Shown one piece after another: positions 1 to 64,000 of a DNA stretch of 64,000 bases. Below the pieces are notes generated by a model. It was not told the origin of the DNA. It did not search any database and worked only from the letters and a program-made list of their open reading frames with translations. How positions within the stretch are numbered: position 1 is the stretch's first letter; the number at the start of each line of letters is the position of its first letter. Source of the stretch: Candidatus Schekmanbacteria bacterium RIFCSPLOWO2_02_FULL_38_14. GTDB taxonomy: Bacteria; Schekmanbacteria; GWA2-38-11. The stretch covers positions 62,001-126,000 of the forward strand of contig MGDH01000011.1 in NCBI GenBank assembly GCA_001790855.1. The letters are read 5' to 3'. Position numbers and translations under genes: made by a program.

Positions 1-225
1 TATGGAGTAAAAATCGCTGGCTGTACAGTTCACTTTGTTGATGAGGGAACAGACACAGGTCCAATAATCCTTCAGGAAGCAGTTCCTGTTTTGGACAATG
101 ACACAGAAGAATCTCTCTCATCAAGAATCCTTGAAAAAGAACACATCCTTTATTCAAAAGCCATTATGCTTTTTGCTGAGGGAAAGATTGAGATAAAGGG
201 GAGAAAGGTAATTATTAAAAATTAA
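1..225 (+). CDS. purN: Phosphoribosylglycinamide formyltransferase, C-terminal part (gene enters from the left)
   Basis: The frame is open from base 1 and ends at the TAA at 223-225, giving the last 74 residues. The sequence contains GCTVHFVDEGTDTGPII, the conserved C-terminal block of PurN that carries the catalytic-loop Asp and formyl-folate contacts, followed by the usual TEESLSSRILEKEH helix. PurN transfers a formyl group from 10-formyltetrahydrofolate to glycinamide ribonucleotide in cytosolic purine synthesis. The N-terminal half lies outside the window. The family assignment is firm; nothing can be said about its start or upstream neighbours. Confidence 0.9.
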   Translation, partial: YGVKIAGCTVHFVDEGTDTGPIILQEAVPVLDNDTEESLSSRILEKEHILYSKAIMLFAEGKIEIKGRKVIIKN

Positions 226-283
226 CTTATAACCTATAACTTTTTTAACTAATAGCTGACTGCTGAGAACTGAAAACTGATAA

Positions 284-329
284 ACGAGATTGCTTCGCCA
301 TTCGACAAGCTCATGGCTCGCAATGACAT
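284..329. repeat. Short intergenic repeat with the TTCGACAAGCTCA arm
   Basis: Between purN and the SurA-like gene lies a composite stretch with a GAGATTGCTTCGCC-type unit, the 13-mer TTCGACAAGCTCA (301-313) and a CTCGCAATGACA-type end. The same 13-mer recurs at 22662-22674, with its exact reverse complement at 22711-22723. Sequences of this kind are common dispersed intergenic repeats in many bacteria. No protein is implied. Confidence 0.6.
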
Positions 330-350
330 TTATGGACATTTTCTAATTTA

Positions 351-1226
351 ATGAAGAATATTCTAAAATATATTTCAGTATTCCTAATCATATCCTCTTG
401 TCTTTCCTATTGCGGAAGCCAATCTACAGGTGAAAAAATCTCAGATAAGGAAAAAATACTGGCAGTAATAAATAAAGATAAAATATCAATGGAGGATCTC
501 AAGAAAAACATTGAGATTCTTCCGGAGGAATATAAATCACAGTTCAGGACTTTTAATGATAAAAAAAATCTTCTTCAGGACATCCTGACAACTGAAATGC
601 TTTTCCTTGCAGGCAAGGAAAAATCCATGGACAGGAATGAAAAAATTATTTTAAAGGTTGATAACTTCAGGAAACTGCTTGTCAGGGATTTATACATAAA
701 CAAATACATAAAACCAAAAGCTACCCCTTCTGAATATGATATCAGAGAATATTATAAGAAACATAAAAATGATAAATATTTCAAGAAGGGATATGTTGAC
801 ATCCATTATATCAGGACTGAAACAGAAAAAGAAGCAAAGCAGGTCTCTGGTATGCTCAAGAGATATGAATTTAAGGAAATTGCCAGGAGCAAGCTTAGTG
901 GAATAAAATCTTCATACGAAGTTAAATCTCCTTCCCGTGTTTATAAGGATGAAGGAATGCCAAAAGTTGGAAGGAACAAGGAATTCATTGACATTGCCTT
1001 CTCGCTAAAATTCTGGGAAATCAGCAAACCAATCAAAACCAGTGACGGCTATTATATAATAAAGCTTATAGGGAAAGAACCTGATAAGTATGTTGACCTT
1101 GATGCTGTCAAAGATACAATAAAAAATACTCTTGAGAGAGAAAATTTCTTGAAGGTAATGGACGAAGAAATAGCTGCTTTAAAAAGCAAATATAATGTTA
1201 AAATTTATCCTGAAATGTTAAAGTGA
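351..1226 (+). CDS. SurA-like peptidyl-prolyl isomerase lipoprotein
   Basis: 291 residues. It starts with a lysine-containing n-region and a hydrophobic stretch ending in a lipobox (LSYC, Cys about residue 21), so it is probably lipid-anchored in the periplasm. Residues about 35-120 resemble the SurA N-terminal chaperone domain (VINKDKISMEDLKKNI), and 125-250 resemble a parvulin PPIC domain (YVDIHYIRTETEKEA, then IKTSDGYYIIKLIG near the end). A role in outer-membrane protein folding is inferred from the family. The next gene begins 3 bp after the stop, so the three genes 351-3826 are probably one transcript. The parvulin core is divergent and isomerase activity is uncertain. Confidence 0.75.
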   Translation: MKNILKYISVFLIISSCLSYCGSQSTGEKISDKEKILAVINKDKISMEDLKKNIEILPEEYKSQFRTFNDKKNLLQDILTTEMLFLAGKEKSMDRNEKIILKVDNFRKLLVRDLYINKYIKPKATPSEYDIREYYKKHKNDKYFKKGYVDIHYIRTETEKEAKQVSGMLKRYEFKEIARSKLSGIKSSYEVKSPSRVYKDEGMPKVGRNKEFIDIAFSLKFWEISKPIKTSDGYYIIKLIGKEPDKYVDLDAVKDTIKNTLERENFLKVMDEEIAALKSKYNVKIYPEMLK

Positions 1227-1229
1227 AAT

Positions 1230-2246
1230 ATGTTTGATGAAAGTATAAACGAGAAGCTTTTTCTGGATCAACTATCAGGAATTTATAATAAGGATTTCTT
1301 CTTTGTAATGGGAGAAAACCTCCTTACCATCGCAAAGAGATATAACCGTAAGACATCCCTCATTTATGTTTTTATTGAAAACTTTGATGAAATCGTTAAT
1401 TCTGACGGAAAAGACTTTGCAGAAGACCAAATAGAATTCTTCTGTCACAGCCTTCGTTCCATTCTCAGGAAATCTGACTTTCTTTCCCGCCTCTCCCATA
1501 ACTCTTTTGGAATTCATGTAACTGAGACAGATTCCTTCGGGTCAATTATGCTGATAAAACGGATAGAAAACTTTTTCCGTTCTTCTGAAAACAACCCTGA
1601 CGGAAAAGAACTTTGTTTCAAGTTAAACATAGTGCACTCAACTGCTCCTGATGAAGGTAAAACATTTGCTGATTTAATCATCAAAGCCATAGAGAAAAAC
1701 GAAAAAAAAAGAAAAAGCCTTGCTCTTAATGCTAAGATAATGAATTCAAGTTTTTGGGAGCTTATCGATTCGATTATTGAAAAAAAATATCTGCCTCATT
1801 CTGAAATTAATTCTTCATATCCACCCCTGCAGAAAACCTTTCAGTTCCATTTTTCTTCTTTTTTTATTGATCAGGTCCAGAAATCTGTCCTTCAGGATAT
1901 AATACTCAACAAAGACAGGAACGGAATGCTGTTCATAGGAATAAAAAATTTTTCAAACCCTGAAATAGGAGTTCATAATTATCACGCTTTAAAGAACATT
2001 AAAACAATCTCATACATTATGGGGCTCAAAGGAAAACATCCCCTGCCTATGCCCTATATTATTCCTGTGTATCTTCGTGATGAAAAAATCAGTTTTTACC
2101 GCTTCATATTTTTTCTTTGCGATAAATATGCCTATGGCTTGATAGGAAGAGAAGAAAATAAAAATTATTTTACAGGATTTCACTCTTCTGATTTCTACTT
2201 TATAGAACATATCATATCAAAACTTCAGCAATATTATTTTTATTAA
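1230..2246 (+). CDS. Degenerate GGDEF-domain protein
   Basis: 338 residues, no signal peptide. Residues about 10-170 follow the diguanylate-cyclase fold: DQLSGIYNKDFF matches the usual D-LTGLYNRR-F opening and the spacing to the signature is normal. The signature itself reads SHNSF where GGDEF is expected, and the metal-binding Asp of the first motif is also changed (ENFDEI). Cyclase activity is therefore unlikely; a binding or scaffold role is inference. The C-terminal 170 residues are not recognised. The gene sits 3 bp after the SurA-like gene and 2 bp before the receiver-PATAN gene, suggesting coordinated expression. Confidence 0.65.
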   Translation: MFDESINEKLFLDQLSGIYNKDFFFVMGENLLTIAKRYNRKTSLIYVFIENFDEIVNSDGKDFAEDQIEFFCHSLRSILRKSDFLSRLSHNSFGIHVTETDSFGSIMLIKRIENFFRSSENNPDGKELCFKLNIVHSTAPDEGKTFADLIIKAIEKNEKKRKSLALNAKIMNSSFWELIDSIIEKKYLPHSEINSSYPPLQKTFQFHFSSFFIDQVQKSVLQDIILNKDRNGMLFIGIKNFSNPEIGVHNYHALKNIKTISYIMGLKGKHPLPMPYIIPVYLRDEKISFYRFIFFLCDKYAYGLIGREENKNYFTGFHSSDFYFIEHIISKLQQYYFY

Positions 2247-2248
2247 AT

Positions 2249-3826
2249 ATGTCAAAAGCAGTTGAAAATGGAAAAAATGTTTTAATTCTCGGGAACAAGA
2301 GGAACTATATAGTATCTCTTGAAAAAGTTCTTTTGGACTCAGATTTTTCCGTTGAATTTCTTCCAAACTCAGAAGAATCAAAAAATAACATTTTAAAAGA
2401 TACACCTGATTTAATCATAGTTGATCTGGAAGAAATAAATCCTGAAGAATTCATCCTGTGTGAAGCATTAAGAAGCCATCCATTATCATATAAAATTCCT
2501 TTTATTTTTCTGACTCCAAAAGATATCTGCGGCGATTTGGCACCAAAATTTGTAAGCACATCTGACAGGTTTATTCTCAGACCATTTAATCTATACACGA
2601 CGCTTTCACTGATAAACAAAACAATATCATCATTACAGAAAAGTGAGATATTGTTCTCTTCAAAAGAAAGGACCATAAGGGGAGACCTTACACAGATTTC
2701 CTTGACAGATCTTATCCAGATTTTTTTTATGAATAAAAGAAATGGTCTTTTGACTGTTTCATACCAGACAGATATGGCAAAAATATATTTTAAGAAAGGC
2801 TCAGTAGTTTTTGCTTCAATGGGGAAAACCAAGGGACTGAAAGCGATTTTCCGCCTGATGACCCTAAAACACGGAAGCTTTGAATTTGATACAAATGAGA
2901 TACCAAAAACCCTTAATCTATCAATGAACACTGAAGAACTCCTCTTGGATGGAATGTGTCAAATCGATGAAATTGAAAGCATAAAAGAATCCCTCCCGCC
3001 ACTTGAAACCGTAATTACAGTAAACAGAACAAATGATATCTCACAATTGAAATCTTCTGAAGTCTTGGCAGATATAATAAGGTTATGTCAGACTGAAATA
3101 TCTATGAGAGAACTCATAGACAATTCTCAGTTTCCTGACCTTGATGTCTACGAAGGGCTAAGGATACTATTAGTAAATGGCATCATTAAGCCTCACAGCG
3201 CCAATGAAAAGGAAGAAGGAAAATACTTTGACCCCCTGGTTGGAAAAGAAGATTTTTTTAAACTCAGGAAGTTTTTCAAACGCATACAGTGGAGAGAAGG
3301 CGAAATCCTCACAACTAAATTATTGATAATCTCATCAGACGAAGAACTGGAAAAAGATTTTATTAAATCCATTGAAACAGGCTTTAAGGACTTTAGCTCA
3401 GGAAGGAAAATTTACCGGACAGAAAATGAGTTTAGGGATATTGGCAGCTTCAGGATAACACACGAAGCCTTTATCTCATTATGCGCCTTCCCGTCATCAG
3501 TAGAACTCTCACCTCTCTGGGAATTGCTTTCTTCTAACAGGATAGGAACAATTGTGCTCTTTGACTTTAAAACTTTATCTTCCCTTCAAAATATAAAAGA
3601 AGCATTGCAGTTCCTTTCAGAAAGCAACTCCTTCCCTGTTGTATATGCTTTTAACAACACCCTCTCAGAGCAAATCATTTCACCTGAAAATTTAAAAAGG
3701 GAGTCCCCGGTTCTCTTTTCTGCCGACATTATCTTTTATAAAAATCATGATGCCTTGAGTGTCAAATCTGTTCTCAGAAAAGTAATAGAAAAAAATTGCA
3801 GAATAGAATTAATTACCTTAGATTAA
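2249..3826 (+). CDS. Receiver-like and PATAN (DUF4388) domain protein
   Basis: 525 residues. Residues about 10-130 look like a response-regulator receiver with the phospho-acceptor Asp kept (DLIIVDLEEI), but the acidic pocket is replaced (LILGNKRN) and the usual Lys before PF is Arg (RFILRPFN). Residues about 142-240 match the PATAN/DUF4388 pattern (GDLTQISLTDLIQIF, then GLLTV, IYFKKGSVVFA). Residues about 340-525 resemble the GTPase-like tails found in some PATAN proteins, but no P-loop is visible. PATAN proteins often act in surface behaviour or gliding-type signalling; a role here is inference. Tightly spaced after the GGDEF-like gene. Confidence 0.7.
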   Translation: MSKAVENGKNVLILGNKRNYIVSLEKVLLDSDFSVEFLPNSEESKNNILKDTPDLIIVDLEEINPEEFILCEALRSHPLSYKIPFIFLTPKDICGDLAPKFVSTSDRFILRPFNLYTTLSLINKTISSLQKSEILFSSKERTIRGDLTQISLTDLIQIFFMNKRNGLLTVSYQTDMAKIYFKKGSVVFASMGKTKGLKAIFRLMTLKHGSFEFDTNEIPKTLNLSMNTEELLLDGMCQIDEIESIKESLPPLETVITVNRTNDISQLKSSEVLADIIRLCQTEISMRELIDNSQFPDLDVYEGLRILLVNGIIKPHSANEKEEGKYFDPLVGKEDFFKLRKFFKRIQWREGEILTTKLLIISSDEELEKDFIKSIETGFKDFSSGRKIYRTENEFRDIGSFRITHEAFISLCAFPSSVELSPLWELLSSNRIGTIVLFDFKTLSSLQNIKEALQFLSESNSFPVVYAFNNTLSEQIISPENLKRESPVLFSADIIFYKNHDALSVKSVLRKVIEKNCRIELITLD

Positions 3827-3830
3827 ATCT

Positions 3831-4238
3831 TTAAAACGGAACCTTGAATTCATCGTCTTCATTAATATCTACAGTGTTATGTTGTTCTTCTTTAACGGTT
3901 TCATCAATAAATCTCTCTTCTCTGTTCTGCTGATACTGAACAGGTTCTTCAATCCCCCCTGCTTCTATCCATTCCTTGTAGAGGTCAGCTATTTTATTGC
4001 ACCATTTCCAGTAAAGATCTTTGCTGTCAAAACTCAGATATGAAGCATATTTTGTATTCCCCTGATTGTCCTGATACTTTCTGCTTGGAGGTGAACTTGA
4101 TATTTTTTCGTTAGTATTGAATATCAGCCAGTCCCTTATCCATATTCCCTTTTCAGGTATTAATGGAACTGTTGCTGACGCAACAAGGCTTCCCTGAGAA
4201 TTTATCTTTCTGAACTTAACCTTTGGTTTTTCTTTCAT
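3831..4238 (-). CDS. Small protein with SSB-like acidic C-terminal tail
   Basis: 135 residues, not assigned to a family with confidence. The first 100 residues (KFRKINSQGSLVASATVPL, later PPSRKYQDNQGNTKY) faintly recall SpoVG-type nucleic-acid-binding folds. The last 30 residues are acidic and end DINEDDEFKVPF, resembling the acidic tip of single-strand DNA-binding proteins that recruits repair partners through a terminal Pro-Phe. It lies downstream of recD2 on the same strand, 191 bp away across a repeat-rich spacer. A DNA-repair accessory role is inference. Its stop nearly abuts the convergent gene ending at 3826. Confidence 0.6.
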   Translation of the reverse strand: MKEKPKVKFRKINSQGSLVASATVPLIPEKGIWIRDWLIFNTNEKISSSPPSRKYQDNQGNTKYASYLSFDSKDLYWKWCNKIADLYKEWIEAGGIEEPVQYQQNREERFIDETVKEEQHNTVDINEDDEFKVPF

Positions 4239-4254
4239 AATACTCCCCCTAAAA

Positions 4255-4415
4255 ATAGAAATTCTAAATTCTAATATCTAAATTCCCTGCCTGCCGGCAG
4301 ACAGGTAAACAAATCCAAAATTCAAATTACTTAAATCCAAAACAGATTTTAACATTTATATTTCGTTTTTGAAATTGTTTAGAACTTAGGATTTTAAATT
4401 TAGGATTTAATACCA
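4255..4415. repeat. AT-rich intergenic repeats with a CCTGCC/GGCAGACAGG palindrome
   Basis: The spacer between recD2 and the small downstream gene holds runs of AAATTCTAAATTCTAA-type sequence, a near-perfect palindrome at 4286-4305 (CCTGCCTGCCGGCAGACAGG), and then AAATCCAAAATTCAAATT and GGATTTTAAATTTAGGATTT. This layout is typical of dispersed noncoding repeats; no ORF of note crosses it. Confidence 0.6.
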
Positions 4416-4429
4416 TTTATGTCAATTAC

Positions 4430-6616
4430 TTAATGCTTTATCAATCTCTGTCTCAGCAAGGTGTATCTTTCCTGAACCTTGTTGTTGCTCAGTGCCATTC
4501 CGATTGCCTTTTTTGTACCCACTAAAATGACAAGCCTTTTCCCTCTGGTAACAGCAGTATAAAGAAGGTTCCTCTGAAGCAGGAAGTAGTGTTGCGGGAG
4601 TAGGGGTATTATTACAGCTTTATACTCAGAACCCTGAGACTTGTGAACAGATATTGCATAGGAAAGATATATTTCATCAAGCTCTGAGAAATCATAGCCC
4701 ACTATGCCAGTATCATACAACACTTTTAATTCCTGTTTCTCAAAATCAATTTCCACTACCCTTCCTATATCACCATTATAAACATCCTTATCATAATTAT
4801 TTCTCACCTGCATCACTTTGTCATTAATCCTGAAAACCCTTCCTCCCCTTGCAAATTCCACACCGCCAGGATTCAGCGCTTCCTGCAGTTCATGATTGAG
4901 GTTTGAAGCTCCTGTAATACCTTTATGCATGGGGCTTAAAACTTGAATATCATCAATTGGATTGAATTTGAACCTTTCTGGAATTCTTTCAACACACAGC
5001 TCTTTTATAATTTTTACTATCTTTTCACCATCCTCTTCTTCAATGAAATAAAAATCAAAAAGCCTCCCGCTCTCGTTTTTTGGAATTATTGGAAATTTGC
5101 CCTGATTAATCCTGTGGGCATTAACAATTATCATGCTTCCGGCAGCCTGCCTGAAAATCTCCTTAAGATGCACAACCACTGCTTTCCCTGAATTAATTAT
5201 ATCCTTTAAAACATTTCCTGCTCCAACTGAAGGCAACTGGTGAATATCTCCTACCAGAATTAACTTTGATGTTTCAGGAATTGCTTTAAGAAGGTTATAC
5301 ATCAGATGAATGTCAACCATCGAGGATTCATCAACAACCACCATATCAGTCTTGAGTTTTGAATTTTCATTTTTTCCAAAACCACCTTTTTGCGGATTAT
5401 ATTCAAGAAGCCGGTGAATTGTTTTTGCCTCTCTGCCTGTTGACTCTGAAAGTCTCTTTGCTGCCCTTCCGGTCGGAGCTGCTAAAATTACTCTTATTCC
5501 AAATTTTTCATAAATGCCCAGTATTGACCTGATAATAGTTGTCTTGCCTGTTCCGGGTCCTCCTGTAATAATTAAAACTTTTTCTGAAACAGCGTTCTTG
5601 ATTGCTTTTACTTGGTCATCTGCAAGCTTTATATTTAGTCCTTTCTGTGCATTGCTTAGCTCATGTTCAATGTCCTTTATCTCCCTCTCAAACGGAGTCC
5701 TTAGCAAATCTGCTATCTTTTCAGCAACGCCTGATTCCGCCATATAGAAATGGAGCAGATAGACCATTGCTTCTTGTTTCTCTTCTCCATATTCACTTCT
5801 TCTTTCAATGAAAACGTTCTTTGTCCTTTCAAGTTCTCCAAGGGCACTTTCAATCACATCAGCTTCTGTCTCAAGAAGCTTGCAGCACTCATTTTTTAAC
5901 TCCTCATAGGGATAGCAGACATGCCCGTCCTCAGCCAGCTCTTTTAAAACAAAAACAACACCTGCCTTTGCTCTTTCAATAGAGTTTTTTTCTATCCCCA
6001 TGTTTTGTGCAATCTGGTCTGCTATTTTAAATCCTATCCCAACAATGTCTGTTGCAAGGCGATAGGGATTGTTTTTTACAATTGAGATAGACTGATTTTT
6101 GTAAGTCTTAAAAATTTTTGCTGAATAGGCTGGGCTTACTCCGTTGCTCTGCAGAAAAATCATAACATCCCTTACCCCCTTCTGCTCATTCCACGCGCAG
6201 GCTATCATCTCTATTCTTTTCTTACCTATCCCTTCAACTTTTTTAAGACTTTCTATGTCGTTTTCTATTATATCCAGTGTATTAAGACCAAATTTCTTAA
6301 CTACCCTCTTTGCCATAACAGGGCCAACTCCCTTTATAAGCCCTGAACCAAGGTATTTTTCAATTCCGTTTGTTGTCGCAGGTATAACAGGAACATAGCT
6401 TTCAATTTTAAACTGCTCTCCGAACTTCTTGTGATTTACCCACTCACCGGTGAGCTTAAGAGTCTCTCCAAGGTTTGCTCCAAATAAATTCCCGACAACT
6501 GTGATGATTTTATATTCATCGCTGAGCTTCACCCTTGCAACAGTATAATTGTCTTCTTCGCTTGTATAGACAACCCGCTCAATAATTCCCTCTACTGTAG
6601 TTAATCTTTCCTTCAT
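4430..6616 (-). CDS. recD2: RecD2-type ATP-dependent DNA helicase
   Basis: 728 residues, the usual RecD2 length. The N-terminal extension typical of RecD2 (residues 1-320) includes helix-hairpin-helix-like stretches (GIEKYLGSGLIKGVGP, VEGIGKKR). The superfamily 1B motor follows: Walker A GGPGTGKTT (352-360), APTGRAAKRL, Walker B VVVDESS (426-432), GDIHQLPSVGAG and a C-terminal SVHKSQGSEYKAVI. RecD2 is a 5'-3' helicase in genome maintenance in organisms that lack or supplement RecBCD; no recB or recC is in this window. ATG start at 6616. The SSB-tailed small protein downstream may be functionally linked. Confidence 0.92.
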   Translation of the reverse strand: MKERLTTVEGIIERVVYTSEEDNYTVARVKLSDEYKIITVVGNLFGANLGETLKLTGEWVNHKKFGEQFKIESYVPVIPATTNGIEKYLGSGLIKGVGPVMAKRVVKKFGLNTLDIIENDIESLKKVEGIGKKRIEMIACAWNEQKGVRDVMIFLQSNGVSPAYSAKIFKTYKNQSISIVKNNPYRLATDIVGIGFKIADQIAQNMGIEKNSIERAKAGVVFVLKELAEDGHVCYPYEELKNECCKLLETEADVIESALGELERTKNVFIERRSEYGEEKQEAMVYLLHFYMAESGVAEKIADLLRTPFEREIKDIEHELSNAQKGLNIKLADDQVKAIKNAVSEKVLIITGGPGTGKTTIIRSILGIYEKFGIRVILAAPTGRAAKRLSESTGREAKTIHRLLEYNPQKGGFGKNENSKLKTDMVVVDESSMVDIHLMYNLLKAIPETSKLILVGDIHQLPSVGAGNVLKDIINSGKAVVVHLKEIFRQAAGSMIIVNAHRINQGKFPIIPKNESGRLFDFYFIEEEDGEKIVKIIKELCVERIPERFKFNPIDDIQVLSPMHKGITGASNLNHELQEALNPGGVEFARGGRVFRINDKVMQVRNNYDKDVYNGDIGRVVEIDFEKQELKVLYDTGIVGYDFSELDEIYLSYAISVHKSQGSEYKAVIIPLLPQHYFLLQRNLLYTAVTRGKRLVILVGTKKAIGMALSNNKVQERYTLLRQRLIKH

Positions 6617-6781
6617 AGTTTCCTTTTATAACTAAAAACTTATTTTAAATAATTAATGGCAAATAATAAACAATTATTTTTTAATTTTAAATACAGTTTA
6701 CAATGGGCTTATAAAAATGTTATCTTTTCATAATTATGAAAAAGTGCAAATATTAAAGATTAAAAGCTCAAAACTAAATTT

Positions 6782-7879
6782 ATGAAAATCCTTGATAGAT
6801 ACGTAATAAAAGAGTTTCTGCGGACATTCGGAATAATACTGCTTGTTTTTCTGTCAGTCTTTCTGATTGCAGACCTGTTTGAAAGAATAGACGACATAAT
6901 CGAAAACCATTCTTCAATAATCCTTCTACTGCGCTATTACGCATTCAAACTCCCCTTTATGATTTTTTCTGTTTTTCCTTTTGCTATTCTGTTTGCAACT
7001 CTTCTAACAATAAGAAATTTCATAGTCCAGAATGAATTAATAGCAGTAACTTCAAACGCCATAAGTCTTTACAGAGTCTTTATTCCTCTTGTTCTGCTTG
7101 GTGTTTTATTAACTTTTCTGACTTTTGGAATTAATGAATTGATTCTCCCAACCACTAACCAGAAATTTTATGATTTGGGATATGAAATAAAAGGGAAAAT
7201 AAATCCATTTTATAATCCATCAAAAGATTCTGTACAGGAAATATGGTACAGAGGTTCAAAAAACCAGTTTTTCAATATGGATTTGCTTATAAAATCTTCA
7301 AAAGAAATATATAAAGTGACCATTTACCATCTTGATAACAAGTTTAAACTCAAAGAGCGGCTTGATGCGCAGAAAGTTCTTTATCGGAATGGCAAATGGA
7401 TCTTTATTAATGGAGTACACAGGATTTTTAATGGAAATGACTGGACTATAAAGGAAAGATTTGAACAGAAAGAGATACCAATTAATGAAAGCTTTGAAGA
7501 TTTTCAGCGTATTGCAAAAAAATCTGAGGCAATGTCCTTTTTTGAACTGAGTGCTTATTTAAAAAGACTTAGACTGAGCGGATTGGCTCATAACCAGTAC
7601 AGGACTTACATTGTTGATCTGTATTCCAAAATATCAATGCCTGCAACATGCCTTGTTATGATGTTAATCGGAATCTCTTTTGCCGTCAAATCAGGACGCA
7701 TAAAGGGAAATGTTATAGGATTTGTATTGGGAATAATTCTCGGGTTCAGTTACTGGATTATTTTTCATTTTGGCATTTCTCTTGGCCATGGAGGAAAACT
7801 CCCTCCGATGATTGCCTCTTTTGCACCTGCGGTAATTTTTGGAGTAACAGGAATATATCTTTTTTTTCATCTTGAATGA
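6782..7879 (+). CDS. lptG: LptF/LptG family LPS-export permease
   Basis: 365 residues with the YjgP/YjgQ pattern: an N-terminal membrane helix after MKILDRYVIKEFL, two more helices to about residue 115, a periplasmic beta-jellyroll domain (about 130-265) and three C-terminal helices. The ILDRYVIKEFLRTF opening is characteristic of LptF/G permeases, which with LptB pull lipopolysaccharide from the inner membrane. LptG is favoured over LptF from the single gene and general pattern, but the two cannot be separated firmly here. It is followed 12 bp later by a DUF2062 gene in the same direction. Confidence 0.85.
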   Translation: MKILDRYVIKEFLRTFGIILLVFLSVFLIADLFERIDDIIENHSSIILLLRYYAFKLPFMIFSVFPFAILFATLLTIRNFIVQNELIAVTSNAISLYRVFIPLVLLGVLLTFLTFGINELILPTTNQKFYDLGYEIKGKINPFYNPSKDSVQEIWYRGSKNQFFNMDLLIKSSKEIYKVTIYHLDNKFKLKERLDAQKVLYRNGKWIFINGVHRIFNGNDWTIKERFEQKEIPINESFEDFQRIAKKSEAMSFFELSAYLKRLRLSGLAHNQYRTYIVDLYSKISMPATCLVMMLIGISFAVKSGRIKGNVIGFVLGIILGFSYWIIFHFGISLGHGGKLPPMIASFAPAVIFGVTGIYLFFHLE

Positions 7880-7891
7880 TATTTTTTTTAA

Positions 7892-8389
7892 ATGAATTTA
7901 TTAAAGAGTTTAAAAGAAGGATTTGAACATATATTAAAGCTTGATGACCCGCCACACAAGGTAGCGCTCGGGTTTGCAATTGGGATTTTTTCAGGCTTCA
8001 CTCCCTTTCTTGGGTTCCATCTCATTCTGGCTGTAGTTTTGGCATGGTTTTTCCGTGTAAGAATCAGAGTGGCAGCACTTGGAACTTTAGTACACAATCC
8101 ATGGACCATTCCCTTTATTTATGGAGGAAATCTTGTTGTAGGAAATAAGCTGGTAGGCAGCGCCTCACCGGTCACTTTGAATTATATTTTGAACTTTGCA
8201 AACGATTTCGGAGAAGCCTTGTTTGCTCTTAATCTAAAAGCCTTTAAATTACTGTTCTACGATTTTTTGATTATTGCAAAACCCTTTGCTGTAGGAACAG
8301 TGGTGCTTGGATTTCTTTCTTCTTTTATCAGCTATCTGATTATTTTCGTAGTTTTAAAGAATATTAAAAACAAGAAAACCGGTCCTTAA
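7892..8389 (+). CDS. DUF2062 membrane protein
   Basis: 165 residues. The first half matches DUF2062: DDPPHKVALGFAIGIFSGFTP, then GTLVHNPWTIPFIY, with a Pro-rich core and two hydrophobic segments; another two membrane helices follow near residues 85-115 and 125-155. DUF2062 proteins are small inner-membrane proteins often found beside glycosyltransferases or envelope genes, with no established reaction. It is flanked by lptG and xerD, with a 2-bp gap to xerD, so it is probably in an operon with envelope genes. Confidence 0.8.
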   Translation: MNLLKSLKEGFEHILKLDDPPHKVALGFAIGIFSGFTPFLGFHLILAVVLAWFFRVRIRVAALGTLVHNPWTIPFIYGGNLVVGNKLVGSASPVTLNYILNFANDFGEALFALNLKAFKLLFYDFLIIAKPFAVGTVVLGFLSSFISYLIIFVVLKNIKNKKTGP

Positions 8390-8391
8390 CT

Positions 8392-9303
8392 ATGCCTGGC
8401 ATTGATACATCAAATATTGATGAGACCCTGTCAAGTTACTTTGATTACCTGGCAATCGAAAAGGGATTGTCAAAAAACAGCCTTGAAGCCTATTCGCATG
8501 ATTTGATAGATTTTGCATCATCAATCGAGAAGCAGGGATTCAAAGATATAAAATCCATTACCTCAAAAAACATAAGGTCATATATATCAGATTCAAGAAA
8601 GCACAGCCTGTCAACAAAAACCATCATTCGTAAAATCGCCTCCTTAAAAGGTTTTTTCAAATACCTGCAGATGAAAGGCGCTATTGAGGATAATCCCATT
8701 GTAAATATCGAGTCGCCGAAAACATGGAAAAAGCTTCCTCATACATTAAACATAGTAGAAGTTAACTCGCTTTTGTGCCAGCCTGATACTAAAATCCCTG
8801 TAGGTATAAGGGACCAGGCTATGCTTGAGATTCTGTATGGAGCCGGGCTCAGGGTTTCTGAGCTGGTTGAACTTACCACTAACAGCATAAACCTTGAAGT
8901 CGGGTTCCTGAGGTGTTTTGGGAAAGGCTCAAAGGAGAGGGTTGTTCCGGTTGGAGAAATTGCAGTAAAATGTGTCAGGAATTATCTCGACGAGGCAAGA
9001 TCTATACTTTTAAAAAAATCAACATCTGATCACCTTTTTCTTACAAGGTCAGGAAAAAAAATGACAAGACAGGGGTTTTGGAAAATTATAAAAAAGTATG
9101 CTTTAAAAGCCGGAATAAAAAAGACTATATCCCCTCATACTCTCAGGCATTCCTTTGCAAGCCACCTCCTTGAAGGCGGCGCTGATTTGAGGTCTGTTCA
9201 GGCACTCCTTGGACATTCAGACATTTCAACAACCCAAATCTACACACATCTTACAACTGAAAAAATCAGGGAAATCTATAAAAAACATCATCCGAGGGCT
9301 TGA
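8392..9303 (+). CDS. xerD: Tyrosine recombinase, XerD-type
   Basis: 303 residues. An N-terminal SAM-like core-binding domain (1-90) precedes the catalytic domain. Catalytic residues are visible: Arg in LYGAGLRVSEL, HTLRHSFASHLL (His-x-x-Arg), LLGHSDISTTQ (His) and the nucleophile Tyr in QIYTHL. XerC/XerD resolve chromosome dimers at dif. A second Xer recombinase at 38928-39863 beside hslVU is the likely XerC, making this XerD by elimination; the C/D labels are inference. The next gene starts 1 bp after this stop. Confidence 0.85.
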   Translation: MPGIDTSNIDETLSSYFDYLAIEKGLSKNSLEAYSHDLIDFASSIEKQGFKDIKSITSKNIRSYISDSRKHSLSTKTIIRKIASLKGFFKYLQMKGAIEDNPIVNIESPKTWKKLPHTLNIVEVNSLLCQPDTKIPVGIRDQAMLEILYGAGLRVSELVELTTNSINLEVGFLRCFGKGSKERVVPVGEIAVKCVRNYLDEARSILLKKSTSDHLFLTRSGKKMTRQGFWKIIKKYALKAGIKKTISPHTLRHSFASHLLEGGADLRSVQALLGHSDISTTQIYTHLTTEKIREIYKKHHPRA

Positions 9304-9304
9304 G

Positions 9305-10666
9305 ATGAAAAATTCATTTTCAAAAAAGGTAATAATCCCCCCTACCCCCCCCTTAGCAAAGGGGGGATGGGGGGATTTAATAAAAAAACAAATTAAAAAA
9401 ACAAGAAGGTACTTTGTATATTTAGCTGTTAGGTTGCTCGTGTTGTCAATATGGTATCTTCCTTTTAAAGCTAAAAGTTCCATTGGCGCTTTTGGAGGAT
9501 GGGTCTGTTATCTGATTTTAAGAAAAGACCGCAAAAGAGCAGAAGAAAATATAAAGTTTGTTTTTGGAAATAAATTTTCTGAAAAGGAAATAAAAGACAC
9601 TGCAAAAATCTCTTTTATAAACCTTGGCAGAAATGGAATAGAAGCACTCCATATTCCAAAGATTAATCTTTCGAATTTAAAAAACTATGTCTCTGTTGAA
9701 GGTCTTGAACATCTTGATGAAGCATTAAAAAAAGGGAAAGGTGCAATAGTAATAACCGGACATATTGGAAACTGGGAGTTTTTTCCAGCTTCTATTTCAT
9801 TAATGGGATACCCTACTGCAGTAATTTCACGTCGTTATTCAAACCAATGGATTGATGAAATCTTGAAAAACCTGAGAGTTTTTCACGGAACAAAGGTTAT
9901 TGTCAGGGAAAAAGGCTATGAAAATCATATGATGAAGGAAGTTTTGGAGGCTCTTCGCAATAATGAAATTCTGGGGCTTTTGATTGACCAGTACACAAGA
10001 AGAGGTTTTCTGTGTGTAGATTTTTTCGGGAAACCGGCAACAACTCCAACAGGTACTGCAGTCTTTGCAATGAAGACAGGTGCATCAGTCCTGCCGGGAT
10101 GCGTTATAAGAAGGGATAAGGATAATTTTCTGATTAAATTCTATCCGCCGGAAGAAGTAGTCATTACAGGAGACAGGGAAAAGGATATCTACACAAACAC
10201 TTTAAACTTCACAAAAGCAATTGAGAGAATGATAACCGAATATCCATCCCAGTGGGCATGGATGCATGACAGGTGGAAACTGAAGGAAAAGCAAAAATTA
10301 AAAATCAAAAGTCAAAATGAAGTTCGGAGTGAAACTGTAGGGGCAGACCTTGCGTCTGCCCATCTCAATCCTCACCCTGCCTCCTCAAACAAACGAGCCA
10401 CGAGCCACGAGTCACGAAACCCGAAACTTCCCCTTGTTGAAATCTACTCCAAGCCCCACTGCTCTCTGTGTGAGGAGGCAAAAAAAATTTTGTTGAAAGT
10501 AAAAGAAACACTCCATTTTGAATTAAAAGAGATTGATATCTCGTCTGACAATTCAGTTTTAGAAAAATACAAGGAACAGATACCAATAATATTCATCAAT
10601 GGCAAAAAAGCCTTTAAATTCCATGTGGATGAAGAGGAATTAAAAAAGAAATTAATACGAGGATAG
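9305..10666 (+). CDS. LpxL-like lauroyl/myristoyl acyltransferase fused to a glutaredoxin-like domain
   Basis: 453 residues from the ATG at 9305, one base after xerD; the frame is open upstream, but that stretch overlaps xerD. Residues 35-325 are an LpxL/HtrB-type acyltransferase: a membrane helix, the H-x4-E catalytic motif HIGNWE (153-158), a conserved DQY block and the family ending PSQWAWMHDRWK. Such enzymes add secondary acyl chains to lipid A. Residues 376-453 are a glutaredoxin-like (DUF836-type) domain with CSLC (C386, C389) and a cis-Pro region QIPIIFING. The linker (about 325-373) is encoded by dispersed repeats, and another repeat encodes residues 10-25. No in-frame ATG or GTG start with a ribosome site precedes the redox domain, so one fused chain is the likeliest product. 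Confidence 0.82.
   Translation: MKNSFSKKVIIPPTPPLAKGGWGDLIKKQIKKTRRYFVYLAVRLLVLSIWYLPFKAKSSIGAFGGWVCYLILRKDRKRAEENIKFVFGNKFSEKEIKDTAKISFINLGRNGIEALHIPKINLSNLKNYVSVEGLEHLDEALKKGKGAIVITGHIGNWEFFPASISLMGYPTAVISRRYSNQWIDEILKNLRVFHGTKVIVREKGYENHMMKEVLEALRNNEILGLLIDQYTRRGFLCVDFFGKPATTPTGTAVFAMKTGASVLPGCVIRRDKDNFLIKFYPPEEVVITGDREKDIYTNTLNFTKAIERMITEYPSQWAWMHDRWKLKEKQKLKIKSQNEVRSETVGADLASAHLNPHPASSNKRATSHESRNPKLPLVEIYSKPHCSLCEEAKKILLKVKETLHFELKEIDISSDNSVLEKYKEQIPIIFINGKKAFKFHVDEEELKKKLIRG
9334..9378. repeat. C-rich/G-rich inverted repeat inside the acyltransferase N-terminus
   Basis: AATCCCCCC-TACCCCCC... TTAGCAAA ...GGGGGGATGGGGGGATT forms a long inverted repeat. It is read in frame as about IPPTPPLAKGGWGDL near residue 10 of the acyltransferase. 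The CCCCTTTGCTAAGGGG-type unit is a widely dispersed bacterial repeat and is not part of normal LpxL sequence, so it is an in-frame insertion. Confidence 0.75.
10288..10432. repeat. Cluster of intergenic-type repeats read as a protein linker
   Basis: Three repeat styles lie side by side: AAATTAAAAATCAAAAGTC (about 10297-10316), the hairpin GGGCAGAC-CTTGC-GTCTGCCC (10341-10361), and the GAGCCACGAGCCACGAGTCACG series (about 10396-10420). Together they encode the junction between the acyltransferase and glutaredoxin-like domains without a stop codon. The hairpin core GCAGA-CTTGC-TCTGC recurs in the noncoding hairpin at 12677-12693. Confidence 0.75.
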
Positions 10667-10687
10667 AATCCGTAAAGAAAGATTTTT

Positions 10688-11896
10688 ATGCTTGATTTGC
10701 TGAAAATTCTAATTGTGCTTGCCCTGCTTATCTTCCTTGTCTGGAGAAAGCTTGATTTAGGGCTTTCCATACTCTCATCTGCTGTGCTTTTTGGAATTCT
10801 GTTTTCATTGCCCTTTGAATCCTTTTTCAAAGAAATTCCTAATGTCATTCTTTCTTATGAAACAATCCAGCTTGGTGGAGCCATCATTCTTGTTCTCATA
10901 TTCAATGACCTCTGGAAGGAATCAGGACAGCTTAATATGGTGATAAATAAAATTGAGCATATCTTTCAGGATTCAAGAATCACAATGGCAATGCTCCCTG
11001 CAATAATGGGGCTTATGCCAATTATGGGCGGCGCATACCTTTCTGCGCCACTTGTTGACCAGTCATCAGCCAAACTCAACCTTAAGAATGAGCACAAGGC
11101 ATTCATCAATTTCTGGTTCAGGCATCTCTGGGAATACTGCCTTCCGACCTATCCCGGTGTTCTTCTTTCAGCCAGTATTCTTGGTTGCGGAATTTCAACT
11201 GTTGTTTTTTACAATTCCTTGCTCTCTGCTGCTGCTATTGTAGGAGGCATTGGTGCAGGTTTATGGGGAATCAGCAAAGCACACCTTGAAGAACACGAAA
11301 AACCTGAAAGAGTCGGGCATTTTGTTTTTCTTTTTGCTGCATTCCCTCTCATTGTTTTTCTCGCACTTATTCTTATTTTCAAAATTGACATTTGCCTTGT
11401 CCTGATAATTACAATTATTTTAAGTATTGTTATTTACCGCATCCCGCTTAAGAGTTTTTTCTCAATCTCAAAAAATAACTTTTCCATTCCAATGCTTTTG
11501 ATTGTTTTTGCTGTAATGTATTTTAAAGATATCCTTAAAGTAAGCGGTGCTATCCAATTGTTATCTAATGATTTTCAAAACCTTGGATTCTCCCTTGTAT
11601 GGCTTGCAATCCTGATGCCATTCATAATAGGTCTTCTCACAGGCATAACTGTGGCTTTTGTAGGGATGACCTTCCCCATTCTTTTGAGTTTATCAAGTGA
11701 TATAACATTTCTTCCTCTTGCATACGCTTCAGGGTTTATTGGAGTGCTCATATCGCCAACACATCTCTGCCTTGTACTGACCCGCCAGTATTTCAATAGC
11801 AAATTTTCAGGAATCTATAAAAAAATGGTGCTACCAATCATTTTAATCTTTATAACATCACTTGGGATTTTTTTCTTTCTAAGAAAAGGTTTCTGA
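10688..11896 (+). CDS. DUF401 family integral membrane protein
   Basis: 402 residues, highly hydrophobic, with about ten predicted helices. MGLMPIMGGAYLSAPLVDQ and the paired GLLTGITVAFVGMTFPIL repeat match the DUF401 family, which has the look of an ion-transporter-type permease with two inverted halves. The substrate is unknown. The gene starts 21 bp after the acyltransferase fusion with an AAAGAAAG ribosome site and is followed 8 bp later by truA, so it belongs to the same plus-strand run. Transport function is inference. Confidence 0.75.
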   Translation: MLDLLKILIVLALLIFLVWRKLDLGLSILSSAVLFGILFSLPFESFFKEIPNVILSYETIQLGGAIILVLIFNDLWKESGQLNMVINKIEHIFQDSRITMAMLPAIMGLMPIMGGAYLSAPLVDQSSAKLNLKNEHKAFINFWFRHLWEYCLPTYPGVLLSASILGCGISTVVFYNSLLSAAAIVGGIGAGLWGISKAHLEEHEKPERVGHFVFLFAAFPLIVFLALILIFKIDICLVLIITIILSIVIYRIPLKSFFSISKNNFSIPMLLIVFAVMYFKDILKVSGAIQLLSNDFQNLGFSLVWLAILMPFIIGLLTGITVAFVGMTFPILLSLSSDITFLPLAYASGFIGVLISPTHLCLVLTRQYFNSKFSGIYKKMVLPIILIFITSLGIFFFLRKGF

Positions 11897-11904
11897 AAAT
11901 CATA

Positions 11905-12669
11905 ATGACTAATTTCAAACTGAAGATTCAGTATAACGGAACCAATTATTCAGGATGGCAGGTCCAGCCAAATGCTGTAACCATTGAAAAGATTTTAACA
12001 GAATCTATTGAAAAACTCCTTCAGGAAAAGATAAATCTGACAGGTGCGGCAAGAACTGATGCCGGAGTTCACGCTCTTGGACAGGTAGCAAATTTCCATT
12101 CATCAAAACTTTTTTTATCATCAGATAATGTTTTTTTGTGGCAGAATAACAAAAACTTTTTAAGATTTTTAAACTGTGTTCTTCCTAAAGATATTTCAGT
12201 AAAAAATATTGAAGCTGTTGATGAAGAATTTCATTCCCGCTTTAAATCTAAAGGAAAGGTTTATAAGTATCAGATATGGAAATCTCCAATCCACTCCCCG
12301 TTTTATTATCCCTATTCCTGGCACATATGGTATAAACTTGATATAGAATCAATGAAGGAGGCTGCGAAATATCTTGTTGGTGAAAAGGATTTTGCATCAT
12401 TTCAGGGTACAGGATGTGATGCAAAATCAACTGTAAGAAGGATTGACCTTATTGAGATAAAAACCAATGGCGAGCTTTTTGAAATATGGGTTAAAGGTTC
12501 TGGTTTTTTGAAACACATGGTAAGAAACATGGTCGGTACCCTTGTAAAAGTCGGGACAGGAGAAATAAGTCCTCATATAATGAAAGACATCCTCAATGCA
12601 AAAGACAGAAGGACTGCTGGTCCCACAGCCCCTGCAAAAGGGCTTTTTCTGGTGGAAGTGAAATATTAA
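11905..12669 (+). CDS. truA: tRNA pseudouridine synthase A
   Basis: 254 residues. The catalytic motif GAARTDAGVHALGQVANF holds the nucleophilic Asp (about residue 52). The N-terminal KIQYNGTNYSGWQ and the C-terminal FLKHMVRNMVGTLVKVG are conserved in TruA. It modifies uridines 38-40 in the anticodon stem-loop of tRNAs. ATG start at 11905. An insertion around residues 73-87 (SDNVFLWQNNKNFLR) makes the loop slightly longer than usual. Last gene of the plus-strand run. Confidence 0.93.
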   Translation: MTNFKLKIQYNGTNYSGWQVQPNAVTIEKILTESIEKLLQEKINLTGAARTDAGVHALGQVANFHSSKLFLSSDNVFLWQNNKNFLRFLNCVLPKDISVKNIEAVDEEFHSRFKSKGKVYKYQIWKSPIHSPFYYPYSWHIWYKLDIESMKEAAKYLVGEKDFASFQGTGCDAKSTVRRIDLIEIKTNGELFEIWVKGSGFLKHMVRNMVGTLVKVGTGEISPHIMKDILNAKDRRTAGPTAPAKGLFLVEVKY

Positions 12670-12670
12670 T

Positions 12671-12696
12671 GTAGCCGCAGAGCCTTGCTCTGCTAC
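12671..12696. repeat. Short hairpin repeat between convergent genes
   Basis: GCAGAGC-CTT-GCTCTGC (12677-12693), flanked by GTAG and CTAC, is a stable 7-bp hairpin between truA and the convergent phosphoesterase gene. It shares the GCAGA/CTTGC/TCTGC core with the repeat inside the acyltransferase gene at 10341-10361. It may end transcription from both sides, but there is no T-run. Confidence 0.55.
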
Positions 12697-12756
12697 TTCT
12701 ATAGGACATGGTGGCCAACAACGCCGGAGTAATGCGGTTCGGTGAACACACCTACA

Positions 12757-13497
12757 TCACCACCCTATAAACAGCCTTTCTGCCAGGAAAACCGGCAACC
12801 CTGCTCTAATTATTTTTGAAGCTGTCTTTTCTATATCATAAGGAACCGCTTTAAACCATATGAGCCTTTTTTCTGAATCAAAGATGATAAAGGAGCCTCT
12901 TTTGTCTCCATCCCTTGGCTGGCCAACTGAGCCGGGATTTACAAGAAATGTTTCTTCACCAGAAAACGTTATTCCCTCTTCTGAATCTGAAACAACACCC
13001 TGCTTTCCTTGTGAACAATAGAGAGCCTTTACATGTGTGTGCCCAAAAAAGCAGATGCTTATATCTTCAAAATTATTCTCCATATATTGCAGGTTCTCTC
13101 CTGCAGAACGTGCGCTTAAGATATACTCATCAGGATTTCTTGGTGAACCATGTACCAGAAGGAATCTGTCTTCAAAAAGAAACATTTCCCTAAAAGATTT
13201 CAGGTAGTCAGAATTTTCCTTTGCGAGATGCTTTCTTGTCCATAAAACCGCCTCTTTTGCATATTCATTGAAATTATCCGGCTCTGACATTCCACAGGAA
13301 GCCCTGTCATGATTCCCCATTATTGCCTTAATTCCACGCTCTCTTGTTATTTCAGCACACTCATTTGGATTTGTATTGTAACCAACTATGTCTCCAAGGC
13401 ACAGAATCTTATCAACCCTTTCTTTATCAATCAGTTCAAGTGCTGCTTCAAGGGCTTCAAGGTTTGAATGGATATCAGATATGATGGCGTAGCGCAT
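12757..13497 (-). CDS. Calcineurin-like metallophosphoesterase
   Basis: 246 residues from the ATG at 13497; an in-frame TTG lies one codon earlier but AAGGAA sits at the right distance for the ATG. Metal-binding motifs are complete: SDIHSN (Asp, His), GDIVGYNTNP, GNHDRA and GHTHV. This YfcE/MJ0936-like group contains cytosolic phosphodiesterases and phosphatases with varied substrates. The substrate here is unknown. It is convergent with truA and divergent from mazG across 230 bp. Confidence 0.85.
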   Translation of the reverse strand: MRYAIISDIHSNLEALEAALELIDKERVDKILCLGDIVGYNTNPNECAEITRERGIKAIMGNHDRASCGMSEPDNFNEYAKEAVLWTRKHLAKENSDYLKSFREMFLFEDRFLLVHGSPRNPDEYILSARSAGENLQYMENNFEDISICFFGHTHVKALYCSQGKQGVVSDSEEGITFSGEETFLVNPGSVGQPRDGDKRGSFIIFDSEKRLIWFKAVPYDIEKTASKIIRAGLPVFLAERLFIGW

Positions 13498-13552
13498 CAA
13501 AAAGTTCCTTTATTCAGGCTTGTCAAGAACAGACTTTCAAGGTAATCCCTTT

Positions 13553-13582
13553 TTGTCATTCAGGCTGTATCGCAATGACATT
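13553..13582. repeat. TGTCATT...AATGACA inverted repeat in the phosphoesterase-mazG spacer
   Basis: The 230-bp divergent spacer 13501-13730 contains TGTCATT and AATGACA arms around GCTGTATCGC, similar to the CGCAATGACA repeat near 320. The rest of the spacer is AT-rich; no clear promoter pair could be fixed. Confidence 0.45.
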
Positions 13583-13730
13583 TTCAGTCAGTCTGCAGGG
13601 GTCTCTTTTCATACAAATAAATTTACAGTCTCTACACGTTGAAGGCAAGTTTAAAAACTTTTCTAAATTTAATTGCAAAACAGATTTTCTTTTGATAGTT
13701 ATTTAATGAAATCCTAAAAAGGAGACTTTT

Positions 13731-14552
13731 TTGCCACACAAAAAATCAAATAAGAAAAAAGAACAGCATAGTTTTGACAAGGTTGTTAAGGTGATAGAAA
13801 CCCTCAGGGGACCAAATGGATGCCCGTGGGATAAGGAACAGACACGGGAGTCAATCAAACCGCTTTTAATCGAAGAGGCTTACGAAGTGCTGGAAGCTAT
13901 AGAGGAAAAGGACCCTGAGCTTATTAAAGAAGAACTCGGAGACCTCCTTCTTCAGGTCATATTTCACGCACAGATTGCAAAAGAGAGCAATGAGTTTACA
14001 ATAAAAGAAATATTAGATGTTCTTCACGACAAGATGGTAAGGCGCCATCCCCATGTGTTTAAAGGTCAGGATGCAAAATCTTCAAAAGAAGTTCTGAAGC
14101 AATGGGAGGAAATCAAGAAGAGCGAAAACAAAGAAAAAAAGAAAAAATCTCTCCTTGGGGGAATACCAAAAACCCTCCCTGCACTCCTCTATGCACAGCG
14201 CATTCAGGACAAAGCTTCAAGGGTTGGCTTTGACTGGGAAAATATCAGCCAGGTTTTTGCAAAATTCAAAGAAGAGCTGTCAGAGTTTGAAAATGCATAT
14301 GCAGAAGGCAAAAAAGAAAAAATAGAAGAAGAGATTGGGGATTTGTTTTTTACTTTAATAAACATTTCAAGGTTTTTAAAAATTAACCCCGATGACGCTC
14401 TTAAAAAAACTGCAAGGAAATTCATTTCAAGATTTCACTTCATAGAAAAAAAGATTGGAAAAACCGGAAAGAGCATAGAGAAATTTTCTCTTGATGAGCT
14501 TGATAAATTATGGGAAAAGGCTAAAGAGAAAGAAATCTCAGGAGAACTTTAA
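13731..14552 (+). CDS. mazG: Nucleoside triphosphate pyrophosphohydrolase MazG
   Basis: 273 residues. TTG start at 13731, supported by GGAG seven bases upstream. The duplicated MazG fold is present: LRGPNGCPWDKEQT and EEAYEVLEAIEE with EELGDLLLQVIFHAQ in the first half, and VGFDWENI plus EIGDLFFTLINISRF in the second. The E-x-x-E and E-x-x-D metal-binding pairs are intact in both. It hydrolyses (d)NTPs to monophosphates. The stop overlaps the dnaE start by one base, so the two are translationally coupled. Confidence 0.93.
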   Translation: MPHKKSNKKKEQHSFDKVVKVIETLRGPNGCPWDKEQTRESIKPLLIEEAYEVLEAIEEKDPELIKEELGDLLLQVIFHAQIAKESNEFTIKEILDVLHDKMVRRHPHVFKGQDAKSSKEVLKQWEEIKKSENKEKKKKSLLGGIPKTLPALLYAQRIQDKASRVGFDWENISQVFAKFKEELSEFENAYAEGKKEKIEEEIGDLFFTLINISRFLKINPDDALKKTARKFISRFHFIEKKIGKTGKSIEKFSLDELDKLWEKAKEKEISGEL

Positions 14553-17500
14553 TGATACATTCAGATTTTGTACATCTCCACGTCCACACAGAGTACAGTC
14601 TTTTGGACGGGGCTTTAAAGATAAAGGACCTGATAAAAAAATCCAACGAATTCAGAATGCCTGCCCTTGCAATCACTGACCACGGGAATATGTTCGGAGT
14701 CATTCAGTTTTACAAAGAAGCTCTTAACATGGGAATAAAGCCAATCATCGGATGTGAAGTATATGTTGCGCCAGGAAGCAGGCATGAAAAATCTTCTCCA
14801 AAAGGAATCTCCGAGGCATCCTTTCATTTTATATTGCTTGTCAAGAATCAGACAGGTTTTCATAACCTTATTAAGCTTGTTACAAAATCATATCTTGAAG
14901 GTTTCTATTACAGGCCAAGAATTGATAAGGAGATTCTTGCAAAATACTCCTCGGGGTTGATAGGGATGACTTCGTGCCTGAAAGGAGAAATCCCCTCTCT
15001 CTTAAACCATGACAAATTCGAAGATGCCTGCAATGTTGCAGAATTCTACAGAGGAATCTTTGAAAAAGATGATTTTTACATTGAGCTTCAGGATAACGGC
15101 ATTGAAGCCCAGAAATCAGTGAACAAAAAACTTATAGAGTTAGCAAACAAGCTTAACCTTCCTCTAGTTGCCACAAACGACTGTCATTACCTTTCAAAGT
15201 CTGATGCATTAGCCCACGAAGTGCTTCTGTGCATCGGTACAGGCAAAACCCTTTCTGATACAAAAAGACTCTCTTTTTCTTCAAACCAGTTTTTCTTTAA
15301 ATCGCCTGAAGATATGTGGAATTCATTCAAGGAAATTCCTGATGCAATACACAATACAATTAAGATAGCGGAAAAATGCAACCTCATCCTCGATTTTGAC
15401 AGGTCATATCTTCCAGTCTATCATCCACCTGAAAATCTGAGCCTCAATGAATACCTCATAACCCTCGCAAAGGAAGGACTTGAGAAGAGGCTTGAAAAGA
15501 TAAAAACAAAAGCAGAAGAAAAGGATTTTGAGGAGATTACTTCCCTTTACAGGAAACGGCTTGATTATGAGCTTGATGTCATAACAAAAATGAATTTCTC
15601 AGGCTATTTTCTCATTGTCTGGGATTTTATTAAATATGCAAAGGAAAACAATATCCCTGTTGGTCCGGGAAGGGGCTCTGCTGCAGGAAGTTTAGCAGCT
15701 TATGCCCTTAACATAACTGACATTGACCCAATCAAATACGGTCTTATTTTTGAAAGGTTTTTAAACCCTGAAAGAAAAAGTATGCCTGATATAGACACAG
15801 ATTTCTGCCAGGACCGCAGGGACGAGGTGATAAGCTATGTGAAGAATAAATACGGCAAAAACAATGTTGGACAGATAATCACCTTTGGAACCCTTATGGC
15901 AAGAGCAGTCATAAAAGATGTTGGCAGGGTGCTTGGAATGCCCTATGCTGTTGTTGACAGCATTGCAAAGCTTATTCCATTTCGCCCTAAAATAACTATA
16001 GAGCAGGCTACTGCAGAAGAGCCAAAGCTAAATGAATTAATGCAGCAGGATGAAAAGGTTGCCGAACTTTTCAAAATTGCAAAAATCCTTGAAGGCTTGT
16101 CACGGCAACCATCAACCCACGCTGCCGGAGTTGTTATCTCTCCAAAGCCGCTTGAAGAGTTTTTGCCGCTCTACAAATCATCAGAACAGAGAGGAAGCAA
16201 CAAGTCAGGAGAAGAAATTCTTACTCAGTTTCCTATGGATGACATTCAGACAATAGGCCTTTTAAAAATGGATTTTCTTGGCCTCAAGACCCTGACTGTC
16301 ATCAAAAAAACAATTGAGATGATTAAAAACAATCAGGGCACAGAACTTTTGCTTGACCAGATTACCCTTGACGACCCTCTTACCTACAAACTGCTCTCTG
16401 AAGCAAACACCGCCGGTGTGTTCCAGCTTGAGAGTGGAGGAATGAGAGACCTTTTGAGAAAATTAAAACCCGGCATTTATGAAGAACTGATTGTTCTCAT
16501 TGCGCTCTACAGGCCCGGACCTCTTCAGAGCGGTATGGGTGAAGATTTTATAATGGCAAAACACGGAAAGAAAAAAGTCACTTATGATGTTCCTGCTTTA
16601 AAAAATATTCTTGAAAACACCCATGGGGTGATTCTCTATCAGGAACAGGTGATGAAAATCGCAAATGAACTTGCAGGCTTTTCTCTTGCAGAGGCTGACA
16701 TCCTCAGAAGTGCAATGGGAAAGAAAAAAGCCGAGCTGATGAGCAAACAGAGAGAAAAGTTCATTGAAGGGGCAAAGAAAAACGGAATCAATCCTTCAAA
16801 GGCTGAAAAAATATTTGACCTTATGGAAAAATTTGCCGGTTACGGCTTTAACAAATCACACAGCGCTGCATATGCGCTGATAGCTTACAGAACTGCTTAT
16901 CTCAAGGCACACTACCCGGTTGAATTCATGGCATCGCTTCTTTCAAGTGAAGTGGGCAATAATGACAAGATAGTAAAATACATCTCTGACTGCAGGGAAA
17001 TGGGAATAGAAATTCTGCCTCCTGATATAAATGAAAGTTTTGGGGATTTCACAATAAAGGGAAATTCCATAAACTTTGGTCTTACAGCTGTAAAAAATGT
17101 TGGAGTTCAGGCTATTGAATCTATCATAAGAACAAGAAATGAAATCAAAGGATTTAAAAGCCTTTTTGAGTTCTGTACAAATGTTGATTTAAGGGTTGTC
17201 AACAAAAGAGTAATTGAAAGCCTGATCCTTGCAGGGGCATTTGATAAACTTGGAGGGAACCGTCGCCAGATGGTTTTGAGCATAGATTTATTCATGGAAA
17301 AAGCTCAAAAGATACAGAAGGAAAAACAATCAGGGCAGACAAATCTTTTTGATGTTTCCAGCGCTGAGGAACCGATTGTAAATGATTCAGTATCAATGCC
17401 TGATAGTCCTGAATGGTCCGAGCATGAACTGCTGACAAAGGAAAAAGAGATTCTCGGCTTTTATCTCACAGGACATCCTCTTGCACGTTATGCATCGATA

Positions 17501-18124
17501 ATTGAGAGAATAACAAACTGCAAATGTGAAACCCTGTCCTTTAAGAATAACGGCTCAAACGGGGAAGAGGAGGAATCAGTAATAGTTCAGGAAAATCCAA
17601 AATTTTCAAAAAAAGAAGGGGATGTTGTTTATTTAGGAGGAATGGTCAAGAATTGCAAAAAACATTTAAACAAGAAAAATGAGGAGATGGCATTTATTAA
17701 TCTTGAAGATATGACAGGAGAGGTTGAAATAGTTGCTTTCTCTGAAGTTTACAAAAAGTCATCTAACCTTTTGGAAAAAGACAGCCCGATATTAGTGAAA
17801 GGAAAAGTTACATATAAAAGCCAGTCACCAAAAATCATTGCAGAGAGAATCATATCTCTTGAAAATGCTGAAGAAGAAATGGCTTCAAAAATACTGATTG
17901 ATTTTACGGCAACAGGAATAACAAAAGACTCCCTTAATGAACTCAGGGAGCTTTTTGTAAACGAAAAAGGGAAATGCACTGTTGTATTCAAAATAGCAAC
18001 ACCACAGAAATTGTCAGTAATAATTGACCTGAATCAGGAAATAAAAATCAATCCGAAAAAAGAAACACTCAGGAAAATAGAAAACCTGACTGGAGGAGGC
18101 ACTGTTCAGTGCCTAATCCAGTAA
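14552..18124 (+). CDS. dnaE: DNA polymerase III alpha subunit
   Basis: 1190 residues, full length for DnaE. The PHP domain opens with HLHVHTEYSLLDGALK; the palm carries VGPGRGSAAGSL and the catalytic Asp cluster PDIDTDF (about 412-418); the fingers contain GYGFNKSHSAAYALIAY. An OB-fold nucleic-acid domain (about 1024-1100, GDVVYLGGMVKNCKK) and a short tail follow. It is the replicative polymerase. ATG at 14552 shares one base with the mazG stop, with a CAGGAG ribosome site. Its last 12 bases overlap the convergent NlpC/P60 gene. Confidence 0.96.
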   Translation: MIHSDFVHLHVHTEYSLLDGALKIKDLIKKSNEFRMPALAITDHGNMFGVIQFYKEALNMGIKPIIGCEVYVAPGSRHEKSSPKGISEASFHFILLVKNQTGFHNLIKLVTKSYLEGFYYRPRIDKEILAKYSSGLIGMTSCLKGEIPSLLNHDKFEDACNVAEFYRGIFEKDDFYIELQDNGIEAQKSVNKKLIELANKLNLPLVATNDCHYLSKSDALAHEVLLCIGTGKTLSDTKRLSFSSNQFFFKSPEDMWNSFKEIPDAIHNTIKIAEKCNLILDFDRSYLPVYHPPENLSLNEYLITLAKEGLEKRLEKIKTKAEEKDFEEITSLYRKRLDYELDVITKMNFSGYFLIVWDFIKYAKENNIPVGPGRGSAAGSLAAYALNITDIDPIKYGLIFERFLNPERKSMPDIDTDFCQDRRDEVISYVKNKYGKNNVGQIITFGTLMARAVIKDVGRVLGMPYAVVDSIAKLIPFRPKITIEQATAEEPKLNELMQQDEKVAELFKIAKILEGLSRQPSTHAAGVVISPKPLEEFLPLYKSSEQRGSNKSGEEILTQFPMDDIQTIGLLKMDFLGLKTLTVIKKTIEMIKNNQGTELLLDQITLDDPLTYKLLSEANTAGVFQLESGGMRDLLRKLKPGIYEELIVLIALYRPGPLQSGMGEDFIMAKHGKKKVTYDVPALKNILENTHGVILYQEQVMKIANELAGFSLAEADILRSAMGKKKAELMSKQREKFIEGAKKNGINPSKAEKIFDLMEKFAGYGFNKSHSAAYALIAYRTAYLKAHYPVEFMASLLSSEVGNNDKIVKYISDCREMGIEILPPDINESFGDFTIKGNSINFGLTAVKNVGVQAIESIIRTRNEIKGFKSLFEFCTNVDLRVVNKRVIESLILAGAFDKLGGNRRQMVLSIDLFMEKAQKIQKEKQSGQTNLFDVSSAEEPIVNDSVSMPDSPEWSEHELLTKEKEILGFYLTGHPLARYASIIERITNCKCETLSFKNNGSNGEEEESVIVQENPKFSKKEGDVVYLGGMVKNCKKHLNKKNEEMAFINLEDMTGEVEIVAFSEVYKKSSNLLEKDSPILVKGKVTYKSQSPKIIAERIISLENAEEEMASKILIDFTATGITKDSLNELRELFVNEKGKCTVVFKIATPQKLSVIIDLNQEIKINPKKETLRKIENLTGGGTVQCLIQ

Positions 18125-18637
18125 ACGCCTTGCACCGGCAAACCGTTCTTTCCAGTGCTGACTATTCAAATCGTCAGCAACCACACCCCGGCTTGCGGAG
18201 GCGTGCACAAATTTTCTTCCATCAAGATATATTCCGACATGGGTAGCCGTTTTTGAGCGATGAACTTTTAAATTAGGCAGGATACATAGAGAAAGGCAGC
18301 AATCTAAACTATCTCCCGGCTTTGCATGAAAGAACACTAAATCCCCGTACTCAAGCTCATCCTCTTCAACCTCCCTTCCCTTTTCAAACTGCTCCTGAAC
18401 AGTTCTTGGAATAGCCACCCCTGCCCTCCTGTAAACCTCCTGAGTAAATCCTGAGCAATCAATCCCTTTTTTAGAAATAGTTCCCCATTGGTACGGAGTG
18501 CCAAGCAGGTTATGGATATTACCTCTTAATAGTTCCTTTCTCCTGTCTGATTGAGATGCGCAACCAGCAACTAAAATTAGAATAATAATGAAAATGATTA
18601 TCTTTTTATTAAATGTTTTTAGGATTTCAGATTCCAA
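18113..18637 (-). CDS. NlpC/P60 family peptidoglycan hydrolase lipoprotein
   Basis: 174 residues from a TTG at 18637 with AAAAGGA six bases upstream. A lysine-rich n-region, hydrophobic core and lipobox LVAGC (Cys26) mark a lipoprotein. The NlpC/P60 triad is visible: DCSGFTQ (Cys), THVGIYL (His) and HASASRGV. Such enzymes cut peptide stems of peptidoglycan. Between GDLVFF and THVGIYL there is an unusual insertion of about 20 residues (GDSLDCCLSLCILPNLKV) with three cysteines, which usual family members lack. The 3' end overlaps dnaE by 12 bp. Confidence 0.85.
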   Translation of the reverse strand: MESEILKTFNKKIIIFIIILILVAGCASQSDRRKELLRGNIHNLLGTPYQWGTISKKGIDCSGFTQEVYRRAGVAIPRTVQEQFEKGREVEEDELEYGDLVFFHAKPGDSLDCCLSLCILPNLKVHRSKTATHVGIYLDGRKFVHASASRGVVADDLNSQHWKERFAGARRLLD

Positions 18638-18812
18638 GCAGATTCCTTTTTATATTTTCTTTTAATGAAAGAAACAACCTGAATACCCTGTACGGAAGCA
18701 CGTGGTAATTTACTTCTGATATAATCATTACTGCTTCTGCAACCTCATCAAACATAACAAGTACAGAGGTGCTCAATGGCGAATAACAGACTTTTTCTGG
18801 GTTCTTGCGCAA
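18627..18812 (-). CDS. Possible small protein upstream of the NlpC/P60 gene
   Basis: 61 codons from a TTG at 18812, preceded by AAGGAG at a rather short distance. Its stop overlaps the TTG start of the lipoprotein gene, a coupling layout. The translation (middle part VLVMFDEVAEAVMIISEV) is not recognised. It could be a true leader peptide or small protein, a remnant of an older gene, or chance. The region 18640-18948 holds no other gene. Confidence 0.3.
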   Translation of the reverse strand: MRKNPEKVCYSPLSTSVLVMFDEVAEAVMIISEVNYHVLPYRVFRLFLSLKENIKRNLLGI

Positions 18813-18840
18813 CCGCTCCTTGGATTTCAGTTCATTTTCC

Positions 18841-18872
18841 TTGACAGAAAGTATATTATTTATAGCATAATT
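18841..18872 (+). promoter_or_regulatory. Candidate sigma-70 promoter for the 189-residue lipoprotein
   Basis: A perfect TTGACA (18841-18846) is followed by an AT-rich stretch with TAGCAT at 16 bp or CATAAT at 19 bp as possible -10 boxes. The lipoprotein ATG is at 18949 with a GGAGG ribosome site. The -10 choice is uncertain. Confidence 0.35.
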
Positions 18873-18948
18873 AAACTATCACAGGCAAAAAAATAATTTA
18901 TAAAACTGTCTTTCCGTTTTTTTACCTCACTCTTTTGGAGGTCTTCTT

Positions 18949-19518
18949 ATGCTTAAATTGAAGTATCTCTGCTTTTACTGTATTTTAACTTCATTCTTAT
19001 CAATAACCTCCTGCACGCATTATCAACCTTTACTTCCAGCCGCAGAGATGCAAAGGTTTACTGATGATGAATTTAAAAATTATTTTCTTAAACGCCTTGA
19101 TGATGTAATCTTTGTTCAGGTCTTTTCAGCAAGATATCCGGTTCTCAAAAAAGTAAGTGATGGATCTACGGCAAGAGATTTAAGAATAGGAACCGTACCC
19201 GGAATAATAGGCAAACACACACCTCTTTTCAATCAATACAAACAGGAATACGAGTTATTGAAAGAAGAGCTTGTAAAAAGAAGCCGCGACAAGAATCTAT
19301 TCCTTCTTGAAGAAACAATGAATAAAGCTGAAGGTCTGCTAAAAGAACATCTTGATAGCATATACTCACAGATTGACAGCGTAATAGGTTCGGAATTTAA
19401 CATGCAATACAATTCACAAGGAATAATAGATGTAAAAAGACTCTATGAAATCAGCAGGCATCAGGGAGAAAGCATGGGAAACCTTGTTGATATGCTTTTT
19501 GAAAGGCGTTATGAATAA
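18949..19518 (+). CDS. Uncharacterised lipoprotein
   Basis: 189 residues. ATG at 18949 follows a strong GGAGG. The N-terminus has two lysines, a hydrophobic run and a lipobox-like ITSC (Cys about residue 22), so it is probably lipid-anchored at the envelope. The rest is mostly helical and charged (EYELLKEELVKRSRDKN), with no known domain recognised. It is monocistronic between the divergent NlpC gene and the amino-sugar operon. No function is proposed. Confidence 0.7.
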   Translation: MLKLKYLCFYCILTSFLSITSCTHYQPLLPAAEMQRFTDDEFKNYFLKRLDDVIFVQVFSARYPVLKKVSDGSTARDLRIGTVPGIIGKHTPLFNQYKQEYELLKEELVKRSRDKNLFLLEETMNKAEGLLKEHLDSIYSQIDSVIGSEFNMQYNSQGIIDVKRLYEISRHQGESMGNLVDMLFERRYE

Positions 19519-19567
19519 AATATATTTAAAATACTTTCACTATATTCCTTCCTATTATTATTTTTCA

Positions 19568-19596
19568 TTGACAATAAGACTGAGTTCATTTAATTT
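19568..19596 (+). promoter_or_regulatory. Candidate promoter of the amino-sugar operon
   Basis: TTGACA (19568-19573), a 17-bp spacer and TAATTT (19591-19596), about 40 bp before the GlmU-like start. The -35 is perfect; the -10 matches only half of the consensus. Confidence 0.35.
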
Positions 19597-19637
19597 CATT
19601 AGATAATGTATCCTTAATTTAAGGAGAAAAATTTTTT

Positions 19638-20834
19638 ATGAGAGCTCTTATCTTAGCAGGTGGCAAAGGGAGAAACCTGGTCCCAATCACAGAAACCCGC
19701 CCTAAATCAATGATAAATATCTGCGGTAAACCTGTTCTGGAGTATATCATCCTTGGATTGAAGGACATTGGAATCAATGACCAGATTATTGTGCTTGGGC
19801 ACCAGAAAGAAAAGATAAAATCATATTTTGGCAGGGGTGATAGATGTGGGGTTTCAATAACCTATGCCGAGCAGAAGGAAACTACAAGCATTGGTGGCGC
19901 AGTAATGTCTGCGCAGAAGTTATTTTCTCAAAACGAATATTTTTTTCTTGTTTATGGAGACATTGTTTTTTCCCCAAACATATTCCTTAACACCCTAATC
20001 TCATTCAACTCAATAAAGGGACCTACTGCAACCATTTGTCTTCCCCCTGCCCCGGGACTTTACGGCAACATCTATATGGACAAGGAAGTTCAGATAACCA
20101 AGATTATAGAAAAACCGGTTAACAGGAAATTCGGAAACTATATCTTGGCTGGAGTCTTTATCCTTCCAACCGATTTCTTTAAGCTGCTGTCAAAAGTTAA
20201 AAGCAACATGGAAAAAGCTTTTGACCTTCTTGTCAAGGATGTAGGGCTTCACGCTTCAATCTTTGAAGAGGACTGGATAGACTTGGGATATCCATGGAAT
20301 GTTATTGATGCAAATAAGATTTTGATGAAGTCAATAGTTAAAACTACGATTCCAACTACCGCAAGATTTGAAGACAATGTGCGTATAAACGGGCCAGTGT
20401 TCATTGAGGACAATGTAACAATAAAAGCCGGAGCTACTATAAACGGTCCCTGTTATATAGGCGCTGATTCCTTTGTTGGCAACAACTCCCTTATAAGGGA
20501 ATATACTTCACTCGGGGCAAGAAGCCTTGTCGGGTACGGGGTTGAAATCAAAAACAGCATAATATTTGATAAGGCAAAGATAGGGCGCCTTTCTTTTATA
20601 GGAGACAGCATTATTGGTGACAGTGTTGATATAGGTTCAGGAGTAATGACAGTAAATACTGATATAGAAAAGAAAACCATCAAAACTCATATAAACGGCA
20701 AATACATTGACAGCAAACTTGAAAAGCTCGGAGCCTTTATCGGAGACGATGCTGTTATAGGTGCTTCAAACACAATCTTGCCTGGAACCATTATCCCTCA
20801 CAAAGCCAAAATCCCTCACAAGGGATCTATCTGA
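19638..20834 (+). CDS. Bifunctional sugar-1-phosphate nucleotidylyltransferase/acetyltransferase, archaeal GlmU type
   Basis: 398 residues. The N-terminal nucleotidyltransferase has LILAGGKGRNLVPITETRPK and GKPVLEYIILGL; the usual G-x-G-x-R reads GGKGRNL with Asn where Thr is common. Residues about 245-398 form a left-handed beta-helix of hexapeptide repeats (IEDNVTIKAGATINGP and so on). This is the archaeal/thermophile-type GlmU layout, which makes UDP-GlcNAc from GlcN-1-P. glmS follows 12 bp later, which supports an amino-sugar role. Exact sugar specificity is inferred from context. Confidence 0.8.
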   Translation: MRALILAGGKGRNLVPITETRPKSMINICGKPVLEYIILGLKDIGINDQIIVLGHQKEKIKSYFGRGDRCGVSITYAEQKETTSIGGAVMSAQKLFSQNEYFFLVYGDIVFSPNIFLNTLISFNSIKGPTATICLPPAPGLYGNIYMDKEVQITKIIEKPVNRKFGNYILAGVFILPTDFFKLLSKVKSNMEKAFDLLVKDVGLHASIFEEDWIDLGYPWNVIDANKILMKSIVKTTIPTTARFEDNVRINGPVFIEDNVTIKAGATINGPCYIGADSFVGNNSLIREYTSLGARSLVGYGVEIKNSIIFDKAKIGRLSFIGDSIIGDSVDIGSGVMTVNTDIEKKTIKTHINGKYIDSKLEKLGAFIGDDAVIGASNTILPGTIIPHKAKIPHKGSI

Positions 20835-20846
20835 AGAGATTTGTTT

Positions 20847-22658
20847 ATGTGCGGAATAAGCGGATTAATCGGACGAGCAGATATAACGAAAAAACTTTAT
20901 AATAGCATAAGGAATCTTGAATACCGCGGCTATGATTCCTGCGGAATTGCTGTGCTTTCAGACGGACAGATCAAAATAAAGAAAAACATCGGCGCAGTGG
21001 ATGAAGTAAACCAAAAAGAAAAATTTCTTGAACTGTCAGGGAAAATAGGGATTGCACATACAAGATGGGCAACACACGGAGGTGTTTCAAAAGAGAACTC
21101 ACACCCTCACTCGAGCTGCAACAAGGAATTTGCCATAGTACATAATGGCATTATTTCAAATTACAGGGAACTTAAATCAGAGCTTCAGAAAAAAGGGCAT
21201 AAATTTCTTTCTGAAACAGATACTGAAGTAATTGTCCACGAGATTGAAGAGTTTTACAGCAAATTCAGAGATGTGGAAAAAGCAATCAGAGAAACAATAA
21301 AAAGATTATCAGGAACCTATGCTTTTGCACTGATATCAGTCCACTCTCCTGAAACAATATACTGCGCAAGGAATGAAAGCCCTCTTGTCCTGGGAGTTGG
21401 TATGGGGGATATGTTTATTGGTTCTGACTTAAATGCTTTTATCGAATATACAAAAAATATTGTTTTTCTGAATGACGGAGAATATGCCATTGTCACAAAA
21501 GATAACTTCCAAATAAAAGACGCTTTTACAGGAAAAGAGAAAGAAAGGGAAATCAAAAAAATAGAGTGGGATGCTGAAATGGCTAAAAAGGGCGGCTATC
21601 CCCATTACATGCTGAAGGAAATCTATGAAGAGCCACAGACAATAATCAATGCCCTCAATATAGAAAAAGAATCAATTTTGACACTGGCAAAAATGATACT
21701 TGAAAGCGAAAAGACATACTTTGTCGGAGTTGGAACCACATATTATGTTGCTCTGTGTGCACAGTATTATTTTTCAAGTCTGACAGGCAAATATATCCCT
21801 GCCATATCTTCTGATGAATTTGAATACATCGCTGAGGTAAATGAAAAAACGCTTATAATTGCAATTTCCCAGTCAGGAGAGACATACGATACATTAAGGG
21901 CTCTGAGGTTTTCCAAATCAAATAAATCAAAAACATCTGCAATAGTTAACGTTGTCGGGTCTTCAATGGCAAGAGAGGTAAATCACTCCATAATGCAGGA
22001 TTCAGGACCGGAGATATGTGTATTGAGCACAAAAGCTGCCCTTTCACAGATAGTAATCCTGATTCGCATTGCCATTGAGTTGCAGAAAATAAGAAAAAAT
22101 ATTTCTCAAAAGACCTACCAGAGATTTCACAGAGAACTTGAAGAAGGCTCAGAAATAATAAGAACAATATTGAACGAACATTCTGCAATCATAAGAAACA
22201 TAGCATACAAACACGCCCGTGTTAAAAACTGGCTCTATCTTGGAAGAGGAATCTACAGCGCCATAGCGCTTGAATCAGCCCTGAAAATGAAAGAAGTCAC
22301 TTACAACCATGCAGAGGGTATGTCGGGTGGTTTTATGAAGCATGGAACAATCGCATTAATTGACAAAGACATTAACTCTTTAATCTTTATGCCACCAAAA
22401 GAAGATAACGCATTATTTTCTTTAACTCTTGGGAATGTTGAAGAGATAAAGGCAAGAACAGGTTTTGTTTTAGGGCTTCATTTTGGAGATGCAAAAGGAA
22501 TTTTTGATGAAGAAGTAATTCTGCCAAAATCTCCTCATCTGATAGCTCCTCTGATGCAGCTTATTGCTGGTCAGCTTTTTGCTTATTTTTCTGCTACTGC
22601 GCTTAAAAAAAATGTTGACAAACCGCGTTCTCTTGCAAAATCTGTAACAGTTGCATGA
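20847..22658 (+). CDS. glmS: Glutamine-fructose-6-phosphate aminotransferase
   Basis: 603 residues from the ATG at 20847. A TTG two codons earlier is rejected, because the mature enzyme needs Cys directly after Met: MCGISGLIG. The glutaminase domain has THTRWATHG-type sequence (AHTRWATHGGVS) and LEYRGYDSCGIA; two SIS domains follow (VGVGTTYYVALCAQYY, SQSGETYDTLRAL) and the conserved C-terminus ends DKPRSLAKSVTV. It makes glucosamine-6-phosphate for peptidoglycan and LPS. No glmS ribozyme fits in the 12-bp gap upstream. Confidence 0.95.
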   Translation: MCGISGLIGRADITKKLYNSIRNLEYRGYDSCGIAVLSDGQIKIKKNIGAVDEVNQKEKFLELSGKIGIAHTRWATHGGVSKENSHPHSSCNKEFAIVHNGIISNYRELKSELQKKGHKFLSETDTEVIVHEIEEFYSKFRDVEKAIRETIKRLSGTYAFALISVHSPETIYCARNESPLVLGVGMGDMFIGSDLNAFIEYTKNIVFLNDGEYAIVTKDNFQIKDAFTGKEKEREIKKIEWDAEMAKKGGYPHYMLKEIYEEPQTIINALNIEKESILTLAKMILESEKTYFVGVGTTYYVALCAQYYFSSLTGKYIPAISSDEFEYIAEVNEKTLIIAISQSGETYDTLRALRFSKSNKSKTSAIVNVVGSSMAREVNHSIMQDSGPEICVLSTKAALSQIVILIRIAIELQKIRKNISQKTYQRFHRELEEGSEIIRTILNEHSAIIRNIAYKHARVKNWLYLGRGIYSAIALESALKMKEVTYNHAEGMSGGFMKHGTIALIDKDINSLIFMPPKEDNALFSLTLGNVEEIKARTGFVLGLHFGDAKGIFDEEVILPKSPHLIAPLMQLIAGQLFAYFSATALKKNVDKPRSLAKSVTVA

Positions 22659-22661
22659 TGG

Positions 22662-22723
22662 TTCGACAAGCTCACCATGCTCTCATACTGAGTCAGCAGA
22701 AAAAGCACCCTGAGCTTGTCGAA
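22662..22723. repeat. 13-bp perfect inverted repeat TTCGACAAGCTCA / TGAGCTTGTCGAA
   Basis: Arms at 22662-22674 and 22711-22723 are exact reverse complements, with a 36-bp loop between glmS and the next gene. The CCCTGAGCTTGTCGAAGGG unit is a widely dispersed repeat in many bacterial phyla. The same arm sits at 301-313. It would form a strong hairpin in the transcript. Confidence 0.8.
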
Positions 22724-22745
22724 GGGTAATTGGAGAAAAATATTA

Positions 22746-23426
22746 ATGTTATTGCCATCAGATTTTTTTGACCTGAGCAGATTTGAGCATAAGAGACTGT
22801 TTGAAGGTCTTCAGTTTGTCTGGGACTGTTTAAAGATTTTTCCTGACTACCTGAAAAATAATTTAAGACCCGGAATCAACTCCAAAATTACAGATGGTGT
22901 TTATCTGCAAGGGCATGACATTTTTATTGGTGAAAATACTACAATTGAACCCGGCACTGTAATAAAAGGACCAGCAATTATTGGTAATAATGTTGAAATC
23001 CGTTCCTGTGCATATATACGCGGAAATGTTATTGTCGGTAATAACTGTGTCATAGGTCATGCTTCAGAGATTAAAAACAGCATAATGATTGATGGTTCCA
23101 ATGCGCCTCATTTCAACTATCTTGGTGACAGTGTTCTTGGAAACAATGTAAATCTCGGAGCTGGAACTATTCTCTCAAATTATAAGATATCTATTGATAA
23201 ATCTATAAAAATAAAAATAAACAATAAGCTCTATGATACAGGTTTAATAAAGCTCGGAGCCATTATGGGAGATAACTCTGGAACAGGGTGCAATGCTGTT
23301 TTAAATCCGGGAACCCTTGTAGGAAAAAGGTCTTTAATCTATCCACTTGCATCGGCACATGGTTATATCCCACCTGATACAGTAGTCAAGCTAAGGCAGG
23401 ACATTGAAATAAAAAAACTAAGATAG
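22746..23426 (+). CDS. Left-handed beta-helix acyltransferase, GlmU C-domain-like
   Basis: 226 residues from the ATG at 22746, with GGAG ten bases upstream; a TTG at 22716 would start inside the inverted repeat and is rejected. Most of the protein is hexapeptide repeat (IFIGENTTIEPGTVIKGPAI, IIGNNVEI), with HFNYLGDSVLGNNVNLGAGT matching the acetyl-CoA-binding region of GlmU C-domains. The acetyl acceptor is unknown. The gene lies behind a GlmU-like gene and glmS, so an amino-sugar acetylation role is likely. Confidence 0.75.
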   Translation: MLLPSDFFDLSRFEHKRLFEGLQFVWDCLKIFPDYLKNNLRPGINSKITDGVYLQGHDIFIGENTTIEPGTVIKGPAIIGNNVEIRSCAYIRGNVIVGNNCVIGHASEIKNSIMIDGSNAPHFNYLGDSVLGNNVNLGAGTILSNYKISIDKSIKIKINNKLYDTGLIKLGAIMGDNSGTGCNAVLNPGTLVGKRSLIYPLASAHGYIPPDTVVKLRQDIEIKKLR

Positions 23427-23579
23427 AATTTTTTAAGAATTTCAATTACAAACGCATCTCTTCCCTTAACATCAGCAACTTTTATCTTGATTTTTTTTTA
23501 GTAATAAATATTATTGTCTCAGATTTTTGCTGGAAATATTAATCAGGATTACTTAATTTAAATTTTTGATTTTTCAAAC

Positions 23580-23660
23580 GCCGGAGTGGTGGAATTGGCA
23601 GACACACCATCTTGAGGGGGTGGCGGGTTTCCCGTGGGGGTTCGAATCCCCCCTTCGGCA
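23580..23660 (+). tRNA. tRNA-Leu (anticodon GAG)
   Basis: 81 nt cloverleaf. Acceptor GCCGGAG pairs with CTTCGGC, with one G-T, and A is the discriminator. The anticodon arm CCATC-TTGAGGG-GGTGG shows GAG, reading CUC and CUU. A long variable arm (CGGGTTTCCCGT) marks a class II tRNA, and the T arm is GGGGG-TTCGAAT-CCCCC. CCA is not encoded (TCT follows), so the CCA-adding enzyme at 34200-35579 would be needed. The flanking spacers 23427-23579 and 23661-23859 are AT-rich with no other gene. Confidence 0.95.
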
Positions 23661-23859
23661 TCTATCATAATATTTATCAGATACCTTGAAGAATCAAAAA
23701 TCCATTTTAAGATTAATTATTTACATTCAATTTACAAAAATTTACAATATTTCCATATTTTATTTATAAATTAAAAGTTAATTATATTTATCTTTTAATC
23801 AAAAATTGTGTATCTTGTTTTTTTGAGATAAAAATATTGTTTTTGTAAGGAGACCTTTA

Positions 23860-24765
23860 ATGACAACAATAAAACAAATGAGACAGAAACCTATTAAACT
23901 AAAAGCTGTATTTTATACCGCTCTATCACTAATATGGATCTTCGCTACTGTTGCTTTAGGCCATGTGGTTATGGTGATAATCAATAAGGAGCATCCCGAA
24001 TTAATGTGGTCATTTGGGCAGTGGTGTATGGTTGTCGGGTTTCTCTTTATTGTCTTAACAAGATTCTTTAAAAGCGACGGGTGGCAGAGCTTTTTCGGGG
24101 TTTTAGGCGGCACAGGAATGTGGATATCCTTTGAATATGGGCTTATCTATGGCGGTGAAAGATTGGGGGTATCTTATACCTATAACGGAAGCTATCCAGA
24201 ATACAGGATGATGCAATGGTCAGTTGGAGTTCTGTTAATGGTCTGCATGTATCTTATGTTTCAGGAAAGCGTAAGGTGCAATCTTTTTGCTTACCTCAGA
24301 AGAAAACTCCATCTTATGAGAGGTGCTGTAGCAACCGGAAAAATAGACAACTATGGACCACGAACCGCTTTTGAATATATTATGACAACGTGGTTTTTCT
24401 ATGTCCTGCTGATTATGGGTTACGATGAAGCGATCTTTGGCGCAAAGGGTAAATTCATTTATGCCGTGTTCTTTTGTTCTTTTGCAGTAGCTTTTTATCT
24501 TGCATACAAGTTACTAAACTTTGATACGTTCGGTGCAAATCTAAGGTATTCCATTCCTGTAGTTTTGATATTCTGGAACGATATTGAGATCCTTGCTAAA
24601 TGGGGCATGCTAAAAGAACCCTGGGTTCATATCAACTGGCCTATTATGTTAGCAATAATCTTTGGTTTCTGCTTTTCAAGTTATCTTATCTACAAAGATT
24701 TGTCTGCAAAAAGAAGCAAGGAAACAATGCCAGTGATTGAAGACTTGAAACAGGCGGAAATATAA
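23860..24765 (+). CDS. Multi-pass membrane protein of unknown function
   Basis: 301 residues, about eight hydrophobic segments, ATG at 23860 behind AAGGAG. It is rich in Trp, Tyr and Met, with conserved-looking charged spots between helices (ESVRCNLFAYLRRK, YDEAIFGAKGK). I do not recognise the family. The secreted protein gene starts 42 bp after its stop, so the two may be cotranscribed. It follows a tRNA gene, a frequent place for acquired genes, but nothing else marks it as mobile. Confidence 0.6.
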   Translation: MTTIKQMRQKPIKLKAVFYTALSLIWIFATVALGHVVMVIINKEHPELMWSFGQWCMVVGFLFIVLTRFFKSDGWQSFFGVLGGTGMWISFEYGLIYGGERLGVSYTYNGSYPEYRMMQWSVGVLLMVCMYLMFQESVRCNLFAYLRRKLHLMRGAVATGKIDNYGPRTAFEYIMTTWFFYVLLIMGYDEAIFGAKGKFIYAVFFCSFAVAFYLAYKLLNFDTFGANLRYSIPVVLIFWNDIEILAKWGMLKEPWVHINWPIMLAIIFGFCFSSYLIYKDLSAKRSKETMPVIEDLKQAEI

Positions 24766-24807
24766 AATAATTTATAACCTGTAACTTATAACTTTAAAGA
24801 GGTAAAA

Positions 24808-25284
24808 ATGAAAAATATAAAAATAATGATTTTTTTTATATTGCTTATGTCAACAGCAGCATTGCTTAATGCCGAAACTCTTAAGGCTGTTGTTATAGAT
24901 GGGAATACTCTGTTTAATAACGCCTACAGTCCGCAGAATAAGCCTTATACTGAGGAAGAACTTGTTGTTGCTAAAACCAATGCTGAGAGAGGAGGCAAGC
25001 TTTTCCTCCTTACCAAAGATGGTACTCTCTACTATCCAGCTCCAAAAAAAGGAGAAAAATCCGCAATATTCCTGAATCAAAACATGAATGCCCCGAGAAT
25101 TACACGCATCTTTGGAAAAGAGCTTCAAGCTCAAATCAATGCTCAAAACAAAAAGAAATTTACCTGGCTAACCCTTGTTCATGTTGTCGGCAATGAAGTT
25201 GAGATAACAGGGGATATATATCCAGGCTATTCCGGAGTTAAAGGAATTCATATAAAGACTATAAAATGTGATAAGGTGCCGTAA
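24808..25284 (+). CDS. Small exported protein of unknown function
   Basis: 158 residues. Typical cleavable signal peptide: MKNIKIMIFFILLMSTAALLN, cleavage probably near NAE. No lipobox Cys. The mature part (about 137 residues, GGKLFLLTKDGTLYYPAPKKG) looks like a small beta-rich periplasmic domain. I do not recognise the family. It lies behind the membrane protein and ends in a 337-bp spacer before the radical SAM gene. Confidence 0.6.
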   Translation: MKNIKIMIFFILLMSTAALLNAETLKAVVIDGNTLFNNAYSPQNKPYTEEELVVAKTNAERGGKLFLLTKDGTLYYPAPKKGEKSAIFLNQNMNAPRITRIFGKELQAQINAQNKKKFTWLTLVHVVGNEVEITGDIYPGYSGVKGIHIKTIKCDKVP

Positions 25285-25318
25285 GTTATAGAATGCTTTA
25301 AGCCCGGAAGAGCAGAAG

Positions 25319-25350
25319 TCATTGCAAGAAGTGTAACGACAAAGCAATCT
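25319..25350. repeat. GTCATTGCAAG...CAAAGCAATCT dispersed repeat
   Basis: The 25285-25621 spacer carries GTCATTGCAAGAAGTGTAAC then GACAAAGCAATCT, a variant of the common CATTGCGA...GAAGCAATC repeat. The remainder of the spacer holds the promoter-like and hairpin sequences listed next; no ORF is seen. Confidence 0.6.
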
Positions 25351-25461
25351 TATTTGCCGAACTTACTATTTCCACCCACATAAAATGTAATAACTTGTCT
25401 AAACAGCCTGTTCGAACCTGTCACATTTTTCCAAACAAACAACTTTTCCCTTAAGATTCTG

Positions 25462-25490
25462 TTGACTTTTTAGATTTTCAATGATAAAAA
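25462..25490 (+). promoter_or_regulatory. Candidate sigma-70 promoter upstream of the radical SAM gene
   Basis: TTGACT (25462-25467), 17-bp spacer, TAAAAA (25485-25490), about 135 bp before the radical SAM ATG at 25622. The -35 is 5 of 6 and the -10 is 4 of 6. A strong hairpin begins only 7 bases after the -10 end. Confidence 0.4.
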
Positions 25491-25496
25491 TTTTTA

Positions 25497-25545
25497 AACC
25501 TGAATCAGGCAGTTCAGCATAATTCTCTGATTCGGGTTATTTTTT
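25497..25545 (+). terminator. 12-bp hairpin followed by a T-run
   Basis: AACCTGAATCAG (25497-25508) pairs with CTGATTCGGGTT (25527-25538) with one G-T, loop of 18 nt, followed by TTTTTT (25540-25545). It is the best intrinsic-terminator shape in the window. It could end the transcript of the exported protein 210 bp upstream, or act as an attenuator between the candidate promoter and the radical SAM gene. Confidence 0.6.
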
Positions 25546-25621
25546 AATACAGGTTTTCTAAACATTTTAAGCTTAGAAAGAAGATATAAGAAAAGGTTTA
25601 CAGCTTTTTTTTATTTGAAAA

Positions 25622-27985
25622 ATGAATATCAGGAAGATAACTCTAATTGAACCCAAATCGCCTGGAATTCATGTCTTTTCAAGAATTCCTATTCCAAGGC
25701 TTGGGTTGCCAATACTCGGAACTATTCTTGCAAGAAAAGGTTTTGACGTAAAAATTTATGTGGAAGACCTTAATGGAATTAACTTTGATGATGTTCTGAG
25801 CTCTGACCTGATTGGGATTTCATCAATAACCACTACTGCTACAGGAGGTTATGAAATAGCAAAAAAGGCTAATGAAAGAGGAATACCGGTTATCCTTGGC
25901 GGAGTACATAATACCTTCCTCCCTGATGAAGGACTAAAATATGCAGATTATATAGTCAGAGGTGAGGGAGAGGAGACATTTGAAGAACTGATTGATGCTT
26001 TAATTGACGGAAAAGACTTAAGCGAAATCCATGGGCTCTCTTTCAAAAAAGATGAAACCCCCGTTCACAACCCTCCCAGAAATTTACAAGACAATCTCAA
26101 TCTCTATCCTGTTCCTGATTTGTCTCTTATAGATGGTTATAAAAAAATGAAAGTCCTTCCTGTTTCAACTTCAAGAGGTTGCCCTTTTAACTGTAATTTC
26201 TGTTCAGTTACTGCAATAAACGGGAAAAACTACCGCTTCAGAAACCACGAACTGATAATAGAAGAACTGAAAAAAGCAAATAGAAGACATGTCTTTTTTG
26301 TTGATGACAACTTCACCGCAAACAAAGAGAGGACAAAAACCCTTCTTGAATATATGTTAAGCAAAAATGTTGCTCCAGAGTGGAGCGCACAGGCAAGAGT
26401 TGATGTGGTTAATGACAATAATCTCCTTAAACTTATGAAAAGGACTGGTTGCTACAATGTATACATTGGTTTTGAGTCAATAAACCCAAATACTTTAAAG
26501 CTATTTAAAAAGGGACAACAGCTTGAAGATATTGAACAGAGCATAAAAAAGCTTCATGAAGAAAATATACAAATTCACGGCATGTTTGTTTTTGGTTCTG
26601 ATGAAGATGACATAAAAACCATTAGAGAGACGGTTGCCTTTGCAAAAAGACTTAATATCGATTCAGTACAATTTATGATTCTCACTCCCCTGCCAGGAAC
26701 ACAAACATATGAAAGCTATAAAAAAGAATCCAGAATATTGACCTATGACTGGAATCTTTATGATGCTCATCATGTAGTATATACCCCAAAGAAAATGACT
26801 CCTTTTGAACTTCAAAAGGAAACTTTTAAAGCAATGAATAAATTCTATTCTTGGGTACAGATACTTAAAAGAGTCTGGGCAAGAGATGCTTACAACGTAG
26901 TTATTAAAACATATGCAAAAAATATAATTTCAAAATGGAAGAAAGATAACTACTCATATATGAAGGATATGAAATCAGGAGTACCTTACCAGAGTGAAGA
27001 TGAAAAACATCTGTTTCCTTTTTCAATCCGCTCAAAATTAAAGACAATCGGTATTCCAGGAGCTTCTTTGCATTTAGGCTCAAGAGAGTTTTTGAAAAGC
27101 TTTTTTGGAGAAGTTGGTGTCAATTTCAAATTCGCTGATATCTGGAAAAATATCAATTCCGAGAAAAACTCAGGCTCTGTTTTCAAAGACGCCTGTCTTC
27201 CGGTTAAGTTTACCTTTAACCAGCTTTCTGAGCTTAAAGACAAAGTTGATATTATTTTAATACCTGAAATAAAGGCAAAAATACCCAACCAGTACTGCCA
27301 GCATCTTTCAAGCTTTATTGAAAAAATGAAAACCTTGAAAGATGGTTTTCCCCCAATTGTCAATTTTCTTTTTGATCCTGTCAATGGACCAAGCTATCAG
27401 GCATGTTCAAAAGTAGGACTGCTGTTTACTCAGAATATAAAAAAGATTCATAATTCCTATCATAATGCTGTTTCTAATTACAAAGAAACAATAATGGAAA
27501 AGTTAAAGTCTCTGAAAGACTTTGGAGTTAAAAAAGACGAGAAATCGCTTAAAATAGCTTTTCTTTCACCACCCTATATTCTTCATAATTCAAATCTGTC
27601 AGGGCCTATTCTGAATTTTTTAAAAGAAAAAGAACTCAACCATTTAACTGACAAAAATATCAGCATAAGCTATCTCCCTGATGGAACGGATTTAAACGTT
27701 CAGGAGTTTTTTTGCAGCAGCGATAACGTTCTGTTTGACATGGCGCATAAATTTTCTTCAGATTCAACAATTGACGGAATCATAATTCTTGGGTCAGAAG
27801 GATGTTTTTCTTCAAAAACCACAAGAAGCTTAATTGAAAATAATGATGATGTTAAAATAAATAAACCGCTCAAAGTATTACAGCTTAGAGAAGATTTAAA
27901 TTTTAACAGTCTGATTTCTGATATAAAGATATTTCTTTCCGCTATTGATCAACGGAAAGGAACATCAGCGAATTCATTTCTTTAG
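25622..27985 (+). CDS. B12-type radical SAM protein with a DUF2229-like C-terminal region
   Basis: 787 residues. Residues 1-150 are a B12-binding-type Rossmann domain (GLPILGTILARKGFDV, VILGGVHNTFLPDE). The radical SAM core has CPFNCNFC (C187, C191, C194). A DUF4070-type stretch follows (FYSWVQILKRVW). From about residue 470 it resembles the DUF2229 and dehydratase-like region of 2-hydroxyacyl-CoA dehydratase activators: TIGIPGASLHLGSREFLKSF, KDACLPVKFTF, LFDPVN and GSEGCFSSKTT. The domain borders are judged by eye. The order is unusual, and the substrate is unknown. A fatty-acid gene run follows, starting 70 bp downstream. Confidence 0.75.
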   Translation: MNIRKITLIEPKSPGIHVFSRIPIPRLGLPILGTILARKGFDVKIYVEDLNGINFDDVLSSDLIGISSITTTATGGYEIAKKANERGIPVILGGVHNTFLPDEGLKYADYIVRGEGEETFEELIDALIDGKDLSEIHGLSFKKDETPVHNPPRNLQDNLNLYPVPDLSLIDGYKKMKVLPVSTSRGCPFNCNFCSVTAINGKNYRFRNHELIIEELKKANRRHVFFVDDNFTANKERTKTLLEYMLSKNVAPEWSAQARVDVVNDNNLLKLMKRTGCYNVYIGFESINPNTLKLFKKGQQLEDIEQSIKKLHEENIQIHGMFVFGSDEDDIKTIRETVAFAKRLNIDSVQFMILTPLPGTQTYESYKKESRILTYDWNLYDAHHVVYTPKKMTPFELQKETFKAMNKFYSWVQILKRVWARDAYNVVIKTYAKNIISKWKKDNYSYMKDMKSGVPYQSEDEKHLFPFSIRSKLKTIGIPGASLHLGSREFLKSFFGEVGVNFKFADIWKNINSEKNSGSVFKDACLPVKFTFNQLSELKDKVDIILIPEIKAKIPNQYCQHLSSFIEKMKTLKDGFPPIVNFLFDPVNGPSYQACSKVGLLFTQNIKKIHNSYHNAVSNYKETIMEKLKSLKDFGVKKDEKSLKIAFLSPPYILHNSNLSGPILNFLKEKELNHLTDKNISISYLPDGTDLNVQEFFCSSDNVLFDMAHKFSSDSTIDGIIILGSEGCFSSKTTRSLIENNDDVKINKPLKVLQLREDLNFNSLISDIKIFLSAIDQRKGTSANSFL

Positions 27986-28055
27986 ATTATGAGTAATATC
28001 ATCTCTGCTTTTTTATCAGCGTGATTATAACTTTAAAAAGCCAAGGAGAAGGATT

Positions 28056-29300
28056 TTGGGAAAAAGAAGAGTTGTTGTAACAGGAATTGGTATAATCTCG
28101 CCAATCGGCATAGGGATTAAAGAAAACTGGAACGATTTGCTTGCTGGAAAATCAGGAATTGATAAAATCAGCAAATTTGACACCACTGATTTTTCCTGTA
28201 AAATTGCCGGTGAGGTAAAAGACTTTGACCCTCACAAATACATTGACCCCAAAGAAGCAAAAAAAATGGATACTTTTATCCAGTATGCCCTTGCAGCAAG
28301 CTGTATGGCGATGGAGGATTCAGGGCTTAAAATTAGTGACGAAATTGCTGAAATGGCAGGAGTAATAGTTGGTTCAGGTATTGGCGGAATGCCTCTTATT
28401 GAAAAAAATTACAAGATATACCTTGAAAAGGGACCAAAAAGGATATCCCCATTTTTTATTCCTCAAGTAATAATAAACCTTGCTCCAGGACAAATTGCAA
28501 TGATGTTCAACGCAAAAGGACCAAATTCAAGTGTTGTTACAGCATGTGCAACCTCTAACCATTCAATCGGTGAAGCATTCAGAACCATTCAGAGAGAAGA
28601 GGCGGATGTGATGATTACCGGAGGGAGTGAATCTGTTATTACTCCACTTGCCATAGGCGGTTTTTGCTCAATGCGTGCGCTTTCAACACAGAACGAAGAA
28701 CCATCAAAAGCAAGCAGACCTTTTGATTTAAAAAGAGATGGATTTATTATGGGTGAAGGTTCTGGAATACTTATTCTTGAAGAGCTTGAATTTGCAAAAA
28801 AAAGAGGTGCAAGGATAAGAGGAGAACTTATCGGTTACGGTCAGTCCTGCGATGCATATCATATGACTTCACCATCAATTGACGGAGAAGGAGCTGTACG
28901 CTGTATGGCATCCACACTGAAAGATGCAGGAGTAAAACCAGAAGAGGTTGATTACATAAATGCTCACGGAACATCAACACCTTTAAATGACAAATTTGAG
29001 ACCATAGCAATTAAAAAACTATTTGGAGAGCGTGCATCTTCCATTCCAATAAGTTCAACAAAATCAATGACAGGTCATCTTCTGGGGGCATCCGGTGCAA
29101 TTGAAGCAATCTATACTATTCTCGCTCTTGAAAATCAGGAAGTACCTCCAACAATAAACTACGAATATCCTGACCCTGAATGCGACCTTGACTATGTTCC
29201 CAATAAACCCCGCAAAGCAAAAATAAAAGTTGCTTTGAGCAATTCATTCGGGTTTGGCGGGACAAATGCGTGCCTTGCTTTTAAAAAATATGAAAAATAA
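28056..29300 (+). CDS. fabF: Beta-ketoacyl-ACP synthase II (FabF)
   Basis: 414 residues. TTG start at 28056 with AAGGAGAAGG upstream. The Cys-His-His triad is complete: TACATSNH (Cys about 164), NAHGTST and SMTGHLLGASG. It condenses malonyl-ACP with acyl-ACP in fatty-acid elongation. A second, different ketosynthase is at the right edge (62979-64000). It heads a run with acyl-CoA carboxylase beta, PlsC-like acyltransferase and aldehyde dehydrogenase, suggesting a lipid-related cluster. Confidence 0.93.
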   Translation: MGKRRVVVTGIGIISPIGIGIKENWNDLLAGKSGIDKISKFDTTDFSCKIAGEVKDFDPHKYIDPKEAKKMDTFIQYALAASCMAMEDSGLKISDEIAEMAGVIVGSGIGGMPLIEKNYKIYLEKGPKRISPFFIPQVIINLAPGQIAMMFNAKGPNSSVVTACATSNHSIGEAFRTIQREEADVMITGGSESVITPLAIGGFCSMRALSTQNEEPSKASRPFDLKRDGFIMGEGSGILILEELEFAKKRGARIRGELIGYGQSCDAYHMTSPSIDGEGAVRCMASTLKDAGVKPEEVDYINAHGTSTPLNDKFETIAIKKLFGERASSIPISSTKSMTGHLLGASGAIEAIYTILALENQEVPPTINYEYPDPECDLDYVPNKPRKAKIKVALSNSFGFGGTNACLAFKKYEK

Positions 29301-29400
29301 ATTCCAAATCACAAATTTCAAATGCTTCGGTCATTCGATAATTTGAATTTTGTACTTATTTGCATCTTTGTGCTTGGGATTTGATACTTAACACTATTTA
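29301..29400. repeat. AAATCACAAATTTC-type intergenic repeat
   Basis: The fabF-carboxylase spacer contains CCAAATCACAAATTTCAAA and, 40 bp later, TTTGTGCTTGGGATTTG in the opposite sense, a recognised style of dispersed repeat that also occurs near 43930. It overlaps no gene. Confidence 0.5.
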
Positions 29401-29415
29401 AGGGAGGAATAAATC

Positions 29416-30978
29416 TTGCCAAAAAAAATTGGCTTTGAAGATTATATTGAAGATCTCAAAGAAAGAGAGAAAATTACTGAATCCGGCGGCGGAGAAAAAA
29501 GAATCGCCATTCATCATCAGCAGGGCAAACTTACTGCAAGAGAAAGATTAGCTATACTTTTTGACAAAAATTCGTTTGAAGAAATTGATAAATTTGTAGT
29601 TCATAGATGTAACAACTTCGGGATGGAAAATGAAAAAATTCCAGGTGACGGCGTCATAACCGGTTATGGGACAATAAACGGAAGGCTTGTCTATGGTTAT
29701 GCTCAGGATTTCACCGTTTTTGGAGGGTCGCTGAGCGAGACATGTGCAAAAAAAATATGTAAAATTTTAGACCTCGCGCTCAAGATAGGAGTTCCTATTA
29801 TCGGGCTCAATGATTCGGGTGGTGCAAGAATTCAGGAAGGAGTTGCAAGCCTTGGAGGATATGCTGAAATCTTTTTGAGAAATGTTCTCGCCTCAGGAGT
29901 TATTCCCCAAATCGCAGCTATAATGGGACCTTGTGCTGGAGGAGCTGTATATTCACCTTCGATAAATGATTTCATATTCATGGTTAAAAATACAAGTTAT
30001 ATGTTTGTTACAGGTCCTGACGTGATAAAAGCTGTTACCCATGAGGAGGTCACAAAAGAAGAGCTCGGAGGAGCAATGACCCATAACAGCCTTAGCGGAG
30101 TTGCGCATTTTGCTGCTGAAAATGATAAGGATACATTGCTGATGATTCGTGAGATTCTTGCCTTTCTCCCTCAGAATAATATGGAAGAGCCAAGGCTGAA
30201 ACCAACAAGTGACCCTTCAAACAGAGAAACTCCTGAAATAGAAAAAATAATCCCGATTAATCCCTACAAGCCTTATGATGTAAAAGAGGTGATTTCAACA
30301 CTTGTAGATGAAAACTATTTCTTTGAAGTTCAGGAACATTTTGCCCAAAACATTGTAGTAGGTTTTGGAAGGCTTAACGGCAGAGCTGTAGGAATAATTG
30401 CAAACCAGCCAGCAGTCCTTGCAGGAACACTTGATATAAATGCTTCTGTAAAGGGAGCAAGATTCATACGTTTTTGCGATGCCTTCAATATTCCTCTTAT
30501 CACCCTTCAGGATGTTCCCGGATTTCTGCCGGGGCTTAACCAGGAAACAGGAGGAATAATAAGGCATGGCGCAAAACTTCTCTACGCATATGCAGAAGCC
30601 ACTGTTCCAAAGGTAACAATAATTACACGCAAGTCATACGGCGGTGCTTACTGTGTTATGTCAAGCAAGCACGTAAGGGGAGACATTAACTTTGCTTACC
30701 CGACAGCTGAAATTGCTGTAATGGGTCCAGAGGGAGCTGTAAATATAATCTTTAAAAAAGAGATTTCAAATGCTGAAGACCCAAAAAAGGCCAAAGACGA
30801 ACTTGTTGATAACTACCGCAAAAAGTTTGCAAACCCATACATCGCAGCAGAACTTGGCATAATTGATGAAGTCATTTATCCAAAATATTCCCGTAGAAAG
30901 CTTATAAAAGCCCTCGAGATGCTTCAGAACAAGACAGATAAAAACCCTGCTAAGAAACATGGGAATATTCCGCTCTGA
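29416..30978 (+). CDS. Acyl-CoA carboxylase carboxyltransferase (beta) subunit
   Basis: 520 residues, TTG start at 29416 with AAGGGAGGAATAAATC before it. The crotonase-like carboxyltransferase halves are clear: [38 protein letters not shown] and, in the C-half, [19 protein letters not shown] and [13 protein letters not shown]. It is closest in pattern to propionyl/methylmalonyl-CoA carboxylase beta (PccB/MmdA). No biotin carboxylase or biotinyl protein is in the window, so the partner subunit and substrate are open. It lies between fabF and a PlsC-like gene. Confidence 0.88.
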
Positions 30979-31010
30979 AAATTGATGATTTAAAAATTCC
31001 GGGAAACAAT

Positions 31011-31754
31011 TTGAGCAGAAGTAAAAACAGATTCTTAAAAACACTGGAAGATATAATATCTTATCTCTTGGTAATAAGTACTATTACAATAGCCTGGATA
31101 CTGTTCAGGGTTTTAAACAGAACAAAAGTCTATGGCTTGGAAAATATACCTTTTAAAAAGAATCTTCTTCTTCTGCCTAACCATCTTACAATGATAGATA
31201 GTTTCCTTGTTGGCACAACTGCATTTTATCCTGAAGTAATAATAAAACCGTGGCTTATTCCATGGAGTCCTGCAGCAGAAGAAAATTTCTTCAGCAATCC
31301 TGTTCTTGCGTGGATAGCAAATAATTGGAAAGCCATACCGGTTAGACGGGGCAGAAAAGACCTTGAGGTCCTAAACAAAATGATTGAGCTTTTACCTGAC
31401 GGAACAATGATAAATTTCCCTGAAGGAACAAGAAGCCGTACAGGCAAACTCGGAAATGGCAAGCCAGGAGTTGGAAAACTAATTTACAATTCAAAACCAA
31501 CAGCAATTCCAGTTAGAATTTTTGGAATGGAAAAGGTTTTGCCAATAGGTTCTTACTTTCCGAGAATTTTTAAAAAGATTACAGTAGTCTTTGGAAAGCC
31601 TATAGATTTCAGTCCATTTTATGCTCTTCCTGATGAAAAAGAAACATGGCTTGGAATTGTTAAAAAAGTTATGGACTCAATTACTGAATTAAAACCAGTT
31701 GAAGGAAACAGGGAATTTTCTGTCAAGGCATCAGAAGAGGGAAACTTTTCTTAA
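31011..31754 (+). CDS. 1-acylglycerol-3-phosphate acyltransferase family (PlsC-like)
   Basis: 247 residues, TTG start at 31011. Motif I is NHLTMID (the catalytic His-x4-Asp) and motif III is FPEGTRSRTG. An N-terminal membrane helix spans about residues 15-35. Enzymes of this family acylate lysophosphatidate or related acceptors at the inner membrane. The gene follows the carboxylase subunit by 32 bp. Fatty-acid chain and acceptor specificity cannot be read from sequence. Confidence 0.85.
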   Translation: MSRSKNRFLKTLEDIISYLLVISTITIAWILFRVLNRTKVYGLENIPFKKNLLLLPNHLTMIDSFLVGTTAFYPEVIIKPWLIPWSPAAEENFFSNPVLAWIANNWKAIPVRRGRKDLEVLNKMIELLPDGTMINFPEGTRSRTGKLGNGKPGVGKLIYNSKPTAIPVRIFGMEKVLPIGSYFPRIFKKITVVFGKPIDFSPFYALPDEKETWLGIVKKVMDSITELKPVEGNREFSVKASEEGNFS

Positions 31755-31831
31755 CAAGCTGTAAAATCTTAATTATATGTCATAAATCTCTTTCTCTGAA
31801 TATTTATAATAAATATGTTAAAATAAAAATC

Positions 31832-33325
31832 ATGGCTGAAAAGTTCAAAAATCTTATCAATGGCAAGTGGGTTGAGCCATCTTCAGGAAAATATTTTAAA
31901 AACATAAATCCTGCCAACAAAGAAGACCTGCTTGGAGTATTCCCTGATTCAACAGCAACAGATGTACATAAAGCCGTTGAATCCGCCCACGCTGCTTTTG
32001 AAAAATGGAGCAAAATCACTGCGCCAAAAAGAGGAGAAATAATCCTTAAAGCAGGGCAGCTTCTTCTTAAAAGAAAAGAAATATTAGCACAGACTGCCAC
32101 AAAGGAAATGGGTAAAATTCTTATTGAAACAAAAGGAGATGTTCAGGAAGGAATAGATACCGCCCTTTACATGGCTGGTGAAGGGAGAAGGCTTTTTGGT
32201 CAGACAACCCCTTCAGAACTCAGCAATAAATTCGCAATGTCATTAAGGGCTCCTATAGGGGTTGTCGGGATAATATCCCCTTGGAACTTTCCAGTTGCAA
32301 TTCCTGCATGGAAAATATTTCCTGCATTAATCTGCGGAAACACTATCGTCTTCAAACCTGCAACTGATACCCCGGAGTCGGCGCTGAGACTGGTTGAGAT
32401 TTTAATTGAAGCCGGTGTACCAGATGGTGTTGTGAACCTTGTTTTTGGTTCTGGTTCTGAAGTTGGAAAAGCAATTGTAACACATCCAAAAATCAGCCTC
32501 ATATCTTTTACCGGATCCTCTGAAACAGGAAGATTTATTGCTTCTGAATGCGGAAAGAGATTAAAAAAATGTGCTCTTGAAATGGGAGGAAAAAATGCAC
32601 AAATAGTAATGAATGATGCTGATATTGACCTTGCCATTGATGGCGCTCTTTGGGGAATTTTTGGAACAACAGGACAAAGATGCACTGCTACAAGCAGGTT
32701 AATAATCCATAAAAAAATCCTTGATGAATTCACACACAGATTAATCACAAGGGCTAAGAAAATCAGGATTGGTAATGGCTTAGATGAGTCAACTGAGATG
32801 GGACCCTTGATAAATGAAGCACAGCGCCAGAAAGTTCACAATTATGTAAATATAGGAATAAATGAAGACAGGGCAAAGCTTCTTATTGGAGGTGAATCTT
32901 GCAATAACCGTGAATGCTCAAAGGGATTTTTCTACAAACCCACTATTTTCACTAATGGAAACATAAAAATGAGAATTGCACAGGAAGAAATTTTTGGGCC
33001 TGTTGTTATAATTATTCCTGTAAAGGATTTTAATGAAGCAATAGCTGCTATAAACAGCAGTAAATATGGACTTTCAGCATCTATATATACAAAAGATATT
33101 AATATGGCATTTAAAGCGATTGAAAGAATTAAGAGCGGCATCGTGTATGTAAACAGTCCAACAATTGGTGCTGAATCTCACCTTCCATTTGGAGGAATAA
33201 AGGACACCGGCAATGGCCACAGAGAAGCCGGAGTAACAGCCCTTGATATTTTTAGCGAATGGAAAACAGTGTACATTGATTACAGCGGAAGACTCCAGAG
33301 AGCCCAGATAGATACTGATAAATAG
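31832..33325 (+). CDS. NAD(P)-dependent aldehyde dehydrogenase
   Basis: 497 residues, full ALDH length. Active-site residues are visible: the general base in ALEMGGKN (Glu about 250), the nucleophile in GQRCTATSR (Cys about 284) and the cofactor-binding FTGSSETGR. The C-terminal EIFGPV motif is intact. The pattern resembles succinate-semialdehyde or piperidine-6-carboxylate dehydrogenases, but the substrate is open. Its place behind fatty-acid genes would also fit a fatty-aldehyde role; this is inference. ATG start at 31832, 77 bp after the PlsC-like stop. Confidence 0.87.
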   Translation: MAEKFKNLINGKWVEPSSGKYFKNINPANKEDLLGVFPDSTATDVHKAVESAHAAFEKWSKITAPKRGEIILKAGQLLLKRKEILAQTATKEMGKILIETKGDVQEGIDTALYMAGEGRRLFGQTTPSELSNKFAMSLRAPIGVVGIISPWNFPVAIPAWKIFPALICGNTIVFKPATDTPESALRLVEILIEAGVPDGVVNLVFGSGSEVGKAIVTHPKISLISFTGSSETGRFIASECGKRLKKCALEMGGKNAQIVMNDADIDLAIDGALWGIFGTTGQRCTATSRLIIHKKILDEFTHRLITRAKKIRIGNGLDESTEMGPLINEAQRQKVHNYVNIGINEDRAKLLIGGESCNNRECSKGFFYKPTIFTNGNIKMRIAQEEIFGPVVIIIPVKDFNEAIAAINSSKYGLSASIYTKDINMAFKAIERIKSGIVYVNSPTIGAESHLPFGGIKDTGNGHREAGVTALDIFSEWKTVYIDYSGRLQRAQIDTDK

Positions 33326-33384
33326 CCCCATCTTCTTTTTAATAAAAAGTTAATAAAGCCATATCTCAATTGTCTAAAAATAAA

Positions 33385-33412
33385 TTGACAAAACCATTTA
33401 ATCTCCTATATT
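33385..33412 (+). promoter_or_regulatory. Sigma-70-type promoter of the receiver-PilZ gene
   Basis: TTGACA (33385-33390), 16-bp spacer, TATATT (33407-33412), about 47 bp before the ATG at 33459. Both boxes are close to consensus; this is one of the clearest promoters in the window. Confidence 0.6.
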
Positions 33413-33458
33413 TACTTTAAAGGGTGTTTTAATTCTTTCAGCTATAAAAGGTCTTCAC

Positions 33459-34190
33459 ATGCTTTTTGACAACGCAAATCTTTTTATTATTGACGAAGAA
33501 AACCCTGTTTCCGGAAAAGAACTAACCAAAAATTTCAAAAAAGCCGGGTTCGGTGCTTTATTTTTTTCCAGCTGCGAACAGGCGTTAAGAGAGCTAAAAA
33601 AAACAAAAGTTGATTTGGTTATTACCGGAATAAAATCATCACAAATTAACGGGTTGGAATTTTTAAGAAGGATAAAAACATTAAACTATCAGGCTGATGT
33701 AATAATTTATACTGAATTTGGTGATGTTGATAATTACATTAGGGCATCAAAACTCGGCGCAGCAGATTTCATAAATAAGCCTATTGAATTCAAGGAAATG
33801 CTTTCAATTGTAAAAAGAACACTTAAGGGAAAAATAGATAATACTAAAATAGCGACAACCGACAGAAGAAAACATCCGAGGTTTTCAGTAGACGAACCAG
33901 CATATATAGTTCAAAAACAGAAAGAAAAGAACAAGAAATCCAGAACCAGTGCAAGAATAGTTAATCTCAGTCTTTCAGGCCTGCTTATTGAATATTGCCT
34001 GCCTTTTGAAATTAATAAAATTTTAGAAATTCACCCTGTTTTGGGAGGCAAAAAGATAATAACCTCCGGTACGGTACGCAACTCAAAAGAAAATGAAATA
34101 GAAATCCCTGCTTACTATACAGGAGTAGAATTCACAAAGGTCTCAGCCAATCATCATAATGTTATTCAGCAGTACCTGGAAGCGATTTAA
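33459..34190 (+). CDS. Receiver-PilZ protein with a degenerate receiver
   Basis: 243 residues. Residues 5-125 have the receiver fold, but the phospho-acceptor position reads DLVITGI where DLVILDI is usual, so the Asp is Gly and phosphorylation is unlikely. The Lys of the conserved KPI is kept (NKPIEF). Residues about 137-240 are a PilZ domain with both c-di-GMP signatures: the R-x3-R motif in RRKHPRF and N-x-S-x-x-G in NLSLSGLLIE. It should bind c-di-GMP without a phosphorylation input. It is monocistronic and convergent with the cca gene. Confidence 0.78.
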   Translation: MLFDNANLFIIDEENPVSGKELTKNFKKAGFGALFFSSCEQALRELKKTKVDLVITGIKSSQINGLEFLRRIKTLNYQADVIIYTEFGDVDNYIRASKLGAADFINKPIEFKEMLSIVKRTLKGKIDNTKIATTDRRKHPRFSVDEPAYIVQKQKEKNKKSRTSARIVNLSLSGLLIEYCLPFEINKILEIHPVLGGKKIITSGTVRNSKENEIEIPAYYTGVEFTKVSANHHNVIQQYLEAI

Positions 34191-34199
34191 TATTATTCA

Positions 34200-35579
34200 T
34201 TAATTCAATGAGTCAACCCTGATCTTTTCAACCAATTCAATAGCTTCTTTTCTTGTAGATATTTTATTCTCAATTTGAAGCTCTTTGATTTTTTTGAGTA
34301 TCTTTCCAACCCTCTCACCCTCTTTACATTTTAATATCCTTATTATATCTCTCCCATCTATTAATTTTTGCAGGTTAATAATTGCGTCTCCCTCATTATT
34401 AAAAATTCTCAGAATCATGGTTCTGACAATAATCGTTTTCTTATAGTTTTCCTTCCCTAAGGTTCTTAAAATTGCATTCCCTAAAACCATTAAAATCAAA
34501 ACATCCTTTCTGGTATTGTGGATAAGTTTTCTTATATCTATTTCAAGCTCCTTTGTTTCAAACAATTCAAAAAAATATTTTAAACCTCCAATTACTTTGC
34601 AAATCCTTGAAATTTCAAGGTTTGAAAAACGCATATTTTTAAGCGCAAAGCTGATATTTTTAGTTTCTGCTTCCAAAGAGCATAATTTTTCAAAGTTTCC
34701 TGTAATTGAAAATGAGATAATGGCAGAATAATATATTACTTTTTTATCATCAGAGGTATATTTTAGCTCAACCATTTGACTACCATCAAAAAAAACTTTA
34801 TCAATCAACTCACTTAAAGTTTTTAATATAGATATTAAATTTACTTTTTTTTCCTGTGTTTCAAGCATCTTTATTGCTCTGCCTGAGCCTTTACCTGAAA
34901 ACAGAATTTCTAACAATTTAGTTTCAATAAGCAAAACTAACCCATTAACAGGGTTACGAGAGAGAATAATTTTATCCATTTCTTCCTTTATTCTCTCTGA
35001 AGAAGACCTGGAGATTTGGTCATTTTTTGAAGCTATAAAAGATAAGGTTCTCTTTTCTATAGAAAACCCTTCAAGAGTTGTAAAATATCTGACAGCCCGT
35101 AGCATTCTGAGCGGGTCATCATCAAATGTATTATCAGATATCATCTTTATAATTTTTTTTTCTATGTCATTAAGCCCATAAAAATCATCATACAATATTT
35201 TTTCACTTAAAGAATAGGCAATTGAATTTATAGTAAAATCTCTTCTTGCCAGGTCCTTATGGATATTTCCCTGAAAAACTTTTGCAAAATCAAGAGAAAG
35301 CCCTTTTTTTACAACCCTGTAATTAACTATCTCTTCCTTATCCATAACAATCATCTTTGCCCTTAATCTTTCAGCCGCTTTTTTAGAAATCTTATCTGGT
35401 TCACCGTTCACAATAAAATCCAGATCAATATTATCTCTGGATAAAATTGCATCTCTTAAAAAACCGCCAACAAGATATAAAGGCAGCTTTAATTCATCAG
35501 CTATCTCTTTTATCAGTTTGATTTCCTTGTTTCTCTGAATTTTTTCTTCAATCAATTTTATTAATTTATTATTTTTCAT
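34200..35579 (-). CDS. cca: CCA tRNA nucleotidyltransferase / poly(A) polymerase family
   Basis: 459 residues. The class II nucleotidyltransferase head has GGFLRD and the metal-binding DLDF, then RRDFTINSIAY and DDDPLRMLRAVRY. The C-terminal half is helical and divergent. It probably adds or repairs CCA ends. The tRNA-Leu gene in this window has no encoded CCA, consistent with that need. An A-adding specialist cannot be excluded. It is followed downstream only by the convergent PilZ gene. Confidence 0.85.
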   Translation of the reverse strand: MKNNKLIKLIEEKIQRNKEIKLIKEIADELKLPLYLVGGFLRDAILSRDNIDLDFIVNGEPDKISKKAAERLRAKMIVMDKEEIVNYRVVKKGLSLDFAKVFQGNIHKDLARRDFTINSIAYSLSEKILYDDFYGLNDIEKKIIKMISDNTFDDDPLRMLRAVRYFTTLEGFSIEKRTLSFIASKNDQISRSSSERIKEEMDKIILSRNPVNGLVLLIETKLLEILFSGKGSGRAIKMLETQEKKVNLISILKTLSELIDKVFFDGSQMVELKYTSDDKKVIYYSAIISFSITGNFEKLCSLEAETKNISFALKNMRFSNLEISRICKVIGGLKYFFELFETKELEIDIRKLIHNTRKDVLILMVLGNAILRTLGKENYKKTIIVRTMILRIFNNEGDAIINLQKLIDGRDIIRILKCKEGERVGKILKKIKELQIENKISTRKEAIELVEKIRVDSLN

Positions 35580-35673
35580 GACTGCTTTATATTAAACCTT
35601 GCTCTTTATTTAAATAAAAGATTTAATTTGTTAGTGGAAATTTATAATAAATTCTGAAGATAGAAACTGAAAT

Positions 35674-36537
35674 CTATTTTAGGAATTCCTTTAAGATTGC
35701 GCTCTTAGTTTGTTTTCTCAGGCGGTTCTTTGCCTTTTCCTCTATCTGTCTGATTCTTTCTCTTGACAACCCCATATCTTTCCCTATTTTTTCAAGTGTT
35801 TCCGGCTCTTCGTTATTAATACCAAACCTTCTTCTTAAAATTTCAGATTCTTTCGGGTTCAGATTACTGAGCAACTCTTCAAGCTCTTTTTCCATCTTTA
35901 TTTTGTCCATTTCATCATCTGCAGAAGAAAGATTTTCAGCCTGAAGAAAATCAAGATAACTGCCTGAATCACTGTTTTCACCAAATGGATTTTCAAGAGA
36001 AATAGCGTTTTTTGAAATAGAAAGCAATAATTCTACATCCTTTATTGGAAGGTTTAATACTGCTGCTAAATCTTCTTCATTTGGTTCTCTGTCGAGTTTT
36101 TGAAGGAGCATATCATACTTTTCACCTATTTTATTCATTGCTGCCATTTGTCTTACCGGAAGACGGACAGCCCCAGTCTGCTCAGCAAGAGCCTGAATGA
36201 TTGCCTGCTTTATCCACCACACAGCATAGGATACAAATTTAACACCACGGTCAGGATTAAACCTTTTTGCAGCCTGAATCAATCCAATGTTTCCTTCATC
36301 TATAATATCGAGTATATTAAGTCCACAACCCCGGAATTTGGAAGCAATGTTGACAACAAATCTAAGATTTGCCTCAACTAGCTTTTTCAAGGCTTTCTTG
36401 TCACCATTCCGGATTCTCCTTGCCAGCTTTATCTCTTCATCCCTTTCCAAAAGACGAACCTTGCCTATTTTCTGAAGATAAGAACCGAGGGTATCATCAC
36501 TAACCTTTAAATAATTGAACTTTCTTTTCCTAGCCAT
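35674..36537 (-). CDS. Group 2 sigma-70 factor (RpoD/RpoS-like)
   Basis: 287 residues, too short for the primary RpoD. Regions 1.2 (LGSYLQKIGKVRLL), 2 (VEANLRFVVNIASKF, ERFNPDRG-type AKRFNPDRGVKFVSYAVWWIK), 3 and 4 (LSRERIRQIEEKA) are present; the long N-terminal region 1.1 and the non-conserved insert are absent. ATG at 36537 with CGGAG before it. RpoS or a stationary-phase-like role is possible but unproven. A TATAAA-type -10 lies upstream on the minus strand. Confidence 0.88.
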   Translation of the reverse strand: MARKRKFNYLKVSDDTLGSYLQKIGKVRLLERDEEIKLARRIRNGDKKALKKLVEANLRFVVNIASKFRGCGLNILDIIDEGNIGLIQAAKRFNPDRGVKFVSYAVWWIKQAIIQALAEQTGAVRLPVRQMAAMNKIGEKYDMLLQKLDREPNEEDLAAVLNLPIKDVELLLSISKNAISLENPFGENSDSGSYLDFLQAENLSSADDEMDKIKMEKELEELLSNLNPKESEILRRRFGINNEEPETLEKIGKDMGLSRERIRQIEEKAKNRLRKQTKSAILKEFLK

Positions 36538-36657
36538 TTAACACTCCGGACCTTATTCATGTTTTTCTTTAGAATTTATACCCATTCTATTGACAAAAAA
36601 CTTTCTGCTGAATTAAATACATATATCCTATAATTTAATTTTTAAAAGGGCAATACT

Positions 36658-36993
36658 ATGAGCAAAAATGGTTTTATATTAGTAATCACAACTTCCGGTT
36701 CTGACTCTGAAGCAAAAAAACTTGCTCAGGCATTAATAGAAAACAAACTAGCTGCCTGCGTTAACATAATTCCGTCAATAACATCAATCTTCAGATGGGA
36801 AGGAAAAATCTCTGTTGAGCCTGAACTAATGCTGATTGCAAAATCACATCAAAAATTCTTTTCCAAGATTAAGGAAAAAATTCTTTCCATTCATTCGTAT
36901 GATATTCCGGAAATTATATCAGTCCCTATCTCCGAGGGTTCTGAAGAATATTTGAAATGGATTGAGGAGCAGTTACAGGATATACCTGCTTAG
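36658..36993 (+). CDS. cutA: Divalent-cation tolerance protein CutA
   Basis: 111 residues. The CutA1 fold is clear: [26 protein letters not shown]-type IFRWEGKI, and [11 protein letters not shown] with a terminal [12 protein letters not shown]. CutA1 forms stable trimers; a link to copper tolerance is disputed. ATG at 36658 with AAAAGGG. Its last 21 bases overlap the convergent hslU gene. Confidence 0.92.
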
Positions 36994-38340
36994 ATCCTCG
37001 TCAGCAACAATATCAGACAGCTTTTTCATTACATATTCTGCATTAATTTTAAATTTAGTGTTCTGAAGGATAGGAGCATTAAAAGATATTTCATCCAAAA
37101 GTTTTTCCATTATTGTATGCAGTCTTCTTGCCCCTATGTTTTCATTCTTCTCGTTAACCAGAGTTGCAATCTCTGCTATCTCTTCAATGGAATCATCTGT
37201 AAACTCAAGCCTTACTTTCTCTGTTTCAAGAAGAGCAATATACTGCTTGATTAAAGCATTTTTTGGCTCTTTTAAAATCCTGATGAAATCGTCTTTTGAT
37301 AATGAGTCTAGGCCAACCCTTATTGGGAACCTCCCCTGCAGTTCAGGAATCAGGTCAGATGGTTTAGTGACATGGAAAGCCCCTGCCGCGATAAAAAGTA
37401 TGTGGTCTGTCTTGACCAATCCGTATTTTGTAGCTACTGTTGTCCCTTCAACAATTGGAAGCAAATCCCTCTGAACCCCTTCTCTTGAGACATCAGGTCC
37501 TGTACCGCTTTCTCTTCCGGCAATCTTATCAATCTCATCAAGGAATATTATCCCGGACTGTTCAACCCTTTCCTTTGCCAGATGATTAACCTGCTCCATA
37601 TCTATCAGCTTCTGTGTCTCCTCCTGAATTAACATCTTAACAGCTTCAGGAATTTTAACTTTCCTGCTTTTCATTTTTTTAGGGAAAAGCCCTCCTACCA
37701 TATCCCTGATATTCAAATCTATCTCTTCAAATCCTCCAGTACTTGATATTACTTCAATAATTGACGGGAAAGGTTTATCAGGGACTTCCAAATCCACATA
37801 GCGGTTATTGAGTTTTCCAGCCCTGAAGTGCTCTCTGATCTTTTCCCTTGTGGATGTAAAGTCATCCAATGGAGTTTTCTGTTCAGATAAGCCATCACTT
37901 ACAGGAACATTATTCTTCCTTTTTAGTGGAGGAAGAAGCAGGTCAAGAATCCTTTCCTCTGCAATGATTTCAGCTTTCTCTTTAACTTTTTCCTGTTCTT
38001 CATCTCTTACCATCTTAACTGCCAACTCTGTAAGGTCCCTAATCATTGACTCCACATCCCTGCCAACATATCCGACTTCTGTAAACTTTGATGCTTCAAT
38101 CTTAAGGAAAGGTGACTGTGCTAGCTTTGCAAGCCTTCTTGCAATCTCTGTTTTCCCAACACCGGTAGGTCCTATCATTATAATATTTTTTGGAGCAACC
38201 TCATCTCTCAGTTCCTCAGTAAGCTGCTGTCTTCTCCATCTGTTTCTTAAGGCAATAGCTACTGCCCTCTTTGCATTTGTCTGCCCGACAATATATTTAT
38301 CAAGTTCTTCCACTATCTCTTTAGGTGTTAAATATGCCAT
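36973..38340 (-). CDS. hslU: ATP-dependent protease ATPase subunit HslU
   Basis: 455 residues from the ATG at 38340 (AGGATAAT directly upstream); an in-frame TTG seven codons earlier is less likely, since HslU normally begins right at [17 protein letters not shown]. Walker [14 protein letters not shown], Walker [12 protein letters not shown] and a C-terminal YIL tail for docking to HslV are present. It unfolds substrates for HslV. The start lies 45 bp after the hslV stop; both belong to the xerC-hslV-hslU run. Confidence 0.95.
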
Positions 38341-38385
38341 ATTATCCTCGTAAAGCTTCAAGCTTATAGATTAAAGCTGAAACTC

Positions 38386-38916
38386 TCAAATTTCTTCAAT
38401 CATAATATTAAGATTAGTATAAACACAGATTGTTCCGGCTATTTTCATTGCTTCTTCTACTATTGACCTTGCAGAGAGGTTTGAATGGATTATCAAAGCC
38501 TTTGCAGCAGCAAGCGCATAAGGTCCCCCTGAGCCAATTGCTATAATTCCGTCATCAGGTTCTATAATATCACCTGTTCCTGATACAATAAATGAATTCT
38601 CCTTATCCACAACAGCCAGCAAAGCCTCAAGTTTTCTCAGGACCTTATCAGTTCTCCAGTCCTTTGCAAGTTCAACTACTGCCCTCTGAAGGTTACCACG
38701 GAACTGCTCAAGTTTTCCCTCAAGGCGCGCAAGAAGAGTAAAGGCATCTGCTGAGGCTCCTGAAAAACCAACTATAATCTGGTCATGAAACAGCCTTCTT
38801 ACCTTTTTAGCATTATGTTTCATTATAACTGTCTCTCCAAGCGTTACCTGACCATCCCCTCCTATGGCAACCTTACCATTATGTCTTACTGAAAGAATAG
38901 TTGTCCCCTTAATCAT
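38386..38916 (-). CDS. hslV: ATP-dependent protease proteolytic subunit HslV
   Basis: 176 residues. MIKG precedes TTILSVR, so maturation would expose Thr5 as the catalytic nucleophile. GGDGQVTLG and the [14 protein letters not shown] block are conserved. The proteasome-related core cuts substrates fed by HslU. It starts 11 bp after the xerC stop and precedes hslU, the usual clpQ-clpY order. Confidence 0.95.
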
Positions 38917-38927
38917 TTTAACACCCC

Positions 38928-39863
38928 CTAACCAATCTTTGCCCTTGGATGCGCACTATCATAAACCTCCATAAGTTTATCAATTCCAACATGTGTATAT
39001 TTTTGTGTGGTTGAAAGGCTTACATGCCCTAAAAGCTCCTGAATAACTCTCAAGTCTACTCCTGAGTTGAGCAGATGAGTAGCAAATGTATGGCGCAATT
39101 TATGCGGTCCTATTCTCTTCTTAATCCCGCTCCTTTCTACTAATTTGTTAACTATTCTCTGTACTGTCCTTGTGCTTAGTCTTCCGCCTCTTTGATTAAT
39201 AAACAAAGGAGTATTATCTGCTGAATAATTCTTGTTTTTATCTATGATTTTCTCTTTTGATTTTGCATATCTTCCCAAAGCCTCCGAAGCCTTTTTCCCA
39301 AATAATACCATTCGTTCCTTTTTCCCCTTCCCTCTTACACGTATAAGATTCAGGGAAAAATCTATATCGTTAAAATCTAATGATACCAATTCACCTGCCC
39401 TCATTCCTGTTGCGTAGAGGAGTTCCATCATAGCTAAATCTCTTGCCTCAGTAAAGCCTCCTGCTGAATTAATATTAAGCAAACAGGTTATTTCATCAAG
39501 TGTGAGAAAAAATGGCAATGTTTTCCCTTTTTTGGGAGTTGCAACCTCAATAGCAGGATTCTTTTTCAGATAACCTTCCCTGCAGAGGAATTTAAAAAAA
39601 GCTCTTAATGTGGCCAATTTTCTTCCAATTGAAGTCTTATTATTTCCCTTCTCCATTAAAAATCTCAAAAAAGCCCTTATAATGAAACTATCAATTTTTT
39701 TTACATTTCTTTCTGAATTTTCTTTATTAAATATTAACCTTTTTTTTCCTTCAAAAAATCCATAAAACTGCAGTAAATCGCTCAGGTAGTTTCTAACAGT
39801 ATGGTTTGAAAAACCCCTTTCATCTTCAAGATATATTTTGAATTTATCAACAAAAAAATTCAT
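38928..39863 (-). CDS. xerC: Tyrosine recombinase, XerC-type
   Basis: 311 residues. Catalytic residues visible: Arg in [34 protein letters not shown] and the Tyr nucleophile in QKYTHV. XerC is the partner of XerD in chromosome-dimer resolution. Its position between topA and hslVU is the classic Bacillus-type placement of xerC/codV, which supports the C label; trmFO, normally next to topA there, is absent. Confidence 0.88.
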
Positions 39864-39986
39864 GTAAATATTGTATTACATATTTTTAGGTATTATCAAG
39901 CTTTTTAGAAGAGACTATGAGACGCTTAAAATTACGCAGGTTCTTCTACAAATTATAATCTTTTTCAAATTTGTCTAATTTGTTTT

Positions 39987-42407
39987 TCAAGCCACGTTCT
40001 CAGCGACTTTTTCTTCATAATCGCATGACTCAGCAATGCATTTAATTACCACACCGTTTTTCCTGGAGAGTTTTTCAACCAAAAATTGAGATTTGCATTT
40101 AGGGCAGTTTCTATCAATCGGTTTATCCCAAAGGGCAAATTTACAATTTGGATAATTACTGCAACTGTAAAATATTCCTTTTCTTGATATTTTTTCCACC
40201 AATTCTCCGTTACAACCATCCTGATGGCATTTAACTCCGGTTACTTTCTGTTTAATAAACTTACACTTGGGATATCCCGAACACGCAATAAAGGAACCAT
40301 ACCTTCCATTCCGCATTGCCATCTGACTGCCGCATTGAGGACATTTCTCATCCAGCATTTTTACTTCTTTCACTTCAACAGACCCTTTCTCACCTTCAAT
40401 TATTTGCCTTGTATTTCTGCATTCAGGATATTTTTCACATGCTAAAAACTTTCCATACCTTCCGGATTTTACAACCATATCCCCTCCGCACTTCTCACAC
40501 TTCTCACCTGTTGCCTTTTCTTCCATCAGGATTATCTTCCCACTCTCATCCTCGGTAAAATTTTTTGTGTTTTTACATTCAGGATAATTGGAACATGCGA
40601 GGAATTTTCCGTTCCTTCCCCATTTGATGACCATTGGTTTTCCGCATTTTTCGCATTTAATATCCGTAGGGGTCTCTTCTTTTTTTACATCCTTCATCTC
40701 CACCTTAGCCTTTAACATACTTTCCTTAAACGGCTCATAAAACTCCCTCATCGCATTCAACCACGGGAGTTTGCCTTCCTCAATCTCATCAAGCTCTTCT
40801 TCCATGTGCGCGGTAAACTTAACATCTACAATATTTGGAAAGCTGTGAATCAAAAGGTCTGTGATGAGAAAGCCGAGTTCTGTGGGAATAAACTTCCCTT
40901 TTTCCTTTATTGAGTATTTTCTTTCCTGAATGGTTGACAGAATAGCGGCGTATGTTGAGGGCCTTCCAATGCCGTTTTCTTCAAGCTCTTTTACGAGGCT
41001 TGCCTCTGTAAATCTTGGTGGCGACTGGGTAAAGTGCTGCTGCGGTGTGAGGCTGAGAAGTTTTAATATCTCTCCCTTTGACAGCGCAGGCAAGAGCCCT
41101 TCTTCCTCTTCTTTTTCTTCCTCTTCTTTTGCCTCGGTATAAACAGCCATAAAGCCGGGAAATTTTATAACAGAACCGATTGCCTGAAAAAGATATTTGC
41201 CTGCCTCTATCTGAATTGTGGTCTGGTCAAGGATTACAGGCGCCATCTGGCAGGCAATAAAACGGTTCCAGATAAGCTGATAGAGGTCAAAATGGTCTTT
41301 GCCCAGACACGGTTTGACGAAGTTGGGCGTGTATTTAAAATATGTGGGTCTTATAGCCTCATGAGCGCCCTGGGCATTTTTTTTGCTTGGATATACAGTA
41401 GGCTTTGCAGGCAGATACTCTTTGCCGAAGTTTTTTTCAATAAATGTTCGCGCTACTTTTATCGCCTCGTCTGCTATTCTTGTAGAGTCCGTTCTCATAT
41501 AAGTTATAAGGCCCACAGAGCCTTCTTGTCCAAGCTCTACGCCTTCATACAACTGCTGCGCCAACATCATTGTCTTTTTTGCGGTAAAGCCAAGCTTTCT
41601 TGCCGCGTCCTGCTGGAGTTTGCTGGTGATAAATGGCGACAATGGATTCCTCTTTCTCTCTTTTGTCTCAATATTAGTTACGACATATTGTGCCCCTTCC
41701 AGATTCTTGAGAATCTTTTCAGCATCTTCATTATTTTTAATTTCTAATTTTTTATTAGCTCTTTTTACGAGCTTTGCCTTAAAGGGGACAGGCGAGACGC
41801 CTGTCCCACTGCTAAGCTCTGCAGTAATGCTCCAGTATTCCTCCGGCACGAAAGCCTTTATCTCTTTTTCGCGCTCGCAGATGAGCCTTACAGCAACAGA
41901 CTGAACCCTGCCTGCGCTCAAGCCGTATCTCACCTTTTTCCAAAGAAGCGGGCTTATTTCATAGCCGACCAATCTGTCTAGAATGCGTCTTGCCTGCTGC
42001 GCCTCAAATTTATTTTTATCCAATTTTGACGGATTTTTTATAGCCTCCAGCACAGCCCTTTCAGTTATCTCGTTGAAAAGCACTCTGAATATCTTTAAGC
42101 GGTTACCGCCAATTTCCTCGGCAATGTGCCAGGCAATGGCCTCTCCTTCCCGGTCAGGGTCAGGCGCAAGATATATTTTTTCAGCATCTTTCGCGGCCTC
42201 TTTGAGTTCGCTTATTACCTTGGTCTTGCTTTTTAAGATCTCATAAGACGGCTGAAAATCATTTTCAACATCTACGCCGAGCTTACTCTTTGGCAAATCC
42301 TTAACATGGCCCACAGACGCAATGACCACAAAACTCTTGCCGAGAAATTTGTTTATGGTCTTTGCCTTTGCAGGTGACTCAACAATAACCAGAGACTTTT
42401 TTGACAT
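39987..42407 (-). CDS. topA: DNA topoisomerase I
   Basis: 806 residues. The Toprim domain begins SLVIVESPAKAKTINKFLG, with the acidic DPDREGEAIAWH. The active-site Tyr lies in YMRTDSTR. The C-terminus has four zinc ribbons of CxxCG-type repeats (CEKCGKPMVIKWGRNGKFL and so on) and a fifth partial one. It relaxes negative supercoils. Around residues 200-210 (SSGTGVSPVPFK) the coding is a palindromic repeat insertion. The N-terminal two thirds appear GC-richer than the zinc-ribbon end and neighbouring genes. Confidence 0.95.
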   Translation of the reverse strand: MSKKSLVIVESPAKAKTINKFLGKSFVVIASVGHVKDLPKSKLGVDVENDFQPSYEILKSKTKVISELKEAAKDAEKIYLAPDPDREGEAIAWHIAEEIGGNRLKIFRVLFNEITERAVLEAIKNPSKLDKNKFEAQQARRILDRLVGYEISPLLWKKVRYGLSAGRVQSVAVRLICEREKEIKAFVPEEYWSITAELSSGTGVSPVPFKAKLVKRANKKLEIKNNEDAEKILKNLEGAQYVVTNIETKERKRNPLSPFITSKLQQDAARKLGFTAKKTMMLAQQLYEGVELGQEGSVGLITYMRTDSTRIADEAIKVARTFIEKNFGKEYLPAKPTVYPSKKNAQGAHEAIRPTYFKYTPNFVKPCLGKDHFDLYQLIWNRFIACQMAPVILDQTTIQIEAGKYLFQAIGSVIKFPGFMAVYTEAKEEEEKEEEEGLLPALSKGEILKLLSLTPQQHFTQSPPRFTEASLVKELEENGIGRPSTYAAILSTIQERKYSIKEKGKFIPTELGFLITDLLIHSFPNIVDVKFTAHMEEELDEIEEGKLPWLNAMREFYEPFKESMLKAKVEMKDVKKEETPTDIKCEKCGKPMVIKWGRNGKFLACSNYPECKNTKNFTEDESGKIILMEEKATGEKCEKCGGDMVVKSGRYGKFLACEKYPECRNTRQIIEGEKGSVEVKEVKMLDEKCPQCGSQMAMRNGRYGSFIACSGYPKCKFIKQKVTGVKCHQDGCNGELVEKISRKGIFYSCSNYPNCKFALWDKPIDRNCPKCKSQFLVEKLSRKNGVVIKCIAESCDYEEKVAENVA
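41785..41807. repeat. Palindromic repeat inserted in topA
   Basis: GGGACAGGCG-AGA-CGCCTGTCCC, a 10-bp perfect stem with a 3-nt loop. On the minus strand it reads GTGVSPVP in frame. This unit is a known style of dispersed repeat that is also found inside genes of other bacteria; it lies in a variable loop of TopA. Confidence 0.75.
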
Positions 42408-42480
42408 CTACTGAGTTCCTTTCTCTTAAACTTTTTATTATCTTAACCTTTGAAATCTTTCATATTAGAGTTTTTTCTCT

Positions 42481-42720
42481 TTATCCTTTTAGTATTCCTA
42501 TAACCGGAAAACTTTCCATAACTTCATTGCCGTGAGGCGCATTGTCAATCTCATCGCTCAAGTCAAGTCCTGCTTCGTGTATTCCTGAATGTTCCCCATC
42601 TTCCCACATATCACTGACTGTTACATCATACACCTTTCCATCACAGGCAACATATGCTTTTTTTCCCTCTTTACCATCGAACTTCTTTAACTCATCAATA
42701 GTGAAAATTTTATCAGCCAT
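42481..42720 (-). CDS. Small cytochrome b5-like heme-binding domain protein
   Basis: 79 residues, a free-standing domain. FTIDELKKFDGKEGKKAYVA and GKVYDVT match the cytochrome b5 start; GEHSGIHEAGLDLS supplies candidate axial His residues. No signal peptide or membrane helix, so it is cytosolic. Single-domain b5-like proteins occur in anaerobes and their partners are unknown. ATG at 42720 with AAGGAG. It precedes topA on the same strand with a 73-bp gap. Confidence 0.8.
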   Translation of the reverse strand: MADKIFTIDELKKFDGKEGKKAYVACDGKVYDVTVSDMWEDGEHSGIHEAGLDLSDEIDNAPHGNEVMESFPVIGILKG

Positions 42721-42897
42721 AATTTTCTCCTTTTTTATTTAGGATTAAGCCAATATTCTAAATTTGCTTTAAAGAAACTATATTTTGGACTAACTGCCCT
42801 AAAAAAAACTATTTGTCAACCAGAACATAACCTAATTTTTCTTTTGACTAAGTTTTTTCCCCCCTATATAAGAGATTATATTAAAAGGAGCAGTGTT

Positions 42898-43626
42898 TTG
42901 CCAAAAAACCATATTTTTTTATCTGATGTCCATATACAAAAGATTGACGAGGAGTGCCATCTCTCCCTTGTCTCGTTTCTTGACTCTATAAAAAACACTA
43001 CTCACAGCCTCTACATTCTGGGTGATCTTTTTGATTTTTGGTATGGATATAAAAGTGTAGTTTACCACGAATATATTCCAATCTTAAATAAACTCATTGA
43101 ACTCAAAAATGCAGGAATCAATCTTTATTTTCTCGAAGGAAATCACGAGTTCAGGTTTGATCTCTTTTTCGGAAACGTGCTTAAAGCAAATGTTCATCCA
43201 AGATATTTAGAAACTGAGATAGACAGCAAAAAGATTTTTTTGACCCATGGCGATTCAATAGATACAATTGACCTTGGACACAAGGTTTTAAACTTTTTCA
43301 TCAAAAACCCTCCTGTGTATATGATTGTAGGGCTTTCTCATCCTGGATTCTGGTGGAAAATAGCAAGGATTGTCTCAAAATTCAGCAGGAACCGGCTTGA
43401 TAGTGGAAACAAAAAACTTATTGAAGCATATGAGCGTTTTGCAGAGAAAAAACTCTCTGAAGAAACTGATGTTATAATTCTTGGACACAGCCATAATCCC
43501 AAGATACAGAAAAAAAATATAAATGGAAAGGAAAAGGTTTTAATATATCTGGGTGACTGGTTAACACAACGTTCTTATCTGAAATATGACGGGACTAAAT
43601 TTGAACTATGCTTTTATAAATTCTAA
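42898..43626 (+). CDS. lpxH: UDP-2,3-diacylglucosamine diphosphatase-like phosphoesterase
   Basis: 242 residues from the TTG at 42898 with AAAAGGAG seven bases upstream; the TTG at 42844 has no ribosome site. LpxH-type metal motifs are visible: LSDVHIQ, GDLFDFW, EGNHEFR and HGDSID, plus GHSHNP. LpxH cleaves UDP-diacylglucosamine in lipid A synthesis. Hydrophobic helices at about 130-160 suggest membrane association. The substrate fits LPS genes elsewhere in the window, but a broader phosphoesterase role is possible. Confidence 0.72.
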   Translation: MPKNHIFLSDVHIQKIDEECHLSLVSFLDSIKNTTHSLYILGDLFDFWYGYKSVVYHEYIPILNKLIELKNAGINLYFLEGNHEFRFDLFFGNVLKANVHPRYLETEIDSKKIFLTHGDSIDTIDLGHKVLNFFIKNPPVYMIVGLSHPGFWWKIARIVSKFSRNRLDSGNKKLIEAYERFAEKKLSEETDVIILGHSHNPKIQKKNINGKEKVLIYLGDWLTQRSYLKYDGTKFELCFYKF

Positions 43627-43908
43627 TTAAAATCTCCTTCTTTTCTGCATCTGTTCTTCGTAGTGCTTCTTATACAGAATATCCCACTCTCTGCTTCCTT
43701 CAACAATCTTTTTAGAGTAACTTACAAGAATTTTTCTTGCTTCCTCATCAACCAACTCTTCTACCCTGAACTCATCTGTAAGAATTCTTGCTATAATTAC
43801 CCTCAGTTCATTATCATCACCTGTTTTATTGACAACCAATCCGTCTTCAAGAATCTTATGAGTAATTTCCTTTGAAACCTTGTTTATTCTTTCCTGACTA
43901 AACCTCAC
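43627..43908 (-). CDS. DUF507 family protein
   Basis: 93 residues from a GTG at 43908 with AGGGA before it. All-helical, with the DUF507 pattern (RFSQERINKVSKEITHKILEDG, then EARKILVSYSKKI and a basic tail). DUF507 proteins are small cytosolic proteins of unknown function common in Deltaproteobacteria, Aquificae and Nitrospirae. It follows a second DUF507 gene and recO; the pair looks like a duplication. Confidence 0.75.
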   Translation of the reverse strand: MRFSQERINKVSKEITHKILEDGLVVNKTGDDNELRVIIARILTDEFRVEELVDEEARKILVSYSKKIVEGSREWDILYKKHYEEQMQKRRRF

Positions 43909-43969
43909 TATAGTTCCCTGTGGCTATTTTGGATTTTGTGCTTTGTAATTTGAACTTTACTGCTAAGTT

Positions 43970-44251
43970 CTAAACCTCTAATCCCTTTTCTTCCATAATC
44001 TTCTTTTTTATCAAATTAAACATTCTATTATAATCCACATTTGCATTGTTCAGTTTTTGGCTATGTTCTTTTAAAATTTCTCTTACCTGAGAATTTATTT
44101 CTTCTTCAAGATGCAGATCCTTTAGAAGTATATCAGCAATATTTTCTATCAGCTTTGACTCTTCCGTCTTCAATATTACTTTCCTTCGTTTTACAAGTTC
44201 TGTTACTATTGTCTTTGCTAAAAAGTCCACCATTTGTTTCTGCGTTTTCAT
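43970..44251 (-). CDS. DUF507 family protein (paralogue)
   Basis: 93 residues from the ATG at 44251, whose A is also the last base of the recO TGA, so translation is coupled to recO. A GTG three codons upstream is possible. Sequence is like the neighbouring DUF507 protein (LAKTIVTELVKRRKVI, then EINSQVREILKEHSQKLNN). Function unknown. Confidence 0.72.
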   Translation of the reverse strand: MKTQKQMVDFLAKTIVTELVKRRKVILKTEESKLIENIADILLKDLHLEEEINSQVREILKEHSQKLNNANVDYNRMFNLIKKKIMEEKGLEV

Positions 44252-45054
44252 CACTCCCACCCCAAAAAACTGTTTCCTTCTGCAGCAACCACTTGTGAAT
44301 ATTCCTGATGCGTGTTCTCAAGAAATCTTCTCGCTTTAATTTCCTTTCCAAGATGATACCTGATGCACGGGTATAATATTTTTTTTATCTCTTCCATGCT
44401 TGTTGAAGAAAGCTTAAGGTTTATTGACTTTTTTATGCTCCACTCCTTCATTTTTTCAAGGGTCTTTATTGTACCCATAGATACAGTAACTGGGTTGTCC
44501 CATGGCTCTGTGCATTTCTTGCAAACAACACTGCTGCCGGAAACAGAAAAACTCACCTCTCTCCCGTAAATCTCTTTCCTGCATTCCGAGCATTCGCTTA
44601 AATTTGGCTCATAACCGAGTATTTTAAGCATCTTAATTTCAAAGAAAGCTATTGATTTAAAAACATCACCTATTTTCGAAAGAAACAATAAGCTCTCCTC
44701 AAGCAGATTAAACAGTAAATAATTGCTCTGCTTCTCCCTTGTCATCTCATTAATAGCTGAAAGTATATAAAAACTCCCTGATAACAGTGTAAAATCATCC
44801 CTTATCTCTCTGAAAGAATCTATGATACTGCTCTGACTGACATTTGACAGATTACTGCTCTCTTTTTCATAAAAAATGACATCTAGCAAAGTTCCCGGCT
44901 CAAGACTGCTTCCGAACTTACTGTTTATTCTGCGTGCACCCTTGGCAATAGTTCCTATTTTTCCAAAGGATTGCGTGTAAAGAGTAATAATCTTATCAGT
45001 TTCAGCAAAATTTAAGCTTTTTAAAACAATTGCCTTTGTTCTTTGAATTCCCAC
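44251..45054 (-). CDS. recO: DNA repair protein RecO
   Basis: 267 residues, GTG start at 45054. The N-terminal OB fold (IQRTKAIVLKSLNFAETDKI, then GTIAKGARRINSKFGSSLEPG) and the central zinc ribbon CSEC...CKKC are typical. RecO loads RecA onto SSB-coated DNA together with RecR. The stop overlaps the DUF507 start (TGATG). With recD2, UDG and HU it makes several genome-maintenance genes in the window. Confidence 0.93.
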   Translation of the reverse strand: MGIQRTKAIVLKSLNFAETDKIITLYTQSFGKIGTIAKGARRINSKFGSSLEPGTLLDVIFYEKESSNLSNVSQSSIIDSFREIRDDFTLLSGSFYILSAINEMTREKQSNYLLFNLLEESLLFLSKIGDVFKSIAFFEIKMLKILGYEPNLSECSECRKEIYGREVSFSVSGSSVVCKKCTEPWDNPVTVSMGTIKTLEKMKEWSIKKSINLKLSSTSMEEIKKILYPCIRYHLGKEIKARRFLENTHQEYSQVVAAEGNSFLGWE

Positions 45055-45147
45055 GCTTAATAAATATCATTAGAAGTGCTGTTTGTCAAAGTATTTTGGT
45101 ACTACTCACAGAATAGAAATAATGGCTTACAGCTTATAACTTACAAC

Positions 45148-46161
45148 TCATTTTTTATTAGTGAACTCAATCAGCGCGTTAAGTTTCTTAAAGGCTTTTC
45201 CTGAATCAATTGATTCCTCAGCAATCTTGACACCTTCTTTAAAATTTTTCGCTTTTCCTCCTGCAATCAAAGCAACTGAAGAATTTACAAGAACAATATC
45301 ACGCTTCCCGCCTTTTGCCCCTTTTAAAATTCTTATTAGTATTTCCTTGTTATAAAAAGCATCGCCTCCGGTTAATTCATCTGCTGGACTTTTTCTTATC
45401 CCAAAATCCTCTGGTATAAGCATGTAGCTTTTTACTTCATTGTTACTAACCTCTGAAACTGCTGTCTCACCTGTTATTGTAACTTCATCAAGCCCGTCAG
45501 AACCACACACTACAAATGCCCTTTTAGTACCAAGCCGTTCAAGAACATACGCCAAAGGCTCTGTCAATTCTCTTGAATAAACCCCAAGAATCTGGGCTTT
45601 CACCTCTGCAGGGTTTACCAGCGGTCCTAAAAGATTAAAAATCGTTCTTATCCCTATCTCCTTTCTGGGACCTGCAGCAAACTGCATTGCAGTGTGGAAG
45701 AGTGGTGCGAATAAAAAACCTATGCCTATTTCATCAATGCACCTTGCAACTTTATCAGGAGATAAATCTATATTAACTCCTAATTCCTTTAAAAGGTCAG
45801 CGCTTCCGCATAGACTTGAAACGGCTCTGTTCCCGTGCTTTGCAACAGGGACTCCCGCACCGGCAACAACAAAGGCAGTTGTTGTTGAAATGTTAAATGT
45901 ATTGGCTCTGTCTCCTCCAGTGCCGCATGTATCAACTGCCATTTCAGCATTTACTTTAAGAGTAAGAGCCTTTTCGCGCATGGCTTTTGCACTTCCGAGT
46001 ATCTCAGGAATCTTCTCGCCTTTAACTCTTAATCCCATCAGAAAAGCAGCAATCTGGGAACTGGTTGCCTTTCCTTCAAGTATTTCTTTTATGGACTCGC
46101 CAGCTTCTTCTTCTGAAAGGTCTTTTCTATCTGCAAGCTTGGAAATAGCATTACGTATCAT
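45148..46161 (-). CDS. trpD: Anthranilate phosphoribosyltransferase
   Basis: 337 residues from the ATG at 46161; an upstream ATG at 46215 would overlap trpG and extend the N-terminus by 18 residues. PRPP-binding DTCGTGGDRANTFNIST, KHGNRAVSS and FAPLFHTAM are conserved. It attaches phosphoribosyl to anthranilate in tryptophan synthesis. Third gene of trpE-trpG-trpD; trpC, F, B and A are not in the window. Confidence 0.93.
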   Translation of the reverse strand: MIRNAISKLADRKDLSEEEAGESIKEILEGKATSSQIAAFLMGLRVKGEKIPEILGSAKAMREKALTLKVNAEMAVDTCGTGGDRANTFNISTTTAFVVAGAGVPVAKHGNRAVSSLCGSADLLKELGVNIDLSPDKVARCIDEIGIGFLFAPLFHTAMQFAAGPRKEIGIRTIFNLLGPLVNPAEVKAQILGVYSRELTEPLAYVLERLGTKRAFVVCGSDGLDEVTITGETAVSEVSNNEVKSYMLIPEDFGIRKSPADELTGGDAFYNKEILIRILKGAKGGKRDIVLVNSSVALIAGGKAKNFKEGVKIAEESIDSGKAFKKLNALIEFTNKK

Positions 46162-46189
46162 TGATTTGCGTTTTTCTTTGAAAAAATCA

Positions 46190-46774
46190 TTACAAGCGCT
46201 CAAGTGAAAGTTCAAGAAAATTTTTTAAAAGCTCTTTTCCTGCATTTGTCAGCACAGATTCAGGATGAAACTGTACACCATAAACTGAAAGTTCCCGATG
46301 CCTGATTCCCATTATTTCATCATCCTCTGAGCGGGCAACAACCTCAAGAGATGGCGGAAGCGATTCCCTGTCAATTGCCAATGAATGGTACCTTGTGGCA
46401 GTAAACGGATTTGGAAGGTTTTTAAAAATATATTTCCCGTCATGATGAATTTCTGATGTTTTTCCATGCATAATTCTTTTTGCCTGAATTATCCTGGCTC
46501 CATATGCTGCTCCAATAGCCTGATGTCCCAGGCACACACCCAATATTGGAACTCTTCCAGAAAAATGTTTTATAACATCTATCGTTATTCCTGCTTTTTG
46601 AGGAGTTCCTGGCCCCGGTGAAACAACTATCCTCCCCGGATTCTTTTTCTCAATTTCACCAATAGTAACTTTATCGTTTCTGAAAACCAGGAAATTTTCC
46701 CCCAATTCACCAAAATACTGAACAAGATTATATGTAAAAGAGTCGTAGTTATCTATAAGGATATTTACTTTCAT
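46190..46774 (-). CDS. trpG: Anthranilate synthase glutamine amidotransferase subunit
   Basis: 194 residues. Class I amidotransferase triad: GVCLGHQAIG (Cys), and VQFHPES (His, Glu). The opening ILIDNYDSFTYNLVQYFGELG is typical of TrpG/PabA. It supplies ammonia to TrpE, and could also serve 4-amino-4-deoxychorismate synthesis. ATG at 46774, 8 bp after the trpE stop. Confidence 0.93.
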   Translation of the reverse strand: MKVNILIDNYDSFTYNLVQYFGELGENFLVFRNDKVTIGEIEKKNPGRIVVSPGPGTPQKAGITIDVIKHFSGRVPILGVCLGHQAIGAAYGARIIQAKRIMHGKTSEIHHDGKYIFKNLPNPFTATRYHSLAIDRESLPPSLEVVARSEDDEIMGIRHRELSVYGVQFHPESVLTNAGKELLKNFLELSLERL

Positions 46775-46782
46775 CCAAACTC

Positions 46783-48261
46783 CTACCCATTTGCCAATTC
46801 CAAAGCCTTAACCATTGCTTTTGCCTTATTAATTGTCTCCTTATATTCAAGCTCAGGTTTTGAATCAAACACAATACCTGCACCTGCCTGAATATAAACC
46901 TCATTGTTTTTAAAAAATAGCGTCCTTATTGTTATGCAGGTGTCCATGTTTCCGGTAAAACTGAAATACCCGACAGCTCCTGCATAGGGACCTCTTTTTG
47001 TCGGCTCTAATTCCTCAATGATTTCCATGGCTCTTACCTTTGGAGCGCCTGTTACTGTACCTGCAGGAAAACAAGCCCTGACAACATCAAAAGCATTTTT
47101 CCCCTCAGCAAGTATTCCTCTCACATTTGAAACTATATGCATTACATGGGAATATCTCTCTACAATCATCAGCTCATTTACCTCAACGCTTCCGGTCTTT
47201 GCTATTCTTCCCAAATCATTTCTGCCAAGATCAACAAGCATTATATGCTCTGCCCTCTCTTTTGCATCTCTGAGAAGCTCATTCTCAAGCTTTATGTCTT
47301 CCTGTTCTGTCTCGCCTCTTTTCCTTGTTCCGGCAATTGGTCTAAGTTCAACTTTTTTATCCTCAACCCTCACAAGTACCTCGGGAGATGACCCAACCAT
47401 ACAGAACTCTTTCATCTTCAGGTAAAACATATACGGGGAAGGATTCACTATTCTCAATGCCCTGTAAACATCAAAAGGCGATTTACTGATTTTTGTTTTC
47501 ATCCTCTGGGAAAGAACAACCTGAATCAAATCTCCTCTTTTTATATATTCTTTTGCCTTGTTAACCATTTTCTCAAAAGATTTTTTGCTGAAATTTGATT
47601 TAGGTTTTATATTTCCAGAAGAACTCTTTTGTTCAAACCATGTTTTCTGAACATTCTTTTTCTTCAGTTTATCTATTAGATTTGTTATTTTTTTCTGTGC
47701 ATTCTCATACAATTTCTCAAGGCTCTTTTTCCCGTCAACATAGCAATTTGATACAATTTTTATCTTATGGCTTACATTATCAAAAATCAGCAGGGTATCT
47801 GTTAACATAAAAAATGCATCGGGAAGATTCAATTCATCCTTTGTGCAATCAGGAAGTTTTTCAAAGAATTTTACAAAATCATATCCTATAAAACCGACTG
47901 CTCCGCCAAAAAACCTTGGAAGCCCCTGCACCTTTACTGCCTTATATCCTCCCATGATATTTCTTAGAGCAGATAAAGGGTCATTTTCACCTTCAAAGCT
48001 TTTTTCCTTGTTATCAGAGATTATCGTTATTTTATTTCCCTTGCTTTTAAATATCATAGAGGGACTTGATCCGAGAAATGAATAGCGCGCCCATTTCTCG
48101 CCACCTTCAACACTTTCAAGGAGGAATGAGAAATCTCCGTCGTCTATCTTGCAGAAGGCTGACACAGGGGTTTCCATGTCAGCATATATTTCCTTGTAGA
48201 CAGGAATAAGATTCCCCTCTTTTGCCTTTTTCTTAAACTCTTTGAAATCAGGATAGAACAT
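46783..48261 (-). CDS. trpE: Anthranilate synthase component I
   Basis: 492 residues. The chorismate-binding C-half has FLKMKEFCMVGSSPEVLVR-type sequence, IAGTRKRGETEQED and a C-terminal GGAGIVFDS-type AGAGIVFDSKPE. The N-terminal LLESVEGGEKWARYSF has the Trp-feedback motif LLES. It makes anthranilate with TrpG. No leader peptide with tandem Trp codons is seen upstream. First gene of the trpEGD run. Confidence 0.95.
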   Translation of the reverse strand: MFYPDFKEFKKKAKEGNLIPVYKEIYADMETPVSAFCKIDDGDFSFLLESVEGGEKWARYSFLGSSPSMIFKSKGNKITIISDNKEKSFEGENDPLSALRNIMGGYKAVKVQGLPRFFGGAVGFIGYDFVKFFEKLPDCTKDELNLPDAFFMLTDTLLIFDNVSHKIKIVSNCYVDGKKSLEKLYENAQKKITNLIDKLKKKNVQKTWFEQKSSSGNIKPKSNFSKKSFEKMVNKAKEYIKRGDLIQVVLSQRMKTKISKSPFDVYRALRIVNPSPYMFYLKMKEFCMVGSSPEVLVRVEDKKVELRPIAGTRKRGETEQEDIKLENELLRDAKERAEHIMLVDLGRNDLGRIAKTGSVEVNELMIVERYSHVMHIVSNVRGILAEGKNAFDVVRACFPAGTVTGAPKVRAMEIIEELEPTKRGPYAGAVGYFSFTGNMDTCITIRTLFFKNNEVYIQAGAGIVFDSKPELEYKETINKAKAMVKALELANG

Positions 48262-48313
48262 TTTTTTTGAAGCTGTAAAGTAGCATGCTGTAAGCTCTAA
48301 TTTATAAGTTTTT

Positions 48314-48613
48314 CTATTTTGCTCCTTCTGTTATCTGTTCTTCTTCTACTCTTCCCCCAATCAATGGATACCTCTGCATCAGCTGGTCTATTCTTGAACT
48401 GTTGTTTTTAAAGCTGTCTTCCAATGTCTTCATTCTTGTCTCAATTTGCTGTTTTTCCTCGCTCCTGTCTTTTTCTATCCTTGCGATTCTTCCATTAAGT
48501 TCCTGGATTTCACTGTCAAGTTCGCTTATTCTGTTTATATAGCATCCTGATGATAAAGGTAAGAAGATTAAAACAATAAGACTGGTCAATGTTTCAAAGT
48601 TTTTAAATTTCAT
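48314..48613 (-). CDS. Small coiled-coil lipoprotein
   Basis: 99 residues with a lipobox LSSGC (Cys about 24), then a long coiled coil (ISELDSEIQELNGRIARIEK, QIETRMKTLEDSF). The shape is Lpp- or YbgF-like: a lipid anchor and a rod. An envelope structural role is possible. ATG at 48613 with AAAAGGAGAG. No specific family. Confidence 0.65.
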   Translation of the reverse strand: MKFKNFETLTSLIVLIFLPLSSGCYINRISELDSEIQELNGRIARIEKDRSEEKQQIETRMKTLEDSFKNNSSRIDQLMQRYPLIGGRVEEEQITEGAK

Positions 48614-48654
48614 GTTACTCTCCTTTTATAGCAAGCTTATTTTTTTTAACCCTT

Positions 48655-49320
48655 TCAGTCAATAAATTTCTTTGTCAGAAATTTAATCAAATCTCTGAAA
48701 TTTTCAAGAAAATCATCAAAAAACTCCATAATTCTTGGATAACCGGAATCCAGCAGGGAAAAGATTATTCCAAGAAAAATCATATTTAATAGGAATATGA
48801 TAACAAAAGAGAATAAAATACCGTTTTTATCTATATCACTTTGCTTAACCTTCAGGTCGTGAAAAACTGATGAGAGATGAAGACCTATCCCGGTTCCTGC
48901 ACATAAAATCAGGTACCCATGATATTTTTCAACAACTATTGGTTTTATCAGGGAAAAGAAAACTGCAACAAAAGGGAAGAAGTATGGCGAGAGTTCAATG
49001 ATAAAATTGCTTCTTGAAGTTTGAATCTCACCACCTTTTGCATCAGATGCAAAAAAAGATTTTATTCCCTTTAAGAATATTACTGAATAAATAGTGTGAA
49101 TTAATTCATGATAAAAAACCTCTGCAAACTCCATAATCGAGGAACCAATCTTTGAAATTATCAATCTAATAACAAGGTATGAGATAATCCCTGTTAAAAG
49201 ATAAATAATGCTTTCTTCCCGCCTTGAAAAATCTTCTGCAGTTTTATAAAATGATAACGTTGCACTTGAAACTAGAGGAACGAGAATAAATCCTGTTAAA
49301 TTTTTTATAACTTTATACAT
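48655..49320 (-). CDS. Membrane protein with HELIH motif, M50B-like
   Basis: 221 residues, five to six hydrophobic segments. FYHELIHTIYSVIFLK contains the zinc-metalloprotease HExxH pattern (HELIH) and SPYFFPFVAVFF recalls the M50B-like family, with a later HDLKVKQSDID acidic patch that could be the third zinc ligand. This suggests an intramembrane zinc protease or a relative that has changed function. ATG at 49320 with GAAGGAAG. Substrate unknown. Confidence 0.6.
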   Translation of the reverse strand: MYKVIKNLTGFILVPLVSSATLSFYKTAEDFSRREESIIYLLTGIISYLVIRLIISKIGSSIMEFAEVFYHELIHTIYSVIFLKGIKSFFASDAKGGEIQTSRSNFIIELSPYFFPFVAVFFSLIKPIVVEKYHGYLILCAGTGIGLHLSSVFHDLKVKQSDIDKNGILFSFVIIFLLNMIFLGIIFSLLDSGYPRIMEFFDDFLENFRDLIKFLTKKFID

Positions 49321-49463
49321 AACTTCCTTCTATCTGTTTCTGTTTTTTAAAAACCTTCAGGTATTAATATAGAAGCAAATTTTTTAGTTTTAATTTATTT
49401 TTAAATTTTATATCATAAAATAGCCGTGAAAGACAGATATTTTATTTTTTTAGGATTGGGCTT

Positions 49464-50138
49464 ATGAAAAGTCTTTTTAACCTTCTTCAGGATATTGAAA
49501 ATTACCTTAATTTTCAGAAATCACTCGGAGTAAATGAAATAATAGGTATTGATGTCTCTTCAAGCAGAAATGAGTCAAAAGAGGTTTCAATTAAAAAACT
49601 CAGACACGATATCGGAGACTGTAAACGCTGTAAGCTGCATCCAACAAGAAAAAACCTTGTCTTTGGAACCGGTGATTTAAACTCCGAGCTTATCTTTGTT
49701 GGCGAGGCACCCGGAGCTGATGAAGATATTCAGGGTGAACCATTTGTCGGAAGGGCTGGAGAACTTCTGACTAAAATTATCAAGTCAATGGGTTATGACA
49801 GAAAAGATGTTTACATTGCAAATATAATAAAATGCAGACCTCCCAACAACCGTAATCCGGAAGCGGATGAGATAAAAACATGCGAGCCATTTCTTATGAA
49901 ACAGCTCTCAATTATAAAACCAAAGGTAATATGTGCGCTCGGAACCTTTGCCGCTCAAACTCTATTAAAAACTCAGGATAGAATATCTCTCCTTCGCGGC
50001 AGGTTTCATATATATGAAGGAATTAAATTAATGCCAACCTTTCACCCTGCCTATCTCCTGAGAAACCAGAATGAAAAGAAAGTCGTTTGGGAAGATGTTA
50101 AGCTTATTATGAAAGAACTAGGAAAGAAAATCAGCTAA
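49464..50138 (+). CDS. Uracil-DNA glycosylase, family 4
   Basis: 224 residues. GDCKRCKLHPTR (iron-sulphur Cys pair), VGEAPGADEDIQGEPFVGRAG and FHPAYLLRN are the family-4 motifs of thermophile-type UDGs with a 4Fe-4S cluster. It removes uracil from DNA. ATG at 49464. The N-terminal 35 residues (QDIENYLNFQKSLGVNEI) are extra and helical. Convergent with the HU gene, 7 bp apart. Confidence 0.9.
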   Translation: MKSLFNLLQDIENYLNFQKSLGVNEIIGIDVSSSRNESKEVSIKKLRHDIGDCKRCKLHPTRKNLVFGTGDLNSELIFVGEAPGADEDIQGEPFVGRAGELLTKIIKSMGYDRKDVYIANIIKCRPPNNRNPEADEIKTCEPFLMKQLSIIKPKVICALGTFAAQTLLKTQDRISLLRGRFHIYEGIKLMPTFHPAYLLRNQNEKKVVWEDVKLIMKELGKKIS

Positions 50139-50145
50139 CTTAAAA

Positions 50146-50424
50146 CTATTTTGTATTTAAAAGATCTTTAAAAATTTTCGAAGGTTTAAAACTTACTACT
50201 TTTCTTGAAGAAATATCATATTCCTTGCCGGTTTTTGGGTTCCTTCCGGTTCTTCTTCTTTTTGTACGTACAGCAAATTTTCCAAATCCGCTTATTATGA
50301 TTTCCTCTCCTTCACTCAACGCATTCCTTATTGTATCTATTACTCCTTCCACAACTTCTGATGCTTCCTGTTTTGTCAGGCCGAGATCTTCTCTCACCTT
50401 GTCTTTCAAGTCTTCTCTTGTCAT
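50146..50424 (-). CDS. HU/IHF family DNA-binding protein
   Basis: 92 residues from the ATG at 50424, which has GGGGGAATAAAT before it; a longer frame to 50484 lacks a ribosome site. It contains the HU signature GFGKFAVRTKRRRTGRNPKTG, with GRNP at the DNA-bending beta-ribbon tip. It bends and compacts DNA. A TTGACA-type promoter sits upstream. Confidence 0.93.
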   Translation of the reverse strand: MTREDLKDKVREDLGLTKQEASEVVEGVIDTIRNALSEGEEIIISGFGKFAVRTKRRRTGRNPKTGKEYDISSRKVVSFKPSKIFKDLLNTK

Positions 50425-50472
50425 ATTTATTCCCCCTTTTTTTTGTTCTAAGTCATTACTTTTATAATGTTT

Positions 50473-50500
50473 TTCATAACACAACCATTTTTTCTGTCAA
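50473..50500 (-). promoter_or_regulatory. Promoter of the HU gene
   Basis: On the minus strand TTGACA (50500-50495), 16-bp spacer, TATGAA (50478-50473), about 50 bp before the ATG at 50424. Confidence 0.5.
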
Positions 50501-50521
50501 GGTAAAATATTGATATTCCTT

Positions 50522-51736
50522 TTAATTATACGACGCATTAATTCTAATATATTCGCAAGAAAGGTCTGAAGTTAAAACTATGGCTTCCTTATTCCCATTG
50601 TTTAGACTGACTTCAATTGTTATTTCTTTATTCTTCAAAATCTTTTTGATTTCTTTTTCATTAAAACCGCACCCGCACCCTTTATTAACAATTTTCTTAC
50701 CGCTAAAATATATATCAATCTTTTCAGGAGAAAACTCTATTCCTGAAGCACCAAGCGCAGCAGTTATTCTTCCCCAGTTTAATATCTCACCAAAAAAGGC
50801 AGTCTTAACAAGGTTTGAATTGGCAATTGCCATTGCTGCATTCTTTGCTGATTTTTTTGTCTTTGCTCCTAAGACAGATATTTTAATCAGTTTTGTTGCC
50901 CCTTCTCCATCTAAAACTATCATTTTTGCAAGCTTTCCTGCAACAAAATCTAGCCCTGCCTTGAAGAGTCTTAGTTCATTTGAACCTTTTTTTATTTCCT
51001 GAGAATCTGACATGCCATTTGCAAGCAATAGGACCATATCGTTTGTACTCATACAACCATCTATCGTAATCATATTAAAAGACTTATCTACAGCCTCTTT
51101 TAAAGCCTTTTGTAAAATATTCTTTTTTATTGTTGCATCTGTCACTATAAAAGCAAGCATTGTTGCCATATTAGGGCAAACCATTCCTGCTCCTTTTGCA
51201 ATACCAGCAATCCGTATATTGCTATTTTTCAATTCAATCTCTATTGCGATTTCTTTTGAAAAAGTATCTGTTGTCATAATTGCATCTGCAGCACCTGAGA
51301 GATCTCCAGAATCAATCTTTTTCATAAGCCTCATGACCCCTTTTCTGATTTTATCAACCTCAGGCAACCTTCCTATTATTCCTGTTGAAGCAACCAGAAT
51401 ATTCTCACCTGAAATCTTCAGATTTTTTCCTGTAAATTCTATAATCTCTAATGTGGTTTCTTCGCCCTTCTTCCCTGTACATGCATTTGCATTACCGCTG
51501 TTAGCAATAATGGCTTTTGCTATTCCATTTTTTACTCTCTTGATAGTCTCGATAACGGATGATGCCCTTACCCTGTTTGTTGTAAATACTCCTGCAGCAG
51601 AAGCTAATTTCTCTGATAAAACAAGCAGTAGATCTTTTTTGCCATTCCCTTTAATCCCGCAATTTATTCCTGCGGACTTAAACCCCCTGACTGCATTTAT
51701 TCCTCCTGAGATTTTTTTCATTTTTGATAAAACCAT
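50522..51736 (-). CDS. argJ: Bifunctional ornithine acetyltransferase / N-acetylglutamate synthase
   Basis: 404 residues. The self-cleavage site is visible in KGAGMVCPNMATMLAFI (Thr becomes the nucleophile of the beta chain), with ANSGNANACTG and MITIDGCMSTND conserved. ArgJ recycles the acetyl group in arginine synthesis. ATG at 51736 directly follows the TAG of the preceding gene with AGGAG, so they are coupled. Confidence 0.95.
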   Translation of the reverse strand: MVLSKMKKISGGINAVRGFKSAGINCGIKGNGKKDLLLVLSEKLASAAGVFTTNRVRASSVIETIKRVKNGIAKAIIANSGNANACTGKKGEETTLEIIEFTGKNLKISGENILVASTGIIGRLPEVDKIRKGVMRLMKKIDSGDLSGAADAIMTTDTFSKEIAIEIELKNSNIRIAGIAKGAGMVCPNMATMLAFIVTDATIKKNILQKALKEAVDKSFNMITIDGCMSTNDMVLLLANGMSDSQEIKKGSNELRLFKAGLDFVAGKLAKMIVLDGEGATKLIKISVLGAKTKKSAKNAAMAIANSNLVKTAFFGEILNWGRITAALGASGIEFSPEKIDIYFSGKKIVNKGCGCGFNEKEIKKILKNKEITIEVSLNNGNKEAIVLTSDLSCEYIRINASYN

Positions 51737-52066
51737 CTATTCTCCTGGTGTATCCTTCTTTTTTAATAATTTTTCAAATACCTGCAGTGCATAATCTTTT
51801 CTGTTTTTCCAGCCCTTCATGCTCAGTTCATACTTGCTTTTTTCTGCTTCAATAAGTTTTTTCACTCTTAAATTTGTTATAATTGAATTTCTCTCAAAGA
51901 TTGCTTCAATGTTAGCTTCAATCTCCCGCATCTCCCTTATCTCAGCAGCAAAAAGCATTTTATCTGACCTTGCAAGAGCTACTTCTCTTTCTTTCTCCAC
52001 TAGAAGTCTCTGAAAAAGTTTTTGGAATTGTTTCAAATCCATCCTTACATCATCATCTGTGCGCAT
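51737..52066 (-). CDS. Small helical protein coupled to argJ
   Basis: 109 residues from the ATG at 52066 with GGAGGACAAT; a longer frame up to 52234 has no ribosome site and a hydrophobic N-terminus. Rich in Lys and Glu, probably coiled coil (LLVEKEREVALARSDKMLF). No family recognised. Its stop touches the argJ start. Confidence 0.6.
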   Translation of the reverse strand: MRTDDDVRMDLKQFQKLFQRLLVEKEREVALARSDKMLFAAEIREMREIEANIEAIFERNSIITNLRVKKLIEAEKSKYELSMKGWKNRKDYALQVFEKLLKKKDTPGE

Positions 52067-52170
52067 ATTGTCCTCCAGATAAAGGATTAAGTAAAATGAA
52101 ACAGATTTTAGTTTTTTAAATAGATATAAGTAAAATGTCAATAATAAACAATTCTTGGCAATTGAAGTTC

Positions 52171-52188
52171 CATGCAACAAACTGCATG
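52171..52188. repeat. CATGCA-6-TGCATG inverted repeat in a divergent spacer
   Basis: CATGCA (52171-52176) and TGCATG (52183-52188) are separated by 6 bp in the spacer (52067-52289) between the divergent small helical gene and the FabD-like gene. Could be an operator; no evidence beyond symmetry. Confidence 0.35.
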
Positions 52189-52289
52189 AAATCTCAGATT
52201 GTAATGAATAAGTTTTTATATATTCGTTCGCCATACATTTTCATTAATGTCTCTACCTGAAATATACTCAAGAAAGTTCTAAAAAGGTA

Positions 52290-53261
52290 TTGACAAACAA
52301 GAATTCTGAAAATAATTTAACAGTAATGGAAAATATAAGATTAGCTATTGTATTCCCCGGAAAAATTACAAAATTTAATGGGATAGGAAAGATTTTCTTC
52401 AAATCCTATCCTGCGGCTGAAAGAATTTTTACAAATGCGAATATCTCTTTTGGAAGCGAATTAGCTTCTTCGTGCATTAACGGATTTGACTACACATATG
52501 ACTCTGAGATAAAAAAACTACTTTCATCGCACATATTAAGCTGTCTTTTTGCCAACATTTTGAGATACTATAATATCACTTCTAAAGCGTTTCTTGGTTC
52601 AAGCCTTGGAATATATGCAGCTCTTTTTGCGGCTAAAAGCATAAGCTTTGATGAAAGCAACTATCTTATAAAATCGTTAATAGACAGCATTTCTCAAAAC
52701 TCAGATAATATCAGCCCTGCATATGCTGAAATCTCAGGACTAAATGAAAAAACACTTATTTCATTAATTAAAAATTCCCTGTCAGAAAGCTCTCTTTCAA
52801 TAAGTCATTTCAATGCTCAAAACCATTTCATTGTTTCCGGAAATGAACAAGAAATTTTAAAATTAATAGAGTTATCTAAAAAGATGGATGCTTTCTGCCA
52901 ATTATTTTTAAAAGCTGATTATTTGATACATACTAATTTTTTAAAATTATCACCCTTATGGCATGAAACACTTAATAACATAAACTTTGATGACCCGGAT
53001 ATTCCTGTTTTTTGTGATACAGAGGTAAAACTGTTTAATTCCGGGCAGGAAATAAAAATGCTTCTTTCTGAGCATATTACAAAACCTGTTTTTTTCGAAA
53101 GCTCAATAAAAGCATTGATTGCTGAAGGAATTAATTGTTTTCTGGAAGTTGGCGGTGGAGGAGTTTTGTCAAAGCAAATAAGATGGATTGACCGCAAAGT
53201 CAGAGTCCATTGTATTGAAGATGAAGATTCGTTTGAAAAGGCAATAAAAGTATTAAAATAA
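52290..53261 (+). CDS. Divergent malonyl-CoA/ACP acyltransferase (FabD-like)
   Basis: 323 residues if it starts at the TTG at 52290; the ATG at 52326 is an alternative, and the TTGACA at 52290-52295 could then be a -35 box with TAATTT (52313-52318). The FabD fold is seen: LAIVFPGKITKFNGIGKIFF, the nucleophile elbow GSSLGIYAALFAAKSISF (FabD has GHSLGE) and IHTNFLKLSPLW near the catalytic His. The conserved Arg that binds malonyl carboxylate is not seen, so the substrate may differ. FabF-type synthases are at 28056 and at the right end. Confidence 0.68.
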   Translation: MTNKNSENNLTVMENIRLAIVFPGKITKFNGIGKIFFKSYPAAERIFTNANISFGSELASSCINGFDYTYDSEIKKLLSSHILSCLFANILRYYNITSKAFLGSSLGIYAALFAAKSISFDESNYLIKSLIDSISQNSDNISPAYAEISGLNEKTLISLIKNSLSESSLSISHFNAQNHFIVSGNEQEILKLIELSKKMDAFCQLFLKADYLIHTNFLKLSPLWHETLNNINFDDPDIPVFCDTEVKLFNSGQEIKMLLSEHITKPVFFESSIKALIAEGINCFLEVGGGGVLSKQIRWIDRKVRVHCIEDEDSFEKAIKVLK

Positions 53262-53268
53262 TCATGAC

Positions 53269-53907
53269 CTATTGTTCATTGTTAATCTGAAAACATTTTA
53301 TTATATTCAGCGTCATAACACCATCTCCATCAGTTTGATTCATAATAAAATTTTTTATTTTCTCTCTTTCGTTTCCATAAAACTCTTTATTTGCCATTCG
53401 TATAATTTCTTCTATTTTATCATCTTTTAATTTTCCAATTCCAAGCATAGGATAATTACTTGCCCATGGCATTTCTTCGACCTCTGATGGACTCAAACGT
53501 GATATGAGTTTCTGAATCTCTTTTATAAACTTATCTATTTTAATTTCGCTGATTTTTTTAAGGTTTCTGTCCATCCTTATCTGTTGTCTTATCTCCTTTA
53601 CTCTGAGTTCAATCCCTATTTTCTTTATTCGCAATTTCCCAGGCACTATTGAGTACTCTGCCTCGTTCTCAGCATTTTTCATTGTTCTTTTTATAACAAA
53701 TGTCTTCTTGCCGTTTGTGACTTCAAAATAGGATTCTTTTGCTGGTCTGCCAAAAGGTTCATCACTGACATAAGAACCTTCTTTTGAAAGCAGTTTTTCC
53801 AGGCTGTGCCCCTTATGTCTTTTTTCAAAAACATCCTTATCATCTACCCCTTCAATAATATTTACTATCTCATCACATTCAATGCACCTTATTAATTTTC
53901 CAGTCAC
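53269..53907 (-). CDS. Unrecognised protein with a small CxxC zinc-like head
   Basis: 212 residues from a GTG at 53907 (GGAG seven bases upstream). Starts RCIECDEIV, a CxxC pair with a nearby His-rich KRHKGH, so a small zinc ribbon is possible. The remainder is helical and charged (ELRVKEIRQQIRMDR). Not recognised. It follows the receiver-HD-GYP gene by 20 bp and may be part of the same sigma-54-driven transcript. Confidence 0.55.
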   Translation of the reverse strand: MTGKLIRCIECDEIVNIIEGVDDKDVFEKRHKGHSLEKLLSKEGSYVSDEPFGRPAKESYFEVTNGKKTFVIKRTMKNAENEAEYSIVPGKLRIKKIGIELRVKEIRQQIRMDRNLKKISEIKIDKFIKEIQKLISRLSPSEVEEMPWASNYPMLGIGKLKDDKIEEIIRMANKEFYGNEREKIKNFIMNQTDGDGVMTLNIIKCFQINNEQ

Positions 53908-53927
53908 TTTCCTGCTCCTTTATTTTT

Positions 53928-55031
53928 TTAACTTAAAGCAATCAACTCACCGTTTTCTAAAAACCCTAAAAATATTTCTACAAGTTTTGGGTCAAACTGT
54001 GTTCCTGCGTTTATTCTCAATTCCCTGATGACTGCATCTTTAGAAAGGGCAATCCTGTATGGCCTGTCAGTTGTCATTGCATCATAAGCATCAGCTAAAC
54101 CAACTACTCTTGCAGCAAGTGGAATTTCATCTCTTTTTAAACCATCCGGATAGCCTTTCCCATCCATTCTTTCATGGTGGTGTCTTATCACAGAAATAAT
54201 AAAGGAAGAAACGTTTAAAGGCTTTATTAAATCAACTCCTTTTATTGGATGCAGCTTCACTATTTCCCACTCCTTGTCTGTTAATGCAGTTTCCTTGAAT
54301 ATGTATTCATTGCTTACCCCTACCTTTCCTATGTCATGAAGAAATGTTGCTATCTGTAGTTCGTTTTTTTCCTCTTTTGTAAAAGGAAGCTTTTCCGTAA
54401 TCAGATTTGAATAATAGGAAACTCTTCCTGAATGGCCATGAGTATAGGGGTCCTTGCTTTCAAGAGTGCAGGAAAGGACTTTTATAAATTCCAGAAAATC
54501 AATAGGATTTCCGCTTCTGTTTTCTTTAGCGTTTTCATTGAATATCTTTCTGATTTTTTCAATTAACGGCTGGTTCTCCTGAAGGGTACTCTTGACAACA
54601 TCAAAATCTCTTTTAATGCCTAGTTCCTGAACATTATTTAAAAGATTACTCAAGTGAACATTTAATTTTCTTCTCTCAACTGCCTTTTTAATTACTGAAA
54701 TTATTTCAGCAACATTAAATGGTTTTGTAATGTAATCAAAAGCCTCCCATCTTATTCCGTCTATAGCTGTTTTAAGCGTCCCATATCCAGTAATTATTAC
54801 AACCTCTATATCTGAATTATGTTTCTTAATTGCTTTTAATACCTCAATTCCTGAAATTCCTGGCATTCTAAGGTCTAATGTAACCAAATCTATTGCTTGC
54901 TGGTGTATAATCTCAATAGCCTTTTTGCCATCTTCAGCAGTATACACCTGGTAAGTAGGTTTAAGTATCATTCTCAGGGATTCTCTAGGTCCGATTTCAT
55001 CATCAACAATAAGGATAGAAGGTTGGTTCAT
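53928..55031 (-). CDS. Response regulator with an HD-GYP phosphodiesterase domain
   Basis: 367 residues. Receiver 1-120 with Asp in DLVTLDLRMPG and Lys in YITKPF intact. HD-GYP domain about 195-360 with FLHDIGKVGV (HD), RHHHERMDGKGYPDGL (GYP) and DAYDAMTTDRPYR. It should break down c-di-GMP when phosphorylated. ATG at 55031 with AAGGAG; a sigma-54 promoter precedes it. The upstream EBP and kinases are natural controllers. Confidence 0.93.
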   Translation of the reverse strand: MNQPSILIVDDEIGPRESLRMILKPTYQVYTAEDGKKAIEIIHQQAIDLVTLDLRMPGISGIEVLKAIKKHNSDIEVVIITGYGTLKTAIDGIRWEAFDYITKPFNVAEIISVIKKAVERRKLNVHLSNLLNNVQELGIKRDFDVVKSTLQENQPLIEKIRKIFNENAKENRSGNPIDFLEFIKVLSCTLESKDPYTHGHSGRVSYYSNLITEKLPFTKEEKNELQIATFLHDIGKVGVSNEYIFKETALTDKEWEIVKLHPIKGVDLIKPLNVSSFIISVIRHHHERMDGKGYPDGLKRDEIPLAARVVGLADAYDAMTTDRPYRIALSKDAVIRELRINAGTQFDPKLVEIFLGFLENGELIALS

Positions 55032-55085
55032 ATAATAGGCTCCTTATTTAATTTAAGTAAAAAAATATTTAGACTACACTTTTAT

Positions 55086-55101
55086 AGCAAATCTTATGCC
55101 A
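55086..55101 (-). promoter_or_regulatory. Sigma-54 promoter of the HD-GYP gene
   Basis: On the minus strand TGGCATAAGATTTGCT agrees with the consensus TGGCAYRNNNNTTGCW at every position. The -12 GC would place the start site near 55075 and a 44-nt leader before the ATG at 55031. Confidence 0.85.
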
Positions 55102-55199
55102 ACTTCATTTAAACTATTTTAATCTATTGGATATTAAGATAATCTGTTGATTTATCAGTCTATCTGTTTTTTTAATAAATATTAATCAGATGGATTAGT

Positions 55200-55247
55200 G
55201 CTAACCATTTCACAAAAAAATGTACATATTTGTACAATGGTGTTAGC
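55200..55247. promoter_or_regulatory. Nested palindrome, candidate enhancer for the sigma-54 promoter
   Basis: Two TGTACA palindromes (55221-55226, 55231-55236), 4 bp apart, sit inside a longer imperfect dyad GCTAACCAT (55200-55208) and ATGGTGTTAGC (55237-55247). The centre lies about 150 bp from the predicted start, the usual distance for an NtrC-type activator site. The rest of the spacer 55032-55407 is AT-rich with no gene. Confidence 0.6.
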
Positions 55248-55407
55248 TAATGGCAGCATATTTAAAAAACACAGCTACTTTTAAACGTCAGATTAAAGGA
55301 AGATTTTATAAAAATGATTTGAGGTTAAAATGCAGGAAGTCGGGTAAATGAATCGTGGACAGAAACAAAATATTTTATAGTTTTCTGTTTTGCGAAATTG
55401 TTAAATT

Positions 55408-56775
55408 TTAATTTTCTACTTCAATCCCATATTTATCCATTTTATACTTTAAAATTCTTCTGCTTATTCCTAAAATGTTGGCAGCTTTTGTTTGAACAAA
55501 ATTAGCCTTTTTAAGAGCATTAAGAATTATTTCTTGTTCAAATTCCTGCCCTGCCTCGTCAAAAAGAATATTACCATCAAGGACTTCTTCTTTAAGTGTG
55601 TTGGCTTTTTGAATTATTAAAATATTAGGCGGTAAATCATCTTTTTCTATTGTATTATTATGTGTAAGGGCAACCATTCTCTCTATAACATTCTCAAGCT
55701 CTCTGACATTTCCGGGCCAGTTGTATGAAATCAAAACCTCAATCGCTTCCTCAGAAATTTTCTTTTTTTCTTTTTTTCCATCCGCAGAAACACGCGATAA
55801 AAAGTAATCTGCAAGAAGAGGAATATCTGCTTTTCTTTCTCTTAAAGGCGGAATAACTATAGGAACTACATTTATCCTGTAATATAGGTCTGAGCGAAAC
55901 ATTCCTTTTTCAACAGCCTTCTCCAGATCCTTGTTAGTAGCAGTAAGCAATCTGACATCAACTTTAACAGGTTTTGTTCCTCCAATCCTTACAAATTCTC
56001 TCTCCTGCAACACCCTTAAAAGCTTTGATTGAGTAGCTGTTGAAAGTTCTCCAATTTCATCAAGAAAAAGAGTTCCCTTATCAGCCATTTCAAATTTCCC
56101 TATCCTTTTCGCATAAGCATCAGTGAAAGCTCCCTTTTCAGACCCAAAAAGTTCACTCTCTATAAGAGTTTCAGGAATTGCAGCACAATTAATCGCTACA
56201 AAAGGGAATTCCTTTCTGTTACTGTTATAATGAATTGCTTTTGCAACTAATTCCTTTCCTGTACCGCTCTCACCCAATATTAAGACTGTTGATTTTGTGT
56301 CAGCGATTTGCTCAATCGTATGGAAAATCTCTCTGATAACCCCAGTATTTCCAATGATACTGCTGAAACTGTAGTCGCCTTGTCTTACTTCTTTTTTTTT
56401 CGTTGAACCATTTTCGCTCAGAGCCTTGCTGATTAAGAGCTTTATTTCATCAATATCAAAGGGTTTAGTAATGTAATCATAAGCTCCTAATTTCATCGCT
56501 GATACTGCTGTTTTAATTGTCTTAGTTGCAGTGAGCATTATAACTCTAACATTATCTCCTCTTTCCTTAATCTTCTTTAAAATCTCTATACCATCCTCTC
56601 CTGGCATAATGATATCAAGAAAAACCAGGTCAGGTTTTTGCTCTTTAATGGTCTTTAAAGCGGTGCTTCCGTTTCCTGCCATTAACACCTCGTACTCATT
56701 TTTCAGAATCATGCGTATTGATTCCCTGATGCTTAATTCATCATCAACAATGAGAATTATTTTTCCCTTCATCAT
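55408..56775 (-). CDS. Sigma-54-dependent NtrC-type response regulator
   Basis: 455 residues. Receiver (DLVFLDIIMPG, YITKPF), AAA+ domain with Walker A GESGTGKELVAKAIHY, Walker B GTLFLDEIGEL and a Fis-type helix-turn-helix (AANILGISRRILKYKMDKYG). The sigma-54 contact loop reads GAFTDA where GAFTGA is standard. It should activate sigma-54 promoters after phosphorylation. It overlaps the upstream gene by 4 bp (ATGA). The paired kinases are the likely phosphate source. Confidence 0.92.
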   Translation of the reverse strand: MMKGKIILIVDDELSIRESIRMILKNEYEVLMAGNGSTALKTIKEQKPDLVFLDIIMPGEDGIEILKKIKERGDNVRVIMLTATKTIKTAVSAMKLGAYDYITKPFDIDEIKLLISKALSENGSTKKKEVRQGDYSFSSIIGNTGVIREIFHTIEQIADTKSTVLILGESGTGKELVAKAIHYNSNRKEFPFVAINCAAIPETLIESELFGSEKGAFTDAYAKRIGKFEMADKGTLFLDEIGELSTATQSKLLRVLQEREFVRIGGTKPVKVDVRLLTATNKDLEKAVEKGMFRSDLYYRINVVPIVIPPLRERKADIPLLADYFLSRVSADGKKEKKKISEEAIEVLISYNWPGNVRELENVIERMVALTHNNTIEKDDLPPNILIIQKANTLKEEVLDGNILFDEAGQEFEQEIILNALKKANFVQTKAANILGISRRILKYKMDKYGIEVEN

Positions 56776-58724
56776 ATCTCCTTGTATGGGCCGCTTATTA
56801 TAGGCAGTAGTATACTAACATCAATTCCGTTATTATTAAAAGTATTTATTGTCATTCTCCCGCAGCTATATTTTATTAATTGTTCTGCTAAGAATATTTC
56901 AATTCCCTTCATTTCTGAATAGTTATCTTTTATTTCCTGAGAGATCTCATCATCTTCTCTCTTTTTGGATTTTGCTTTTATATGGAGATCAACTGCGTCT
57001 TTGAAAATATTTTCAGCATCTATATCATTATTATGCTCTGCCTTTGCAGAAAATTTTATTTCTCCTCCTCCCTCTCCTGCTTCTTTAATTAACTTTGAAA
57101 TTATGTTTTTGAAAACACACTCAAATTTATTGTTTTCCACACATATTTTAGACAAATCATTACTAATATCTTTATAAATAAATATTTTTCTTTTTTCAAA
57201 TTCTTTACTGAATGACTTGATTGTCTTGTTTAAAATTGATGATAATGGCTCTCTTTTTCCTTTTACTGACAACACATTTTGATATTCCAGTATTCTCTCA
57301 ACCAACGAATCAATTCTCTCTACATCCCGGCTTACTATTTTATAAAAATTCTCTCTGAAGTCTGGATCATTAAAATTCTCAGGAAATAAATTAGCAAAGG
57401 TTTTAATTGCAACCAGAGGGTTTTTAATTTCGTGTGCTAATTCAAGAATCAGATTGTCATTATAATTAGTTATACCGTGCGATTTTGCAATTTTGAAATT
57501 TACTGAATCTGTTTTTATACTATCTGATAATGAACTTTTCTCTATCATTGACTTTTTCTGAATATCTCCAAACAAAGGGGAGATTTCATCAGCAGAGATT
57601 ACTTCATTCTCAGACAGCACTGCTGCCCTCAGCACTATATTTTCAAGTTCCATTAAGTTCAGTGGCCATAGGTAATTCTGGAATAATTCCATTGCATCCT
57701 GTGTAAAAGATTTCTTTATAATATTAAGATTTTTCATCCCTTCGCTGAGTATCATATTGACAATCAATGGAATTTCATCTTTTCTATCTCTCAATGGAGC
57801 AATGTTGATTGGAAAAAGGCTAATCTTATAAAACAGCTTTGGGTCAAACCTGTTTTGTCTCATTTCATAAAAAAGATTTTTTGATGTAGATGCAACTATC
57901 CTTCCATTAAATTTTTTAAACTTGCCATTTTCTGTTATAATTCCTCCGAGATCAAGAAACTCCGACAGTGCCATCTGTAGTTCGCAAGAAAGATCTTCTA
58001 TTTTGTTAAAATATATTGTCCTGTATAAAGATTCTTCTTTCTGAAATCCAGATTCTGCTTCATCTTTAAAAATGCTTGTTAATTCCTTCAGATTTAAACT
58101 GCTGCAGTTTATATTAACAAATTTTCCTTTTCTTGAACTGCTGTAGTGAATTATTCGTGCTGCCAGTTCACGCCCTGTTCCTCCTTCACCGCTTATCAGG
58201 ACTGACGCCTTAATTGGAGTTGCTTTTTTAAGCAACCGGATTACTTCATTCCCAAATTTTAATAAGTTTGAAGAAATAAGATATTTATCATCGGTTATAT
58301 TCTCTTCTATCACTTTCTCCATGGAATTTTCCAGCCATCTTTTATTCATAAGAATTTCAATTTTATCTTTCAAATCAAATATTTCAGATGGAATTTTTAA
58401 GAATATTCTGTTTTTCCTTCCAAAAATACTCACTAAGTTATCTTCATTGTAATCAGCAAATAAAATAATGAATGGCAGGTCGTTGAATAAGGAATTTATT
58501 TCATACATGGAATTAATTTTTGTATCTGTGAGAGACCCGATTTCAAGAATAGCTACGTCTGCTTCTTCTTTTTTGGCAACTTCTTTAAAGTCTTTCAGAA
58601 AACTTCCTGAAATTAATTGGTATTCGTTTCCAAGAATTATTCTTATTGATTCTTTCAGGCTTTTGGAATCACTGCAAACTAATATTTTGTTTTTCATGTC
58701 GTTCAATTGCCCTTCTTCGTTCAT
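56772..58724 (-). CDS. Pseudo-receiver, inactive sigma-54 AAA+ and histidine-kinase domain hybrid
   Basis: 650 residues (ATG at 58724; 58697 is a possible later start). Residues 10-130: receiver-like, but the phospho-Asp is Glu (VAILEIGS) and the acidic pocket is lost (LVCSDS). Residues 145-390: sigma-54 AAA+ fold with Walker A GEGGTGRE (Lys to Arg), Walker B IYFNKIED (Asp-Glu to Asn-Lys) and no GAFTGA (SGFQKE). Residues 425-485: HisKA with LAHEIKNPLV (His431). The ATPase part that follows has no clear G-boxes. No helix-turn-helix. It overlaps both neighbours, so a regulatory partner role is likely. Confidence 0.8.
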   Translation of the reverse strand: MNEEGQLNDMKNKILVCSDSKSLKESIRIILGNEYQLISGSFLKDFKEVAKKEEADVAILEIGSLTDTKINSMYEINSLFNDLPFIILFADYNEDNLVSIFGRKNRIFLKIPSEIFDLKDKIEILMNKRWLENSMEKVIEENITDDKYLISSNLLKFGNEVIRLLKKATPIKASVLISGEGGTGRELAARIIHYSSSRKGKFVNINCSSLNLKELTSIFKDEAESGFQKEESLYRTIYFNKIEDLSCELQMALSEFLDLGGIITENGKFKKFNGRIVASTSKNLFYEMRQNRFDPKLFYKISLFPINIAPLRDRKDEIPLIVNMILSEGMKNLNIIKKSFTQDAMELFQNYLWPLNLMELENIVLRAAVLSENEVISADEISPLFGDIQKKSMIEKSSLSDSIKTDSVNFKIAKSHGITNYNDNLILELAHEIKNPLVAIKTFANLFPENFNDPDFRENFYKIVSRDVERIDSLVERILEYQNVLSVKGKREPLSSILNKTIKSFSKEFEKRKIFIYKDISNDLSKICVENNKFECVFKNIISKLIKEAGEGGGEIKFSAKAEHNNDIDAENIFKDAVDLHIKAKSKKREDDEISQEIKDNYSEMKGIEIFLAEQLIKYSCGRMTINTFNNNGIDVSILLPIISGPYKEI

Positions 58725-60819
58725 AACGTCTCGGATTAACTGGTAAATTTATGAAAAATGAACTTCCTTTCCCTGTCTGGCTTTTAACATTAATTGTACC
58801 ACGATGTTCCTGAACAATCTGATGACTTATTGAAAGGCCCAATCCTGTCCCAGTATGTTTGGTGGTGAAAAACGGTGTAAATATGTTTTCTATATCTTTT
58901 TCAGGAATTCCCTCCCCAGTATCACTGATTTCCACCTGAATTATATCAACCCTATCCTCATAATATCTTGTAGTAATAAATATTTCTCCACCTTCAGATG
59001 TTGCATGTATTGCATTCATAATGGTATTTAAGAATACCTGCTTCATCTGCTCTCTGTCCATCAATATTTTTGGAAGATCTGTATTATAGTTTTTATTAAT
59101 TGATATGTTTTTCTTTTTTGCCTGATTATTAACTAGAAGAGCTATTTTTTCAATAACTTCATTGATATCCTCTTCATTAAGATTTGGCTTGGAAGGTTTT
59201 GCAAAATCAAGAAGTTCACTGAGCAGGCGGGATATCCTCTCCACTTCCTCAACAGTAAGGTTCAGAAAATTAGTCCTGAATTCCTTGTCATCGAATCTTT
59301 CAGGAAGAAGCTGCAAAAATGTTTTTATTGAAACAAGAGGGTTGCGTATTTCATGGGCAAGTCCTGCAGTCAAAGTTCCAAGAGAGGCAAGCCTGTCGGC
59401 TCTTTGCATATTTGTTTTTGACTTCTTTAAATTGTCGTACAATTTTGCGTTTTCAATAGCAACAGCGCTCTGGTGAGCCAAAATCATTAAAAGCTCTATA
59501 TCTTTTCCTGAATACATTTCCCCGGACTCTTTCCTTCCAAGAGAAACAATACCGATTAATCGCTCCCTGATTATAAGAGGCAAAAACACTTCCGCCTCCA
59601 TGTTTTTCATTGTATTCGCCACAGCAACAATCTTGCTGTCAGAGTAGTATTTCTCAATTTCCTCCTTTATTATAATGTCATTCCTTTCCTTAATCCAATT
59701 TGCGAAAAAGTTGTCCCTTGAGAAATAAGGGGAAATTAGCTCGTTGTCATAACCACAGGATTCTTCAATTTTAAAGACTCCTTTCTCATCATCAAGCAAT
59801 ATTATCGCTGCTTTTGTAATATTCATAGTTTTCACGAGACTTTCCAGTATCATTTTGAGAAGAGTTTTTAAATCGAGTATCCCGGCTATCATCTTTGTCA
59901 GCTTATAAACAGTATCTTCATAATTAAAATCCCCTTTAAAGAGAACTTCTTCGATACTCCTCTGAGTAACTCCTCTGTATCGCGGCAACACCCCTCCGAT
60001 TAAAAAAGTCATAAATGTTGTTAATGTAGTAAAAAAATAATCAGTCTCTCCAAGAAAATGTTTTTCTCCAAACAGTATCAAAAAGTATGTTGGAATCAGT
60101 AACAAAGAAAATATCATGAAATCAATAAATCCTTTTTTTATCAGATAAGTGATATCCATTATTTTGAAATAAATCAGCGCATAGCTTATCAACGAAAGAT
60201 AGAAAGAAGCAAAAGGCGCTGCAAATGGCAGGATTTTCAAGTCAAAAACAGGAAAAAAGGCAGTAAACCCTCCTGCAAAACCAAGAACTGATGCAATTGT
60301 TATGTATTTTATCCTTATCCGTTTGAAGCTTGATGTGATTGAATAGCATGACCTTGCCAATTCATAAATTATGTAGGATGCAAAAAAAACATATGTGAGG
60401 AAATAGACCGTATACAATTTTCCAGGATTTTCATAGAATCCGATTCCCTGCCTTAACTCCATTTTTTCAACAAGGATATTGGTAAAGCTGAGAATCAGCT
60501 CTGTTCCTCCAAGGAAATAGGCAAAAACAATCAGTTTTTTCTGTTCTCTTGTCTTATTTAAAAGCACAGATATGAAATGGAAGCTAATGGGAAGAATAAA
60601 TATGGCTCCAACATATACAACCTTGCACCAGAGAAGAGCCTGTTTCTCATCAATGGAAACAGCAGTCATATATCTTCCAGCCTGCCATACAGTAAGTATT
60701 AAACAGATAATGCACCATAATCTGTTTTGAAGATTTTTTCTTCCTTTGAGGTAAACAAACACTGCTGAAGTTAATGTCAGGAAAATCCCAAAAAAGAAAC
60801 CGAAAACATACCAGTTCAT
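58669..60819 (-). CDS. Membrane histidine kinase with GAF domain (paralogue 2)
   Basis: 716 residues. Seven to eight helices (1-280), a GAF domain (about 300-465), HisKA with GLAHEIRNPLVSIKTFLQLLP and HATPase with NTIMNAIHA, DTGEGIPEKD and GTGLGLSI. The layout resembles PrsK of the PEP-CTERM/exosortase system. ATG at 60819 overlaps the preceding kinase stop by 4 bp. Closely related to that kinase, so the pair arose by duplication. Confidence 0.9.
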   Translation of the reverse strand: MNWYVFGFFFGIFLTLTSAVFVYLKGRKNLQNRLWCIICLILTVWQAGRYMTAVSIDEKQALLWCKVVYVGAIFILPISFHFISVLLNKTREQKKLIVFAYFLGGTELILSFTNILVEKMELRQGIGFYENPGKLYTVYFLTYVFFASYIIYELARSCYSITSSFKRIRIKYITIASVLGFAGGFTAFFPVFDLKILPFAAPFASFYLSLISYALIYFKIMDITYLIKKGFIDFMIFSLLLIPTYFLILFGEKHFLGETDYFFTTLTTFMTFLIGGVLPRYRGVTQRSIEEVLFKGDFNYEDTVYKLTKMIAGILDLKTLLKMILESLVKTMNITKAAIILLDDEKGVFKIEESCGYDNELISPYFSRDNFFANWIKERNDIIIKEEIEKYYSDSKIVAVANTMKNMEAEVFLPLIIRERLIGIVSLGRKESGEMYSGKDIELLMILAHQSAVAIENAKLYDNLKKSKTNMQRADRLASLGTLTAGLAHEIRNPLVSIKTFLQLLPERFDDKEFRTNFLNLTVEEVERISRLLSELLDFAKPSKPNLNEEDINEVIEKIALLVNNQAKKKNISINKNYNTDLPKILMDREQMKQVFLNTIMNAIHATSEGGEIFITTRYYEDRVDIIQVEISDTGEGIPEKDIENIFTPFFTTKHTGTGLGLSISHQIVQEHRGTINVKSQTGKGSSFFINLPVNPRRYERRRAIERHEKQNISLQ

Positions 60820-62975
60820 CTTACTGTCCTCTCAATAAATTCTTTTTCAGATAATTGGCAATCCTGCCCATTATCTGATTCCTCAGGATTAAGAGGGAGG
60901 CTGATAATAAAAGAACTCCCATTTCCTTCTTTGCTTTGCACATCTATTGTTCCTTTATGCTCCTGAATAATTTGATGACATATGGAAAGTCCAAGCCCTG
61001 TTCCGCCGTCTTTGGTTGTAAAAAACGGTGTAAAAATATTTTCAATATTTTTCTCTGAAATCCCTTTCCCTGTATCTTTTATCTCAATCTGAACAAATTT
61101 CTTTTCTCCTTCAAGAAATCTCGTTTCAATAAAAATTTCACCATTTTCATATGAAGCCTGAACTGCGTTCAAGATTACATTCAAAAAAACCTGTTTCATC
61201 TGCTCTTTATCAGCCATAACCTTTGGAAGTCCACTGACATACTGCTTGTGAATTACCAGATTCTTCTTCAGACCCTCATTCTCTGCAAGCATTATAACCT
61301 TTTCAAGCACATCATTTATGTCAATTTCCTTCAGTATTGGTTCTGAAGGCCTTGCAAACTCTAAAAGCTCAGTCAGTAAGCGGCATATCCTTTCAACCTC
61401 TTCGATAGTAAGATTCAAAAAATTATTTCTGAACTCGTTGTCATCAAACCTTTCAGGCAGGAGTTGTAAAAAGGTTTTTATTGAAACAAGCGGGTTCCGT
61501 ATTTCATGAGCAAGTCCTGCAGTCAGGGTTCCGAGAGAAGCGAGTTTGTCAGCCCTTCTCATATGAATTTTGGATTTTCTCAACATATCATATAATCTTG
61601 CATTCTCTATTGCTACAGAAGCTTGATTTGCCAAAGCCTTAAGCATCTCAAACTCTCTGTAAGAGTATACTCCGCCGTTTTCTTTTTTATCCAGATTTAT
61701 AACACCCACCAAACGATTATCATGAATAAGCGGCAGAGAAACTTCTGAATCCAACTCCATCATTTTTGTATTTATTAAATTCATCCTTGAGTCGTATGAA
61801 ATCTCTTCTTCAACCTCTTCCCTTATAACTACTTCATTTTTCTCTTCCATCCATCTGGACAGAAAATCATCTTTCCGTAACAAAAGATTCTTAATTTCCC
61901 CGTTAAATCCGTGTGAGGCTCTTATTTCATATTTACTCTCATCACTGTCAAGCACAAGAATTGACACTTTTTTAACAGCAATTGTTTTTATTATTATATC
62001 AACTATATATTCCAGTAAGTCATCTATCTCCAGAACCTGTGTAACTGTTTTGCTCAGGTTATAAAAAACATTCTCGTTTGTCACCTCATCCTTGAAAAAT
62101 ATCTCTCTTCCTTTTCTATCAAGAAGAACTTTTACCCTTGGGAAAACAAATGCTGCAAAGACAAAAAGCAGGAAAAGAATTAATGAAAAACTGTAACTAA
62201 ATACATCAAATGATACTTTTTCGCTTAGCAGAACTATCAGGAAACAGGGGACGAAAAAAAGTATAATTAAAAAAAAGTATGTTACACTCTTTTTTATGAC
62301 AACAGTAATTGCCATCAAGCGATATTTAACTATGGCATAGCTAATGATAAAAACATAAATTGTAGATAAATGGGCTGCAATTGGTGGTGTTTTTAAATCA
62401 ATAAGCGGGAAAAAGGATGTTGAAGCACTTACAAATCCAATTACGGATGCAAAAATAACATATCTTAACTGATTTTTTTTTAAAAGAAGAGTTGTTCTTT
62501 GGTGCTCTTTGATTAAAAGCCATACACCATAGATTGGAACCCAGTATACAAGGAAATGGATAAAATAAATCTTTCCAGGAACTTCATAGAAACCAAATGC
62601 AAAGTGGGAAATAACATCCTTAACAAACAACTTGCTAAAATTAAAGCCTACCAGTTCAACCAGTGCAAATCCATATCCAACAAAAAGTAGGGCTCTCTTT
62701 TCTCTGGCTTGTTCAACCAAAACAAGAAAAAAATGAAGCGTTAAAAAAGGAATGAAAATAGCCCCTAAATATAAAACTCTATTCCAAAAAAGAGCTTCAT
62801 CCCTACCTATTGAAACACCAACCATACAACGGCCAAAATACCAGAGAGAAACACTAAAGCATTGTAAGCACCATATCTTATTAAGAAATAGTTTCCTGTT
62901 TCTCAGATAGACAAAGATTCCAAGTATAAAAGCAAAAATGCTTCCAGTAAAAAAACCTATGGCATACCAGTTCAT
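60816..62975 (-). CDS. Membrane histidine kinase with GAF domain (paralogue 1)
   Basis: 719 residues. Same order as the neighbouring kinase: N-terminal helices, GAF (about 305-470), HisKA (GLAHEIRNPLVSIKTFLQLLP) and HATPase (NVILNAVQA, DTGKGISEKN, GTGLGLSI). Both catalytic domains look intact. ATG at 62975 with AAGGATAAAA, 3 bp after the ketosynthase stop. The ligand is unknown; a membrane or lipid signal is possible from the neighbour. Confidence 0.9.
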   Translation of the reverse strand: MNWYAIGFFTGSIFAFILGIFVYLRNRKLFLNKIWCLQCFSVSLWYFGRCMVGVSIGRDEALFWNRVLYLGAIFIPFLTLHFFLVLVEQAREKRALLFVGYGFALVELVGFNFSKLFVKDVISHFAFGFYEVPGKIYFIHFLVYWVPIYGVWLLIKEHQRTTLLLKKNQLRYVIFASVIGFVSASTSFFPLIDLKTPPIAAHLSTIYVFIISYAIVKYRLMAITVVIKKSVTYFFLIILFFVPCFLIVLLSEKVSFDVFSYSFSLILFLLFVFAAFVFPRVKVLLDRKGREIFFKDEVTNENVFYNLSKTVTQVLEIDDLLEYIVDIIIKTIAVKKVSILVLDSDESKYEIRASHGFNGEIKNLLLRKDDFLSRWMEEKNEVVIREEVEEEISYDSRMNLINTKMMELDSEVSLPLIHDNRLVGVINLDKKENGGVYSYREFEMLKALANQASVAIENARLYDMLRKSKIHMRRADKLASLGTLTAGLAHEIRNPLVSIKTFLQLLPERFDDNEFRNNFLNLTIEEVERICRLLTELLEFARPSEPILKEIDINDVLEKVIMLAENEGLKKNLVIHKQYVSGLPKVMADKEQMKQVFLNVILNAVQASYENGEIFIETRFLEGEKKFVQIEIKDTGKGISEKNIENIFTPFFTTKDGGTGLGLSICHQIIQEHKGTIDVQSKEGNGSSFIISLPLNPEESDNGQDCQLSEKEFIERTVR

Positions 62976-62978
62976 TTT

Positions 62979-64000
62979 TTATCCTTCAAATCTCCTGAGA
63001 ACAACCACAGAATTATAACCCCCAAAACCAAAAGAGGTTTTAACAATAGTTTTTATCTCCTTTTTACAACCCTTGTTGGGGACATAGTCCAAATCGCACT
63101 CCGGGTCTGGGATATGAAGATTTATGGTAGGATGAAGGAATTGATTCTCAAGCATTAGAAAACACGCAACAATTTCCATAGCACCACATCCGCCCATTGC
63201 ATGACCTGTCATGGATTTTGTTGCTGTAACTGACAATCTGTAGGCATGTTTTCCAAATACGTTTTTTATCATCAGAGTCTCTGCCCTGTCATTTACGATT
63301 GTTCCGCTCCCATGAGCATTGATATGGTCAACCTCCCTTGGAGATATACCGGAATCTTTCAAAGCAATCTGGATCGCCCTTGAACCCTGAAGAGAATCCG
63401 GCAAAGGGGTCATAACATGATATGCATCGCAAGTTGCTCCATAACCTGTAATCTCACCGTAGATTTTTGCTTTTCTCTTTTTTGCATGCTCATACTCTTC
63501 AAGAATAATAATTCCTGCTCCTTCTCCAAAAACCAATCCATCTCTGTCCCTGCTGAACGGTCTATAGACAGTTGAGGGGTCTCCACTATGCTTAGAGAGA
63601 AGATTAACATTGGCAAAAGTAGCAATGGCAAAAGGGGTAACAGGTGTTTCTGAGCCTCCTGCAATTGCAACATCTACCCTTCCGTTTCTTATATACTCGA
63701 AAGCCTCCCCTACTGCTGAAGTTGATGAAGCGCACGCAGTTGTGATTGTCTGGGTTGGCCCTGTTATTCCATAACTTATCATTATCTGGCTTGCACAGGA
63801 ACTTGGTATTATTGATGTGGCAAAAAATGGGTTTATTCTTTTATACCCTTTTTCAAGGAATATTGCATGTTGCCTCTCTCCTATTGCCAGCGCTCCAACG
63901 GATGTTCCTATTAAAACAGCTATTCTTTCTTTTCTTTCATTCTCTATGTCAATTTTTGAGTCTTCAAGCGCCATCTTTGTTGAAACAAGACCAAATTGAG
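62979..64000 (-). CDS. Beta-ketoacyl synthase, C-terminal part (gene continues past the window)
   Basis: The frame stays open to base 64000 and reads into FGLVSTKMALEDSK, so the start lies outside. Active-site residues: TACASST (Cys), NAHGSGT and SMTGHAMGG (His). The SGTIVNDRAE stretch fits FabF-like synthases of polyketide, aryl-polyene or similar pathways better than housekeeping FabF, but the choice is open. Its stop is 3 bp before the kinase genes, making an operon with them. Confidence 0.88.
   Translation of the reverse strand, partial: QFGLVSTKMALEDSKIDIENERKERIAVLIGTSVGALAIGERQHAIFLEKGYKRINPFFATSIIPSSCASQIMISYGITGPTQTITTACASSTSAVGEAFEYIRNGRVDVAIAGGSETPVTPFAIATFANVNLLSKHSGDPSTVYRPFSRDRDGLVFGEGAGIIILEEYEHAKKRKAKIYGEITGYGATCDAYHVMTPLPDSLQGSRAIQIALKDSGISPREVDHINAHGSGTIVNDRAETLMIKNVFGKHAYRLSVTATKSMTGHAMGGCGAMEIVACFLMLENQFLHPTINLHIPDPECDLDYVPNKGCKKEIKTIVKTSFGFGGYNSVVVLRRFEG

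Follow-up and report, generated by a model that had tools for sequence, protein, structure and literature searches.

NifL and PII are known ways of regulating σ54 activators, proteins in which a helix-turn-helix (HTH) domain is usual but not universal. Pseudo-kinases and pseudo-receivers are each known singly. NifL is a kinase-like DHp/CA protein that is encoded with, and acts on, a σ54 activator (PMC12998174). Spo0B, ChpT and PhyT, which are believed to derive from histidine kinases, are dimeric histidine phosphotransferases in which a DHp histidine lies beside a CA (HATPase_c-like) domain without ATP-binding features (PMC3433190, PMC5898713). DivL is a repurposed kinase that binds nucleotide poorly and still docks a receiver (PMC4211667). 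Relatives of the NtrC-type σ54 activators (EBPs) with a defective GAFTGA motif include TyrR, VpsR and HupR; a fusion of such a protein to a kinase transmitter is not described in the same source (PMC3162934).

Here, we describe a hybrid protein that carries degenerate forms of a receiver (REC), a σ54 AAA+ activator and a kinase transmitter in one chain. Its gene was delimited by reading frame, Pfam, alignment and orthologues to 56772..58724 on the minus strand of a 64,000-nt stretch (the window, to which coordinates refer unless a locus is named) of Candidatus Schekmanbacteria bacterium RIFCSPLOWO2_02_FULL_38_14 (G000), and all features described below in the window lie on that strand. The product has 650 aa if translation starts at M1 (58724) and 641 aa if it starts at M10 (58697). 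Upstream lie two paralogous 7TM-GAF-HisKA-HATPase_c sensor histidine kinases, HK1 (58669..60819) and HK2 (60816..62975), with catalytic motifs intact by Pfam and alignment; downstream lies an intact REC-AAA+-HTH_8 activator, the partner EBP (55408..56775; Pfam and site table), followed by a response regulator with an HD-GYP-type HD domain, RR-HD-GYP (53928..55031). The reading frame of the hybrid overlaps that of HK1 on one side and the ATG of the EBP on the other, HK1 overlaps HK2, and a KAS/FabF-like gene (62979-64000; named by eye) ends 3 nt upstream of HK2, so that the KAS/FabF-like gene, HK2, HK1, the hybrid and the EBP look like one operon. A literature search covering titles and abstracts, with subscription papers outside its scope, returned no description of such an architecture or of such a degenerate activator.

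Pfam recognizes Sigma54_activat (69.9 bits), AAA_lid_14 (55.1 bits) and HisKA (36.2 bits) in the hybrid, all exceeding the cut-off, and finds no Response_reg, HTH_8 or HATPase_c match at E<=1 and no N-terminal PAS sensor domain. The receiver at the N-terminus and the CA domain at the C-terminus, both too degenerate for Pfam here, were located by alignment to the neighboring proteins; the receiver of a hybrid from another phylum (G059, below) does match Response_reg (35.7 bits). The resulting order is a pseudo-receiver (aa 11-128; 58341..58694), a pseudo σ54 AAA+ core (aa 156-311; 57792..58259), an AAA+ lid (aa 312-391; 57552..57791), a DHp/HisKA hairpin (aa 421-490; 57255..57464) and a CA domain (about aa 491-646; 56787..57254). 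An AlphaFold model shows four folds (mean pLDDT 84.8) whose relative placement is not fixed (pTM 0.49); the input alignment combined orthologues with canonical EBPs and kinases from the fetched loci, and the canonical rows may favor canonical folds. The C-terminal half folded alone from a single sequence reached a pLDDT of 40. In a fold search NtrC1 and NtrX, the best solved relatives, ranked top for the front half, and the AAA+ domain matched those of NtrC1, FleQ and PspF. Among solved structures, no chain spans both halves of the hybrid by sequence. The front thus has the receiver-linker-AAA+-lid arrangement of NtrC-family EBPs.

The same gene arrangement is found in other genomes. A genome search recovered a full-length hybrid, 44% identical to the window copy, from Ca. 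Schekmanbacteria bacterium GWA2_38_11 (G001, locus L021), which belongs to the same family as G000, and a full-length hybrid of 27-29% identity from a Schekmanbacteria genome of the same order (G002, locus L042). A copy in a further Schekmanbacteria genome (G003; L041:3588-4490) ends with its contig after 301 aa, and a genome from another phylum (G059, contig C70) encodes a full-length one; conservation per site therefore rests on four full-length copies. A 7TM-GAF kinase lies 5' of the hybrid at every locus and an NtrC-type EBP lies 3' in the window, G002 and G059, where the contig continues, so that the layout is shared by all four Schekmanbacteria genomes compared (one copy being cut by a contig end) and by one genome of another phylum. 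Wider profile sampling of 386 and 385 overlapping genomes, with three candidates scored per genome under strict cut-offs, found hybrids only in Schekmanbacteria and G059; searches of the phyla around G017, G027, G055 and G059 found no further hybrid, and none of the remaining genome-contig matches (L022-L031) had both halves in one frame. The first-pass annotation had named a frameshift or assembly error, and homologues retaining every catalytic residue, as possible refutations. The former was rejected, together with a chimera: the 650-aa frame has no internal stop, GC content by codon position shows no break in the gene, including at the AAA+/HisKA junction, and the layout recurs elsewhere. 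Fast overall divergence and the loss of many motifs might indicate a decaying pseudogene; because the frames are intact, the layout is preserved across diverged genomes of two phyla and the DHp is almost invariant, pseudogene decay was likewise rejected, and we regard either a pseudogene or an assembly chimera as scarcely credible. Since the gene set occurs in two phyla and two recognition surfaces have been kept (below), the hybrid is probably a working go-between rather than debris.

Alignment of the window hybrid to the neighboring EBP and to 11 further EBPs from G000 revealed how far its active sites have eroded. The phospho-accepting Asp of the receiver is Glu61, and the DD pair is SD; at the phospho-Asp position the three remaining full-length copies have E, G/N and G, and the residue is uncertain in G003. 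Walker A reads GEGGTGRE, with Lys replaced by Arg185 (58167..58190), and Walker B reads TIYFNKI (57999..58019), with Asn240-Lys241 where most EBPs have DE. The L1 segment that should carry GAFTGA is about 9 residues shorter and reads SGFQK (58038..58052); the sensor I Asn is Ser, the sensor II Arg is Met, and the arginine-finger motif FRxDLYYR has become FDPKLFYK. In the CA domain the Mg-binding Asn of the N-box is Lys, and DxGxG (G1) and GxGLG (G2) are gone. Retained are the structural AAA+ signatures PLRxR and WPxN (PLRDR and WPLN in the lid) and the motif LAHEIKNPL, with His431, Glu432 and Asn435 (HEIKN; 57420..57434) present in all four full-length copies. The hybrid therefore has the AAA+ fold of σ54 activators, by Pfam score and fold match, and, in contrast to NtrC-family EBPs, lacks the GAFTGA loop, the Walker A/B motifs, the arginine finger and the HTH, and has a kinase transmitter appended. 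As a histidine kinase it has a HisKA domain with a phosphorylatable His and lacks the N, G1 and G2 boxes of HATPase_c, and as a response regulator it lacks the phospho-acceptor Asp.

The changes to the phospho-Asp, Walker A and Walker B, the missing GAFTGA and HTH, and the HisKA with its His in place had all been noted in the first-pass annotation and are borne out. Its count of three degenerate catalytic modules falls one short, because a complete but degenerate CA domain (~491-646) follows the HisKA. Its description of these modules as dead fits the window copy and does not extend across lineages, as losses vary by copy: Walker B DE survives in G001, the Walker A Lys in G002 and a complete Walker A in G059, whereas the G003 copy has none of Walker A. 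None of the homologues retains the full set of catalytic residues. The hybrid copies examined lack GAFTGA and the arginine finger, and every full-length one lacks the N, G1 and G2 boxes; even so, in some lineages the AAA+ part may still bind nucleotide. An EBP-like front without the σ54 contact loop, arginine finger and HTH resembles a poison subunit, and the kinase-like back, the pseudo-AAA+ or both could bind the EBP and block ring assembly independently of phosphate. NifL offers a precedent, being kinase-like without phosphotransferase activity and binding the AAA+ domain of NifA through its GHKL/DHp to block the hexamer (PMC12998174). We consider such a dominant-negative or anti-activator role the main rival to the reading favored below, but rather unlikely, since a blocker would not need the invariant His431, Glu432 and Asn435, the AAA+ domain (27-47% identity) ranks with the more weakly conserved segments, and one copy is without Walker A. 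NifL also carries PAS sensors, whereas the front of the hybrid is a receiver and AAA+ domain, and sensing would fall to the separate kinases.

The best-conserved part of the hybrid is the DHp hairpin. Identity between the window copy and those of G001 and G002, respectively, is 81% and 63% in DHp α1, 56% and 51% in the hairpin plus α2, and 50% and 50% in receiver α1, falling to 34% and 18% in the rest of the receiver, 47% and 27% in the AAA+ core, 51% and 33% in the lid, and 39% and 18% in the CA domain; overall, orthologues are 63-81% identical in DHp α1 versus 17-47% in the remainder of REC, the AAA+ core and CA. The DHp of the hybrids is 44-55% identical to that of the module kinases and at most 33% identical to that of other kinases. 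V, I, T, F and L at positions +7, +9, +11, +12 and +15 after the His, together with HExxN, are common to the hybrids and the kinases of the module; none of 19 further kinases compared (18 of them from G000, the other from G003) has this combination, and the hybrids differ from the module kinases in α2 and at +8 and +14. The EnvZ specificity positions T250, L254 and A255 correspond to +7, +11 and +12 (Capra et al., PMC2991266). In HisKA proteins, kinase but not phosphatase activity requires the Glu beside the His, and phosphatase but not kinase activity requires the Thr/Asn at +4 (Willett & Kirby, PMC3510030); Glu432 and Asn435 never vary in the full-length hybrids.

The second conserved surface is receiver α1 (aa 20-33, SKSLKESIRIILGN; 58626..58667), whose docking face is kept and is shared only with the neighboring EBP and RR-HD-GYP. 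In a comparison of 30 of the 37 receivers found by Response_reg, α1 of the pseudo-receiver is 51% identical to those of the module EBP and RR-HD-GYP and 20% identical to those of 29 further receivers of G000; outside α1 the domain is at background (17% versus 16%). The module receivers show the opposite pattern against other receivers, with 20% in α1 and 39% elsewhere. Since DHp and receiver α1 have been kept while the catalytic motifs eroded, the recognition surfaces of both partners have outlived the active sites. The shared docking residues could be mere ancestry, because the hybrid DHp derives from the module's kinase, and the sole argument for function is that they persisted while their surroundings changed fast. 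With α1 the sole receiver segment still near the module receivers, the pseudo-receiver might be a decoy that occupies the DHp of HK1/HK2 or of the hybrid itself and titrates kinase output, the remainder serving as scaffold; this we find very improbable, as it leaves unexplained why the DHp rather than the receiver is best conserved.

Trees built from the transmitter half unite the hybrids (98/97) and join them to the module kinases (98/99, and 90/82 once G059 is added), apart from the 19 other kinases. The module EBPs of G000, G002 and G059 cluster (98/98), the module HKs form a cluster of their own (90/67), and each component forms its own group spanning two phyla. Long branches blur the place of the hybrid front among EBPs; within G000, the neighboring EBP matches it best. 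We read this as a single fusion within the module that would have predated the split of the lineages or been followed by transfer of the whole block, the hybrid having arisen from a copy of a module kinase's transmitter joined to an activator front and presumably having lost its ATP sites afterwards. It has no Pfam match to the ChpT or Spo0B families, and by tree its kinship is with the module's own HisKA kinases.

Judged by sequence, the hybrid shares with Spo0B, ChpT and PhyT a DHp His beside a CA domain that lacks a functional ATP site; those proteins, unlike the hybrid, have no receiver or AAA+ front, and phosphotransfer by the hybrid is a proposal. We favor, with a probability of roughly 45%, a pseudo-enzyme hub acting by DHp-based phosphotransfer or phosphatase activity on a dedicated σ54 pathway that would run from sensor kinase(s) through the hybrid and the NtrC-type activator to RR-HD-GYP, and we infer each of its binding and catalytic steps from sequence. 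A dimeric DHp four-helix bundle would dock the EBP receiver, and probably that of RR-HD-GYP, through the residues that the kinases use. His431 would act as phosphoryl carrier and Asn435 as phosphatase residue, moving phosphoryl groups between these receivers or removing them; the CA domain of HK1 or HK2 might also phosphorylate His431 in trans. The pseudo-receiver, with its docking helix and no phospho-site, may serve as a regulatory decoy that docks on the kinases or on the DHp of the hybrid itself, and the pseudo-AAA+ front could keep the activator close.

The retention of His, Glu and Asn with a dead CA favors phosphotransfer or phosphatase action over NifL-like blocking and over a further alternative, in which the dead transmitter reads the phosphorylation of the EBP or RR-HD-GYP and signals to HK1/HK2 by contact, without catalysis. 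A dead CA with a conserved docking surface has its precedent in DivL (PMC4211667). DivL, however, has PAS domains and Tyr in place of His, whereas the hybrid keeps the His and HExxN, with its Glu and Asn, and we hold a non-catalytic sensor to be improbable. The suggestion in the first-pass annotation of an adaptor or inhibitor between the two kinases and the activator is partly supported, agreeing with the gene order, the overlapping frames and the docking surfaces on DHp and pseudo-receiver; nothing in these data singles out inhibition rather than the transfer or removal of phosphate, and the persistence of His431, Glu432 and Asn435 argues for more than a passive blocker.

The likely output of the proposed hub lies beside it. 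A σ54-type -24/-12 site of the form GG-N10-GC, TGGCATAAGATTTGCT (55086..55101), is 55 nt upstream of RR-HD-GYP, and a matching site in G002 (L042:12195-12210, plus strand) is 56 nt upstream of its counterpart. A putative activator-binding site, TTGTACAAATATGTACA (55221..55237), with the pattern TTGTACA-N3-ATGTAMA, has a counterpart in G002 at about L042:11984-12000 (plus strand); this pattern, TTGTACANNNATGTAMA, lies farther upstream than the promoter in both the window and G002, with an exact match once only in each of the two genomes. Sites of the -24/-12 type are at chance in the window (2 found versus 2.06 expected), so that the promoter is supported by its similar position in two diverged genomes rather than by count alone. 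σ54 is present in all four genomes, and we infer that the RR-HD-GYP gene is the target of the EBP. Because REC α1 is shared, the module kinases may phosphorylate RR-HD-GYP too, and the hybrid may have it as a second client.

Tentatively, and at somewhat less than even odds, we suggest that these proteins form an unnamed class in which a degenerate receiver, AAA+ activator and kinase transmitter make up one docking hub within a fixed kinase-hub-activator module, where the His/Asn site would set activator phosphorylation and couple the HD-GYP regulator. If so, the class would be a new mode of σ54 activator regulation beside NifL and PII, and a clean natural test of selection on recognition surfaces apart from catalysis. 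Made up of a kinase, the hub, an activator and one putative promoter, the module is small and could be rebuilt in E. coli.

Several other features of the locus were observed. HK1, HK2 and the EBP match TIGR02916 and TIGR02915, the models for the PrsK/PrsR-type 7TM-GAF kinase and activator of PEP-CTERM systems, at scores under the curated cut-offs, and those models have no hybrid partner. The kinases are a tandem pair in G000 (58669-62975) and G001 (L021:4501-8804), and a single kinase is seen directly 5' of the hybrid in G002, G003 and G059. In place of GAFTGA, the EBPs of the window (55408-56775) and G059 have GAFTDA and that of G002 has GAYTSS. The KAS/FabF-like gene directly adjoins the kinases on their 5' side in each of the four Schekmanbacteria genomes (also L021:3241-4497, L041:216-1457 and L042:5364-6602), and ORFs resembling radical-SAM proteins and methyltransferases, named by eye, lie near the locus in G000 and G001. 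An ORF 3' of RR-HD-GYP (53269-53907), without a significant Pfam match, has a counterpart that is similar by eye in G002 (L042:13388-14089, plus strand) and is a possible further member of the regulated unit.
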